From an uncultured Pelagibacteraceae bacterium (lineage in GTDB: Bacteria > Pseudomonadota > Alphaproteobacteria > Pelagibacterales > Pelagibacteraceae): a stretch of DNA of 64,000 bases. The first letter of the stretch is position 1. Each line of letters opens with the position of its first letter. The stretch covers positions 102,194 to 166,193 of the forward strand of contig CACEMG010000001.1 in assembly GCA_902560565.1 (NCBI GenBank), given 5' to 3'. The notes beneath the pieces were generated by a model. That model saw only the letters and a program-made list of their open reading frames with translations. It was not told the DNA's origin and ran no database searches. The translations under genes and the position numbers were made by a program. Shown piece after piece: positions 1-64,000 of the stretch.

Positions 1-587
1 AACCCATTTGCTTCAGACTCAACCATTAGAACTGCATCTTTAGTTCCCGCAACAACAAGGTCTAATTTTGATTTTTCCAATTCTATTTTTGAAGGATTTA
101 AAACATATTTTCCATCTATAAAACCAACTCTTGATGCTCCAACTGGTCCAAGAAATGGCATCCCAGATATTGCTAAAGCTGCAGATGAAGCGATGATAGA
201 TAAAATATCAGCCTCGTTTTCTTTATCGTATGATATTACAGTTGGAAGTAATTGAACTTCATTTTTGAATTCAGCAGGGAATAATGGTCTTATAGGTCTG
301 TCAATTAATCTTGAAATTAATGTTTCACTTTCAGTTGGTCTAGCTTCCCTTTTAAAATATCCACCTGGGATTTTTCCAGCTGCATAATATTTCTCTTGAT
401 AATTTACTGATAGCGGAAAATAATCAACTTCAGGATTAACTTTTTTAGCTCCTACCACAGTTGCCAAAACAACTGTTTCGCCGCATGTTGCAATAATAGC
501 TCCATCAGCTTGACGTGCTATTTTGCCTGTCTCTAATTTTATTTTTTTACCATTTAACTCAATCTCTTTTTTAAACTCTTTAAACAT
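1..587 (-). CDS. pnp: Polyribonucleotide nucleotidyltransferase (PNPase), N-terminal part; gene runs off the left edge
   Basis: Reverse strand reads [45 protein letters not shown]...; followed by position next to rpsO; not in ORF track because it is truncated. Confidence 0.95.
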
Positions 588-591
588 TTTT

Positions 592-840
592 CTACTTTCT
601 AATATTTAGTTTACTTATTACATCCTTATAAGATTCTAATTTATTTCTTTTTAGATAATCTAATAATTTCTTTCTTTTATTTACTGCTTTCAACAAACCA
701 ACTGATGAATGTTTATCTTTCTTAAACGAATTCATATGTTTTGATAAACTTTCAATTTTTTCAGTCAATAAAGCTATCTGAACTTCTGATGAACCTGTGT
801 CTTTATCGTGAACTGCAACTTCTTTTACTTTTTTACTCAT
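592..840 (-). CDS. rpsO: 30S ribosomal protein S15
   Basis: 82 aa with S15 motif [16 protein letters not shown]; adjacent to pnp. Confidence 0.97.
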
Positions 841-1219
841 GTTTTTCCTGTCTGTTAGTATTTTTTATTAAGTTTTCTATTTTTTCCGCATAGTCAAATG
901 ACTCATCCTTTACGAATAATATTTTTGGAAGAAATTTCATTGTAATTTTTTTTGAAAGTGTTTTTCTAACAACAAATGAAAATTCTTTCAAAACGTCTAT
1001 AATCTCATTTGCGTTTTTACCTCCAAGCGGTAACACAAATGCTTTAGCAGTCTTAAGATCTGGACTCATACGAACCTCTGTAACTGTTATATTGCTTGTT
1101 TCAATATTGGGTAATTTTGCTTCACCCCTCATGAAGATGTTACCTAAAGCTTGTTTTATCATTTCTCCTACTCTTAATTGTCTTTGTGAAAGAGTTCTAG
1201 CATTTTTTTTTGATCTCAT
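833..1219 (-). CDS. rbfA: Ribosome-binding factor A
   Basis: RbfA-like sequence (SQRQLRVGEMIKQAL...VTEVRMSPDLKTAKAFV); between infB and rpsO. Confidence 0.93.
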   Translation of the reverse strand: MRSKKNARTLSQRQLRVGEMIKQALGNIFMRGEAKLPNIETSNITVTEVRMSPDLKTAKAFVLPLGGKNANEIIDVLKEFSFVVRKTLSKKITMKFLPKILFVKDESFDYAEKIENLIKNTNRQEKHE

Positions 1220-3426
1220 ATTCTTCTTTCCGTTATTTTAGAGTTGAAAGCCTCTATTATGTCGTTTTTCTGAAAGTCATTAAAATCCTTAAGAGTTATT
1301 CCGCACTCTAAACCAGCTGAAACCTGTTTAGCTTGGTTTTTTTCTCTAAAAATTGTATTTATTTTTCCATTATAAATGATTGTGCCATCTCTTATAACTC
1401 GTGCATTAGCATCATTTAAAATTTCACCCTCTATTACTTTTGAGCCAGCTACTTTTCCCACTTTAGATACTTTAAAAATTTCGAGTATTTCTGCTGACCC
1501 AATGACCTGCTCTTCAACATCCGGTGATAGTAATCCAGACATTCTATTTTTTATTAAATCTAGTACCTCGTAAATTATATTATATGATGATATAGATATT
1601 TTTTCCTGTTCTGCTAATTTTTTAGCTTCTTTCGTTGGTTTAACATTAAAAGCAATTAGTAATGCATTTGATGCTTTTGCCAAACTTACATCAGTTTCAG
1701 TAATCATTCCAATGTCAGATAGTATTATTTTTGGTTTTATTTCATCATGTTTTATTTGCATAACAGCACTAATTATTGCCTCAGACGATCCATGTACATC
1801 TGATTTTATAATGATATTTAACTCCTCAGTTTTCTTATCTTTAAAAGCGGACTCTTGTGTTGCAAAAGTAATTGGATTTTTACCAATTTTAGATTCTTGA
1901 ATTCTAGCATCACATAATGATTTTGCTTCTTTTTCATTTTCTAATACTACAAAATCATCACCTGACTTTGATGCACCATTTATCCCTAAGACTTCGACTG
2001 GAGATGCTGGATATGCCTCATGAATATTTTGTCCTAAATCATTTATAATTGCTCTAACTTTACCCCACTTTAAACCACTAACGAAATAATCACCTTTTTT
2101 TAGAGTTCCATTGGTAATAATTATATTTGCAATTGGACCTCTTCCAATATCAACTTTAGACTCTAATACAACAGCATTAGCTTTCACATTAAAATCTGCT
2201 TTTAAATCTAAGAGTTCAGACTGAAGAATTATTGACTCAACTAACTTCGGAAGATTTTGCTTAGTTTTGGTTGAAATCTCGACCATTAAAGTATCACCTG
2301 ACAATTCCTCAGCTATTAACTCATGTTCTAATAATTGATTTTTTATTTTTTGAGGATCTGCTTCTGGCAAATCACACTTATTAATAGCCACAACAATTGG
2401 AACCTTTGCAGCTTTTGCATGTTTTATAGACTCTATTGTTTGGGGTTTTACTCCATCATCTGCTGCAACTACTAAAACAACTATATCAGTTAGTTTTGAG
2501 CCTCTTGCTCGCATTTCAGTGAAAGCAGCGTGTCCTGGTGTATCTATAAAAGTTATTTTACTTGAATTATGTTCAATTTGGTAAGCACCTACATGCTGAG
2601 TTATCCCTCCAAACTCTCCTGAAACAACATTTGTTTTTCTTAAAACATCAAGTACTGAGGTTTTTCCATGATCTACATGACCCATGACGGTAACTATTGG
2701 TGGCCTACTCTTCAAATTTTCAGGTTTTATCTCTTTGATTTTTTTTATTATCTCCTCGGCTTTATCTTCTTTTATTGGATTATGTCCAAACTCTTTTACA
2801 AGATATTCAGCTGTATCGGAGTCTATTGAATGATTGATAGTAGCAGTTACACCCATACCCAGTAAATGTTTAATAATACTACTTGATTGCACTGCCATTC
2901 TATTAGCTAATTCTCTAATTGTAATAACTTGAGGAATATTAACGTCTCTTTTAACGGGTTTTAAATTTTCTTGTAAGTTATCTTTTTGTATATTTCTGTT
3001 TTCCTTTTGTTTTGCTCTTTTTAAGGAAGCTAAACTTCTTGCTCGACCTTCATCCTCACCACTTAGTGCTCTTGAAACAGTTAACTTAAGTTCTCTTCTT
3101 TTTGAGCTACTTTTACCTTTTATATCCTTCTTTTCAGGATCTGCCTTTAATCTTTTTGTTGCTCTTTGTTCTGCAAGTTTTCTTTTTTCATAATCATTAG
3201 AAGGGACATTTGGTTTTTCAAAACTTGGAGTTTTTGATTTTACTAAGTTATTTTTTTTAAAATTGTTATCTTGTCGGCTAAAATTAAAAGGTCTTTTGTT
3301 TGAAAATTTATTATTTTTTTTTTCAATTAATACAGAGTTTTTACCCTGATTTTTAGCTCTTTCAATGTTTGATATGGATTTTTTGAAATTTCCTGATAGT
3401 TTTAATTTGGTTTTTTTTTTGTCCAT
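1216..3426 (-). CDS. infB: Translation initiation factor IF-2
   Basis: GTPase motifs [32 protein letters not shown]. Confidence 0.98.
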
Positions 3427-3436
3427 AAGTCATCTT

Positions 3437-4990
3437 TCAATCTTTATAAATTTTATTTCTTGCTGACATAACTAAATCATCTGCCTCTTTCTTTGATAGT
3501 GCAAAATCCTCTAAATAGCCTTTTATTTTAACTCTCTCGCCCTTTACAATGTCATAGCCACCTGTTAACTCATCAGAAGCAAGGTCAGCAAAATCATTTA
3601 AAGTAAGTATTTTTTGTTCTCCAAGTGTGACTAACATTCCTGGTGTCAATCCCTCGTGATTTATTAAATCATTATCAAGTCCGAGTTCTTTTATTTTTTT
3701 TGAAATTTCTTCCTGATCTTTTTTGTAAAATTCATTTGCTCTTTCTAAAAGTTCTTTAGCTGTATCTTCTTCTATGCCTTCAATTTTAACAATATTTTCA
3801 ACAGAAGAATCTTTTAAATCATCGATTGAGGAAAAACCCTCAGCAACTAACAGTTGACCAAGTGTTTCATCTAATTCTAAATTTTTAACGAAGTTTTCAG
3901 TCTTCTCTTTAAATTCGGTCTGTCTTTTTTCCGAGTCTTCTTGATCAGTCATAATATTAATTTCATAGTTCATTAATTTTGTTGCTAATCTTACATTTTG
4001 ACCTCTTCTTCCAATTGCTTTACTTAAATTTTCTTCAGTTAAAATTACATCTAATTTTTTATTATTTGTATCAACGTTTACTCTTTGTACTTCCGCAGGA
4101 GAAAGTGCATTAGAAACTATGACAGCTGGATCTTCTGACCAGTTTACTATATCTATTTTTTCTCCTTGTAGTTCATTCACAACTGCTTGTACTCTGCTTC
4201 CTCTCATTCCAACACAAGCTCCAACAGGATCTAGTGAATTGTCTATTGCTTTTACACAAATTTTTGCTCTACTTCCAGGATCTCTTGCTGACGAAATAAT
4301 TTCAATAAGACCGTCATAAATTTCTGGAACTTCTTGTATAAATAATTTTTCCATAAACTTTGGATGAGCCCTTGATAAGAAAATTTGTTGTCCTCTTGGT
4401 TCTCTTCTAACATCACTACAATAAGCCTTTATACGGTCTCCAGCTTTTATGTTTTCTCTTGGTATCATTTCATTTTTTTGAATTATTGCTTCAGTTCTCC
4501 CAAGATCAACAATTACATTTCCAAATTCTAGTCTTTTAACTATTCCACTCAATATAGTATCTTTTTTATCTTTAAAATCGTTAAACTGTCTATCTCTCTC
4601 AGCTTCTCTTACATTAAAACTAATTACTTGTTTTGCTGTTTGGGCTGCTATTCGTCCAAAATCAAATGCTGGTAGTGCTTGAAGTATGGTATCACCAACT
4701 TTTTTATCTTTATTTTCATCACTTATTTTATGGGCATCCTTAAGGCTTATTTCGGTATTTAAATTTTCTGGATTTTCAGTGATAATCAACTTTCTAAATA
4801 TACCAATCTCACCATTCTCTCTATTAATTTGAACTTCAATTTCGTTTTCTTGTCCAAATTTAGATTTAGCAGCTTTTGCTATACCAGTTTCCATTGAATT
4901 AATGATTAATTCTTTATCAATAGATTTTTCTAAGGCAACTGCCTCTGCTATTCTTATTAACTCTAATTTATCTGCTCTTCTATTAAGCAT
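3437..4990 (-). CDS. nusA: Transcription termination/antitermination factor NusA
   Basis: S1/KH features (GACVGMRGSRVQAVVNELQGEKIDIV, AIGRRGQNVRLA); upstream of infB. Confidence 0.97.
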   Translation of the reverse strand: MLNRRADKLELIRIAEAVALEKSIDKELIINSMETGIAKAAKSKFGQENEIEVQINRENGEIGIFRKLIITENPENLNTEISLKDAHKISDENKDKKVGDTILQALPAFDFGRIAAQTAKQVISFNVREAERDRQFNDFKDKKDTILSGIVKRLEFGNVIVDLGRTEAIIQKNEMIPRENIKAGDRIKAYCSDVRREPRGQQIFLSRAHPKFMEKLFIQEVPEIYDGLIEIISSARDPGSRAKICVKAIDNSLDPVGACVGMRGSRVQAVVNELQGEKIDIVNWSEDPAVIVSNALSPAEVQRVNVDTNNKKLDVILTEENLSKAIGRRGQNVRLATKLMNYEINIMTDQEDSEKRQTEFKEKTENFVKNLELDETLGQLLVAEGFSSIDDLKDSSVENIVKIEGIEEDTAKELLERANEFYKKDQEEISKKIKELGLDNDLINHEGLTPGMLVTLGEQKILTLNDFADLASDELTGGYDIVKGERVKIKGYLEDFALSKKEADDLVMSARNKIYKD

Positions 4991-5004
4991 TTATTCCTTC
5001 CAAA

Positions 5005-5028
5005 AAAAAATGGGCCGAAGCCCATTTT
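5005..5028. terminator. Hairpin terminator between metK and nusA
   Basis: Perfect inverted repeat aaaaATGGGC-CGAA-GCCCATtttt; on the minus strand it follows metK and is followed by a T-run. Confidence 0.8.
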
Positions 5029-5085
5029 TGAAATTTCAATAATGTAAGCTAAATATAAGTATTTTTATTAAATTTTCAACTTTAT

Positions 5086-6249
5086 TTACTTACTAAATAC
5101 TGATGCTTTATCAGTTTTTTCCCACGAAAATGATCCGTCGCTGCCTGGGTCTCTTCCAAAATGACCATATGCAGCTGATTTTTCATATATTGGTTTATTT
5201 AATCCTAACATTTCCCTAATTCCTCTCGGGCTTAAATCAAAATTTTCTTTAATAAGTTTCTCTACATGTAAATTTTTTTCTTCATCATTGCTGAACAAAT
5301 CCACATAAATAGATAAAGGTTTTGAAACACCTATTGCATAAGCTAATTGTATCAAACATTTATCTGCAATTTTTGATGCCACAATATTTTTTGCTAAATA
5401 TCTAGATGCATAGGCCGCAGATCTATCAACTTTAGTTGGGTCTTTTCCTGAAAAAGCTCCACCTCCATGAGGTGCAGCACCTCCATACGTATCCACTATT
5501 ATTTTTCTTCCTGTTAAACCACTATCTCCATCAGGTCCGCCAATTACAAAATTTCCGGTAGGATTAATATATATTTCGTTTTCATCTAGACTTCCAAGTA
5601 AGTTTTTAGGAATAGACTTTTCAATATATGGCATGCAAAGTTCTTTTACTTGAGCTAGGTTAACATCTTTTGAATGTTGTGTAGAAATCACAACTGATTT
5701 TACAGCTTTTGGTATACCATCTTTATATTCAATAGTAATTTGACTTTTTGAGTCTGGCTCTATTCCTTTAAGTTTTCCTGATTTTCTATCTTCTGCCATA
5801 AGTCTTAAAATTCTATGCGAAAAATGAATCGGAGCTGGCATTAATACATCAGTCTCGTTACATGCATAACCAAACATTATTCCTTGATCTCCAGCACCTT
5901 CATCTTTATTTCCAGAAGAGTCAACGCCCATAGCTATATCAGCTGATTGGGAGTGTAAATGAGACTCAATTTTAGTTGCCTCTTTGTAAGTAAAACCTTC
6001 CTGATCATAACCGATATCTTTGATACAATCTCTAACCTTGGAAATTAATTCATCTTTTTTAATATCTGGTCCTCTTGTTTCTCCAGCTAAAACAACTTTA
6101 TTTGTTGTTGTCAATGTTTCGCACGCTACCCTTGCTTCAGGTTCCATGCCTAAATAGGTATCTACAACCATGTCTGAAATTCTATCGCAAACTTTATCCG
6201 GGTGACCCTCTGATACAGACTCACTAGTGAACAAATAATCTTTTTTCAT
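5086..6249 (-). CDS. metK: S-adenosylmethionine synthetase
   Basis: [45 protein letters not shown]. Confidence 0.98.
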
Positions 6250-6250
6250 T

Positions 6251-7792
6251 TTATTTTATCTCCCTATTTGTTTTTAAAAAAAAAATTAAGCTAATATAAA
6301 TAAAGATAAAATAAAAGAATATATTATTACTATATTTAGAAAAAAAAGTTTTTTTACCGTTTTTTATTTGTTTAATCTCAATTACTCCCTCGTAAGTTGA
6401 CTCAGACATTTTAGAAATTTGTCCAAAAGGGTCAATTAACGCTGATGTTCCATTATTGGTAGATCTAATTATGCTTTTCCCTTCCTCAATAGACCGAAAA
6501 ATTGAATGAGAAAAATGTTGATGTGGTCCAATTGACTTTCCAAACCAGCCATCCTCAGAGATATTTATGATCAAATCGTAATTATTTGTCTTAGAAAGAT
6601 TACCAGAATATATAATTTCATAGCATATCAAAGGTAAAAAATTCAGATCAAATTTTTGGGTTTGTAAATTAATTATATCTCTTTTTTTTCCAGCTGAGTA
6701 TGAATTATAAAAATTCGTAACAGTTTTCATTCCTAAAGTTTTTAAAAAAGCTTCTAAGGGTAAAAACTCACCAAAGGGCACTAGATTATTTTTATTATAA
6801 AATTTTATTAAATCTAAATTATTATTTACTACTGCCAATGAATTAAAAATCTTTTCATTTATAGAATTGTTTATACCAAATATAATTAAATGTTTATCGC
6901 TAAACTTTTCTTTAAAAATATCTTTATATCTTTTTAAATTATTCAATTCCGTATTATTAAATATACCCTCAGGCCATATAAATATCGTTTTAACGTCTTT
7001 ATTTGGACTGCTTAATTCTATTAAACTTTGAATAATTTCTTCTTCATTTTCAGTATAATAAAATCTTTCAATACTTATTTTAGGTGAAACAATTTTGATT
7101 ATAAAATTATTATCTTTTAGTAAGGCATTGCTCGCTTGATCAAGCCTTATTTGACCAAAAACAATTCCTGAAATTAATAAAAGTCCAAATGAAATTACAA
7201 TACACATATCGAATTTCCCTTTTTTTAAAAAAAAAAGAGATGGCAAAATAAAAAGTGTAATACAGAATAAATTGAAACTGTATGTTCCAATAAATGAGAG
7301 TACTTGTAGCAATGGTAAAAATTCTGAAAAAGAAAATGAAATTAAATTCCATGGAAAACCTGATAAAATATTTCCCCGTAAAAATTCTAAAATTGAAAAA
7401 GAAATTGAAAAAGATAATACTAAAGAAATGTTATTATATTTTTTGAAATAGTAGAATAAGTATGTAGCTAAGCCATAAAACACCCCGAGAAACATTGGAA
7501 TTAAAATAAAAGCAATTGGTATTAATATTCTAAAAGTTTGATCAAATGTAAGAGATATGGTGATCCAATACAAGCTAGATATAAAATAACCAAAACCAAA
7601 CATCCAGCCATATAAAAAATACTCCTTTTGAGTTAATGAAAATTTTTGTTTTACAAAAAAAATAAATAATGCTGAAAATGTAAAAAAATTCACTAAAAAA
7701 AAATTATAAGGTGGAAGACTTAATGAGCTTAATATCCCAAGGGTAAAGATATAAAAATGTGATAATAATTTTTTTTTTATAGTTTTTTTCAA
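6251..7792 (-). CDS. lnt: Apolipoprotein N-acyltransferase
   Basis: Multispanning N-terminus plus nitrilase domain ([29 protein letters not shown]). Confidence 0.93.
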
Positions 7793-8244
7793 ATTTTATT
7801 TTTCACCAGATTATAAAGTTTATTTTCCTCTTTTTGCATTTTATAAAAATCCATATTTTTCTTATGGTCAAATCCATATAAATGTAAAAACCCATGGATG
7901 AATATTTTTGCGACTTTTTTTTTAAATTCAAATAAATTTATTGTTTTAGGTTTGTTCATAAACTCATAACTTATAATAATATCCCCAAGATAAAAAAGTT
8001 TATTATCAATACTTTTTTTAATTGGGAATGATAAAATATCTGTAGTTTTATTTTTTTTTCTAAAAATTTTATTTAATTTTCTTATTTTTGAGTTACTTGA
8101 TAATAGAACTGTTATTATTGTTTTTTTATTTTTTAAATTATATTTTTTAGGTATATTTTTTAATATTTTATTGAACAATTTGGAGATATTTCTAGTTTTT
8201 TTTTTCCAAGCTGCGTTATCAAGGATAACCTCAGCTTTAATCAT
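7789..8244 (-). CDS. ybeY: Endoribonuclease YbeY
   Basis: KTTDILSFP, LGDIIIS, HGFLHLYGFDHKK motif. Confidence 0.93.
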   Translation of the reverse strand: MIKAEVILDNAAWKKKTRNISKLFNKILKNIPKKYNLKNKKTIITVLLSSNSKIRKLNKIFRKKNKTTDILSFPIKKSIDNKLFYLGDIIISYEFMNKPKTINLFEFKKKVAKIFIHGFLHLYGFDHKKNMDFYKMQKEENKLYNLVKNKI

Positions 8245-9238
8245 CTTTTTGATCTGAGTAGGCTTTTACAATTTTTGAAACTAGTGGATGCCTTACAACA
8301 TCAGAATGATCAAAATCAACTACTGAGATTTCATCTAAATGGCCTATAAGCTTTTTAGATCTATTTAAACCTGATGATGACTTGTTTGGTAAGTCTATTT
8401 GTGACGGGTCACCATTAACAACTATTTTAGAATTTTCACCAATTCTCGTTAAAAACATTTTTATTTGAGTATCAGTTGCGTTTTGAGCTTCATCTAAAAT
8501 TGCAAAAGAGTTTTTTAATGTTCTACCTCGCATAAATGCAAGTGGTGCAATTTCAATATCTCCAATTTCTATTTTTTTTTGAATTTTTTCGAAATCTAAC
8601 AAATCATACAATGAATCGTAAAGTGGTCTTAAATAAGGATCAACTTTTTCTCTCATATCTCCGGGTAAAAAACCAAGTCTCTCTCCAGCTTCAACTGCAG
8701 GCCTAGATAAAATTATTCTTTCAATCTTTTTTTCTAAAAGCATAGTTAATGCTACAGCAACAGCTAAAAAAGTTTTTCCAGTACCTGCGGGGCCAGTAGA
8801 AATTACGATTTCACTCTCTTTTAAAGCTCTAACATATTTTTTTTGCTTTTCAGATCTTGGTATAACTGATTTTTTTGGTGTTTTGATTATATATTCAATT
8901 TTTTGGCCGGTATTACTATTTTCAGTTATCATAAATTTATTTATAGAAGATAATATATCCTTTTTCTCTATAGTGCCATTATTTAAAAACTGATCAGAGA
9001 GAAACATAATCGCATTTTTTAAAATTTCATTGTTCCTTTGATCACTTTTTATAATAATAGAATTGCCTCTAAAATATAAACTTGTACCAGTAAGTTTCTC
9101 AAGTTCTTTTAAGTTTTCATTAAATTCGCCAACTACGCCCATCAATAAATCATTATCTTGGAATATAACGCTTAGACTATCATTATCAGAGTATACGAAT
9201 TTTATTTTTGTTTTGGAATTTAATCTAGCTTTATTCAA
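8237..9238 (-). CDS. phoH: PhoH-family ATPase (YbeZ)
   Basis: Walker A STGPAGTGKTFLAVA; LSRPAVEAGERLGFLPGDMREKVDPYLRPLYD. Confidence 0.95.
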   Translation of the reverse strand: MNKARLNSKTKIKFVYSDNDSLSVIFQDNDLLMGVVGEFNENLKELEKLTGTSLYFRGNSIIIKSDQRNNEILKNAIMFLSDQFLNNGTIEKKDILSSINKFMITENSNTGQKIEYIIKTPKKSVIPRSEKQKKYVRALKESEIVISTGPAGTGKTFLAVAVALTMLLEKKIERIILSRPAVEAGERLGFLPGDMREKVDPYLRPLYDSLYDLLDFEKIQKKIEIGDIEIAPLAFMRGRTLKNSFAILDEAQNATDTQIKMFLTRIGENSKIVVNGDPSQIDLPNKSSSGLNRSKKLIGHLDEISVVDFDHSDVVRHPLVSKIVKAYSDQKDD

Positions 9239-9240
9239 TT

Positions 9241-10581
9241 TTAAGCTGCCTTAAATTTATTTTTTTCACTTAATTCACCAACCAATGTATTTTGGTTAGT
9301 TTTTGTTACTCTTACTTTAACAATTTTCCCGACAAGATTTTTGCTACCTTCAAAAATAACTGAATTCATATATACGTTTCTCCCAAATAGTTTATTTTGA
9401 CCCTGAATTTCATTTTCTACCAAAACATCAATGTATTTATTTTCAAATGATTTATTTTTCAATTTTTGATATCCAAATAATTTCTCCTGGATAATTTTGA
9501 GTCTTTCCTTTGAAATTTTCTCATCAATTGATTTTAGCTTTGATGCTGTTGTCCCTGGTCTTGCACTAAAAATAAAAGAAAATGAATTTATAAATTTAAT
9601 CATATCAATTAATTTAACTGTATTGTCAAAATCCTCTGCCTCTTCCCCAGGGTATCCAATAATAAAATCACTTGAAAATTCTATTTTATCGTTAATTTCT
9701 TTCAAGTAGTTAAATGTAGAAACATATTCCTCTACCTTATGTTTTCTATTCATTAATTTTAATATTTTATTGGAACCCGACTGAATAGGTAGATGCACAA
9801 ATGGCATTAATTTTTTTGAGTTTTTATAACATTCTAATAAATCTTTAGTCATATCCCTTGGATGAGAAGTGGTATATCTTATTCTCTTAATACCTTTTAT
9901 TTCCTCAAGGGACATAATTAAATCTGAAAGTCTAAATTCTTTATTTGCTTCATTAAAATTATATGCATTTACGTTTTGTCCTAACAAAATGATTTCTTTA
10001 GATCCATTTTGAACCATTATTTTTGCCTCATCTATTATTTGGTGAAAAGGTCTCGAGTATTCTGGTCCTCTTGTATATGGCACAACACAGAAGTGACAAA
10101 ATTTATCACATCCCTCTTGTATAGTTAAAAATGAGGAAACTTTACTATTCTTGTTCTGAATTTTACTCAAGTAATTAAATTTTTCTATAGTATCAAAATC
10201 TGTAATTTCGTTTTTCAATTTATTTTTTTCAAATTCTAAAATAGTCTCGTTAAGCTTATGATATGATTGTGGTCCGATAACTAAATCTATATAAGGTTCT
10301 CTCTTTAACATTTCAGTATTTTCGGCTTGTGCAACACATCCAGCGACTATTACTATTGGTTTACTTTTATTAATAAACGCCTCTCTTACCCTGCCAATTT
10401 CATGGTAGACCTTTTCTTTTGCTTTATCCCTTATGTGACAAGTATTTAAAACAAAACAATTTGCAGAGTTTAAATTTTCAGATTTTTCGTACCCAATAGT
10501 TTTAAGAGCATCGGTTATTTTATCAGAGTCATAAACATTCATCTGACAACCAAATGTTTTAACAAATACTTTTTTTGACAT
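9241..10581 (-). CDS. miaB: tRNA-2-methylthio-N6-dimethylallyladenosine synthase
   Basis: KTFGCQMNVYDSD; radical SAM EGCDKFCHFCVVPYTRG; TRAM-like C-terminus. Confidence 0.97.
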   Translation of the reverse strand: MSKKVFVKTFGCQMNVYDSDKITDALKTIGYEKSENLNSANCFVLNTCHIRDKAKEKVYHEIGRVREAFINKSKPIVIVAGCVAQAENTEMLKREPYIDLVIGPQSYHKLNETILEFEKNKLKNEITDFDTIEKFNYLSKIQNKNSKVSSFLTIQEGCDKFCHFCVVPYTRGPEYSRPFHQIIDEAKIMVQNGSKEIILLGQNVNAYNFNEANKEFRLSDLIMSLEEIKGIKRIRYTTSHPRDMTKDLLECYKNSKKLMPFVHLPIQSGSNKILKLMNRKHKVEEYVSTFNYLKEINDKIEFSSDFIIGYPGEEAEDFDNTVKLIDMIKFINSFSFIFSARPGTTASKLKSIDEKISKERLKIIQEKLFGYQKLKNKSFENKYIDVLVENEIQGQNKLFGRNVYMNSVIFEGSKNLVGKIVKVRVTKTNQNTLVGELSEKNKFKAA

Positions 10582-11006
10582 TAATTATTTTTTTTTTTAA
10601 CGCCGTACAATTCAAGTTTATGATCAACAAGTTCGTAACCATATTTTTCTGCAATTTTTTTTTGTAGCTCTTCAATTTCGTTATCTACGAACTCAATTAT
10701 TTCTCCAGTTCTAATGTCTATCAGATGATTATGATCATCGTTAATTTCGTATCTTGCTTTTCCACCTTTAAAATCATGTTTAGTCAAAATCCCCGCCTCC
10801 TCAAAGAGCTTTACTGTTCTATAAATTGTTGCGATGCTTATTTTTGGATCAATTTTAGATACTCTTTTGTATAATTCATCAACATCGGGGTGATCAGACT
10901 CTCCATAATTTTTTTTTGACTCAGAGATAACTCTCGCAATAGTTTTTCTCTGATCAGTAAGTTTAACTCCTTTTTCAACACATTTTTGTTCAATAGTATC
11001 TGACAT
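10581..11006 (-). CDS. fur: Fur-family regulator, Fur/Mur-like
   Basis: ISIATIYRTVKLFEEAGI; NDDHNHLIDIRTGEIIEF without the CxxC of zinc-containing Fur. Confidence 0.88.
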   Translation of the reverse strand: MSDTIEQKCVEKGVKLTDQRKTIARVISESKKNYGESDHPDVDELYKRVSKIDPKISIATIYRTVKLFEEAGILTKHDFKGGKARYEINDDHNHLIDIRTGEIIEFVDNEIEELQKKIAEKYGYELVDHKLELYGVKKKNN

Positions 11007-11015
11007 AAGTTTATT

Positions 11016-11426
11016 TTAACTTAAATAAATGGGTTTAATCAAATTTTTTTTAACATTAAATTTATTACATAAATTAGGCAATTCTCTTAGATTTTTTAAA
11101 TTTTTGAGTTTATCTTCAATTTTTTTTTTTTTCTCAAAATCAAGGTAACTATATGAATAATAATCGATCCCTTTTGATAAATGAATAGCTTTAACAATGG
11201 ATAGAGAATTTCTTATTCCAGCATAACTACCTGGTCCCCTATTGATATAAATTTTTCTAATTTTCTCTAAATTAGTTTTATATTTAATTAAGAATTTATT
11301 AATTAAAATTGTCAATTTGTCATAATTCTTTTTACTATTAATGTAAGTGCCTGTATAAATATTTTTATTTAAAATGAGTCCTAATAAAATTTTTTCTCCA
11401 GTTGCATCCATTATTAATATATTCAT
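11016..11426 (-). CDS. tsaB: TsaB-like tRNA threonylcarbamoyladenosine biosynthesis protein, short form (136 aa)
   Basis: MNILIMDATGEKILLGLI start, INRGPGSYAGIRNSLSIVKAI motif, C-terminal KPIYLS; ORF-track start at 11501 adds a non-homologous 25-aa leader. Confidence 0.8.
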   Translation of the reverse strand: MNILIMDATGEKILLGLILNKNIYTGTYINSKKNYDKLTILINKFLIKYKTNLEKIRKIYINRGPGSYAGIRNSLSIVKAIHLSKGIDYYSYSYLDFEKKKKIEDKLKNLKNLRELPNLCNKFNVKKNLIKPIYLS

Positions 11427-12432
11427 ATTGTTTTTTTTTCTTACTAATAGTGTAAAAACGGACGAAAATAAAATTAAATCTTTTGCGAATGACAAAGGCA
11501 TTCTTGCAATTATGTATCATAGATTTAATGAGAACAAATATCCATCAACTAATATACGTATGGAAATTTTCCAAAAACACATGGAAATCATATCAGAAAA
11601 AAATTATAATTTTTTGAGTCCAAAAGATTTCGATAAAAATTTTTCAGAGGTTAAGAAGAATAAAAAAATACTAATTACTATTGATGATGGGTTTTCGTCC
11701 TTTTATGAACATGCTTGGCCATATTTAAAAGAGAAAAAAATTCCATTTATATTATTTATTTCTACCGAAGCAGTTGGGAAGAATGGTTATATGAATTGGA
11801 AACAAATTAGAGAAATAGAGAGAGAGAACTTTGCATTTATAGGTAATCATTCTCATTCACATGAATATCTATTAGAATTCAGCTTTGAAGCCTTTAAAAA
11901 AGATATATTAAAATCTATAAAAATTTTTGAAAGTAATTTAGGATATAATCCAATTTATTTTTCCTATCCATTCGGTGAATTTAGTTTTGATCAAACCTTG
12001 TTTATTAAAAAACATTTTAAGTATGCTTTTGGCCAACACTCAGGTGTTATAGATGTAAATAAAAACCCGCATGAGCTTCCGAGGTTTCCTATTAATGAAA
12101 AGTACGGAGATTTGGAAAGATTTAAATTTAATATAGATTTATTACCTTTAGAATATAAAAAAATAATACCTGAGGATAAATATATAATAGATAATAATCC
12201 TCCTAATTTAGAAGTTGAATTTTTTGAAAATCAAAAAAATATAGCAAATATTAATTGTTTTTCAGATGAAGGTGCTGGGTGGAAAAAAACAAATATAAAA
12301 TTTAAAAATAATAAGTTAATTGTTAATTTCTCAGATAAATTTAATTTCAGAAGAGGAAGAATTAATTGTTCTCTAAATGATACTGTTGGTTGGAGATGGT
12401 TTGGTTTACAGTTCTCCGTCAAACTTGATTAA
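11374..12432 (+). CDS. Polysaccharide deacetylase (NodB-like) with signal peptide; start could be ATG 11374 or TTG 11428
   Basis: GILAIMYHRF, ITIDDGFSSFYEHAWPYLKEKKIPFILFIS, GNHSHSHEYL, YFSYPFGEF. Confidence 0.85.
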   Translation: MSPNKIFSPVASIINIFILFFFLTNSVKTDENKIKSFANDKGILAIMYHRFNENKYPSTNIRMEIFQKHMEIISEKNYNFLSPKDFDKNFSEVKKNKKILITIDDGFSSFYEHAWPYLKEKKIPFILFISTEAVGKNGYMNWKQIREIERENFAFIGNHSHSHEYLLEFSFEAFKKDILKSIKIFESNLGYNPIYFSYPFGEFSFDQTLFIKKHFKYAFGQHSGVIDVNKNPHELPRFPINEKYGDLERFKFNIDLLPLEYKKIIPEDKYIIDNNPPNLEVEFFENQKNIANINCFSDEGAGWKKTNIKFKNNKLIVNFSDKFNFRRGRINCSLNDTVGWRWFGLQFSVKLD

Positions 12433-13580
12433 ATAATATTTTTAAGCTGAATACTTGTTGGTAATAATTTTACCTTATCAAAATCTTGTAAATTATTCTG
12501 TTTTATAATTTGTTTAATTATTTTTGTATATTCTTTACCTGTTGCTGCGTACTTATCTAGGAAATCTGCTAATATCAGGCTATCTAGTTCTTGATCACTA
12601 TCTCTCATATTTGCTCTCTCAGATCTGAACTCTTTGTAGCTTCCGTGAGTATTTAAATTTCTCTGATAAGCTCTTACGGAAGCTTTCAAAACTTTAAATT
12701 TCATTACTTTATGTTTTTCCTCCGAGTCTATTCCCGCAGGTTTTATTCCTTCACCTGACCATGTCCACTGACCAAAGAGTGCATTACCTTCAATTGCAAA
12801 TCTTGAGGTACCCCAGCCACTTTCCTTTGCTGCTTGAGCGATCGCTAAAGAAACCGGAACAATATCCATCCTTACTTTTAAAGTAGATAAATCTTTATTT
12901 AGAACTCCATATTGTTTAAATTTGGAGTTCAACCATCTTTTTTCTGCATCTGAATTTTTATTTTTATTTAAGATTTTGAAAAGTTTTTTTCTGTCAAATT
13001 TTATTCTATTATTTTCCTCAAGTATTAAAGGCAGCACAATTTTTATAAATAAATTTTTCTTTTTTTTAGTACTCTCAATATTTCTAATTTCAGAGGGGAG
13101 CAAAGAAAGGTTTATTGGTTTTACTATTTTATTTTTTCTCACATTTTCTAAATTATATTTCGTATCTTTGAAAAGTTGATTTATTGTATTAGCACTCAGC
13201 CTAACAGTATCAGTAGGAACTTCCTCTATTGAAAATATATCCTCAAACAAATTTTCAAGATCTAATCCTTCATCAACATTTTTTTGATTTATTGATTTGC
13301 CATCCAAAACTTTTTGAAAATTTACATTTGAAGTATTATCAATTGTAGATTTACTTGCCTTGATATCTTCTTTAATATTTACTGAGAGAGGTATAAGGGT
13401 AAAAATTATAATTAATCCAAAGCTTGATATTGCCGTTAAATAGAAACTTTTTAAATCTTTTAAAAAAAAATTTGATTTTTTCTTTTTAATTGTGAAGCCT
13501 TGATCAATAAGAATTTTTTTAATTGAGTTTAAATTTATTTTTTTATTCTTTAACACAACTAGATTTTTAAGCTTTTTCAA
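12429..13580 (-). CDS. Bax-like membrane-anchored glucosaminidase-domain protein
   Basis: N-terminal TM; MDIVPVSLAIAQAAKESGWGTSRFAIEGNALFGQWTWS. Confidence 0.85.
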   Translation of the reverse strand: MKKLKNLVVLKNKKINLNSIKKILIDQGFTIKKKKSNFFLKDLKSFYLTAISSFGLIIIFTLIPLSVNIKEDIKASKSTIDNTSNVNFQKVLDGKSINQKNVDEGLDLENLFEDIFSIEEVPTDTVRLSANTINQLFKDTKYNLENVRKNKIVKPINLSLLPSEIRNIESTKKKKNLFIKIVLPLILEENNRIKFDRKKLFKILNKNKNSDAEKRWLNSKFKQYGVLNKDLSTLKVRMDIVPVSLAIAQAAKESGWGTSRFAIEGNALFGQWTWSGEGIKPAGIDSEEKHKVMKFKVLKASVRAYQRNLNTHGSYKEFRSERANMRDSDQELDSLILADFLDKYAATGKEYTKIIKQIIKQNNLQDFDKVKLLPTSIQLKNII

Positions 13581-14119
13581 TCAGCCTCTACTTGTTTAAT
13601 TTCAGGAATATAATGTTGTAGTAGATTTTGCACACCACGCTTTAAAGTAATAGTTGAGCTCGGACATCCAGAGCAACTTCCTTGAAGTTTTACTTTAACT
13701 ACTCCATCCTTGTAATTTAAAAATTTAATATCTCCACCATCGTTAGCGACAGCAGGCTTTACTTTGGACTCTAAAATATGAATAATTTTCTTCTCAATAT
13801 CCTTGTAGTCTTTTATACTTTCATTTTTTAAATTTTTATCAATTATCAACGTATTGCCTTCTTCATAAAATTCATTAATTAAAGAAATTACAATATGTTT
13901 AATATCCTCCCACTCTATATTTTGATTTTTATTTACAGATAAAAAATCTGAACCAAGAAATAAGCTTTCTACACCATTAATTGCTAAAATATTTTTTATC
14001 AAACTATTATCAAAATTGTCTTTATTGGAAAATTCCATCGCATCAATGTTTGAGATTTTTCTCCCGGGTAAAAATTTTAAAGAATTTGGATTTGGAGTTT
14101 CTTGAGTTTGAATGAACAT
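13577..14119 (-). CDS. NifU-like Fe-S scaffold/carrier (Nfu_N + NifU C-terminal)
   Basis: MFIQTQETPNPNSLKFLPG; VANDGGDIKFLNYKDGVVKVKLQGSCSGCPSSTITLKRGVQNLL. Confidence 0.95.
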   Translation of the reverse strand: MFIQTQETPNPNSLKFLPGRKISNIDAMEFSNKDNFDNSLIKNILAINGVESLFLGSDFLSVNKNQNIEWEDIKHIVISLINEFYEEGNTLIIDKNLKNESIKDYKDIEKKIIHILESKVKPAVANDGGDIKFLNYKDGVVKVKLQGSCSGCPSSTITLKRGVQNLLQHYIPEIKQVEAD

Positions 14120-14162
14120 ATAATTATATATAGTTATTAATATTCAAATTTGAAGTATTTTT

Positions 14163-15164
14163 TTAAAAACCTATTTTTTGTTTGATATCTTCTACCTTTT
14201 TTCTGGCAATTTTTTCTGCTAGTACTGAGCCAGACGCCAAAACTTCATCAATATATTTTTTGTCTTTTAAAAGTTTATTAATTTCATTCGATATAGGGCA
14301 AATTTTCTCCACTAAAACTTCAGCTAGTTTATTCTTAAAATCTGAAAAATTTTTTCCTTTAAATTCATTTATGGTTGAGTTTAAACTTTGATTTTGCAAA
14401 CTCGAAAATATTCCATAAAGGTTTATTAACTCTGGTCTTTTATTTAAATTTTCATCACTTTCAGGAAGTTCGGCACTATCAGTTTTTGCTTTTTTTATCT
14501 TATTTATAATCTGATCTTTTTCATCAGACATATTTATTCTACTCTGATCTGATGGATCAGATTTGCTCATTTTTTTTGTTCCATCTTTTAAGCTCATTAT
14601 CCTTGAAAAATTTTCTTGTATCAAAGGTTCTGGTGGAATTAAAAATCCTGGGCAATTAAAATCTGAATTAAATTTTTGAGCTATATCTCTTGTAAGTTCT
14701 AAATGTTGTTTTTGATCTTCCCCTACAGGAACATGAGTTGCATCGTACAAAAGTATATCAGAAGCCATTAGTATTGGATAAATGTAAAGACCAACACTAG
14801 CTTTTTCCTTATCTTTACCAGCCTTCTCCTTAAATTGTGTCATTCTATTTAACCATCCCATTCTTGCTATACATCCGAGCAACCAAGCGCCTTCCGAATG
14901 TGACGGGACCATTGATTGATTGAATATAATACTTTTTTTTGGATCTAGTCCACTGGCTAAAAACGCTGCTGTAGTTTCTCTAATATTTTTTTTTAAGGTT
15001 TTTGGATCCTGTTTTACCGTTATCGCATGTAAATCTACAACGCAGTAAATACAATTATTTTTTTCGTCCTTTTGTAAATTTACAAAATTTTTAATTGCTC
15101 CTAAGTAATTGCCTAAATGCAGGTTTCCAGTTGGTTGAACTCCAGAAAATATTTTTTTTGACAT
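14163..15164 (-). CDS. trpS: Tryptophanyl-tRNA synthetase
   Basis: [27 protein letters not shown] motif. Confidence 0.98.
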
Positions 15165-15169
15165 ATGAT

Positions 15170-16699
15170 TTAGTACTTTAATTTAATATCAGAGATTTTG
15201 AAAGCTTTTGTAAAGATTGATATAAGTATATAGATAACAACCGTTATCGAAACAATTAAAATTATAGTTAAAAGTTTATATTTACTTTCATAAACCAAAA
15301 AATCCTCAAAGTAGTAAATTAAATTATAGAATAAGTAAGATGAAATAATTGATGCAAATATTATTTTAAAAATAGAAAAATTTAAAACACTGTCAAAGAT
15401 AAAATATTTTTTTTTAATTAAAAAATTAAATAATATAGCAGCATAAAACCACGATGATATAGTTGTAGCAATTGGAATTATTATAAATCCAGTGTCTGGA
15501 AAAAAATATAAGCTAATACAAACATTAATAATCACCGAGTATAAAGAATATATAAAAGGAGTTTGGGTATTATGTCTTGCAAAAATATAACTTGAAAAAA
15601 CTTTTATAAGAGCAAACGCAGGGAGTCCAATAGCAAAGAAGAAAAGAGCATCTGATGAATTTTTTACACTTTGATGATCAAATGAGCCATATCCAAAAAG
15701 TGCTGAAGTGATTTGTTCAGATGAAATCAAGAGCGCAAAAGTTGCAGGTAAACATAAAAATAAACTTAATTCTAAAGACTTGTTTTGAATAAATTTTATT
15801 TTCTTAAAGTTATTTTGGTCTACATACTTACTTAAGTTTGGTAATAAGACTGTCCCAATCGCAATTCCTGCTATGGCTAAATTAATTTGATATATTCTAT
15901 CAGCATAATAAAGGTAAGAAACAGCACTGGCTTGAAATGAAGCAATTATAGTACCAACTAAAATATTTATTTGTGTTACACCTGATGAAAAAATACTAGG
16001 AAGTAATTTTTTAAAAAAAAATTTTAATTTTTTATCTAGTTTTATTTTAAATGAAAATTTTGGAAAATAATATTTTCTAGTAAAAAAAACTAAAAATATT
16101 AATTGTAAAATACCAGCTGCAGTAACAGCATATGACAAATAAAAAACAAGTGTGTCATTTAAATAACTTGCAAAAAGAAGAGTCAAAATTAAAAATACAT
16201 TCAAAATTATAGGTGCGGCAGAAGCGGCAGCAAATTTATTGTATGAATTAAGAATAGCACCAAAGAAAGAAGATAAACTTACAAATATTAGAAAAGGGAA
16301 AGTTATTCTAGTTAAGTAAATCGTTAATTCCAATTTTTCACCACTATCTGAAAAACCAGGAGCAATAAGAAAAACAAATACCGGCATAAAGATCTCAACT
16401 AACAAAACTAGAAATAAGAGACCTAGAACAAGAAAATTGAAAACGTTATTGGCAAATTTCTTTGAATTATCTTTTCCTTTTTGTTGCTCAGACATATAAC
16501 TAGGCACAAAAGCAGAATTGAAAGTTCCTTCTGAAAAAAGTCTCCTGAACGTATTAGGTATCCTAAAAGCGACAAAAAAAGCATCAGCTATCGGTCCAGA
16601 CCCTAAATAAATGGCAATTAAAACATCTCTTATGTATCCTAAAACTCTACTAATGATAACAAAGAAACTGTAGGTGGTTGTTGACTTAATTAAATTCAT
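15170..16699 (-). CDS. murJ: Lipid II flippase MurJ/MviN
   Basis: [59 protein letters not shown]. Confidence 0.96.
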
Positions 16700-16752
16700 A
16701 AATCATATTAGTCTTATAAATTAGTTCTATTTCTATATCTATTGAATAAAAA

Positions 16753-19041
16753 ATGAAAAAAAAAAAAATTGAGCATTACTCAGATAAAGAAGCATTAGAC
16801 TTCCATCATAATAAAAAATCAGGCAAGATTGAGATTATATCTTCAAAACCAATGACTACTAAAAGAGATCTGGCACTAGCTTATTCGCCTGGGGTAGCTG
16901 CTCCTGTGAAAGCAATATCAAAAAACCCTGAAGCGGCATATGATTATACCAGTAAAGGAAATTTAGTTGCCGTGATAAGTAACGGCTCTGCAATTTTAGG
17001 AATGGGAAATCTTGGAGCACTTGCCTCTAAACCAGTCATGGAAGGTAAGGCTGTCCTTTTTAAACGTTTCGCTGATATAAATTCGATCGATATAGAAATT
17101 GACTCTTCAGATCCAGAAGAAATTATAAAAAGTATTAAAAGTATATCTGGAAGTTTTGGGGGAATAAACTTAGAAGATATAGCCGCACCGGATTGTTTTA
17201 TTATTGAGGAAAAATTGAAGAAATTATTAGATATTCCAGTTTTTCATGATGATCAACATGGTACCGCTATTATTACTACTGCTGCACTTATTAATGCTTT
17301 AGATATTTCAAAAAAATCAATAAAAAAAATAAAAGTTGTTGTAAATGGAGCGGGAGCTTCTGCTATTGCCTGTACAAATTTATTAAAGAAAACTGGAGTA
17401 CCTCACAAAAATATAACAATGCTTGATAGTAAAGGAGTAATCTATACGGGAAGAGATAATTTAAATCAGTGGAAAATTTCTCACGCAGTGGATACAAAAA
17501 AAAGAACTCTAGCAGATGTAATTGATGGAGCAGATGTATTTTTAGGTTTATCCTCAAAAAGTATTTTGTCCAAAAAAATGGTTAGTAAAATGTCAAAAAA
17601 TCCAATAATTTTTGCATGTGCAAATCCAGACCCTGAAATAACTCCAGAAGAAGTTGAGGAAGTAAGAAAAGATGCAATTATTGCAACTGGAAGATCTGAT
17701 TACCCAAACCAGGTTAATAATCTTATTGGGTTTCCATATATTTTTAGAGGTGCTCTTGATGTCAGGGCAAAAACTATAAATGAAGAAATGAAAATAGCTG
17801 CAGCAAACGCTATTGCTTCTTTGGCAAGAGAGCGAGTACCTGATGAAGTGGTTGCTGCAATGGGTGGCGAAAGACCATCATATGGAAAAGATTATATTAT
17901 TCCATCAACTTTTGATCCTAGATTAATTAGCGTGATACCGGTTGCAGTAGCAAAAGCAGCTATGAAGACTGGTGTAGCTCGAAAAAAAATAGAAAATTTT
18001 GAAACTTATTCTGAACAACTCAAACAAAGATTAGATCCGTCAGTAACGATTATGCAAGGTATAAATAACCAAATTAAGAAATATCAGAAAAGAGTTGTTT
18101 TTGCTGATGGAGAAGATGAAGAAACTTTAAAGGCAGCAATTGCTTTTAAAAAAGGTGGATTAGGAATTCCGATAATTGTAGCTAAAGAAGAAATTATTAA
18201 AAAGAAATTAAAAGAAATTGGATATAGTGAAAATCTTGATATTGAAATTATTAATTCAAAAAATAAACTTCTTCGTGATAAATATGTAAAATACTTATTT
18301 GAAAAACTCCATAGGAAAGAGGGTCTTTTAGAAAGAGATTGCGATAAATTAATTAGAAACGACAGGGTTGTTTGGTCCTCATGTATGGTTGAGTGTGGTG
18401 ATGCAGATGCAATGGTTACAGGAAATACTAGAAGATATTCGTCATCTCTTAAAAAAGTAATTAAAGTAGTTGATGCAAGACCTGGCGAAATAATGTTTGG
18501 GTTAAATATGATAGTTAATAAAGGTAAAACAGTATTTATTGCTGACACTGCTGTTAATGAATACCCAACATCAAAGCAAATGGCTGAAATCGCTATATCT
18601 GCCTCTAGAGTTGTCAGATTATTTGGATTTGATCCCAAAGTTGCTTTTTTATCTCACTCAACTTTTGGTCAGCCAATAACAAGTAGAACTAAACATATAA
18701 GAGACGCTGTTGATATTTTAAAATCAATGAAAGTAGACTTTAAATTTGATGGAGATATGCAGCCAGATGTTGCTTTAAGTGAGGAATACAAAGATTTGTA
18801 TCCATTTTCAGAAATAGTAGGAAAAGCAAATATTTTGGTGATGCCTGGACAGCACAGCGCTGCTATAGCTTATAAAATAATGAAAACTTTGGGTGGAGCA
18901 AAAGTAATTGGCCCCCTTCTTATAGGACTTGGTAGAGCAATTGAAATTGTTCCATTAAGGTCCTCGACATCAGAGATACTAAATCTTGCATCCGTAGCTG
19001 CATACTCCGCGGGTGTAATTAATTATGGAAAAGTTAATTAA
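16753..19041 (+). CDS. maeB: NADP-dependent malic enzyme fused to phosphotransacetylase-like domain
   Basis: LAYSPGVAAPVKAI, FHDDQHGTAIITTAAL, C-terminal PTA-like domain (PGQHSAAIAYKIMKTLGGAKVIGPLLIGL). Confidence 0.95.
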   Translation: MKKKKIEHYSDKEALDFHHNKKSGKIEIISSKPMTTKRDLALAYSPGVAAPVKAISKNPEAAYDYTSKGNLVAVISNGSAILGMGNLGALASKPVMEGKAVLFKRFADINSIDIEIDSSDPEEIIKSIKSISGSFGGINLEDIAAPDCFIIEEKLKKLLDIPVFHDDQHGTAIITTAALINALDISKKSIKKIKVVVNGAGASAIACTNLLKKTGVPHKNITMLDSKGVIYTGRDNLNQWKISHAVDTKKRTLADVIDGADVFLGLSSKSILSKKMVSKMSKNPIIFACANPDPEITPEEVEEVRKDAIIATGRSDYPNQVNNLIGFPYIFRGALDVRAKTINEEMKIAAANAIASLARERVPDEVVAAMGGERPSYGKDYIIPSTFDPRLISVIPVAVAKAAMKTGVARKKIENFETYSEQLKQRLDPSVTIMQGINNQIKKYQKRVVFADGEDEETLKAAIAFKKGGLGIPIIVAKEEIIKKKLKEIGYSENLDIEIINSKNKLLRDKYVKYLFEKLHRKEGLLERDCDKLIRNDRVVWSSCMVECGDADAMVTGNTRRYSSSLKKVIKVVDARPGEIMFGLNMIVNKGKTVFIADTAVNEYPTSKQMAEIAISASRVVRLFGFDPKVAFLSHSTFGQPITSRTKHIRDAVDILKSMKVDFKFDGDMQPDVALSEEYKDLYPFSEIVGKANILVMPGQHSAAIAYKIMKTLGGAKVIGPLLIGLGRAIEIVPLRSSTSEILNLASVAAYSAGVINYGKVN

Positions 19042-19046
19042 TTAAA

Positions 19047-19340
19047 ATGTTAACTGAGATTCTGCTATTATCAATTTTATATTTTATTTTTCTATGGTCC
19101 AAGGCTTGGATAAAATATTTTAATAATATGGACAAAAGATTTGGAAATTCTGTTTGGAGATGGAGTTATGATTATCCAGTAAAAGGTAAAAGAGATATAT
19201 CAATATTAGATGATAAAAATTTTGTTTTATTGAGAAGAAAAAGAAATAGAGCGGTAACAGTAATGTACTCTATAGTTTTTTTAAGCTTTATAATTTTAAT
19301 GTCATTTGTCAGTCAAATTTTATTAATAATTTTAACTTAA
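19047..19340 (+). CDS. Small hypothetical protein with two hydrophobic segments
   Basis: 97-aa ORF directly downstream of maeB. Confidence 0.6.
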   Translation: MLTEILLLSILYFIFLWSKAWIKYFNNMDKRFGNSVWRWSYDYPVKGKRDISILDDKNFVLLRRKRNRAVTVMYSIVFLSFIILMSFVSQILLIILT

Positions 19341-19930
19341 TTTTTTTGAATTCTCAGATCGTCTATTAATAATATACTTGCAATTACCCTCTCAACATCG
19401 GGTATCATTTTTCCTTCCTCAATTACCTTCTTCTGTTCTTCTTTTGATTGTGCAATACCATAAATATAGATTTTCTTTTTATACGTATCAATGTTGTAAT
19501 TAGTCGATTTAATATTCTTATTTAAAACTAGCGCTGTTCTAAGCTGAGATGTAATTAAAAGGTCTTTTGCTGACTGTTTAAAATTAAACTCCTCTTTTAT
19601 AATGATATTATTTCTAACAGATCTAACACCTTTTGTTTCCCAAGCCATTTTTGTAATCTTTAGTTTCTCCTCTGGATCGTCAACTTTTCCAGTTAAAAAT
19701 ATTCTCCCATCTAAAACTTTTGTATTTACCGATAAAAGATATTTTTTATCTACAAGTAGTAGTCTGGCTGTTAAGTTTTTTTGCATTATATTATCATCAA
19801 TTTGGGTTCCTAAAGATCTTGGATCAATCGCAATACTAACTCCCGTACCAAAGAGCCCCTGGGACGAGGTTCCCACACATCCATTTATCATTATTAAAAA
19901 TATTAAATATAGTAAAAATTTATTTATCAT
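19337..19930 (-). CDS. BON-domain lipoprotein
   Basis: MINKFLLYLIFLIMINGC lipobox; two BON-like repeats. The ATG at 19930 overlaps the rsmI stop as ATGA and is preferred to the 19948 start. Confidence 0.82.
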   Translation of the reverse strand: MINKFLLYLIFLIMINGCVGTSSQGLFGTGVSIAIDPRSLGTQIDDNIMQKNLTARLLLVDKKYLLSVNTKVLDGRIFLTGKVDDPEEKLKITKMAWETKGVRSVRNNIIIKEEFNFKQSAKDLLITSQLRTALVLNKNIKSTNYNIDTYKKKIYIYGIAQSKEEQKKVIEEGKMIPDVERVIASILLIDDLRIQKN

Positions 19931-20784
19931 TTTTTTAATTGAAGACAAAAATTATAAATTTCTTTTTTTGATATATCTTTATTTTTTTTAATCTCACTTA
20001 CAACATCTTTGATGCTCAATTTTTTCATTAGTTTTTTTATTAATTTTTTATCATCTTCGTCTAATTTAGTTTTTGATTCGGTTTTATATTTTTCGGAAAG
20101 TACTAATGTAATTTCTCCTCTTAGTTCGTGTTTAAAATCTTTTATTTTTGAAACATCAAATCTAAAATGTTGTTCATACATTTTGGTTAATTCTTTACAT
20201 ATCAAAATTTTTCTATCAGTAAAATATTTTTCTATATATGAGGAACTTTTTTTAAATTTTTTTGCTGAAATAAAAAAAACAATTGTTAAATTTAATTTTG
20301 ATAGATGCGTTAAATCTTTTTTAATATTTTTATTTTTTTCTGGAAAAAAACCATAAAAAATAAATTTATCTGAAAAACCACTTATTGATACAGCTGAAGT
20401 TACAGATGAAGGCCCAGGAATTGAGTATATATTTAATTCCTTTCTTATACATTCATTTACGAGGATAGATCCTGGGTCTGATATACATGGTGTTCCAGCA
20501 TCAGAAATAATTGAAACTATTTTATCATTTTCAATTAAATCAATTACTTTTTTTAAACTCTTTTTCTCATTAAATTTATGGTAAGCAAAAAGTTCTTTAT
20601 TTTTAATATTGTATTTATCTAAAATTTTTTTTGATACTCTTGTATCTTCACATAAAATTAGGTTTGATAATTTAAGAATTTTAAGCGCATTTAGAGTTAT
20701 ATCCATCATATTGCCTATTGGTGTAGAGACCACATATAAACCACTTTTGAAGTCTATAATTTTTTTTTGATCTAATGGAATCAT
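19927..20784 (-). CDS. rsmI: 16S rRNA (cytidine-2'-O)-methyltransferase
   Basis: GLYVVSTPIGNMMDITLNALKIL; SDAGTPCISDPGSILV; IPGPSSVTSAVS. Confidence 0.96.
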   Translation of the reverse strand: MIPLDQKKIIDFKSGLYVVSTPIGNMMDITLNALKILKLSNLILCEDTRVSKKILDKYNIKNKELFAYHKFNEKKSLKKVIDLIENDKIVSIISDAGTPCISDPGSILVNECIRKELNIYSIPGPSSVTSAVSISGFSDKFIFYGFFPEKNKNIKKDLTHLSKLNLTIVFFISAKKFKKSSSYIEKYFTDRKILICKELTKMYEQHFRFDVSKIKDFKHELRGEITLVLSEKYKTESKTKLDEDDKKLIKKLMKKLSIKDVVSEIKKNKDISKKEIYNFCLQLKK

Positions 20785-20815
20785 TAATGAATATAATTAT
20801 AATAAAGATTAATAA

Positions 20816-21964
20816 ATGAAAGCAGATATTAAAAAATTTTTAATAGTAATAATATTGATGTTATTTACTAAATTTGCTCAGGCAAATAGTGAAATCAAAA
20901 TTGGGCTATTGGCACCTTTTTCAGGTGAATTTGCAAGCATCGGAAAATCAGTATTTAGTTCAGCGAGAATCGCTCTAAATAAAATAAATAACAATATGAT
21001 TAGTATTTTACCAAGAGATACTAAAGGCAACAATTTTGAAACACTTAAACGAGTGGAGGAGTTATATGTTGAAGGTGTTAGGATTTTTATTGGACCAGTT
21101 TTTAATAAAAATCTAAAAGGTCTAGAAAAATTCCAGGATGCATACTTTTTATCTTTAACAAATAAAATTTTGAATAATCCCAAGAATGTCATAAGCGTAG
21201 GTATAAATGCTAGATCACAATTTAATGCTATTAAAAAATATCAAAAATTAAATGATCTAACAGAAACACTCATTTTAATACCAAAAAAAGATTATAAACA
21301 AGAGATAGAACAGGCTATTAAAGAAACTAAATTTAGAGCAAAGAAAGTATTTTACTATGATACGAAACCTACCGAATTAACAAAACAGATAGAAAAAGTT
21401 ACAAAATACCAAATTAGAAAACAAAATTTAGAGGATGAAATTAGGCGTATTGAAGAGTCTAATGAAGATAATAAAGAAAAAAAAATAGAGAATTTAAATA
21501 AAAAGGATACGCTGGGGAAAATAGGATACGATTCTATAGTAATTGCAGATTTTGATGAAAGTTTAAAAAGTGTTACTACTTCACTTTTGTATACCGATGT
21601 ATCTCCAAAAAAAATAAGTTTTATTTCTCTAAATCAATGGTTTGATGAAACTTTGTTCAAAGAAACTGCATCACAACCAATTAGTTTTCCTTCAGTAAAC
21701 AAAGAAAATTTTGAAAAATTTAAAAAAAATTACAAAGAATTCTATAACAGTAATCCTAATCAACTTTCTTTAGTAACTTATGATTTGGTTGGTTTAATAT
21801 ACTATCTCCTTTTACAAAATAATTTTGAAATAAAAGAAAATATTTTTGAAGAAGAAAATAAATTTAAAGGTATGTCTGGTGTATTTCAAATTAAAAGCAA
21901 AAAAATAAATCATGAACTAAATTTTTATAGCGTGAAAAACGGTAAATTTATAAAAATTTTTTAA
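20816..21964 (+). CDS. Penicillin-binding-protein activator / periplasmic ligand-binding-like protein
   Basis: Signal peptide, then IKIGLLAPFSGEFASIGKSVFSSARIAL. Confidence 0.75.
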   Translation: MKADIKKFLIVIILMLFTKFAQANSEIKIGLLAPFSGEFASIGKSVFSSARIALNKINNNMISILPRDTKGNNFETLKRVEELYVEGVRIFIGPVFNKNLKGLEKFQDAYFLSLTNKILNNPKNVISVGINARSQFNAIKKYQKLNDLTETLILIPKKDYKQEIEQAIKETKFRAKKVFYYDTKPTELTKQIEKVTKYQIRKQNLEDEIRRIEESNEDNKEKKIENLNKKDTLGKIGYDSIVIADFDESLKSVTTSLLYTDVSPKKISFISLNQWFDETLFKETASQPISFPSVNKENFEKFKKNYKEFYNSNPNQLSLVTYDLVGLIYYLLLQNNFEIKENIFEEENKFKGMSGVFQIKSKKINHELNFYSVKNGKFIKIF

Positions 21965-22550
21965 GTTTAGTGAACGCTTTCGCTCTATGATCAATTTTGA
22001 ATTTATTTTTAAATTTCATTTGCCCAAAAGTAATTTTTTCTCCATTAGGTATAAATATGGGATCGTAGCCAAAACCATTCTTTCCAATCTTTTTAATTGA
22101 TATTCTTCCCTCAATTTTACCAATTGCATGAATTTTTTTTACTTTGGGTCCATATATGGTAAGGGCACAAATAAATCTTGCTTTAATCCTTTTTTTTTTC
22201 CAATTCTTATCAACCTTATTTAGTTCTTTGAAAACTCTATTAATTGCTTGGTTAAAATTATTATTTTTACCTCCCCACCTTGCGGAGAATATTCCTGGTC
22301 TTTTATTTAAAATATCTATCTCTAGTCCAGAGTCGTCAGCCAGGCAAATCTTGCCAGTTTTTTTAGAAAAATACTTTGATTTAATGTATGAATTTTGCAA
22401 GAAAGTTTTACCTGTTTCTTTTGGGCTTCTGACTTTGTAATCAATAATAGAATACACATTAATATTTTTTGGTAATAACTGCTTGATTTCTCTTACTTTT
22501 CCAGCGTTATTTGAGCCTATTAGTAAATCTTTAATTTTTTTTTTTTTCAT
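21948..22550 (-). CDS. rdgB: Non-canonical purine NTP pyrophosphatase
   Basis: GSNNAGKVREIKQLLP; LADDSGLEIDILNKRPGIFSARWGG; GYDPIFIPNG. Confidence 0.96.
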   Translation of the reverse strand: MKKKKIKDLLIGSNNAGKVREIKQLLPKNINVYSIIDYKVRSPKETGKTFLQNSYIKSKYFSKKTGKICLADDSGLEIDILNKRPGIFSARWGGKNNNFNQAINRVFKELNKVDKNWKKKRIKARFICALTIYGPKVKKIHAIGKIEGRISIKKIGKNGFGYDPIFIPNGEKITFGQMKFKNKFKIDHRAKAFTKLKKFL

Positions 22551-22581
22551 CTGGAAATTTTCTATTTTCTAACCATATAGC
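22551..22581 (+). promoter_or_regulatory. Candidate RpoH-type promoter of grpE
   Basis: CTGG (22551-22554) - 17 nt - ACCATATAGC (22572-22581). Confidence 0.55.
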
Positions 22582-22586
22582 ATTGT

Positions 22587-23204
22587 ATGGATGAAAAAAA
22601 TATCAATTTTAAAGATAATGAAGATGCAAATACCAAAGATGAAGTTTTAACAGATGAAGCTGTTAAAACAGAGAATGAACAAGAAATAACTCCAGAGGAA
22701 AAAATAAACGAACTCGAGGACAAGTTAAAAAGAACATTCGCTGAAATGGAAAATCAGAGACGAAGATATGAAAAAGAAAAAGACGATGCTTTTGAGTATG
22801 GTGGTTTTTCCTTTGCAAAAGAAACTTTAAGTTTATTAGATAATTTAGATAGATCAAAAATATCTTTAGAAAATGATGAAAAACTTAAAAATTCTGAATC
22901 TTTAAAAAAAATTTTTGAGCACCTAGATATTATAAAGAAAGATATGATTTCAATTTTTAAGAAAAATAACATCGAACAAATTGAAACTATAAATAAAAAA
23001 CTAGACCCCAACTTTCATCAGGCAATGATGGAGATCGAGGATGATTCAAAAGAACCAGGAACTATAATTCAGGAAATACAGTCAGGATATATGATGAAGG
23101 ATCGTCTTTTACGACCTGCTCTGGTAGGAGTATCTAAAAAAACAAATAATTCAAAAAAAAAGGACGAAATTGATAAAAAAGACGATAAAAATATTAAAAA
23201 ATAA
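22587..23204 (+). CDS. grpE: Nucleotide exchange factor GrpE
   Basis: GrpE core RTFAEMENQRRRYEKEKDDAFEYGGFSFAKETLSLLDNLDRS; upstream of dnaK. Confidence 0.95.
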   Translation: MDEKNINFKDNEDANTKDEVLTDEAVKTENEQEITPEEKINELEDKLKRTFAEMENQRRRYEKEKDDAFEYGGFSFAKETLSLLDNLDRSKISLENDEKLKNSESLKKIFEHLDIIKKDMISIFKKNNIEQIETINKKLDPNFHQAMMEIEDDSKEPGTIIQEIQSGYMMKDRLLRPALVGVSKKTNNSKKKDEIDKKDDKNIKK

Positions 23205-23215
23205 GCAAAAATCAA

Positions 23216-23246
23216 CTTGTAGACAAAGAAATAGCACTTATATGAG
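23216..23246 (+). promoter_or_regulatory. Candidate RpoH promoter of dnaK
   Basis: CTTG (23216-23219) - 17 nt - CTTATATGAG (23237-23246); matches the alphaproteobacterial heat-shock consensus CTTG-N17/18-CYTATNTNNG as I recall it. Confidence 0.75.
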
Positions 23247-23255
23247 ATATTAATT

Positions 23256-25178
23256 ATGAGTAAAGTAATAGGCATAGACTTAGGAACAACAAACTCTTGC
23301 GTCGCAATAATGGATGGAACGCAAGCAAAGGTATTAGAAAATGCAGAGGGTGCAAGAACTACTCCTTCTGTGGTAGCTTTTACTGAAAGTGATGAAAAAT
23401 TAATAGGACAGCCGGCAAAGAGACAGGCGGTTACTAATCCAGAGAATACTATATTTGCAGTTAAAAGATTAATTGGTAGAAATTTCAATGATGCTACAGT
23501 CAAGAAAGATATTGAAACTGCGCCTTTTAAAATAATTAACTCTGATAAAGGCGATGCATGGATAGAGGCAAAAGGACAAAAATACTCTCCATCTCAAATT
23601 TCAGCTTTTGTTTTACAAAAAATGAAAGAAACAGCAGAAAAATATTTAGGACAAGAAGTATTAAAAGCTGTAATCACTGTACCAGCATATTTTAACGATG
23701 CCCAAAGACAAGCAACTAAGGATGCCGGTAAAATTGCTGGCCTAGAAGTTTTAAGAATAATAAATGAGCCAACAGCTGCCTCTTTAGCCTATGGATTAGA
23801 CAAAAAAGCAAATAAGAAAATTGCAGTTTATGATTTAGGTGGTGGTACATTTGATGTTTCGATTTTAGAATTAGGAGATGGTGTTTTTGAAGTTAAGTCT
23901 ACAAATGGTGATACATTTCTAGGTGGAGAAGACTTTGACAACACGATTGTAGAATATCTTTTAAATGAATTTAAAAAAGAAAATGGAATAGATTTAAAAT
24001 CAGATAAATTGGCTTTACAAAGATTAAAAGAAGCTGCTGAAAAAGCTAAGATTGAACTGTCTTCAGCTACGCAAACTGAAATAAACCTCCCTTTTATTAC
24101 TGCGGACAAAACTGGTCCAAAACATATCAACTTAAAGATGACAAGAGCAAAGTTAGAAGCTTTAGTCGAAGATTTAATTTCTAGAACTATTCCACCATGC
24201 AAAACAGCTTTAAAAGATGCTGGATTATCAGCGGGCGAAATAGATGAAATAGTTTTAGTAGGTGGTATGACAAGAATGCCAAAAGTTATTCAGGAAGTTA
24301 AAAATTTTTTTGGTAAAGATCCAAATAAATCTGTAAATCCTGACGAAGTGGTGGCAATGGGTGCAGCAATACAAGCTGGTGTTTTACAAGGTGATGTTAA
24401 AGATGTTCTGTTGCTTGATGTAACTCCACTTTCATTAGGTATTGAAACATTAGGTGGAGTATCAACAAAATTAATTGATAAAAACACAACCATACCAACA
24501 AAAAAAAGTCAGGTTTTTTCTACAGCTGAAGATAATCAACCTGCTGTATCAATCAGAGTTCTTCAAGGAGAAAGAGAAATGGCAGCTGATAACAAAGTTT
24601 TGGGAAACTTTGAGTTAGTTGGTATTGCCCCAGCTCCGAGAGGTGTCCCACAGATAGAAGTGGCATTTGATATAGATGCAAATGGAATTGTAAATGTTTC
24701 AGCTAAAGATAAAGGCACTGGTAAAGAGCAGAAAATCCAAATCCAAGCATCTGGAGGTTTAAGTGAAGATGAGATTAATAAAATGGTAAAAGAAGCTGAG
24801 GCTAATAAAGAAGCTGATAAGAAAAAAAGAGAGTCAGTAGATTCAAGAAATCAAGCTGATACGCTTTTACATTCGACAGAGAAAAATTTGAAAGAGCATG
24901 GATCTAAAGTTTCAGAGGCAGATAAGAAAGCAATTGAAACAGCATCTGCAAACCTAAGAAATGCACTTAAAGGAACTGATGTAGAAGATATTAAAAAGAA
25001 AACACAAGATTTAGTACAGTCTTCAATGAAATTAGGTGAAGCAATTTATAAATCCCAACAGAGTGCTAAACCTGGAGATGCACCAAAAGATAATAAAGAA
25101 GAAGGAAAAAAAGACGATAACGTTGTTGATGCAGACTTTGAAGAAGTAAAAGACGAGAATAAAGAGAAGAGCGCCTAA
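23256..25178 (+). CDS. dnaK: Chaperone DnaK (Hsp70)
   Basis: [36 protein letters not shown]. Confidence 0.99.
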
Positions 25179-25205
25179 ATAACAACTGATTGTCTCTAAA
25201 TTGTT

Positions 25206-26330
25206 ATGGCAAAAAGAGATTATTATGATGTTTTAGGTGTAAATAAAAGCGCAACCCCAGATCAAATTAAATCTGCCTATAGAAAATTGGCAGTAAAATA
25301 TCATCCAGATAAAAACAAAGGAGATAAAGCTTCTGAAGATAAGTTTAAAGAAGCATCTGAAGCCTATCACGTTCTATCAAATACGGAAAGAAAACAAAGT
25401 TATGATAATTTCGGACACTCTGCTTTTGAAAATGGCGGGGGAGGTAGAGGAGGATTTAGTAATTTTGATTTTTCAAGCCATTTCTCTGATATTTTTGAAG
25501 ATTTTTTTGGTGAAGGTTTTGGAGGTGGAAGAAGGTCTAGAAGATCAAATAATAGAGGTTCTGACCTGAGATACGATTTATCTATTACTCTTGAAGAAGC
25601 TTATTTAGGAAAAAAACAAGATATAAAATTTTCTTCATCCGAAAAATGTGATACCTGCAAAGGCAGTGGATCTAAACCAGGGCATAACGTAGGTTCCTGT
25701 TCAATGTGTGGAGGTCATGGTCAAGTGAGATCAAGCCAAGGATTTTTTACTGTTCAACAAACATGTCCGCAATGTTCAGGATCAGGAGAAGAAATTACAA
25801 ATCCTTGCTCCAGTTGTGGAGGACAGGGTAAAAAACAATCATCCAAGAGATTATCTGTAACTATTCCCAAAGGTGTTGATGACGGAACTAGAATAAGATT
25901 ATCAGGCAAAGGTGAGGCTGGGACGAGAGGAGCAGGAAATGGAGATTTATACCTATTTATAAATGTTTATTCACACGAATTATTCAAAAGATCAGAGGAG
26001 AATTTATTTTTTGAATGCCCTATTTCGATCGCAGACGCTGCCTTGGGAACCTCTTTAGAAATTCCCACAATAGATGGAGGAAAAGCAAAAATTAAAATCC
26101 CTCCAGGAACACAAAGTGGCAAACAGTTTAGATTAAGAGGCAAAGGTATGCCTTTTATGAGGGGAAGTGGAACAGGGGATCTTTATATCCAAGTAAACAC
26201 TGAAGTTCCAATTTCTTTAAATAAAGAACAGAAAGAATTATTAGAAAAATTCAGGGAAATAGAAAACGAAAAATCAAATCCAAGTATAAAAAAATTCTTT
26301 CAAAAAGCTAAAAGTTTCTGGAAAAGTTAA
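25206..26330 (+). CDS. dnaJ: Chaperone DnaJ
   Basis: J domain with HPD; four CxxCxGxG-type zinc repeats. Confidence 0.98.
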   Translation: MAKRDYYDVLGVNKSATPDQIKSAYRKLAVKYHPDKNKGDKASEDKFKEASEAYHVLSNTERKQSYDNFGHSAFENGGGGRGGFSNFDFSSHFSDIFEDFFGEGFGGGRRSRRSNNRGSDLRYDLSITLEEAYLGKKQDIKFSSSEKCDTCKGSGSKPGHNVGSCSMCGGHGQVRSSQGFFTVQQTCPQCSGSGEEITNPCSSCGGQGKKQSSKRLSVTIPKGVDDGTRIRLSGKGEAGTRGAGNGDLYLFINVYSHELFKRSEENLFFECPISIADAALGTSLEIPTIDGGKAKIKIPPGTQSGKQFRLRGKGMPFMRGSGTGDLYIQVNTEVPISLNKEQKELLEKFREIENEKSNPSIKKFFQKAKSFWKS

Positions 26331-26359
26331 TCTCTTTAAAGCATAATAGATTTTTTATT

Positions 26360-27208
26360 ATGTTTTATCTATCCACAAAATCAAAAATTTATATTGCTAA
26401 TATTTTAAGCAAAATTTTAATTTTTTTTTTAAGCGAAAAAAAAAGAGTTATTTTAAGGAATAATATTAAATATGAGATTGATCTAAATGAGGCAATTGAT
26501 TTAGGGATATTTTTAGGAGTCAAAAATGAAGATAAACTTTATAAGATTCAAAATTTTTTAAGTTCTAAAAAGAAACATGTTTTGGTAGATATAGGCTCAA
26601 ACGTTGGTTCTGTAACATTACCTTTGGCTAAGTTATTTAATTTATCAACTATAATTTCTATAGAACCTACCAATTTCGCATTTTATAAATTGAAAAAAAA
26701 TTTAAAACTTAATCCAGATTTAGAAAAAAGAGTCAAATTGTTTAATATTTTTATATCCGATAAAAAAAAAAAAGTTAATTATGTCCACTCATCATGGGAC
26801 CTAAAAACAAAAGAAAATAAGCATAAAATTCACCTTGGAACTTTAAAGAAAACATCAAATAAAACACAATCGCTTTCGCAAGTTCTAAATAAAGTTGGTA
26901 AAAAAATTGATTTTATAAAAATTGATGTGGATGGTTATGAAATCAATGTGCTTAAAAGTGGAAAAAAATTAATAAATAAATATAAACCATTAATTTACTT
27001 TGAATTTGCACCTTACCTTTATAAAGAATTTGGTTATTCGCCCAAAATTCTTATAGATTTTATTAAGAAAGAATTAAACTATACATTTTTAAATGAAAAT
27101 TTTAATGAAGTTCAAAATGTCAATGAAATTAGTGAAAATTTAAAGGACAGATCTATGAATTTTTTTTTAGCACATAAAAAAAATTTATCACAATTTAAAA
27201 ATTTATAA
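26360..27208 (+). CDS. FkbM-family methyltransferase
   Basis: LVDIGSNVGSVTLPLAKLF; SIEPTNFAFYKLKKNL; IDFIKIDVDGYEINVLKSGKKLI. Confidence 0.88.
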   Translation: MFYLSTKSKIYIANILSKILIFFLSEKKRVILRNNIKYEIDLNEAIDLGIFLGVKNEDKLYKIQNFLSSKKKHVLVDIGSNVGSVTLPLAKLFNLSTIISIEPTNFAFYKLKKNLKLNPDLEKRVKLFNIFISDKKKKVNYVHSSWDLKTKENKHKIHLGTLKKTSNKTQSLSQVLNKVGKKIDFIKIDVDGYEINVLKSGKKLINKYKPLIYFEFAPYLYKEFGYSPKILIDFIKKELNYTFLNENFNEVQNVNEISENLKDRSMNFFLAHKKNLSQFKNL

Positions 27209-27210
27209 TT

Positions 27211-27378
27211 ATGAATTTAGAGCAAATAATGCCTGCAATAGCAATGATATTAGTGTTAATATTAGTGCTCCCTGGATTTTTATCATCCAATTCAAATTTA
27301 AGAATTTTTTTAAAAAACATATCTATTTGGGCTATAATTGTTTTAGTTGTTATGATAGTTCTTTATTTCTTTAATTAA
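27211..27378 (+). CDS. Small membrane protein (55 aa), below ORF-track cutoff
   Basis: ATG at 27211, TAA ending 27378: MNLEQIMPAIAMILVLILVLPGFLSSNSNLRIFLKNISIWAIIVLVVMIVLYFFN; two TM segments; stop abuts dapB ATG. Confidence 0.75.
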   Translation: MNLEQIMPAIAMILVLILVLPGFLSSNSNLRIFLKNISIWAIIVLVVMIVLYFFN

Positions 27379-28155
27379 ATGAAAAAAATAAATTTAGCTA
27401 TAACTGGTTGCATGGGCAGGATGGGCAAACAAATTATTAAATCAGCCAAATCTGATAAAAATTTCAAAATTGTAACACTTACAGAAAATAGAGTTATCAA
27501 AAATAAGATTAGTGGAATTAATCCTTGCTTAAATACAATTGAAGCTTTCAAAAAAGTAAATTTGATAATAGATTTTAGTGTACCAAAATGTACCTTTGAA
27601 ATTCTTAAAATTTCATCCAAACTTAAAAAAAAAGTAGTTATTGGAACAACAGGATTTTCAAAAAAAGAGGAAGCTTTAATAAAAAAATACTCAAGAATAA
27701 TACCTATTCTTAAGGCAGGAAATATGAGCCTAGGTATTAATTTATTAATGTACTTAACGGAAATTGCATCAAAATCTTTAGGTGATAAATTTTTGAGTAA
27801 AGTTTTTGAGATACACCATAAACACAAGAAAGACTATCCATCAGGAACTGCGTTAATGCTTGGTAGAGGTATTGCTACAGGTAAAAATAAGGAATTTTAC
27901 AGGTTAATAGGTAAAAAATATTTAAATCAGAAATCGTTCCCTTATGGAAAAAAAATTAACTTTAATTCTCTTAGAAAAGGGGAAATTGTGGGTGAACATG
28001 AAGTTGCTTTTTCGAGTGGTAAAGAAATAATTACTTTAAATCATGAAGCGTTTGATAGGGCACTTTATTCTGAAGGAGCTTTAACTGCTGCAAAGTGGCT
28101 AAATAATAAAAAGCCTGGACTTTATTCTATGAGGGATGTCTTGAATTTTAGTTAA
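27379..28155 (+). CDS. dapB: 4-hydroxy-tetrahydrodipicolinate reductase
   Basis: INLAITGCMGRMGKQIIKS; EIHHKHKKDYPSGTAL. Confidence 0.96.
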   Translation: MKKINLAITGCMGRMGKQIIKSAKSDKNFKIVTLTENRVIKNKISGINPCLNTIEAFKKVNLIIDFSVPKCTFEILKISSKLKKKVVIGTTGFSKKEEALIKKYSRIIPILKAGNMSLGINLLMYLTEIASKSLGDKFLSKVFEIHHKHKKDYPSGTALMLGRGIATGKNKEFYRLIGKKYLNQKSFPYGKKINFNSLRKGEIVGEHEVAFSSGKEIITLNHEAFDRALYSEGALTAAKWLNNKKPGLYSMRDVLNFS

Positions 28156-28808
28156 TGAGTGAAAAAGATCGAGCAAAAATAATATTAAAGATTTTAAACA
28201 AAACATATCCAAAGATTTCCGTGCCATTAAAAAGTAGAAATGTTTTTACATTACTTATATCTGTTTTGCTATCAGCTCAATGCACAGATGTTAATGTTAA
28301 TAATGTTACAAAAAATATTTATCCTAAATACTATAAACCTAGGCATTTTTTAAATTTAGGAAGAAAAAAAATTGAAAAACTAATCAAAAAAATAGGAATA
28401 TTTAGAATTAAAGCTAAAAGTATCTACAATCTATCAAAAATATTAGTCGAAAAATATGACGGTGATGTACCAAAAACTTTTGAAGAATTGGAAGAATTAC
28501 CTGGAGTGGGTCACAAAACTGCAAGCGTGGTCATGTCTCAAGGTTTTGGACATCCTGCTTTCCCAGTTGATACACATATTCACCGTCTTGCTCAAAGGTG
28601 GGGCTTAACAAATGGAAAAAATGTTGTCCAAACAGAGAAAGATTTAAAAAGATTATTTTCGAAGAAATATTGGAACAAATTACATCTGCAAATAATTTAT
28701 TATGGTAGGGAATACTGTAAAGCTCGAGAATGTTATGGAATAACTTGTAAAATTTGTACCAGTTGTTATCCTAATAGAAAAAAACCAATTCAAACAAAGA
28801 AAGCTTGA
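28155..28808 (+). CDS. nth: Endonuclease III
   Basis: LLSAQCTDVNVNNVT; LPGVGHKTASVVM; C-terminal Cys cluster. Confidence 0.97.
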   Translation: MSEKDRAKIILKILNKTYPKISVPLKSRNVFTLLISVLLSAQCTDVNVNNVTKNIYPKYYKPRHFLNLGRKKIEKLIKKIGIFRIKAKSIYNLSKILVEKYDGDVPKTFEELEELPGVGHKTASVVMSQGFGHPAFPVDTHIHRLAQRWGLTNGKNVVQTEKDLKRLFSKKYWNKLHLQIIYYGREYCKARECYGITCKICTSCYPNRKKPIQTKKA

Positions 28809-28809
28809 T

Positions 28810-29739
28810 ATGAAAATTCTAGGTATAGGAAATGCAATTGTTGATGTTATTTGCAAAGTGGAAGATAATTTTTTAAGTAAAAATAATCTTACTAAAAGTA
28901 CAATGAAATTAATCTTTGATGACAAAGAGTTCAAAAGTTTACTATCTAGTCTTAAAATAGAAAAGACTGTATCAGGTGGATCAGTTGCTAATTCTATAGT
29001 TGGTTTATCCCAACTAGGTAATCAAGTGGGCTTTATTGGTAAAGTTTCCGATGATAATCTTGGTAGTAAATATGAAGAGGGCCTAAAACAAGAAAATGTA
29101 AAATATTTTTATTCTAAGAAAAAAGAAGAACTTCCGACTGGTACTTGCTTAATATTAGTAACTCCTGACTCTGAAAGAACAATGTGTACCTTTTTAGGTA
29201 CAGCAGGTAAAATAAATGAAAACGATGTAAGCACAGATGCAATCAAACAAAGTGAAATTATACTTTTAGAAGGATATCTATGGGATGAAGGTGAACCTAA
29301 AAAAGCATTTGATAAAGCTATTAAGAATGCAAATAAAGTTGCAATGTCTTTGTCTGATCAGTTCTGTGTTGATAGACATAAACCTCATTTTCTGGAATTA
29401 GTAAAAACTAAATTAGATATAACTTTCGCAAACGAACAAGAAGTAATGTCTTTAATAGACGCAAAATCTTTCGATGATGTAATAAATTTCTCAAAATCTC
29501 TTGGTAAAATAATCGTTTTAACAAGGGGCGAAAAAGGGGCAGTAGCAATTAATAAAAATGAAGTCGTCGAATGTGGTATAAAGCAAGGACTTAAAATTGT
29601 AGACTTAACTGGTGCAGGAGATCTATTTGCAGCTGGGTTTTTACACGGTCACATAAATAATATGACACTTAAGGAATGCCTAGATAAGGGAACTGAAATG
29701 TCATCGAAAGTGATTCAGCAGATTGGTGCAAGACTTTAA
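28810..29739 (+). CDS. PfkB-family sugar/adenosine kinase
   Basis: GGSVANSIVGLSQLG; DLTGAGDLFAAGFLHG. Confidence 0.92.
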   Translation: MKILGIGNAIVDVICKVEDNFLSKNNLTKSTMKLIFDDKEFKSLLSSLKIEKTVSGGSVANSIVGLSQLGNQVGFIGKVSDDNLGSKYEEGLKQENVKYFYSKKKEELPTGTCLILVTPDSERTMCTFLGTAGKINENDVSTDAIKQSEIILLEGYLWDEGEPKKAFDKAIKNANKVAMSLSDQFCVDRHKPHFLELVKTKLDITFANEQEVMSLIDAKSFDDVINFSKSLGKIIVLTRGEKGAVAINKNEVVECGIKQGLKIVDLTGAGDLFAAGFLHGHINNMTLKECLDKGTEMSSKVIQQIGARL

Positions 29740-29855
29740 ATTATATTCTTTGTTTTTTTCCTTTTAAAGCTCCCTTTGCCTTTTTTTGGTTTAATCACCC
29801 TAATTTTATATTTAGGTGTCATTAAATCCTTAGCGATTGAATTTTTTTTTTTCAC
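29736..29855 (-). CDS. arfA: ArfA-like alternative ribosome-rescue factor, 39 aa, GTG start
   Basis: (V/M)KKKNSIAKDLMTPKYKIRVIKPKKGKGSFKRKKTKNII*; resembles E. coli ArfA [32 protein letters not shown] (from memory); GTG overlaps upstream stop as TAGTG. Confidence 0.75.
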   Translation of the reverse strand: MKKKNSIAKDLMTPKYKIRVIKPKKGKGSFKRKKTKNII

Positions 29856-30433
29856 TATATAAAATATCCTTTTTTGTCACTTTGAATAAAATTTTGGTCA
29901 TCAAAAGCTTTTTTAATTTTTTTTCTCAGTCTGTATACATGAGTTTCTACTGTATGTGTCTCTGAGTCTTCTGCGTAACCCCAAACTTCTTTTTGCAAAA
30001 CATTTATGTTTATTGGATCCTTTTGCTTTTTTAGAAATAATAAAATCTCGATTTCCCGTTCAGTAAGTTTTAGCATATTATTTTTAGAAGAAAAAACTCT
30101 AGAATTTATGTTTAAAGTGTATTCTTTAATATTAATATTTGATTGAAAATCGTATTGTTGCATCAATAAATTTGAATTGATTTTTTCGACCAATGAAAAG
30201 AGATTAAATGGATAATTTTCTATTTTTATTATTTGTTTCTTATCAATTAAATTATTATCGAAATTTTCTGTTGTTAAAACAATGAAGTTCCTATCCCCTC
30301 TTTTCTTTTGTTCATTTAATAAATCTTTTTCGTTTTCAAAATCAAATAAATCAAAATTAAAAAAGTTTTTAATCTCATAAATAATATTATATAAAACTTT
30401 AAAGTTTAAAATATAAACTGCCGATTTACTCAT
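29855..30433 (-). CDS. OmpR/PhoB-type winged-helix regulator with a degenerate receiver-like N-terminus
   Basis: MLKLTEREIEILLFLKKQ...VLQKEVWGYAEDSETHTVETHVYRLRKKIKKAF. Confidence 0.85.
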   Translation of the reverse strand: MSKSAVYILNFKVLYNIIYEIKNFFNFDLFDFENEKDLLNEQKKRGDRNFIVLTTENFDNNLIDKKQIIKIENYPFNLFSLVEKINSNLLMQQYDFQSNINIKEYTLNINSRVFSSKNNMLKLTEREIEILLFLKKQKDPININVLQKEVWGYAEDSETHTVETHVYRLRKKIKKAFDDQNFIQSDKKGYFI

Positions 30434-30444
30434 TTGGTTAATTT

Positions 30445-30936
30445 ATGCTAATAAAAGTTAAAAATAAAGATACTTTAATTTTTGATGACTTTATTTTTCG
30501 TTGCTCAGTAGGGAAAAAAGGAATCTCCAGCAGTAAAAGAGAAGGTGATTTAAGGACACCAAAAGGATTGTTTAAACTTGGAGCTGTTTATTATAGGTCA
30601 GATAGAATTAAAAATTTACAAACAAAACTAGCCTTAAAAAAAATTAAAAAAAATATGGGTTGGTGTAATGATCCAACGAGTAAAAAATATAATTCTTTAA
30701 TTAACATAAATGACAAAATAAGATGTGAAAAATTGTACCGAAAAGACAAAAAATATGATGTCTTAATTGTGATTAATTATAATACAAAAAAAACGGTACC
30801 TTTCAAAGGGAGCGCAATATTTATACATTTAACTAAGAATTTTAATGGAACAGCAGGATGTGTAGCGCTTTTAAAAAAAGATCTATTAATATTATTAAAA
30901 CTTATTAATAAAAAAACAAAAATTAAAATTTATTAA
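30445..30936 (+). CDS. L,D-transpeptidase (YkuD-like) family protein
   Basis: REGDLRTPKGLFKLGAVYYR; IFIHLTKNFNGTAGCVALLKKDL (His/Cys motif). Confidence 0.87.
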   Translation: MLIKVKNKDTLIFDDFIFRCSVGKKGISSSKREGDLRTPKGLFKLGAVYYRSDRIKNLQTKLALKKIKKNMGWCNDPTSKKYNSLININDKIRCEKLYRKDKKYDVLIVINYNTKKTVPFKGSAIFIHLTKNFNGTAGCVALLKKDLLILLKLINKKTKIKIY

Positions 30937-31574
30937 CTACGTTCACCAAAGATTTTTGATCCAATTCTTACATATGTTGCAGAATTTTTTGCAGCTGAAA
31001 GATAGTCGTTAGACATTCCCATACTTAATTCTTTAAAATTTGTTTTCTTTAGAATTTCAATCATCTTTTTAAAATAAATTTCTGTATCATCGACAAAAGG
31101 AGGTATACACATCAAACCAACTATATCTAATTCAAAATTTTCAATTTTTTTATAAAACGATTCAAATTGAGATAAAACAATACCATTTTTCTGATCCTCA
31201 TCTCCAATATTGACTTGAATAAACAATTTTGGTTTAAAATTTTTTTTTACTTGCTCGTTAGCTATCTTGTCAGCTAATTTTATATTATCCAAGGAATGAA
31301 TAAAATCGAATAATGGTAAACAAAACTTTACCTTGTTTGTTTGTAACTTGCCAATTAAGTGCAATTTAATAGATTTATTTTTTTCTTTTATTTCTGTCCA
31401 TTTTTCTAAAGCTTCTTGGACTTTATTTTCTCCAAAATGTAAATGGCCATAATCAATCGCAGGCTGAATATGTTCTATTGGAAAAGTTTTTGAGACTGCA
31501 ATTATCTTTGTATCAGAATTTATTGCGCTTAACTCCTTATTGATTAGTATCAGGTTATTTACAATTTTATGCAT
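30933..31574 (-). CDS. YggS/PROSC-family PLP-binding protein
   Basis: IIAVSKTFPIEHIQPAIDYGHLHFGENKVQEA; HLIGKLQTNKVK; LSMGMSNDYLSAA. Confidence 0.96.
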   Translation of the reverse strand: MHKIVNNLILINKELSAINSDTKIIAVSKTFPIEHIQPAIDYGHLHFGENKVQEALEKWTEIKEKNKSIKLHLIGKLQTNKVKFCLPLFDFIHSLDNIKLADKIANEQVKKNFKPKLFIQVNIGDEDQKNGIVLSQFESFYKKIENFELDIVGLMCIPPFVDDTEIYFKKMIEILKKTNFKELSMGMSNDYLSAAKNSATYVRIGSKIFGERS

Positions 31575-32114
31575 ACAAATTTAAAGTTTTATTATTTCAT
31601 AGAAAATTTTAATTTAAAAGAATTATCAAATATTAAGAAATCTATAAACATTATATTTAGAAACTACCATAACAATGATTATATTGATGACTTAATAAAA
31701 ACTAGAAACTATTGTAAAAAAAAAGGTTTTAAACTGTATCTATCTAACAATATTAATCTAGCGATAAAACTAAGGCTTGATGGTGTTTATTTGCCTTCTT
31801 TTAATAAAAAGCTAGGCTACAAAAACTTTACTTCAAAAAAAAAATTTAAAATTATTGGATCTGCCCATAATATTTCCGAAATAAAAATTAAAGAAAAACA
31901 AAATTGTGAAGAAATATTTTTAAGTCCTATTTTTAAGACTGAAAAACAAAACCAATATTTAGACATTATTAAATTTAACCTTCAAACACTTGCAACAAAT
32001 AAAAAAATTATTGCTCTAGGGGGTATAAATCTTAATAATTTAAAAAGAATAAATCTTACTAAATCTGAAGGTGTGGCTTCAATTACTTGGATAAAAAAAA
32101 ACGGCCTAAAATAA
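31569..32114 (+). CDS. ThiE/TenI-like thiamine-phosphate synthase family protein
   Basis: LRLDGVYLPS, KIIGSAHNISEI, EIFLSPIFKTEKQ, IIALGGINLNNL; diverged but same fold order. Confidence 0.75.
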   Translation: MHTNLKFYYFIENFNLKELSNIKKSINIIFRNYHNNDYIDDLIKTRNYCKKKGFKLYLSNNINLAIKLRLDGVYLPSFNKKLGYKNFTSKKKFKIIGSAHNISEIKIKEKQNCEEIFLSPIFKTEKQNQYLDIIKFNLQTLATNKKIIALGGINLNNLKRINLTKSEGVASITWIKKNGLK

Positions 32115-32129
32115 ATTTTAGGCCGTTTT
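32097..32129. terminator. Bidirectional hairpin terminator between convergent thiE-like and porin genes
   Basis: AAAACGGCCTAAAAT-aaa-TTTTAGGCCGTTTT inverted repeat. Confidence 0.85.
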
Positions 32130-32152
32130 AAATTTTTAAATCTTAGAAATAA

Positions 32153-33208
32153 TTAGAACGCAAAATTAACTGCTAATTCTGTTACTTCATCTGATTCTGC
32201 ATTTGAGTCCCAACCTGGGTTATCAGTATCTGTTTGATAACCTTTGATTGACATTGAACCCATTGTGTATGCAAACTGGATTGATGTAGAAGACATTTCA
32301 ACATCAGTTCCGTTTAAAGACTGATTGTCGTAAGTTTCTTCTAACTCACCCCATGAAAGTGATAAATTTTCATTTACGTTGAACGCAACTGACATTTTTT
32401 CAAATTCAAAGTTACCGTATGCAGTACTTAGAACTTTTGCAGATGTAATAGCTTCACCAGCACCTACAAGACCTCTGTCTAAACCACCCGTTTGGTAACC
32501 AACTGAAACTGGTCCAAATGAGTAATTAGCGTACCATGTAGCTGACATTGCATCATCTTGTCTTGGTCCGTCACCTCTGTCGTTATCAACTTCCTCACCA
32601 AAAGCACCAGCTGTTAACCCACCATAAGATATGTTAATACCAGCTGCTGTTCCTGATCCGTAAGTTGCTGACTGAGCTGAAACAGCACCTTCACCAGTAG
32701 CTGAATCACCTGCTTCTGGAGTGTATCCAAGCATAAATGATACTGAACCACCTGCTAAGTCAAATGATGGAGAAGAGTACATTACAGCGTTTCCGTCTGT
32801 TAATACACCCATACTGTCGATAGCAGTTGTTGTTTTCATACCATCGTGGTTTTCTTCGTAAGCTCTTGGAGTTACATCGTCAAATGCACCACCAACGTTA
32901 CCTAAACCATTACCGATAGTAATTGTTCCCATTCCACCCATTGTCAAAGCAACGTTTGAAGATGAAAGAGCTGAAGTTTCTGTTAAGATCATAGTTGTAG
33001 AAACTGTGAAACCGTTATCTAATTCACCTGAACCAGAAAACGTGATATCATGATTAAAACCATAACCATCATCAGTACTTTTTCCTATTTCCTCAGATGA
33101 ATATGTATAACCAGCATCTCCTGATGCAGTTATTTCACCTGCGAAAGCAGAACCAGCAACTAAAGTTGTACCTAAAGCTGTTAGTCCAATTTTTTTAAAT
33201 GTATTCAT
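32153..33208 (-). CDS. Outer-membrane porin-like beta-barrel
   Basis: Signal peptide MNTFKKIGLTALGTTLVAGSAFA; Gly-rich beta-strand pattern; C-terminal ELAVNFAF. Confidence 0.87.
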   Translation of the reverse strand: MNTFKKIGLTALGTTLVAGSAFAGEITASGDAGYTYSSEEIGKSTDDGYGFNHDITFSGSGELDNGFTVSTTMILTETSALSSSNVALTMGGMGTITIGNGLGNVGGAFDDVTPRAYEENHDGMKTTTAIDSMGVLTDGNAVMYSSPSFDLAGGSVSFMLGYTPEAGDSATGEGAVSAQSATYGSGTAAGINISYGGLTAGAFGEEVDNDRGDGPRQDDAMSATWYANYSFGPVSVGYQTGGLDRGLVGAGEAITSAKVLSTAYGNFEFEKMSVAFNVNENLSLSWGELEETYDNQSLNGTDVEMSSTSIQFAYTMGSMSIKGYQTDTDNPGWDSNAESDEVTELAVNFAF

Positions 33209-33457
33209 AATAAATACTCCTTTTGTTATAAATTATTCATATGAATGACAGCTTTATATAGAATTTATGCTCTTATGTTTATATTTTAGGCTTAAAAATC
33301 GTTAATAAATTAATTTATGTTGCATAAATATCACTTATAAAAACATTGATTTTCGCCATTTTTTCTATTTATGTGTCATTTTGGTGCTTTTTAATAAATT
33401 GAGAAATTTTAAGTGTGTTTTTTTTTATAATATCATTAAAAACTGTAATATTTACTC

Positions 33458-34000
33458 ATGAAAATCAAATATTTTATATCAGCTCTAGCTTTAGTCTCCT
33501 TACTTGTTTTGTCTGCTTGTAAAAATCCCTTTAGATATACTGACGCTCGAGAAATACCTGTAAGTGGAGAAGAAAGAGTAAAAAAAAATATTGAGGAAGG
33601 TAGAGGTGTAACTCTTTTTGGAGGAGAAAAAAAAGGTGGAGTTTTTGATTTTGCGTCTTCAAACGAGGTATGGAGAGCATCAATTGAAGTTTTAGATTTT
33701 GTAAGTTTTACAAATGCCAGTTACTCTGGGGGAATTTTAATTACTGACTGGTTTTCTGGAAATACAAACTCAGAGGAAAATAATCAAAGGGAACTGAAAA
33801 TTACTGTTCGCTTTCTGAGCAATGAAATCAGAGCTGATGGAATAAAAGTAATTATTCATGAGAAACTCTGCAAAGATAAAACAAAGTTAGATTGTAAGAT
33901 AAATAAGATTCAATCAAGTATTGGTAATGATATTAAGCTAGCGATTTTAAAAAAAGCTGCCATCTTAAAAAAAGAGTCTGAAAAAACTAAAAATAATTAA
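33458..34000 (+). CDS. DUF3576-like lipoprotein
   Basis: Lipobox LVLSAC; position before leuS; sequence consistent with this alphaproteobacterial family. Confidence 0.75.
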   Translation: MKIKYFISALALVSLLVLSACKNPFRYTDAREIPVSGEERVKKNIEEGRGVTLFGGEKKGGVFDFASSNEVWRASIEVLDFVSFTNASYSGGILITDWFSGNTNSEENNQRELKITVRFLSNEIRADGIKVIIHEKLCKDKTKLDCKINKIQSSIGNDIKLAILKKAAILKKESEKTKNN

Positions 34001-34020
34001 TTTGGGTTCTTCCTTAAAAA

Positions 34021-36576
34021 ATGGAGAGATATAATTTTAAAAAAATCGAAAAAAAGTGGCAAGATTTTTGGATTAAAAATAAATCATTTAAGACAAAAAT
34101 AGATCATAATTTAAAAAAATTTTATTGTCTTGAAATGTTTCCATATCCATCCGGAAAAATACATATGGGACATGTTAGAAATTACACAATAGGTGACGTC
34201 TTATCTAGATATAAATCTATGCAAGGTTATAATGTCCTTCATCCAATGGGTTGGGACTCATTTGGAATGCCAGCTGAAAATGCAGCGAGAGAAAATTCTT
34301 TACATCCCAAAGATTGGACAAAAAAAAATATTTCAGTCATGAAAAATCAATTAAAAAGTTTAGGTCTTTCAATTGATTGGGATAGGGAGATCTCAACATG
34401 CGATGAGAATTATTACAAACATCAACAATTATTTTTTATAGAAATGTACGAAAAAGGTTTGATTTATAGAAAAGAGAATTACGTAAATTGGGATCCTGTT
34501 GATGGTACTGTTTTAGCTAATGAACAAGTGATTGATGGAAAGGGTTGGCGATCAGGAGCTATAGTTGAGAGAAAAAAATTGAATCAATGGTTTTTCAATA
34601 TCTCAAAGTTTTCTGAAAATCTTTTAGATAGTTTAAATAGTTTAGACAATTGGCCCAGAAAAGTGAAAATCATGCAAACAAATTGGATTGGAAAATCATT
34701 CGGTTGTGAAATAGATTTTAAAGTAAACGGTGACGTGCCAGTTGATAGTATTAAATGTTTCACAACTCGTCCTGATACTTTGTTTGGTTTTTCATTTTTG
34801 GCGGTATCTGTAGATCACCCTATATCAAAATTTTATGAAAAAGATCCAGAGTTCAAGAAATTTAAAAATGAGTGTTCGAAAACAGGAACAACCGAAGAGT
34901 CTATTGCGCAAGGAGAAAAAATTGGTTTTAAAACAAATTTACTTGCAACAAATCCTCTCAATGAAAGTGAAAAAGTGCCAGTTTATTTTGCAAATTTTGT
35001 CTTGATGGACTATGGTTTTGGAGCCGTGTTTGGCTGCCCAGGTCATGATCAAAGAGACTTGGATTTTGCCCTAAAATATAAGTTACCGGTAAAAACTGTT
35101 GTAAGACCGTTCGATGGAAACGATAACTATAAAGTTGAAAAAGAGGCCTTTACAGGCTCAGGTATAATAATCAATTCAAAATTTTTGAATGGAATGAAAG
35201 TTCCTGAGGAATCAATTATTGAAACTATTAAGATAATTGAGGAAAAAAAAATTGGCAAAAAAACAATAAATTTTAGACTAAAAGATTGGGGAGTATCTCG
35301 ACAGAGATATTGGGGATGTCCAATCCCAATGGCTTATGACCAAGATGGAAATGTTCATCCGGTACCGAAAGAACAACTTCCAATTAAATTGCCTGAAAAA
35401 ATAAATTTAAATGCAAAAGGAAATCCACTCAACTATGAAGATGATTGGAGAAAAATTAAAATTAATGGATTAGATTGTTTAAAGGAAACTGATACACTTG
35501 ATACTTTCGTAGACTCTTCCTGGTATTTTCTAAGATTTTGTTCCCCAAATAACCAGCAGTATGGTTTTGATTATGACGCAGTAAAGTACTGGATGCCCGT
35601 TGATCAATACATTGGTGGTGTGGAGCATGCAATATTACATTTGCTTTACTCAAGGTTTTTTATGAGAGCTATAACCTTTAAAAATAAAAATTATTCTCTA
35701 TCAGAACCATTTGAAAGTCTCTTTACACAAGGAATGGTGTGTCATGAAACGTATAAAGATAAAAATAACAATTGGTTAAGTCCAGATGAAATCGATACAA
35801 AAGATGGAAAAAAATTCTTTGTGAAAAATCAGCCTAATAATATCGTTACAGTGGGACCACCAGAATCAATGTCTAAATCAAAAAAAAACACCATAGACCC
35901 AGCAAAAATGATCGAAAATTATGGAGCTGATGCTGTTAGATTATTTATATTATCTGACAGTCCTCCTGAAAAAGATGTTCAATGGTCCGAACAAGGTATG
36001 CTTGCATCATTCAAATTTGTTCAAAAATTTTGGCTGATGAATAATAGAATTAAGAATAAAATTAAGGATTGTAAAGAAAGTGAAAATCAAGAGGGAGATT
36101 TAGATTTACTAAAATTTACAAACCAATTAATTAACAAAATTAATAAAAATCTTGAAAAATTTAATTACAATGTAATCATCGCAAATATGCACGAAACTTA
36201 CAATTTTTTAAATAAAATTTTAGAAAAACAAATTAGTAGAAAAGTTTTAAGTGAAAATTACAAAAATATATTAACGATTATGTCACCAGTTATGCCGCAT
36301 ATAATAAATGAATGTTTTACTGATAATAATTTTGGTATTACGCAAAAATGGCCCTCGGTAAATAAAAAATATCTTGAAGAAGAGACAGTTACAATAGTAA
36401 TTCAAATTAATGGGAAAAAAAAAGGTATTATTGAGACAAAAAAAGATGGGGATGAAGAAACAATTATGGATCTAGTATCAAAAGAAGATAAGATCAATAA
36501 AAATATTAAAAATAAAAAAATAAAAAAAGTTGTTTTTGTTAAGAACAGATTAATAAATATTTTAATAAATGATTAA
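34021..36576 (+). CDS. leuS: Leucyl-tRNA synthetase
   Basis: [29 protein letters not shown]. Confidence 0.98.
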
Positions 36577-37018
36577 AAAAATTCTTTTTCTTTTCTTTAT
36601 AATTATATTTTTCAATAATTGTGGATACACACCTATATATTCAAAAAAAAATCAAAGCTTTGAAATAGTTGAAATCGAATATTTTGGAGAAAAAAAAGTT
36701 AATAAGATACTGTCTAATAAAATAAAGATTTATAAAAATAATCCTGAAGCCATAAAAAAATTTAATATTTTTATTAACTCTAAATCCACAAAAGCGACAA
36801 TTACAAAAGATAAAAAAGGAAATCCTACACAGTTTTCTATGGGCATATCGATTACTTTGAAAATTAATAATGAGATTGAAAAAACATTTTTAGAAAATAG
36901 CACTTATGATAACAGCGAGGATAAATTTGATTTAAGAAAGTATGAAGACAACTTGATACAAAACATGACCGAAAAAATTTTTTCAGAAATGATTTTATTT
37001 TTACAAACAAATAGTTAA
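36569..37018 (+). CDS. lptE: LPS-assembly lipoprotein LptE-like
   Basis: Lipobox [12 protein letters not shown]; position between leuS and holA. Confidence 0.82.
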
Positions 37019-37020
37019 TT

Positions 37021-38013
37021 GTGATATTAAAACCATATCAATTCTCAAACTTAAAACATGCAAATCTAAACTTCTATTTATTGTACGGTCAAAATGAAGG
37101 GCAAAAATATGAAGTTATTCAAAAAATTTTAGATACAGGATATACTGAAAATATTCATAGATATGAAGAGGATGAAATATTTAATAACTATGACAATTTT
37201 ATAAATGAATTATTAAATAAATCTTTTTTTGAAGATAAAAAAATAATTGTAATTTCAAGAGTTACTGAAAAAATTAATTCATTGATAAATGATGTTAAGG
37301 ATAAAAATATTAAAGACGTAAAAATTATAATTAACTCAAAACCCCTAGATAAAAAATCGAAATTAAGAGCAAATTTTGAAAAAGATAAGGAGTTAGCTTG
37401 TGTTGCTTTTTACCACGATGACAATAACACTTTAGCTAACTCAGCGAGTAAATTTTTTTCTGAAAAAAAAATACCCATTTCTAGAGAAATACTAAATTTG
37501 TTAGTGGAAAGATGTAGAGGAGACAGGATAAATTTAAAAAATGAAATATCAAAAATAGAAAATTTTTTAATAGACAAAAAAACGATATCAGCAGATGAGA
37601 TTTTAAAATTAACAAATCTTGCTGAAAATTATAGTTTTTCTGAATTAGCAGATGCGTGTCTAAGTAAAAATAAAAAAAAAACATTATTAATTATTAATGA
37701 AAATAATTTCACATCCGAAGATTGTGTGACAATAATTAGAATATTTTTAAACAAAGCAAAAAGAATTTTAGTCTTAAAAAAAATGGAAAAAGAAAACATA
37801 TCTGTTGAGGAGTGCTTAACAACTTATAGACCAGCGATATTTTGGAAAGATAAAGAAGTTGTAAGGCAACAAATTAAACATTGGAGTCTTGAAAAAATTC
37901 AGCAATTAATTTTTTCAATAAATGATTTAGAGCTTCTTATAAAAAAAGATAATATAACTTCAGTTAATATATTAAACGATTTCATGCTAAATCAAGTAAG
38001 AATTAGTAATTAG
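37021..38013 (+). CDS. holA: DNA polymerase III delta subunit (GTG start)
   Basis: NFYLLYGQNEGQKYEVIQKIL; position after lptE. Confidence 0.9.
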   Translation: MILKPYQFSNLKHANLNFYLLYGQNEGQKYEVIQKILDTGYTENIHRYEEDEIFNNYDNFINELLNKSFFEDKKIIVISRVTEKINSLINDVKDKNIKDVKIIINSKPLDKKSKLRANFEKDKELACVAFYHDDNNTLANSASKFFSEKKIPISREILNLLVERCRGDRINLKNEISKIENFLIDKKTISADEILKLTNLAENYSFSELADACLSKNKKKTLLIINENNFTSEDCVTIIRIFLNKAKRILVLKKMEKENISVEECLTTYRPAIFWKDKEVVRQQIKHWSLEKIQQLIFSINDLELLIKKDNITSVNILNDFMLNQVRISN

Positions 38014-38851
38014 CTTTAATTACATAAATAAGCTTATTCAACTGATCTAGATCCTTATAGTTGAATGAGATAGTGCCAGAATTATTTTTTTTGTTATTTA
38101 TAGAAACCCTAATTCCTAATTTATTTATTAATATACTCTCTAGCTCCCTCAAATTTGAATCTTTTGAAATTAATTTTATCTTTTTCGGTTTTTTAAATAA
38201 ATTTGCTAAATTCTCAGCTTGCCTTACTGATAATTTTTTTTCAATAATTTTTTTTGCCAGTAAATTTGCATTTTCCAATCCAACTAATACTTTCGCATGA
38301 CCTTGAGTAATTTTTCCCGATTCAATAAAATCAATTACTTCTTTGGGCAAAGATAATAATCTTAAACAATTTGCAATATGAGCTCTACTCTTTCCAATAA
38401 ATTTTCCAACTTTTTCCTGATCATATCCAAAATCGTCCATCAGTTTTTTGTATCCAGCCGCTTCTTCTATGGGGTTTAGATCGCTTCTTTGTACGTTCTC
38501 AACAATTGCAAACTCCAATGCTTTTACATCATCTGCCTCAATTACTACTGCAGGTATTTCATTTAATCCTGCATTTTGTGAAGCTAACCACCTTCTTTCA
38601 CCAGCAACGATTTCATATTTTGCATTAAATTCTTTTGATTTCCTCACAATTATTGGCTGAACTACACCTCTTTCTCTAATAGAATTACTCAGTTCCTCTA
38701 GGCTTTCCTTATTAAATATTCTTCTTGGCTGGAATTTTCCTCTGACTATTTCACTAATAGAGATTTTATTTTTAATAGAAGAATTTTTTGTATCACCAAT
38801 TAAAGAGGAAAGACCTCTCCCTAATCCTTTTTTTTGTTTTACTGTGCTCAG
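38003..38851 (-). CDS. parB: Chromosome-partitioning protein ParB, full length with probable CTG start
   Basis: Same frame upstream of ORF-track start reads (CTG)STVKQKKGLGRGLSSLIGDTKNSSIKNKISISEIVRGKFQPRRIFNKESLEELSNSIRERGVVQPIIVRKSK...; CTG overlaps parA TGA as CTGA. Confidence 0.88.
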   Translation of the reverse strand: MSTVKQKKGLGRGLSSLIGDTKNSSIKNKISISEIVRGKFQPRRIFNKESLEELSNSIRERGVVQPIIVRKSKEFNAKYEIVAGERRWLASQNAGLNEIPAVVIEADDVKALEFAIVENVQRSDLNPIEEAAGYKKLMDDFGYDQEKVGKFIGKSRAHIANCLRLLSLPKEVIDFIESGKITQGHAKVLVGLENANLLAKKIIEKKLSVRQAENLANLFKKPKKIKLISKDSNLRELESILINKLGIRVSINNKKNNSGTISFNYKDLDQLNKLIYVIKANY

Positions 38852-39648
38852 GCTGCGCTCTCCATGATTTTTTCTTGATGCAAAAATTCCTCGGTTAAAC
38901 TAATATATGATTTACTACCTGGACAAGATTTATCATATATTAAAACAGGTATGCCATGAGACGGTGCCTCTGACAGTCTTACATTTCTTGGAATTACTGT
39001 ATTATAAACTTTTTCTTTGAAATAATCTCTTGCTTCTTTTTCAACCTGACTAGAAAGTTTATTTCTTTTATCATACATAGTTAGAATTATACCTCTAATA
39101 GATAGATTTGAATTAAGGTTATCTTTAACCCTATCAATAGTTTTGACTAATTGAGTTAAGCCCTCTAATGCAAAAAACTCAGTCTGCAACGGAACTATTA
39201 AAGAGTTTGAGGCAACTAATGCCATAACCGTTAACAAACTTAACGATGGTGGGCAATCAATAAAAACATGGCTATAATTAAAGCTATTTTCCTTTAAAAA
39301 CATAGATAATTTATCCCTTAAAATGAAGGCTCTGCCATTATCACCTGCGGTTTCCACTTCAAGACCCGAGAGATCAACGTTAGAAGTAACAATATCTAAG
39401 TTATTGATTTGAGTTTTTTGTATAATTTCTGAAATTGTCTTAGTTCCATTTAATGCGTTATAAATACTTTTTTCTGATCCATCTATATTGGAATGCCCTA
39501 ATCCGGTTGTAGCGTTTCCCTGAGGATCAAGATCTATTACCAAAATTTTTTTTTCTAGTTGCGCTAGTCCCGCTGCTAGATTTATTACAGTTGTTGTTTT
39601 CCCAACTCCTCCTTTTTGATTAATCACTGAAATTATTTTAGTTTTCAT
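38848..39648 (-). CDS. parA: Chromosome-partitioning ATPase ParA
   Basis: ISVINQKGGVGKTTTVINLAAGLA; DLDPQGNATTGLG. Confidence 0.98.
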   Translation of the reverse strand: MKTKIISVINQKGGVGKTTTVINLAAGLAQLEKKILVIDLDPQGNATTGLGHSNIDGSEKSIYNALNGTKTISEIIQKTQINNLDIVTSNVDLSGLEVETAGDNGRAFILRDKLSMFLKENSFNYSHVFIDCPPSLSLLTVMALVASNSLIVPLQTEFFALEGLTQLVKTIDRVKDNLNSNLSIRGIILTMYDKRNKLSSQVEKEARDYFKEKVYNTVIPRNVRLSEAPSHGIPVLIYDKSCPGSKSYISLTEEFLHQEKIMESAA

Positions 39649-40280
39649 TTTTTTTTTAAATTACAAATTTGAATTATTTTTGACTCAGAGCTTGTTATAC
39701 TTGTTTTTTCTTTATAATCGAAGCTCCAGTTGGTTAAAGTCTTTTCTAAAACATTCTTTTTATTTTTTCCTAAAAAAATTATTAAACTTCTAAATTTTTT
39801 AAAATTTTTTTTCGCTAGATCTAAAATTATAGGTAAAGGTTTGAATGCTCTTGCAATTATTAAGTCTGTTTCTATATTTTTTTCCTCAAATATATCTTTT
39901 TGAAATACTTCTGCATTCAAGTCTAATTTTTCTTTCACTTCGATAAGAAATTCACATTTTCTAAAACTCTTTTCATAAAGATGAAATTTCATATTAGGTT
40001 TTTTAATTTTCATTATGATTGCGAGAACTATCCCTGGTAATCCAGAACCTGATCCAATATCTGTACAAATATCATAATTTTCATCAATAAATTCAATGGT
40101 TTGCGCACAATCTACAATGTGCCTTTTTCTAATTTGACTCTCTGTTGATTTGCTAATTAAGTTAATTTTGTTGTTTTCTCTTTTCAATAAATCACAGTAA
40201 GCCTCAAACTGTGGAAATGTTTCACGTGAAACATTTAGAGGCTCCAGATTTTTATATTCTAAAATATTCGAATCAATCAA
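39645..40280 (-). CDS. rsmG: 16S rRNA (guanine-N7)-methyltransferase RsmG/GidB
   Basis: [32 protein letters not shown]. Confidence 0.96.
40218..40233. promoter_or_regulatory. parS: parS centromere site
   Basis: Exact 16-bp palindrome TGTTTCACGTGAAACA, within the rsmG 5' coding region. Confidence 0.93.
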
Positions 40281-42148
40281 GCTATCTTCTTAATAGACTT
40301 TCTTTTGATGTGAGACAACAAAATATATACGGCGGCTGGTGTTATTCCATCTATTCTTAAAGCTTGACCCATTGTTTTAGGCCTTATTTTCTTAAATTTA
40401 AACTTGACTTCATTAGAAAGTCCACTCAAGCTGTCATAATTTACACCCTCAGGAATTTTAAGATTCTCGTCTTTCTTAAAAGCTAATATATCTGCCTTTT
40501 GTTTATTCAAATAACCTTTATAATGTGCCATAATTTCAAGCTGCTCGTCTATTTCCTTTGATTTATTTGGTATTTGAGGCCAAATTTCCCTTATTTTTGT
40601 CATTTTAACGTCTTTTTGGCTAAGTATTTGCTCTGCATTTCTCTTTATTCCATCTTTAGCTATATTAACACCATATTTAGCAACTTTTGATGGAGAAATA
40701 TCTAAATTTAACATCATTTTTGACAATTTATCTAAATTTTCAGATTTTTTACGATAAATTTCCATTCTTTGATCATTGATTAAACCTATATTAATGCCTT
40801 TCTGTGTCAGTCTTAAATCAGCATTATCAGCTCTAAGACTTAATCTGTACTCAGCCCTAGATGTGAACATTCTGTATGGTTCGGCAACACCTTTTGTAAC
40901 CAAATCATCTATCATAACACCTATGTAGGCATCTGATCTATCTAAAATAAATGGCTCGCATTTTTTTACAGATTGAGCTGCGTTAATCCCAGCAATAAGA
41001 CCTTGTGCAGCTGCTTCCTCATATCCTGTAGTCCCATTTATCTGTCCAGCAAAATAAAGATTTTTAATTTTTTTTGTCTCCAATGTCAAAAAAAGTTCTC
41101 TTGGATCAACATAATCGTACTCGATTGCATACCCCGGACGTAAAATTTTAACATTTTCTAAACCTGTGATATTACTACATATTTGTGATTGAACTTCAGC
41201 TGGAAGGGATGTTGAAATACCATTTGGGTAAATAGTATTATCGTTTAATCCTTCGGGCTCAAGAAAAATTTGGTGTCTTTGTTTGTCAGAAAACTTAAAA
41301 ACTTTATCTTCGATCGATGGGCAATATCTTGGACCGACACCTTTTATACTACCTGAATACATTGCACTTAAGTTGATATTCTTTAAAATGATTTTGTGCA
41401 CCTTATCATTGGTATAGGTCATCTTGCATGAGACTTGTTTATTAATATTTTTGGTAGTTAAAAATGAAAAGAAGTATGGATCAGAGTCAGCTTTCTGATC
41501 TTCCAAATTCTCATAGTTAATTGACCTACTATCTAGTCTAGGTGGTGTGCCTGTTTTGAGTCTTCCAATCTTAAAATCGTGTTTTTCTAACTGCTCGCTT
41601 AAACCTGTTGTAGGTTTTTCATTGAATCTTCCCGCTGGAGTCTTTTCATCACCAATATGTATAAGACCATTTAAAAATGTCCCTGTGGTAAGTATAAGCT
41701 TACTGCAAGAAATTTTCTTTCCCGACTCTGTTATAAATCCGTTTATGGAGTTTTTATCAAAAATAAACTTAATGACAGGGTCCGAAAAAACGCTTAAATT
41801 ACAATAGTTTAGCAGTTTTTCTTGCATAAATTTTTTATAGAGTGATCTGTCACTCTGGGTTCTTGGACCCCTTACTGCTGGACCTCTGCTTCTATTTAAA
41901 AGTCTAAACTGTATACCTGAATTATCTGCTGCTACTCCCATTACACCATCTAAGGCGTCAATCTCTCTAACTAAATGTCCTTTACCTAATCCACCTATAG
42001 CAGGATTGCACGACATTTCACCTATAGTTTCTATTTTGTGAGTGTATAAAGCTGTATTTACGCCCAACCTTGCAGACGCTGCAGCTGCCTCACAACCTGC
42101 ATGACCACCACCTATTACTACTACATCAAAAAATAAATCTTTTGTCAT
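40277..42148 (-). CDS. mnmG: tRNA uridine-5-carboxymethylaminomethyl modification enzyme MnmG
   Basis: [44 protein letters not shown]. Confidence 0.98.
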
Positions 42149-42172
42149 AACAAAAATATAGTTATTTTTTTA

Positions 42173-43501
42173 TTATTTGCCAATACAGAAGTCATTGAAA
42201 ATACTACCAAGTATTTCTTCAACATCTACTATTCCAACAATCATTCCAAGATGTCTTACAGCTAGTCTAAGGTCCTCAGCCGCTTTATCGAAATCATTTT
42301 CTTTTTCTTTTTTTGTGAACTCGTCTAGATGATAAACGCATTGTAGAAGATGTTGTCTATGTCTTTCTCGTGTAATTATTGTATCCTCTACACTCACAAA
42401 TTTATTTTTTAAATTTTCTTTAATTTTATTAATAAGTTTATCAAGATTAGTTTCATCTCTAATGGAAACTGATATAGGATTGTATTTCTCTAACTCATTA
42501 CTTTTATTTGGTCCAAGATCTGATTTATTTATAACAAATATTGATTTTTTAAGATCCAGATCCTTCAAAAAGTCAATAAAATCAACGGTTTTTGGCTCGA
42601 AGACAAGAATATTTAAATCCGCATCTTCTGCTCTTTTAAGAGCTAATTTTATTCCTTTTTTTTCTATTTCGTCCTCAGAATTTCTTATTCCAGCAGTATC
42701 AGACATCACCACAGGGAAACCATCCATATTTATATAAACTTCAATTATATCTCTTGTTGTTCCAGCAATTTCTGAGACAATTGCAACTTCTCTCTTTGAA
42801 AAGTAATTAAGTAAACTAGATTTGCCAACATTTGTTGGGCCTATTATTGCAATTTTAAAACCTTCTCTTATTTTTTCACCTACTTTACTATCTTCCAATG
42901 TTTTTTTTATTTCCTGTTTTACTTTTTCCGAACTTGCTTTAATATTTCCTAATATATTACTTGGGAGATCTTCATCTGGAAAATCGATTTTTGCCTCTAA
43001 ATTTGATAAAATCTTTACCAATGCTTCTCTCCAATAATTAAACTTGTCTGAACTCTTACCACTCATAATTCTTAATGCTTGTTTTCTTTGAATCTCCGTT
43101 TCAGAAGCTATTAAATCTCCAATACTTTCAGCTTTTAGAAGATTTATTTTATCATTTTGAAAAGCTATTTTTGTAAATTCACCTGGCTCAGCTAATCTGC
43201 AATTTTCTATTTCTGATATGCTATCCAGAATAGATTTTATAACCGCTTTACTTCCGTGAGCTTGAATCTCTAACATGTCCTCACCTGTATAACTATTCGG
43301 TCCTGGAAACCAAATTAAGATACATTCATCTATTAACTCTTTTGTTTTTTCGTGAAAGATTTTTTTTAGAGTAGCAACTCTTGGTTTTAAATGTGCCCCT
43401 TTTGTAATTACTTTAATAACATCTTTTGTGCTAGCTCCAGAAATTCTAATTACTGCTACTCCAGAAATACCTGGGCCTGATGAAAGTGCGAAGATTGTCA
43501 T
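42173..43501 (-). CDS. mnmE: tRNA modification GTPase MnmE
   Basis: IFALSSGPGISGVAVIRISG; IIGPTNVGKSSLLNYF; C-terminal FCIGK. Confidence 0.98.
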   Translation of the reverse strand: MTIFALSSGPGISGVAVIRISGASTKDVIKVITKGAHLKPRVATLKKIFHEKTKELIDECILIWFPGPNSYTGEDMLEIQAHGSKAVIKSILDSISEIENCRLAEPGEFTKIAFQNDKINLLKAESIGDLIASETEIQRKQALRIMSGKSSDKFNYWREALVKILSNLEAKIDFPDEDLPSNILGNIKASSEKVKQEIKKTLEDSKVGEKIREGFKIAIIGPTNVGKSSLLNYFSKREVAIVSEIAGTTRDIIEVYINMDGFPVVMSDTAGIRNSEDEIEKKGIKLALKRAEDADLNILVFEPKTVDFIDFLKDLDLKKSIFVINKSDLGPNKSNELEKYNPISVSIRDETNLDKLINKIKENLKNKFVSVEDTIITRERHRQHLLQCVYHLDEFTKKEKENDFDKAAEDLRLAVRHLGMIVGIVDVEEILGSIFNDFCIGK

Positions 43502-43634
43502 AAATTTGATATCTAAAATTATAGATATTATAAATTGAAAATCTTTTTTGTAAATTGCCCTTTAAAGTATTTTAACTTTCCTTAAAGAAATTATTTCTTT
43601 ATTACTTGTTTTAACGAATTATTGTTTAAATTTG

Positions 43635-44558
43635 TTAAATATTAAGGTTTCCATTTTCTTTAATGATTAATGAAAAAGCCGCCTGTATTGGAAAGTAACA
43701 GTCTGAATTACTATTATTAATCAGATATGGTAAAATATAAAGTTCTGAATCAATATCCTCAAAGCCAAGGTTAAAATTAACAATTTCATTTTTTTGGTAG
43801 AAAATATTTTTTTTTGTTCCGTCTTTAAACTTTAATTCAACAATTTGATCTCCCTTATATTTTCTTTTATTTTCTATAACTTTATTTATTTTGTAAATAC
43901 CTAGCCCACCATAAGCAGATTTAACTTTAATTGGCTCGAGATTTTGATTGAAACTTAACTTTTTCATATCCATGTACTTTTTTTGAAAATCACTTAAAAC
44001 ATTTGAACTAATTTGATCGTTTGGGTTAATTTCTTTAGCTATATCTTTTAATGTTTGTACCCAAAAATCATTCTTGCAATACTTTTCATCTATTAATCCC
44101 CACATATCATAATAAGTACCAATCTGATTAGCAAAAACCCCAGCTCTTTTTTTATCCGAAATTAAAAATTGAATAGCTTTTGTAAAACTTTCAATTCCTA
44201 TTTTTTCAATATTTCTATCATCGAAATCTAATGCAATAAATAAATCACATTTTTTCAACTCATCGTTTTCTTTAATTGTATCAATTATTAAATTTCTAGC
44301 ATGCTCTAATCTTTTCCCTCTATAAGTATATTTGCTTAAATCTTCTCTAAAAAATAAATAATCTTTTATTTTTGTATGTTTTTTTAATAAATTTTTTGTG
44401 TTGTCTTTTGAACCGTTTTCTACAATTATTTTATAAGTTGCATTAAAATATGATGAATAATAATCAATATTAGACATAACCTTTTCGATATACTTTTCAC
44501 AATCCCTCGCACAACCACCAAAGACCACGTTTAAATCTTTAATTTCTTTTTCTATCAT
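43635..44558 (-). CDS. Glycosyltransferase-like protein (GT-A/GT2-like)
   Basis: VVFGGCARDCEKYIEKVMSNIDYYSSYFNATYKIIVENGSKDNTKNLL; LFIALDFDDRN. Confidence 0.7.
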   Translation of the reverse strand: MIEKEIKDLNVVFGGCARDCEKYIEKVMSNIDYYSSYFNATYKIIVENGSKDNTKNLLKKHTKIKDYLFFREDLSKYTYRGKRLEHARNLIIDTIKENDELKKCDLFIALDFDDRNIEKIGIESFTKAIQFLISDKKRAGVFANQIGTYYDMWGLIDEKYCKNDFWVQTLKDIAKEINPNDQISSNVLSDFQKKYMDMKKLSFNQNLEPIKVKSAYGGLGIYKINKVIENKRKYKGDQIVELKFKDGTKKNIFYQKNEIVNFNLGFEDIDSELYILPYLINNSNSDCYFPIQAAFSLIIKENGNLNI

Positions 44559-46195
44559 TTTGATATTTCATTAATTGTATTTAATTTTAAAATAAAATTT
44601 TTAACAAACAAATCTATATCAAACAAAGGAGATTGAAGCACTTGAGATCTCAATTTTTTTCTTACAATGAGTAATTTTTCAATGTTTGCTTTATTTTTAA
44701 ATTGTGTTGCAATTGAAATATATTCTTGCTTATTGTTTGCTATATAATTGCTTAATTTTGAATTTTTATTAATGCTATAGCCACATCTTGAGACAAATCT
44801 GTCACCTTTCAGAGTAACAACTGGCACACCCATCCATAAAGCCTCGAAGGTGGTTGTAACACCATTATATGGATAAGTGTCAAGACATAAGTCAATATTA
44901 TTATATTGTTCTAAATGTTTTTTTTTATCTAACTCATAGTTTAAAATTTTAATTCTTTGAGGATTAATTTCTTTTTTAAATTTTTTGATTATATAGTCTT
45001 TAAAATTTATATCAGCAGAAGAAGAATTTTTAAGTATTAAATTTGAATTTTCAAATTTATGTAAAATTTCTTCCCACATATTTATAGTATAGCTGGATAT
45101 TTTTAGAAAATTATTAAAGCAACCAAAGTTAAAATGTTTATTTTTTATATAAGGTAACTCATTTACTTGAACATCTTCCAACTTTGATATCGTATTCCAT
45201 ATATGTGGCATAGATATTAACTTAGACTTGCTATCCTTAAGATCATCTGAAATTATATAGTCATCAACAATCATGTGATCAATTTCTTCTATATGTGTTT
45301 CATTACAATAACCTAACCAAGATATCTGTACAGGTGCAGGTTTATTTTTATAAACTTGTAGTCTGTTACCATTTGAATAACCTCCTAAATCAAATAAATA
45401 ATATATCCTCTTTGAATAAATAAGATCACTAATTTCCTTATCGTTTAAATTAGAAACATCGTTCCATTCGAAGAATGCTTTTTTAAAATTATTAGTGAAA
45501 TTATCGTCTTTTCTTTCTTTACTTAAATTAAATGCTATAGGTTTTAAATTTTTATCTTTAAGAATCTTTACAAAATCTTTTAAAAAATATCCGACAGAAT
45601 GTTGTTTCAAATCATAAGATAAAAATCCAATTTTTGATTTATCGTGATCGTTTGGGTTAAATTTATAATTAATTTTATTTTTAAATATTGTTTTATTAAA
45701 TTTTTCACAATATTTTTTGTATTCATCTTTTGAATAAGTATTTGAATAATTTAAAAGAAAGATTAAAGCAGCTAAATCTTTTGTTTCATATTTCCCGCTA
45801 TTGATAAGAATTTTATGATAATAAATTGTGTCCTCAATTGTTCCTGCGCCAAAAGTTAAATCAGCTAAATTAAGAATAATGTTATGATCTCCAGGATTTT
45901 TAGCGTTATAATCCTTGAGCATATTTATTGTTTGGATAAAATCTTTGTCCAAATAAGCCAACTTCGCCAAATTTAGCAGACTGTGGATGTAATATTTGTC
46001 AAGTTTTAAAGCGAAGTTAAAATATTTTTTTGCTTTTGAGTAATTTTTGTTTAATAACTCGATAACACCTAGGATATTATAGTAAAAAGGGTCTTCTTTT
46101 TCATTATCGTTAAGTGCTTCTATTTCGAATTTTATACTCTCAAATTGTTTAGATTTATATAAGGTTTCTATTTTCTTTTTAAAATTTATATTCAA
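44555..46195 (-). CDS. TPR protein with O-GlcNAc-transferase (GT41/SPINDLY)-like domain
   Basis: N-terminal TPRs; PAPVQISWLGYCNETHIEEIDHMIVDDYI; DLCLDTYPYNGVTTTFEALWMGVPVVTLKGDRFVSRCGYSI. Confidence 0.9.
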   Translation of the reverse strand: MNINFKKKIETLYKSKQFESIKFEIEALNDNEKEDPFYYNILGVIELLNKNYSKAKKYFNFALKLDKYYIHSLLNLAKLAYLDKDFIQTINMLKDYNAKNPGDHNIILNLADLTFGAGTIEDTIYYHKILINSGKYETKDLAALIFLLNYSNTYSKDEYKKYCEKFNKTIFKNKINYKFNPNDHDKSKIGFLSYDLKQHSVGYFLKDFVKILKDKNLKPIAFNLSKERKDDNFTNNFKKAFFEWNDVSNLNDKEISDLIYSKRIYYLFDLGGYSNGNRLQVYKNKPAPVQISWLGYCNETHIEEIDHMIVDDYIISDDLKDSKSKLISMPHIWNTISKLEDVQVNELPYIKNKHFNFGCFNNFLKISSYTINMWEEILHKFENSNLILKNSSSADINFKDYIIKKFKKEINPQRIKILNYELDKKKHLEQYNNIDLCLDTYPYNGVTTTFEALWMGVPVVTLKGDRFVSRCGYSINKNSKLSNYIANNKQEYISIATQFKNKANIEKLLIVRKKLRSQVLQSPLFDIDLFVKNFILKLNTINEISK

Positions 46196-46219
46196 TTTTT
46201 TTAGAATTTAAAAAAATAG

Positions 46220-47491
46220 TTATGATGGTTTATTCATAGAATTAAAAAATTCAGAATTATTTTTTGTATTTTTAAGTTTAGAATTAATAAATTCTATAGC
46301 ATCCATTGAACCCATCGGGGCAATTATTCTTCTTAAAACATTCATTTTTTGAAGATCGGCCTTTTCAAAAATTAATTCCTCACGTCTGGTACCAGATTTA
46401 GTAATATCTATTGCTGGGAAAATTCTTTTTTCTGAAATCTTTCTATCTAATATTGTTTCACTATTTCCAGTTCCTTTAAATTCTTCAAAAATTACCTCGT
46501 CCATTCTGCTACCAGTATCAATTAAAGCTGTAGCAATTATAGTTAGTGAGCCTCCTTCTTCAATGTTTCTTGCAGCACCAAAAAACCTTTTAGGTCTTTG
46601 TAAGGCGTTTGCATCAACACCTCCGGTTAAAACTTTTCCAGAACTTGGAACTACAGCGTTATATGCTCTACCAAGTCTTGTAATTGAGTCCAAAAGTATA
46701 ACCACGTCCTTTTTATGTTCAGTAAGTCTTTTGGCTTTTTCTATTACCATTTCGGCTACAGCCACGTGTCTTTGCGCAGGCTCGTCAAATGTTGAGCTAA
46801 TCACCTCTCCTTTGACTGTCCTTTGCATATCAGTAACTTCTTCTGGTCTCTCATCAATCAATAAAACCATCAAATAGCATTCTGGGTGATTTGCAGTAAT
46901 TGAATTGGCGATGCTTTGTAAAATCATCGTTTTGCCAGCTTTTGGAGGAGATATTATTAACGATCTTTGCCCTTTTCCTATTGGACTTACAAGATCAATT
47001 AATCTTGGTGTTAAATCTGGTTTTTTTTCAATTTTTGTACTTTCAACCTCCATCATTAATTGTTTGTTTGGATATAACGGAGTTAAGTTATCAAAGGCTA
47101 TCTTGTGACGAGATTTTTCAGCGTCCTCTAAATTAATTTTGGTTACCTGTAGTAAGGCAAAATATCTTTCACCATCTTTAGGTGCTCTAACTGGTCCCTC
47201 AACGGTATCCCCAGTTCTTAAGCCAAATCTTCTTATCTGACTAGGGCTTATATATATATCATCGGGTCCAGGCAGATAATTTGATTCCATTGCTCTTAGG
47301 AAACCAAAGCCATCTTGCAACATTTGCAAAACTCCACCACCTGTAATTTCCTCCCCTTTTTCTGCTAATTTCTTTAAGATAGAAAAAAGAATTTCTTGTT
47401 TCCTTAAAGTACTAGCGTTTTCAATTCCTAACTCTTCTGCTTGAGAAATGAGATTTTCTGATGATTTTGTTTTAAGTTCTTGAATATTCAT
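46220..47491 (-). CDS. rho: Transcription termination factor Rho
   Basis: [48 protein letters not shown]. Confidence 0.99.
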
Positions 47492-47553
47492 AATGTTGGG
47501 GGTTTATTTGTTAGATAAGCCAAATATATATACATATTTCTAAATTTCAATAC

Positions 47554-47988
47554 CTATAATGGCTTAAAAACAACAGTAAATATGATTAATATTAATAATA
47601 TAGTTGGAATTTCGTTAAATATTCTAAAAAATTTTGATGAATATTTATTTTCGTCGATTTTGAATTTGCTCAAGCATACTCCTAAAAAAAAATGATAAGC
47701 TGTTAAAATTACTATAAATATTAGCTTTAAAATTAACCACAAGTTATTAAGCTGATCAAACCCAATACTTCCAATCAGTGCTAAACCGAAAATCCACGAA
47801 AGTATCATCGATGGCATCATAATATAGTTGTAAAGTTTAAATTCCATAACTTTAAAAACCTCACTTACATTTTTTTCAGCGTTTTTTTCTGAATGATATA
47901 CAAAAATTCTAGGAAGATATAACAGTCCAGCCATCCAAGATATGACTGCGATTAAATGTAAAGCTTTTAATGTTAAATATAGGTTCAT
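47554..47988 (-). CDS. hemJ: HemJ-type protoporphyrinogen IX oxidase
   Basis: LKALHLIAVISWMAGLLYLPRIFVYH; next to hemH and hemE. Confidence 0.92.
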   Translation of the reverse strand: MNLYLTLKALHLIAVISWMAGLLYLPRIFVYHSEKNAEKNVSEVFKVMEFKLYNYIMMPSMILSWIFGLALIGSIGFDQLNNLWLILKLIFIVILTAYHFFLGVCLSKFKIDENKYSSKFFRIFNEIPTILLILIIFTVVFKPL

Positions 47989-48983
47989 TTATTTATAATA
48001 TATCTTTCAACCAATGTACTAATAAGTTTTATATGATCATCATTATCATTAAGACACGGCACTACATCAAAATTTGATCCCCCAGCTTTTAGAAAACTTT
48101 CCTTTCCTTGAATGGCAATTTCTTCTAACGTTTCAACACAATCGGAAGAGAATCCTGGACAAATTACTAAAATTTTTTTTTTTCCGGTACTTGGAAGTTT
48201 TTCTAAAGTCTTATCAGTATAAGGTTGTAACCATTCTTGGGGGCCAAATCTGGATTGAAATGTTGTTTCAATTGGTATTCTAGTAAATTTCTCCTTAATA
48301 AGCCTTGTGGTTTTATGGCAATAGCAGTGATAGGGATCCCCCTTTTCAAAGTATTTCTTTGGTATACCATGATATGAAGCTACAATTAAATCAGGCTCCC
48401 AGTTTATTAATGCTATTTTATTTTCAATGCTTTTAACTAAAGCATCAATATATAATGGTTCAGACTCATAATGGGGTATAATTTGCAAGCTTGGCTGCCA
48501 CCTGGTTTTCATCAAAATCCTATAAATTTCATCACAAACTGTTGCTGTGGTTGCTGCTGCATATTGAGGATATAAGGGAAGAATTATTAAGTTTTCACAT
48601 CCGTCGTTCTGCATTTTAGCTAAAACACTTTTTATGCTTGGATTTCCATATCTCATTGCAAAATCAATCATTAAATTTTTATTTTTAATTTTATTTCTTA
48701 GCTTCATTGTTTGACTTTGCGTATAATACCTTAACGGCGACATGTTTTCTTTTTTCATCCATATTTCCTTATAGGCTTTTGCTGTTTTAGAAGGCCTAAA
48801 AGTTAAAATAAAAAGATTGAGAATTATTTGCCAAATTATCGGGTTAACTTCTATAACTCTTCTGTCCGATAAAAACTCTTTCAAGTATTTACGGATATCA
48901 AGCCAGCTAGTAGAATCAGGTGTTCCAAGGTTAACTATTAAAATTCCAGTTTTACCATAATTAATTTTAGGATGATCTTTCAT
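47985..48983 (-). CDS. hemH: Ferrochelatase
   Basis: GILIVNLGTPDS; SYHGIPKKYFEKGDPY. Confidence 0.97.
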   Translation of the reverse strand: MKDHPKINYGKTGILIVNLGTPDSTSWLDIRKYLKEFLSDRRVIEVNPIIWQIILNLFILTFRPSKTAKAYKEIWMKKENMSPLRYYTQSQTMKLRNKIKNKNLMIDFAMRYGNPSIKSVLAKMQNDGCENLIILPLYPQYAAATTATVCDEIYRILMKTRWQPSLQIIPHYESEPLYIDALVKSIENKIALINWEPDLIVASYHGIPKKYFEKGDPYHCYCHKTTRLIKEKFTRIPIETTFQSRFGPQEWLQPYTDKTLEKLPSTGKKKILVICPGFSSDCVETLEEIAIQGKESFLKAGGSNFDVVPCLNDNDDHIKLISTLVERYIINK

Positions 48984-49980
48984 TAAACTTTCTTACTATC
49001 TTAATTAAATATTGTATCATATTTGGATCAGTTTGAGGTAGAACCCCATGTCCTAAATTAAATATATATGGGTGATTTTCGAAAACACTTAGATAATAAT
49101 TAGTAATCTTTTCTAAGTTTTTTTTACCAGTTAATAAAATTTTTGGGTCCATACCTCCTTGTATTGGTATGCTTATATTTTTAATTATATCTTTAGGGTT
49201 TACATTGTAATCAATGTTAATTGCATCTGGCTTTACTGCATTTGTATAATTTGCATAATTTTTAATATTTCTTGGGAAACAAATACAGGGCACATTTAAA
49301 GATTTGGTAAATTTTACTAACTTCTTAGTTGGTTCATAAATGAATTCATTTAAGTTTCTTTTACCAACCAATCCTGCCCAACTATCAAATATTTGAATAA
49401 TATTGGCTCCACTTTTGATTTGGTCTTGTACATGAAATATTAAATACTTATTAATATATTTCAGAAGATCTTTTATTAAAGATTTATCGGAAAAAACTTT
49501 ATTTAGCTTCCTTTTTGGAGAAGACCTGTTTAACATGTATACTAATATTGTCCATGGGCCACCAACAAATCCTATTAAATCTTTGTTTTTTAAAATTTTA
49601 TCTTTCTTAACTTTATAAATAGAATTGTAAATTGGCTCTAATTTTTTTCTAAAGGTCTTGCGATTACAAATTTTAATTTCATCAGAGGTTATTGGTCCCA
49701 AGAAAGGACCAAAATTTTTTTTAAATTCAACTGTTTGACCCAATCCAAATGGAACCACCAGTATATCAGAAAAGATAATTGCTGCATCGAGATTATATCT
49801 TTTTATTGGTTGTAATGTAATATTTTTAACTTTATCGGAGTCTAAGCATAACTTAATAAAGTTTGGATTCTTTTTTCTTATTGTCCTGAATTCAGGTAAA
49901 TGTCTTCCTGCTTGTCTCATTAGCCATAAAGGCTTTGTTGATTTATCTTTATTCTTAATAACTTTTGTTAAAGGAGTCAT
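48967..49980 (-). CDS. hemE: Uroporphyrinogen decarboxylase
   Basis: PLWLMRQAGRHLPEF; IFSDILVVPFGLGQ; FVGGPWT. Confidence 0.98.
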   Translation of the reverse strand: MTPLTKVIKNKDKSTKPLWLMRQAGRHLPEFRTIRKKNPNFIKLCLDSDKVKNITLQPIKRYNLDAAIIFSDILVVPFGLGQTVEFKKNFGPFLGPITSDEIKICNRKTFRKKLEPIYNSIYKVKKDKILKNKDLIGFVGGPWTILVYMLNRSSPKRKLNKVFSDKSLIKDLLKYINKYLIFHVQDQIKSGANIIQIFDSWAGLVGKRNLNEFIYEPTKKLVKFTKSLNVPCICFPRNIKNYANYTNAVKPDAINIDYNVNPKDIIKNISIPIQGGMDPKILLTGKKNLEKITNYYLSVFENHPYIFNLGHGVLPQTDPNMIQYLIKIVRKFNERSS

Positions 49981-50266
49981 ATAAAATATATAATTAAGTT
50001 TATTTTAATAGTATATTAACTTGTTAATAATGGTGAAAACTTTTTATCAACACCTTTTATATAAATTTTCCACAAGATAAAATTAACATTTGATTATTTA
50101 ACTTATATATAAAATCATTCTTATTTCGATTAATTATATATTGTTAATATTAATTATACATGTGACTAAAAATGTTGATTAAGTGGGTTTTTTTCATTCA
50201 AAGGACATAAATATTCAATTTCCTATAAAATAAGTTTATTATTAACTTTTAATATACAAATTATAC
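49981..50266. other. oriC: Candidate chromosomal replication origin (oriC)
   Basis: 286-bp very AT-rich divergent intergenic region between hemE and ppsR; DnaA-box-like TTTTCCACA (50066-50074), TTATCAACA (50044-50052); leftward block of minus-strand genes and mostly plus-strand genes to the right. Confidence 0.78.
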
Positions 50267-51091
50267 ATGATTAATTTATATCAAATATATCTAATATCTG
50301 ACTCAACGGGTGAAACCTTGGATAGAATCTTTTTAGCTTTGAAAGCTCAATTTAATAACTTCCATTATAAAACTAACCACTTTTCATTCACCAGGACTGA
50401 AAATCAAATTATTAAAATACTGGAGAACTGTAAAAAAAAAGAAAAAACAATAATACTTTACACAATAGTTGACAATAAGCTTAGTAAATTTTTGAAAGAT
50501 AAAGCTAAAGAAAAAAGCATCCCATGTTTTAGTGTATTAGGTGATTTAATAGAAAGCTTTTCAAATTTGTTAAATCAAGATGCTTTAAATGTACCAAGTA
50601 GACAACACATCATGAATGATGAATATTATAAAAAAATTGATGCTATCCAATTTACAATGAATCATGATGATGGAAATGCAATAGAAGACATAGATAAATC
50701 TGACATAATATTAATAGGAGTTAGTAGAACTAGTAAAACGCCAACCTCTATTTATTTAGCCAACAAAGGTTATAAAGTATCAAATATTCCAATTGTGAAC
50801 AATAGTTCTATACCTGAGAAAGTTAAAAAAAATAAATTGAAAAAGTGTATAATTGGTTTGATAGCAGAACCAGAAAGGCTTGTTGAAATAAGGAAAAATA
50901 GAATGACTAGCCTTAAAGAGACCGGTAATCAAAAATATACAAACCTACAAAAAATTTATGAAGAAGTTAGAAGTTCAAAAAATACTTTCTCGAAGTTTAA
51001 ATGGCCAACAATTGATGTAAGTAGGAAATCCGTTGAAGAAACAGCAGCTTCTGTTATTAAAATATACGAAATAAGCAGAAAAAATGCCTGA
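50267..51091 (+). CDS. PEP synthase/PPDK regulatory protein (DUF299 kinase-phosphorylase)
   Basis: YLISDSTGETLDRI; DIILIGVSRTSKTPTSIYLANKGYKVSNIP. Confidence 0.95.
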   Translation: MINLYQIYLISDSTGETLDRIFLALKAQFNNFHYKTNHFSFTRTENQIIKILENCKKKEKTIILYTIVDNKLSKFLKDKAKEKSIPCFSVLGDLIESFSNLLNQDALNVPSRQHIMNDEYYKKIDAIQFTMNHDDGNAIEDIDKSDIILIGVSRTSKTPTSIYLANKGYKVSNIPIVNNSSIPEKVKKNKLKKCIIGLIAEPERLVEIRKNRMTSLKETGNQKYTNLQKIYEEVRSSKNTFSKFKWPTIDVSRKSVEETAASVIKIYEISRKNA

Positions 51092-51662
51092 TATTATTTT
51101 AGCTTCGAAAAGTAAAGTAAGAAAAACAATACTTGAAAAAAATAAAATAAGTTGCACAGTGAAACCATCAAACGTAGACGAAGAACCAATTAAAACCAGC
51201 CTTTTAAAAGAAGGCGCCTCTCCAGAGGTAATTTCAAAAAATTTAGCAGAACTTAAGGCAAATAAAGTCAGCCAAAAAATGAGTCAAAACTTAGTTTTAG
51301 GTGCAGATAGCGTAATCGACTTAGAGGGAGAACTAATATCTAAACCAGTAGATAGAGATGAAGCTTTTAAGATATTGAAAAAATTAAATGGTAAAAAACA
51401 TTATCTAATTAGCTCAGTTTGCATCTCAAAAAATGGTTCGATGTTATGGAACTATACAGACAAGGCCGAATTAACAATGAAAAAGATGACCGATAATGAT
51501 CTTAAAGATTATCTGTCAAAAATTACTGACGAAGCTCTTTATTCGTATAACGTATATCAGATTGAAAGCGAGGGTAGAAATTTGTTTACTAAAATAGACG
51601 GAGATAAAGATACAATTATGGGGCTCCCAATCAAAAAAATTAAAGAATATTTAATTACATGA
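51084..51662 (+). CDS. maf: Maf-like nucleoside triphosphate pyrophosphatase
   Basis: IILASKSKVRKTIL; LVLGADSVID; IMGLPIKKI. Confidence 0.93.
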   Translation: MPDIILASKSKVRKTILEKNKISCTVKPSNVDEEPIKTSLLKEGASPEVISKNLAELKANKVSQKMSQNLVLGADSVIDLEGELISKPVDRDEAFKILKKLNGKKHYLISSVCISKNGSMLWNYTDKAELTMKKMTDNDLKDYLSKITDEALYSYNVYQIESEGRNLFTKIDGDKDTIMGLPIKKIKEYLIT

Positions 51663-52369
51663 AAAATTCTTTAATTTCATTACTTATAATTGTTTTTTCT
51701 ACATATTTTTTGGTAGAATTTATTGGAGACAGATTAATTAAGAATATATTACAAAAAAATATTTCCAGCACATTAAATAGAGATGTATTAATTAAAAAAT
51801 TAAATATTAACTACTTAAGTGGTGAAGCTAGGGGAAAAGACATCAGTCTATTAAATAACAAATTTGATGGATATTTATTAAAAATTGACTCTGTAGAGGT
51901 AGACCTAGATGCATTTTCAATTTTCTCTAATAATATTATTATTAATGATGTTTTATTAGAAAATATAAAAGTTAATTATTACTTTAATTTTTCTGAACAA
52001 ATAATTTCTGATAATGTACGATCCTTAAAAAAAAATCTTGAAAATAAAAACACATATTCTCGATCGCATAAATATTTTAATATAAAAAATTTAGATGCTA
52101 AAAATATTTCTTTATCTGCTTTCTCACCAAATTTAAATATTGAAAAAACTATAAGATTAGATGATATGAATTTTAATAATGTCGGGAACACAAATGAGAG
52201 TAGGGACTATAAAGATATATTAAAAGATGTATTCATTGACACAACAGAAATAATAAAAGAAAAAATATTTAATGAAAATTTTTTAGAAAAACTCGAAAAT
52301 TTTGACCCAAATCAGTTAGAAGATAAAGTTAAAGACAAATTAAAAAATAAACTTAAAAAAATATTTTAA
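51659..52369 (+). CDS. AsmA-like membrane-anchored hypothetical protein
   Basis: N-terminal TM then LNRDVLIKKLNINYLSGEARGKDISLLNN..VDSVEVDLDAFS pattern. Confidence 0.5.
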   Translation: MKNSLISLLIIVFSTYFLVEFIGDRLIKNILQKNISSTLNRDVLIKKLNINYLSGEARGKDISLLNNKFDGYLLKIDSVEVDLDAFSIFSNNIIINDVLLENIKVNYYFNFSEQIISDNVRSLKKNLENKNTYSRSHKYFNIKNLDAKNISLSAFSPNLNIEKTIRLDDMNFNNVGNTNESRDYKDILKDVFIDTTEIIKEKIFNENFLEKLENFDPNQLEDKVKDKLKNKLKKIF

Positions 52370-53166
52370 TGAAAAAATATTTAGTTATAGGAAATCCAAT
52401 AGAACATTCTTTATCCCCAAAACTCCATAATTATTGGATAAAAAAAAATAATTTAAATGCGTCTTATGAAAAAAAGTTAATTTCAGAAAATGATATTGGA
52501 AATATTATTTCAAAAATAAAATCTGAAGAAATTACTGGAATTAATGTTACAGTTCCATTTAAAAACAAAGTTGTAGAGTATATGGACGTTCTGACAAAGG
52601 AAGCAAATGAAACTAATTCTGTTAACACTATTTATTTAAAAGACCAAAAAATCATTGGTCATAATACTGATATAGCTGGGTTCGAGCTAGGCATAAGATC
52701 TTATGGATATGATGTTAAAAAAAAAAATATTTTTATATTCGGAGCTGGCGGTGTAGTTCCATCATTAATAGTGGCACTTAAAAAAATGGGAGCGATGAAG
52801 ATACTATTGTATAATAGAACTGTTTCAAAGTCTGAAAATATAAAAAAATTATTTAATGATATTTCAATTATTGAAAAACAAAATATCCCAAATGATGTAG
52901 ACATGTTAATAAATGCTTCAAGTCTTGGGATTAATAAAAATGATAAAATTGATTTAAACTACGAAAAAATTGGTACAAATAAATTTTATTATGACGTTAT
53001 TTATAATCCTGCGGAAACTTTTTTTTTAAGTCAAGGTAAAAAATTTGGAAACAAAGTTGAGAACGGAAAAAAAATGTTTATTTATCAAGCACACCAAGCA
53101 TTTGCTATATGGCATAACGTTTTACCAAAAATAGATGAAGAAGTAGAAAGACTTCTGGATGAATAA
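52369..53166 (+). CDS. aroE: Shikimate dehydrogenase
   Basis: VIGNPIEHSLSPKLHNYWI; GINVTVPFKNKV; GHNTDIAGFELG. Confidence 0.97.
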   Translation: MKKYLVIGNPIEHSLSPKLHNYWIKKNNLNASYEKKLISENDIGNIISKIKSEEITGINVTVPFKNKVVEYMDVLTKEANETNSVNTIYLKDQKIIGHNTDIAGFELGIRSYGYDVKKKNIFIFGAGGVVPSLIVALKKMGAMKILLYNRTVSKSENIKKLFNDISIIEKQNIPNDVDMLINASSLGINKNDKIDLNYEKIGTNKFYYDVIYNPAETFFLSQGKKFGNKVENGKKMFIYQAHQAFAIWHNVLPKIDEEVERLLDE

Positions 53167-53738
53167 TGATTAGAATTGCTATAGTTGGAGATGTTGGATC
53201 AGGAAAAACTTATATTGCCAAATTATTTGGTTTTCCAGTTTTTAACGCAGATAAGAATGTGGCAGAAATTTATAAAAAAAGCAGACTTGTTTATAAAAAA
53301 CTTAAAACAAAATTGCCAGAATATATAGTCTCTTTTCCTGTTAAAAAAAGTCATATAAGTAATGCTATAAGAAATAATCCAAGAAATATTAAATTAGTAT
53401 CTAAGATAATTCATCCAGTTGTTAGAAAAAGAATGAGAGAGTTCTTGAGAAAAAACAGCTCTAAAAAGGCAGTTGTTTTAGATATCCCTTTATATTTTGA
53501 GAATAATTTAAATAGAAACAAAGACATCGTAATTTTTGTAAGCTCAAGGAAAGAGCTTATTAATAGAGCTTTAAAAAAGAGGAATAAATCAAATTTAAAA
53601 CTTTTAAAAAAACTATCTAAATTACAATTACCTCTAGAAAAAAAGAAAAAAAAATCAGATTATGTTATTAAAAATTATTTTAATAAAGCAGATATAAAAA
53701 AAAAAGTTAATATAGTAAAAAGACAAATATTTTTATAA
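53166..53738 (+). CDS. coaE: Dephospho-CoA kinase
   Basis: IAIVGDVGSGKTYIAKLFGFPVFNADKNVAEIY; VLDIPLYFEN. Confidence 0.92.
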   Translation: MIRIAIVGDVGSGKTYIAKLFGFPVFNADKNVAEIYKKSRLVYKKLKTKLPEYIVSFPVKKSHISNAIRNNPRNIKLVSKIIHPVVRKRMREFLRKNSSKKAVVLDIPLYFENNLNRNKDIVIFVSSRKELINRALKKRNKSNLKLLKKLSKLQLPLEKKKKKSDYVIKNYFNKADIKKKVNIVKRQIFL

Positions 53739-54409
53739 TGAAAGAAGTAATTTTAGATACAGAAACAACAGGTCTTGATGTTAAAGATGGACATAGGTTA
53801 GTAGAGATAGGATGTTTGGAAATTGATAATTTTGTTTTAACATCAAAAAAATTTCATTGCTTTTTAAATCCTGAAAGAAAGGTGTCCGAACAAGCACTAA
53901 AAGTTCATGGTTATACCGATTCATTTTTATCAACACAAAAAAAATTCTCTGAAATAGCAGATGAATTTCTAAACTTTATTGAAGGTAAAAAACTAGTTAT
54001 TCACAATGCTAATTTTGATCTTTCCCATCTAAATAACGAGTTAGCAATTTTAGGTAAAAAAAAAATTAGTTTTCAAAACGTTATAGATACACTTGAATTA
54101 GCAAGAAAAAAATTTCCAGGAGCTCAAAATAGTCTAGATGCTTTATGTAAAAGATTCAAAATAGACAATTCTGTAAGAGTAAAACATACAGCACTTGTAG
54201 ACTGTGAGCTTCTTTCAAGAGTTTATGTTAATTTGACTGGCCAAAAAGAGCCTACTTTTGACCTAAAAATAGGGGAGAATAATATTGGGTCAGAAGATAA
54301 TAATAAAAAAATTAAATATTATAATAAAGTCATTAAACCAACAGAACAGGAAATTAAATTACACAAAAATTTTCTTAAAACTAATCTTAAAAAAAATTTT
54401 TTTAATTAA
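53738..54409 (+). CDS. dnaQ: DNA polymerase III epsilon subunit
   Basis: EVILDTETTGLDVKDGHRLVEIGCLEI; HNANFDLSHLNNEL; HTALVDCELLSRVY. Confidence 0.97.
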   Translation: MKEVILDTETTGLDVKDGHRLVEIGCLEIDNFVLTSKKFHCFLNPERKVSEQALKVHGYTDSFLSTQKKFSEIADEFLNFIEGKKLVIHNANFDLSHLNNELAILGKKKISFQNVIDTLELARKKFPGAQNSLDALCKRFKIDNSVRVKHTALVDCELLSRVYVNLTGQKEPTFDLKIGENNIGSEDNNKKIKYYNKVIKPTEQEIKLHKNFLKTNLKKNFFN

Positions 54410-54824
54410 ATTTTTCGTTAAATAATTTTGTAAAATCTACTTTTTTTTCAAATTTTATACCCGGGTAACCAGAGTCTGTAATCATATTAATTAATATTTT
54501 TTCAAGTTTTGGAAATATTTCAGTCTGAACATCACAAAGTATTATTTTTTGCAGATCTTTTTTTTCTTTAATATCATCACCTATTTTTACAATTGAACTA
54601 TAAATAACCTCAAAATAAGATTTTTTTGGATCTCCTTTTTTATCTTGAAATTTTAGCTTTGTATTTACTTCTATTAGTTTATTTTTTAGAGGTTTTGAAT
54701 TTATATCAATATCAAGCTCATATTTTGAAATATTATCTTTAGTATATAAATAACTTTCCACGTTAGGTGTTTCGCTTGATAAATCTTTAATATATCCAGA
54801 AAGTATTTTAAATTTTTCACTCAT
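54402..54824 (-). CDS. secB: Protein-export chaperone SecB
   Basis: GYIKDLSSETPNVESYL; position opposite dnaQ. Confidence 0.9.
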   Translation of the reverse strand: MSEKFKILSGYIKDLSSETPNVESYLYTKDNISKYELDIDINSKPLKNKLIEVNTKLKFQDKKGDPKKSYFEVIYSSIVKIGDDIKEKKDLQKIILCDVQTEIFPKLEKILINMITDSGYPGIKFEKKVDFTKLFNEKFN

Positions 54825-55234
54825 TTTTTGTCATCTATATCTTCTGACTCACCTTCGATAAAGTCTTCATTTAATTTTTTTTCTTTCGAATATTGTGTCG
54901 AAAATTTTTTAAATATCAATTTTCTTGTTAAAGGAAATATTATTAAAAAACCGACTAAATCTGTGGCAAAACCAGGTATAATTAATAACAAAGCAGCAAA
55001 AGCAAGAGCAGCACCAGAAATTATTTCATAAATAGGCAATTCATTTCTCATAATTTGACCCACCCCTGATTTCAAAGTGTTAAAACCTTCATACCTTGCG
55101 TAAAAGATACCTACAAAAGCCGTAATAAAAATTAGGGATATTGTGTAGAAAGCTCCAATTTTCCCTCCAATCTCTATAAAAAGATAAATTTCGATTAAAG
55201 GAATTAAAATTATAGTAAATAATATCGCGTTCAT
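54821..55234 (-). CDS. fxsA: FxsA-family membrane protein
   Basis: LIPLIEIYLFIEIGGKIGAFYTISLIFITAFVGIFYARYEG. Confidence 0.9.
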   Translation of the reverse strand: MNAILFTIILIPLIEIYLFIEIGGKIGAFYTISLIFITAFVGIFYARYEGFNTLKSGVGQIMRNELPIYEIISGAALAFAALLLIIPGFATDLVGFLIIFPLTRKLIFKKFSTQYSKEKKLNEDFIEGESEDIDDKK

Positions 55235-55292
55235 TTGTCTTTTAGTTAATTTGTTAGTTGAAATTAAATAACATAGTAAATATTATTGTACT

Positions 55293-55880
55293 ATGAATTA
55301 TAGTTTCGAGTATATAGATATAATACTTCTTGCCATGATTGCGGGTTTTATTTTCTTGCGATTAAGAGGTATTTTGGGGAAAAAAACCGGTTATGAGGAG
55401 AAAATGTCAGCCAGCTTTGCCCATGATTTCCCTACGGATGCTCCGAAAAAACCAATCAATCAAAAAACATTTGATGAAAATGCAAAAAAAGATTTTCTTG
55501 TAGGCGCCAAGATAGCTTATGAAACAATCATAACAAGTTTTTCGTCTGGTAATCTTAAGAATGTAAAAGAGCTTTTAGATAAAAAAGTTTATGAACAATT
55601 TGATGAAGCAATAAAATCACGTAATGCAACTGGCCAGGTATCTGAAACAACATTTATTGGTATACATTCTGCTGAAATTAAAAATCATGATAATAAAAAA
55701 GGATTTCTGCAAGTGACCGTAAGTTTCGTGAGTGAAATAATTTCATGTGTAAAGGATAAGGACAACAAAATTTTATCCGGTGATCCAAAAAAGATTAAAA
55801 AAGTATTTGATACTTGGACATTTTCGAAAGAAATTAACTCAACTAATCCTAACTGGTTATTAATAAACACCGAAGCTTGA
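55293..55880 (+). CDS. Tim44-like domain protein
   Basis: N-terminal TM; ILLAMIAGFIFLRLRGILGKKTGYEEK; divergent from fxsA-secB. Confidence 0.88.
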   Translation: MNYSFEYIDIILLAMIAGFIFLRLRGILGKKTGYEEKMSASFAHDFPTDAPKKPINQKTFDENAKKDFLVGAKIAYETIITSFSSGNLKNVKELLDKKVYEQFDEAIKSRNATGQVSETTFIGIHSAEIKNHDNKKGFLQVTVSFVSEIISCVKDKDNKILSGDPKKIKKVFDTWTFSKEINSTNPNWLLINTEA

Positions 55881-56290
55881 TAAAAAAAATTTCTGAGAAA
55901 GATAAAAAAGACTGGGAAAATTTTATAAATAAAAATGAAAAAGTTGACGATAAAGATAATTTTTTAAAAAAAAATTTAAACAACACAGATCACATGGAAA
56001 TAGATTTACATGGTTATTCTTTGGATGAGGCTAATAAAAAGATATTTGAATTTATTAACGAATGTTATGAAAAAAATATTAAATCTATAAATATCATTAC
56101 AGGCAAAGGTTTAAGATCAAAAAATGTTGAGGATCCATATTCTTCAGCAGATTTAGGGATGTTAAAGAATTCAGTGCCAAATTTTATAAAAAATAATTCA
56201 GAATTAATGAGTAAAATTAAACATATTAACTTTGATGATGTTGTGTCAAAAAATAAAGGTAATTTTAATATTTACTTAAAAAAAAACTAA
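55877..56290 (+). CDS. Smr-domain protein (TTG start, TTGA overlap with previous stop)
   Basis: MEIDLHGYSLDEANKKIFEFINECYEKNIKSINIITGKG. Confidence 0.88.
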   Translation: MIKKISEKDKKDWENFINKNEKVDDKDNFLKKNLNNTDHMEIDLHGYSLDEANKKIFEFINECYEKNIKSINIITGKGLRSKNVEDPYSSADLGMLKNSVPNFIKNNSELMSKIKHINFDDVVSKNKGNFNIYLKKN

Positions 56291-56294
56291 TTTT

Positions 56295-56912
56295 ATGAAA
56301 AATTTCAAACCAAGAATAAAAGCAAGGTTAAGAAAAAGTAAAATTGATATTAAAAAAAAGCTCACGGTTGTGGCTGAAAAGGCAAAAATTGTAAAAAATA
56401 AAACTGATTTAAAAACAAATATTCAAAATTTCTTTGATTGGGTCAAGGGTGCTGAGCTTGTAGAATTAGAGAAATGTAATATTTCTGAAGATCCAGTTAG
56501 ACCAGAATTAGATAATACATTCAGAACTAATTATGGTAGAAAAATATTCGGAGTAAAATTCAAAGATGAAATTTATGCAGTAATGTGTTTTGCATTCACA
56601 GATGAGATCCCTAAATCTGTTAAAGAACTTGATTTATTCAGCCAAGATGCTTTTCTAAAAAATGTTCAAAGAGACCCAGATAAAGTTGGCAGAATAGCAA
56701 TTGCTTATACAGTTTGGTCTAAGAAAAAAGGTGGTGGTAAACTTATTGTAAAAGAGGTTTACAAAATGATTAAAAAATCTAATCATTTAAACAGATTAGT
56801 GACACTGTCACCTTTGACAGATATGGCTAGAAAGTTCCATCTTAGAAATGGTGCAGTAGAATTACAAGTTAATGAAACTACACAAAACTTTGAATATAAA
56901 GTTATAAAATAA
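56295..56912 (+). CDS. Conserved-looking hypothetical protein with possible GNAT-like fold
   Basis: [32 protein letters not shown]...[18 protein letters not shown] pattern. Confidence 0.5.
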
Positions 56913-58269
56913 ACTTAGATAAATCAGTATCTTTTACTAATTCACCTAAATTCTTTTTAATATAATCAGAATCTACCACAATTTTCTCTCCTGATCTGTC
57001 GGTTGCAGTAAAGCTTATTTCATCCAAAACTCTTTCGATAATAGTATGAAGTCTTCTTGCTCCTATATTTTCTACAGTTGAATTTACCTCTGTAGCAATA
57101 TTGGCTATTGTATCAATTCCATCATCAGAAAATTCCAAGTCTACATTTTCTGTTTTTAGCAATGCTTTGTACTGTTTTATTAAACTGTTATCTGGTTCCT
57201 TCAAAATTTTTTTAAAATCTTCACTTGTCAAAGCTTCAAGCTCAACTCTGATTGGCAAACGTCCCTGTAATTCTGGTAGAAGATCTGAGGGTTTAGCTAA
57301 TTGAAATGCGCCTGAGGCAATAAAAAGTATGTGATCAGTTTTAATAGGACCGTATTTAGTGCTTACGGTTGTACCTTCTATTAAGGGTAACAAATCTCTT
57401 TGTACTCCTTCTCTTGAAACATCGCCACCAACTCTATCAGTTCTAGCCGAGATTTTATCAATTTCGTCGAGAAATACGATACCGTTATTTTCAGTAGAAT
57501 TTTTTGCAGATTTAATAATCTTATCTTGTTCAATAAGTTTATCAGATTCTTCATTGATCAATATTTCATGAGATTCTTTGACAGTCATTTTTTTCTTTTT
57601 GGCTTTATTGCCCATACCTTTACCAAGCATCTCACCAATATTTATCATGCCAACATTTGCTCCAGGCATTCCAGGTATTTCAAATGAGGGCATAGTGTTT
57701 GCTTCGTTTACTGCAATTTCAATTTCATTATCGTCTAAGTCACCATTTCTTAATCTTTTTCTAAAGCTTTCTCTTGTAGCAACACTTGCTTTATTTCCAA
57801 CGATTGCATCTAGCACCTTTTCTTCTGCTTGCTTTTGAGCTTGTGCGTAAACTTCTTTTCTCTTTTTAACCTTCTCCATAGCAATAGCTATTTCTAGTAA
57901 ATCTCTAACTATTTGTTCAACGTCTCTACCTACATAACCAACTTCGGTGAATCTTGTAGCTTCTACTTTTACAAATGGCGCCTCTGCAAGTTTTGATAAT
58001 CTTCTTGATATTTCAGTTTTACCAACCCCAGTAGGTCCAATCATTAAAATATTTTTTGGCAAAACTTCATCTTTCATATCACCTTTTAAAGCTTGTCTTC
58101 TCCACCTATTTCTTAGCGCAATAGCCACAGCTCTTTTAGCTTTAGTTTGTCCAACAACAAATCTGTCTAATTCTGATACTATTTCTCTTGGAGAAAGAGA
58201 ATTTACGAATGATTCGTCTTGACTATTTTTATCTTTAGGGACTAAAGGTGTTACGTTGTTTTTTTCCAT
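56902..58269 (-). CDS. hslU: ATP-dependent protease ATPase subunit HslU
   Basis: [53 protein letters not shown]. Confidence 0.98.
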
Positions 58270-58784
58270 TATATCTTTTCCATGTTTATATTGTCATTTG
58301 TAAATACACATATTTCAGAAGCAACTTTGATCGCTTTTTTTGCAATTTCCTCTGCTGACATGTCAGTATCCATTAATACTTTTGCTGATGCTAAAGCATA
58401 ATTTCCACCTGACCCAATTCCAATTACGTCACCTTCAGGTTCTAGAACATCGCCTGTTCCTGAAATTATAAAACTTTTTTCTTTGTCACCGATAGCCATT
58501 AATGCCTCTAGTCTTCTTAAATATTTGTCTGTTCTCCAATCCTTTGCAAGCTCAACAGCAGCTCTTGTTAAATTACCCGCATGTTTTTCCAACTTCGACT
58601 CTAGTCTTTCGAATAAAGTTAGTGCATCCGCTGTTGATCCAGCAAATCCTGCGATCACATTTCTTTTCTCAATTTTTCTAACTTTGTTTGCTGTTCTCTT
58701 GATGACAGTATTTCCCATACTTACCTGCCCATCACTAGCAACTACAACGTCCTTATTTTTTCTTACTAAAACAATTGTTGTCAT
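58269..58784 (-). CDS. hslV: ATP-dependent protease catalytic subunit HslV
   Basis: [29 protein letters not shown]. Confidence 0.98.
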
Positions 58785-58788
58785 ACAT

Positions 58789-58819
58789 ATTAGATGGACA
58801 TTAATTTCTATAATTCAAG
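58789..58819 (-). promoter_or_regulatory. Candidate RpoH-type promoter of hslVU
   Basis: Minus strand CTTG (58819-58816) - 17 nt - TCCATCTAAT (58798-58789). Confidence 0.6.
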
Positions 58820-58874
58820 TTCTTGATTACTTTTATTGATATAAGCAAATAATGAATATATACGTATTAAAATA

Positions 58875-59465
58875 ATGAAGAGAAAAGCTGATATTACTAG
58901 AAAAACAAAAGAAACATCGATTAAGGTGGAACTTAATATCGATGGTAAAGGTCAATACAAAATTGACACAGGAATAGGTTTCCTTGATCACATGCTTGAG
59001 CAACTATCAAAACATTCTTCAATTGATCTTAAAGTAAAAGCAAAGGGAGATACTCATATTGATTTACATCACACAACTGAGGACACAGGAATTGCTATTG
59101 GCGAATGTTTGAAAAAAGCGTCAAAAAATTTTGTTGGAATAAAAAGATATGCACACGCCTTGTTACCAATGGATGAAACATTAACAAGGGTAGCAATTGA
59201 TATGTCTAATAGACCATATCTTATTTGGAATGTTAAATTGAAGGTTGAAAAATTAGGTGAAATGGACACTGAATTATTTAAAGAATGGTTCCAAGCTTTT
59301 GCTCAATCTGCTGGAATAACTATGCACATTGAAAATATTTATGGCGACAACAGCCACCACATCATCGAATCTTGTTATAAAGGACTTGCTAGATCACTAA
59401 GAGCAGCACTTGAATTAGACCCTAAAAATAAAAATAGAGTGCCCTCTACAAAAGGTTCTTTATAA
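58875..59465 (+). CDS. hisB: Imidazoleglycerol-phosphate dehydratase
   Basis: [30 protein letters not shown]. Confidence 0.98.
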
Positions 59466-59477
59466 AAAAAAGAATTA

Positions 59478-60104
59478 ATGAAAGTCACAATCGTTGATTA
59501 TAGCTCTGGCAATATAAGCTCTGTAATAAATTCATTTAAAGAGGTTGCACAAAACAAAGCAACAATAGAGGTAACATCAGACTTAAGTAAAATTAAATCT
59601 TCTGACAAAATTGTTTTACCAGGACAAGGGTCATTTAAAAGTTGTGTAGATGCTTTAAAAAAAATCAACGGTTTAAACGATACTTTAAATGAATTTGTTA
59701 TAGCAAATAAAAAGCCACTTCTGGGTATTTGCGTAGGATTGCAAATGTTTGCAGATGTTGGTTATGAAGAAACCGAAACAAAAGGTCTAGGATGGATTTC
59801 AGGTAAAGTATCAAAAATAGACAACCAGAACGGCAAATTCAAACTACCACACATAGGCTGGAACCAAATAAACATTTTGAAAGATAGTAGAATTTTTAAA
59901 GAAGTAGAAAATAATTCACATATGTACTTCGTTCATAGTTATGAATTCTTACCTAAAGATAATAAAGTTATTTCAGCAATTACTGATTATTCAACAAAAG
60001 TTGTTTGTTCAGTAGAAAAAGAAAATATATTTGGAACACAATTTCACCCAGAAAAAAGTGATAAAAATGGATTAAAAATAATAAGTAATTTTATAAATTT
60101 ATAA
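59478..60104 (+). CDS. hisH: Imidazole glycerol phosphate synthase, glutamine amidotransferase subunit
   Basis: GICVGLQMFADVGYEE; FGTQFHPEKS. Confidence 0.97.
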   Translation: MKVTIVDYSSGNISSVINSFKEVAQNKATIEVTSDLSKIKSSDKIVLPGQGSFKSCVDALKKINGLNDTLNEFVIANKKPLLGICVGLQMFADVGYEETETKGLGWISGKVSKIDNQNGKFKLPHIGWNQINILKDSRIFKEVENNSHMYFVHSYEFLPKDNKVISAITDYSTKVVCSVEKENIFGTQFHPEKSDKNGLKIISNFINL

Positions 60105-60821
60105 ATGAAAATATTTCCAGCAATAGATATTAAAGATGGAAAATGTGTAAGGTTAATTAAAGGAGATTTTAAAAAAAAAACTGAGTACAAAATGTCTCCA
60201 TTTGAACAAGCCGGTGAATACAAGGATCATGGTTTCAAGAATTTACATATTGTTGATCTCGATGGAGCTTTGAAGGGTGAAACAGTAAACATTAATACTA
60301 TTCAGGATATAGTTAGTAAATTTGATCTTAAAGTTGAGATAGGTGGTGGAATTAGAAATCTTGATAGCATTCAAAAATATGTTGATACTGGTGCTGAGAA
60401 AGTAATTTTAGGAAGTGCTGCTATAAAAGATAAAAAATTTTTAAAAGAAGCATGTGAAAATTTTCCAAATAAAATTGCATTAGGCTTAGATGCTCAAGAC
60501 GGATATTTATCAGTATCTGGATGGAAGGAAAATTCTAATCAATTAGCTTTAGATTATTTGAATGAAGTAAATGATTATGGGGTTAGCAGAATTATTTATA
60601 CTGACATAAATAAAGATGGAATGAAGCAAAGTCCGAATTTTGACGAAACATCAAAAGTTGCTTCTAAATCTAATTGTCCTGTAATTATATCTGGCGGGGT
60701 TTCTTCAATAGGTGATATTAAAAAAGCAAAAGGTTTAAAAAATATTGAAGGTATAATAGTCGGAAAAGCAATTTATGATGGCGATATTAAATTAGAAGAA
60801 CTTGTAAAAGAAGATGCTTAA
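60105..60821 (+). CDS. hisA: Phosphoribosylformimino-5-aminoimidazole carboxamide ribotide isomerase
   Basis: [33 protein letters not shown]. Confidence 0.98.
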
Positions 60822-61569
60822 AAATAGAATAATTCCTTGTTTGGATGTAAAGAATGGTCGTGTTGTAAAAGGCATCAACTTTGTTAATCTTAAAGATGCA
60901 GGAAATCCAGTAGAACAAGCAAAAATTTATAGCGACGGTGGTGCTGATGAAATTTGTTTTTTAGATATTACAGCTTCAAACGAAAACAGAGATACCATTT
61001 ATGATGTTGTAGAGAAAACCTCTAAGAAATGTTTTGTCCCTTTAACAGTCGGCGGAGGAGTTAGAAACATAGAAGATATAAGTAAATTACTTAATTGTGG
61101 AGCAGATAAAGTTTCAATAAATACAGCTGCCGTAAATGATAAAAAGGTTGTCATCGATAGTTCTAAAAAATTTGGATCCCAATGCATCGTGGTTGCAATA
61201 GATGCAAAAAAAAATGGAGATGTATGGGAAATTTATACTCATGGTGGAAGAAACAAAACTGGAATTGATGCAATTAAATTTGCAAAAGAAATGGAAAAAA
61301 GTGGAGCTGGGGAATTACTTGTAACATCAATGGACAGAGATGGAACTCAGGTTGGGTACGATATAGATTTAATGTCTAAAATTTCATCTGCTGTAAATAT
61401 TCCTGTAATAGCATCTGGTGGAGTTGGTACTCTTGACCATTTAGTTGAAGGTATAAAATTGGGTAATGCGAGCGCTGTATTAGCAGCTTCAATTTTTCAT
61501 TATGGCAAATATTCTATAAAACAGGCAAAGGAATATTTGGATTCAAAAGGAATTCCAGTTAGAATTTAA
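60814..61569 (+). CDS. hisF: Imidazole glycerol phosphate synthase, cyclase subunit
   Basis: [39 protein letters not shown]. Confidence 0.98.
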
Positions 61570-61570
61570 C

Positions 61571-61855
61571 ATGTTTAAAACTTTAGAAGATTTAGTTAAT
61601 ATAATTAGAGACAGAAAATCGTCTCAAGATGCTAGTTCTTACACTACAAAATTGCTTAAAGACAAATCTTTATCTGTAGAAAAGGTTAAAGAAGAGGTTG
61701 GTGAACTTATAGAAGCCGTAGAAAATAATTCAAATAAAGTTCACGAGGCAGCTGATGTTCTTTATCATTTATTGGTTTATCTAGAAGGAAATGGCGTCCG
61801 TATTGAGGATATCATGCATGAATTAGAAAAAAGGAATAAAAAAAAAGAGTCTTAA
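61571..61855 (+). CDS. hisE: Phosphoribosyl-ATP pyrophosphatase
   Basis: SVEKVKEEVGELIEAVENNSNKVHEAADVLYHLLV. Confidence 0.95.
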   Translation: MFKTLEDLVNIIRDRKSSQDASSYTTKLLKDKSLSVEKVKEEVGELIEAVENNSNKVHEAADVLYHLLVYLEGNGVRIEDIMHELEKRNKKKES

Positions 61856-61899
61856 AAAGACAAAATTAGTGTTAGCCTTCCTTAAAATTAAATTCATTT

Positions 61900-62838
61900 A
61901 TGAGCCACAAATTTTATAAACCTGCAAAATCCAGACTTCAAAGAAGTGAATTAGCAGTTCCAGGCTCATCACCAAAAATGTTTGAAAAAGCTTTAAATTC
62001 AGATGCAGATTATGTTTTTTTAGATTTAGAAGATGCAGTTTCTCCAAATGATAAAGTCGCTGCAAGAGCAAATGTTATTAAAGCTTTAAATGAAATTAAT
62101 TGGAGGGATAAAGGTAAAACTATTTCTGTTAGAATTAATAGTTTAGATACTCATTACATGTACAGTGATTTAATTGAACTTGTAGAACAAGCCGGACAAA
62201 ATATTGATACCATACTTGTTCCAAAAGCAGGAACAGAAAGTGATGTTTATATGGTAGATTGTTTGCTTACTCAAATAGAAACAAATAAAAAAATTAAACA
62301 TAAAATAGGAATAGAATGTTTAATCGAAACTGCTTTAGGCATGTCTAATATTAAAGAAATTGCAAAATCAAGTGAAAGGTTGGAGGCGCTACATTTTGGT
62401 GTAGCTGACTATGCTGCAAGTCTTAGAGCAAGAACTGTTGTGATAGGTGGATTAAATCCAGATTATCCAGGAGATCAGTGGCATCATGGATTATCAGAAT
62501 TAGTTATGACATGTAGAGCATATGGTCTTAGAGCAATAGACGGACCATTTGGAGATTTTAATGATCCAGATGCTTATATTGCTTCTGCAAAAAGAGCTGC
62601 AGCTATTGGTATAGAGGGTAAATGGGCAATACATCCATCACAAATAGATTTGGCAAATAAAGTTTTTTCACCACCAGAAGCTGAAGTTAAAAAAGCAAAA
62701 AGGATTATTGAAGAATTAGATAAAGCAGCAAAAGAGGGAAAAGGTGCAGCTCAATTAGACGGAAGAATGATCGATGCCGCATCTGCACGAATGGCTGAAA
62801 ATATTGTAGATATAAATAAAAAAATAGAGGACAAATAA
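61900..62838 (+). CDS. mcl: Malyl-CoA lyase (HpcH/HpaI-CitE superfamily)
   Basis: RLQRSELAVPGSSPKMFEKALNSDADYVFLDLEDAVSPNDK; VRINSLDTHYMYSDL; FGVADYAASLRARTVVIGG. Confidence 0.9.
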   Translation: MSHKFYKPAKSRLQRSELAVPGSSPKMFEKALNSDADYVFLDLEDAVSPNDKVAARANVIKALNEINWRDKGKTISVRINSLDTHYMYSDLIELVEQAGQNIDTILVPKAGTESDVYMVDCLLTQIETNKKIKHKIGIECLIETALGMSNIKEIAKSSERLEALHFGVADYAASLRARTVVIGGLNPDYPGDQWHHGLSELVMTCRAYGLRAIDGPFGDFNDPDAYIASAKRAAAIGIEGKWAIHPSQIDLANKVFSPPEAEVKKAKRIIEELDKAAKEGKGAAQLDGRMIDAASARMAENIVDINKKIEDK

Positions 62839-62839
62839 A

Positions 62840-64000
62840 ATGGATATTCACGAGTACCAAGCAAAAAAAATTCTCGCAGGATTTGGAGTTGCGGTACCAA
62901 GAGGCGGAATAGTTTATAGCCCAGAAAATGCAGAAAACAAAGCTAGAGAACTTGGTGGATCTAAGTGGGTTGTAAAAGCACAAATCCATTCAGGAGCAAG
63001 AGGTAAGGCTGGTGGAATTATAGTTTGCAACAGTGAATTAGAGGTCGCTCAAGCGACAGATAAACTTTTAGGTAAAAAACTAGTTACAAATCAGACAGGA
63101 CCCGAAGGAAAGATTGTTAATAGAGTTTATATTGAAGAGGCAACTAATATTAAAAAAGAATTATACCTTGGACTTGTTTTTGATAGAAGCTCTGAGTCTA
63201 TAATGGTAGTTGCTTCCACAGAAGGTGGAATGAGCGTTGAAGAAATTTCAAAACAAAAACCTGAATCAATAATTAGATCAAAAATTGAGGTAGCTGTTGG
63301 TATGCAACAATTTCAAGCAAGAGAAATTGCTTTTGGTCTTGGAATAGAGCCTAAGCTGATTTCTAGAATGGCTGAGGCAATAACAGGTTGCTATAGGGCT
63401 TTTAGTGAGCTTGATGCTACTATGGTCGAGGTAAATCCACTAGTAATTTCAAACCAAGAGCAAATTTTAGCTTTGGATTGTAAAATGAGTTTTGATAATA
63501 ATGCATTATTTAGAAGAAACCAAATTTCAGAATTAAGGGATAAGACCCAAGAGAATGCAAGTGAAGTTTATGCGTCTGATAGAGGTCTTAATTATGTAAG
63601 CCTAGATGGTAATATTGGAAATATTATCAATGGGGCTGGTTTAGCTATGGCTTCAATGGATATGATAAAACTTGCAGGCGGAGAACCAGCAAATTTCCTA
63701 GATGTCGGTGGAGGAGCAACACCTGAAAAAATTGTTAAGGCATTTAAATTAATTTCAATGGATAAAAAAGTAAAAGTTATTTTAGTAAATATTTTTGCAG
63801 GAATAAATAGATGTGATTGGGTTGCTGAGGGAATAGTGCAGGCCCTTCAAAAAATAGAAATTAAGGTACCGTTGGTGATACGATTAGCTGGAACAAATGT
63901 TGAAAAAGGAAATAAAATATTAAAAGATAGTAAAATTAATTATATTGAAGCAAATACTTTGGAGGACGCAGCAAATAAAGCAGTAAAAGCGCTAGGAAAA
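62840..64000 (+). CDS. Succinate-CoA ligase beta subunit family; malate thiokinase (MtkA)-like; runs off the right edge
   Basis: ATG at 62840: MDIHEYQAKKILAGFGVAVPRGG...WVVKAQIHSGARGKAGGI...SFDNNALFRRNQI...IFAGINRCDWVAEGIVQAL; no stop within window. Confidence 0.85.
   Translation, partial: MDIHEYQAKKILAGFGVAVPRGGIVYSPENAENKARELGGSKWVVKAQIHSGARGKAGGIIVCNSELEVAQATDKLLGKKLVTNQTGPEGKIVNRVYIEEATNIKKELYLGLVFDRSSESIMVVASTEGGMSVEEISKQKPESIIRSKIEVAVGMQQFQAREIAFGLGIEPKLISRMAEAITGCYRAFSELDATMVEVNPLVISNQEQILALDCKMSFDNNALFRRNQISELRDKTQENASEVYASDRGLNYVSLDGNIGNIINGAGLAMASMDMIKLAGGEPANFLDVGGGATPEKIVKAFKLISMDKKVKVILVNIFAGINRCDWVAEGIVQALQKIEIKVPLVIRLAGTNVEKGNKILKDSKINYIEANTLEDAANKAVKALGK

Follow-up and report, generated by a model that had tools for sequence, protein, structure and literature searches.

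The intergenic region between hemE and ppsR in a SAR11 bacterium is very probably its chromosomal replication origin, oriC. The region lies at 49981-50266 of the window, the whole 64,000-nucleotide stretch of DNA analysed here, and was first singled out as a candidate from the letters of the window alone. This original prediction is supported by gene context, by a parS site with ParA and ParB, by the GC skew of a closed congeneric genome, and by the density of DnaA boxes pooled over homologous gaps. Of the two outcomes that had been named as refuting it, a skew minimum elsewhere and a box density no higher than in random AT-rich DNA, neither was seen, as far as the data allowed. The computed basis comprises context, gap length, boxes, the periodicity of trinucleotides next to one box, the melting minimum, the skew of relatives, parS with ParA and ParB, and the apparent lack of CtrA in the closed relative, whereas DnaA binding, the opening site, helicase loading, and actual initiation at the gap are what we infer. 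Among the features by which hemE/COG1806-type origins are recognized, the gene pair, an AT content above average, boxes above chance, and a skew shift (broadly, in the closed relative) were all observed.

Since this is the place that the literature predicts for origins of this class, the find is ordinary in kind. What is added is a set of six box positions, a trio-like array, the apparent absence of control by CtrA, and a gap that seems to have survived the loss of ppsR. SAR11 belongs to the most abundant bacterial groups in the ocean, and an origin with base-level landmarks helps growth estimates from metagenome read depth; it also provides a naturally occurring example of an origin in the Alphaproteobacteria that apparently does without CtrA. 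Among the open-access papers searched, none was found to describe such an origin in SAR11 at base level, and DoriC-type databases may already predict the place.

Gene context and conservation of the gap

The window (G000:C1:102194-166193) belongs to a SAR11 (Pelagibacteraceae) draft genome of 28 contigs and 1,086,069 bases that is 82% complete. The original prediction had described the region as the longest gene-free, AT-rich stretch, and both properties hold: at 286 bp it exceeds every other interval between open reading frames of at least 80 amino acids in the window (the next being 249 and 200 bp), and its AT content is 83.9%, compared to approximately 71% over the contig (contig G+C 0.293). 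The flanking genes, which diverge from either side of the gap, were correctly named as hemE and ppsR according to profile matches (PF01208/TIGR01464 and PF03618/NF003742). As had been stated, every main open reading frame from 38003 to 49980 points left; the companion claim, that most genes to the right point right, is true of 50267-54409, but beyond this segment orientation is mixed.

Table. Features of the hemE-ppsR region and its surroundings (window coordinates)
Feature	Position	Strand	Evidence or remark
hemE-ppsR intergenic region, candidate oriC	49981..50266		divergent pair and length kept, box enrichment, skew of closed relative G012
hemE, uroporphyrinogen decarboxylase	48967..49980	-	PF01208 2.7e-78; TIGR01464 305.1 bits, cut-off 302.95
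ppsR, kinase-pyrophosphorylase (DUF299/COG1806; PPDK/PEP-synthase regulator family)	50267..51091	+	PF03618 9.2e-89; NF003742 above cut-off
maf-like gene	51084..51662	+	PF02545 1.1e-41; adjoins gap in sister family without ppsR
Candidate duplex-unwinding element beside hemE start codon	49981..50005		nearest-neighbour energy; putative function
Candidate DnaA-trio array TAA-TAG-TAT	50006..50014	+	genus consensus TAT-TAG-TAT-TAT, extends to 50017
DnaA box B1, TTATTAACA; most frequent variant among relatives TTATTCACA	50022..50030	-	60/65 with at most 1 mismatch to TTAT[CT][CA]ACA
DnaA box B2, TTATCAACA	50044..50052	+	TTWTNMACA in 31/65; A50050 and C50051 invariant in 65
DnaA box B3, TTTTCCACA	50066..50074	+	44/65 with at most 1 mismatch
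Box position B4, degenerate in window (TTATACATG)	50154..50162	+	25/65 with at most 1 mismatch
DnaA box B5, TAATCAACA	50173..50181	-	52/65 with at most 1 mismatch
Box position B6, degenerate in window (TAATATACA)	50250..50258	+	37/65 with at most 1 mismatch
Perfect parS TGTTTCACGTGAAACA inside rsmG	40218..40233		sole copy in 230-kb contig
ParA-family ATPase	38848..39648	-	best matches ParA/RepA-type partition families, below curated cut-offs
ParB	38003..38647	-	TIGR00180 140.4 bits, cut-off 58.45

Homologous gaps were gathered from 62 genomes with PF03618 and six named records, which yielded 65 loci with a readable gap; this set includes the genome of the window itself, and no two of its gaps are identical. 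hemE and ppsR are divergent in all 65, and the gap measures 261-289 bp with 79-87% AT. The conserved blocks within it are 9-mers on both strands, separated by variable sequence. Elsewhere in the same family, the hemE products of two genomes of genus g6 (G121 and G124) scored approximately 183 bits, compared to approximately 300 in the rest.

In a sister family (f2), PF03618 was absent among the genomes listed. Six of the eight loci read in this family (L178, L182, L185, L187, L190, and L193; L196 and L197 were left out of the gap count) have hemE, then a gap of 274-275 bp, and then a Maf-family gene (PF02545, 4.6e-36), maf being the next gene after ppsR in the window. These gaps carry DnaA boxes, and an exact TTATCCACA is present in four of the six. 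The simplest reading is that this family has lost ppsR and kept the origin.

DnaA boxes

All four DnaA-box motifs of the original prediction were recovered at the same positions and on the same strands (B1-B3 and B5), and the alignment of the 65 gaps revealed six box positions in both orientations, any other position being occupied in at most 8 of 65; the two additional ones (B4 and B6) are degenerate in the window. The boxes of the window gap do not include a perfect TTATCCACA. The motif TTWTNMACA occurs there three times against 0.35 expected, a count reached by none of 100 shuffles. Box density, which had been proposed as a check, is far above that of AT-matched shuffles once homologous gaps are pooled (225 matches in the 65 gaps against approximately 25 expected, or about ninefold, with a largest shuffle total of 42), although, since aligned relatives share ancestry, such totals show constraint and do not represent independent trials. 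The reversed control motif ACAMYTATT was found only twice in these gaps, compared to 136 times for the forward form. The most enriched 9-mers were TTATTAACA, present in 51 gaps versus 4.6 expected, and TTATTCACA, present in 37 versus 0.6.

At a larger scale, a scan of the whole window showed no enrichment (8 TTWTNCACA versus 11.4 expected), and within the whole 230-kb contig, dnaA included, the hemE-ppsR gap is the sole 300-bp stretch with three TTWTNMACA boxes. In the closed genome G012, several other 300-bp stretches reach three boxes and two reach four, and the gap is tied for second place in box count among 228 intergenic regions; within this single closed genome, the gap does not stand out by box density alone.

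A candidate unwinding element and DnaA-trio array

According to nearest-neighbour energy, the least stable 41 bp lie at 49979-50019 (centred at 49999) and equal the weakest value in the 64-kb window. On the + strand, the sequence upstream of B1 has T at offsets -7, -10, -13, and -16 in 59, 61, 64, and 62 of the 65 genomes, respectively, mostly with A after it. The longest TAN run at B1 has a mean of 3.0, versus 1.61 in shuffles (maximum 2.00), while the means at the other boxes are 1.05-1.58. The pattern of the genus is TAT-TAG-TAT-TAT, followed by a spacer that is most commonly 4 and by the complement of B1, and the window has three trios with a spacer of 7. A trio-like array with a spacer of 4, 7, 10, or 13, all belonging to a single register, is present in 60 of the 65 gaps, and TAN runs of two to four occur in the identical register in other genera and in the sister family. 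Plain NAN runs were not above shuffles in these AT-rich gaps (3.31 versus 3.04), and runs of the preferred TA[GA] trios alone were no longer than in shuffles.

The previously described basal unwinding system (BUS) consists of a DnaA box and DnaA-trios with a published spacer limit of 16 bp, and published scaffolds with a 5' tail encoding trios imply the orientation of the trios (PMC8287927). In the window gap, the distance between a DnaA box and three NAN trinucleotides, which lie on the correct strand, falls inside this limit. The arrangement is similar to the BUS of Bacillus subtilis oriC and its broad relatives in its box, its short spacer, its three or more central-A trinucleotides, and their matching strand and order (PMC8287927), but differs in that the SAR11 candidate trios are mostly TAT, whereas BUS prefers TAG (3'-GAT-5'). 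Pelagibacter is not named in the main text of PMC8287927. The TAN array may be considered a candidate array of this type, its orientation, spacing, and location being those of DnaA-trios. It coincides with a possible -10 region of the hemE promoter, which would be either an alternative to it or an overlapping element.

Position in the chromosome

The cumulative GC-skew minimum, whose location on a full genome had been suggested as a check, was determined in the closed congeneric genome G012 (1,343,202 bp, 5,000 of them masked), where it spans the gap, broadly, and the maximum is nearly opposite. This genome has a clear two-arm pattern with a broad minimum (1,290,841, or 1,231,116 after detrending) that is flat for about 80 kb, from approximately 1.23 to 1.31 Mb, and its hemE-ppsR gap (1,261,949-1,262,209) lies inside the plateau. 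The maximum (615,774) misses the position opposite the gap by approximately 25 kb, and the best symmetric split (1,288,000) is 26 kb from the gap. Third-position skew corrected for gene strand was too weak to refine this, locating the minimum no more closely than to about 0.25 Mb on each side. For G125, which represents a second genus, the maximum of the first 800 kb is at 493 kb and the position opposite its own hemE-ppsR gap is 17 kb away from it, which agrees with an origin at the gap if the arms are about equal. The contig of the window is not decisive: its skew passes through several local minima, of which that at C1 117,294 is the deepest. A separate feature of G012 is a 7.5-kb locus without open reading frame calls (L108, G012:C1:1044949-1052494), which probably contains the 5,000 masked bases.

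The original prediction had stated that parABS lies about 10 kb from such origins, and parS, the ParA-family ATPase, and ParB were indeed located 10-12 kb to the left of the gap. In G012, a single parS-like site with one mismatch is present at 1,254,719, near parA. The DnaA protein, encoded approximately 65 kb left of the gap, is itself ordinary: none of the three Pfam domains is missing, and it carries RDHTTVIH, the motif of DnaAs that read boxes. A search for a dif site by consensus gave no credible match.

Comparison with known origins and the apparent absence of CtrA control

In Caulobacter, CtrA represses the origin. The proven Caulobacter crescentus origin, Cori, is AT-rich and flanked by hemE and COG1806; within it lie several DnaA boxes, five sites for CtrA, and a single IHF site (PMC1914354). 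The predicted origin of Rickettsia prowazekii is also between hemE and COG1806, the prediction being based on Caulobacter criteria that include CtrA sites (PMC1914354). Similar to Cori, the SAR11 gaps have both flanking genes, AT-richness, and several candidate DnaA boxes; unlike Cori, they are without a clear excess of CtrA sites, their IHF-like sites are at chance, and GANTC is scarce. With the Rickettsia prowazekii prediction they share the hemE/COG1806 location, the comparison being one of gene context.

CtrA sites were defined as TTAA-N7-TTAA, a motif that the majority of described origins of the hemE/COG1806 type possess and some lack. A total of 34 were counted over the 65 gaps versus approximately 18 expected, the largest shuffle total being 35, and the window gap has two matches, a number obtained in 0.04 of shuffles. 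The four OmpR-type proteins of G012 are PhoB or others, none of them near the NCBIfam cut-off for CtrA, a model built for Rhodobacterales. Pelagibacter has been reported to be without ctrA (PMC2877005). Control of the SAR11 origin by CtrA appears to be absent. The IHF-like motif WATCAANNNNTTR, a consensus for sites that are degenerate, is at chance over the genus and has no match in the window gap. GANTC, the target of CcrM, occurs twice versus approximately nine times in shuffles (hemE-ppsR gaps of L043 and 64 relatives), and a CcrM homologue has been reported in SAR11 (PMC3973325).

Alternative explanations

Divergent genes require promoters, and the gap might merely be a two-way promoter of hemE and ppsR whose motifs are promoter or regulator sites, replication beginning elsewhere nearby. 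The motif block closest to hemE could be a -10 region, and promoter-like sites are present in the gap, although not in excess (5 versus 4.1 in shuffles). However, what is conserved is a set of DnaA boxes that occupy six positions and face both ways, a box-bearing gap of nearly equal length persists in the family without ppsR, and both the skew and parS fit an origin; we consider this explanation very improbable. Slightly less probable still is an origin elsewhere in the broad skew minimum, such as near dnaA, as might be suggested by the flatness of that minimum and by the other stretches of G012 with three or four boxes. Against it, no second three-box stretch exists in the contig that carries dnaA, and the gene pair, the gap length, and the distance to parS all indicate the gap.

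Conserved non-coding blocks could also reflect a riboswitch or other structured RNA belonging to hemE or ppsR, but an Rfam search of both strands of the gap gave no match up to E = 1 and the blocks are short words on both strands with variable sequence in between, so the RNA-family candidate was rejected and has hardly any credibility left.

Proposed mechanism of initiation

If the gap is oriC, DnaA would bind the four recognisable boxes, B1-B3 and B5, up to two more being available in relatives. From B1, a DnaA filament would grow to the left onto the + strand and read the TAN trinucleotides, whose array would end 4 bases before the box (7 in the window). The filament would then open the very weak AT-rich duplex, which extends as far as the start codon of hemE, helicase would be loaded at the opened duplex, and two forks would depart. 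Segregation of the new origins may be aided by ParB bound to the single parS, which lies 10 kb away. A more specific proposal, toward which we lean slightly more to doubt than to acceptance, is a stripped-down, CtrA-free origin in which a single box and the TAN array open the DNA at the hemE start, where hemE transcription could influence opening.

An OmpR-type protein in the window

The window also encodes, at 29855-30433 on the - strand, a protein whose C-terminus is of the OmpR DNA-binding type; among its NCBIfam matches, no receiver domain is recognised in the N-terminal half. A similar gene is found in G012 (G012:C1:1244375-1244590), approximately 18 kb from the probable origin.
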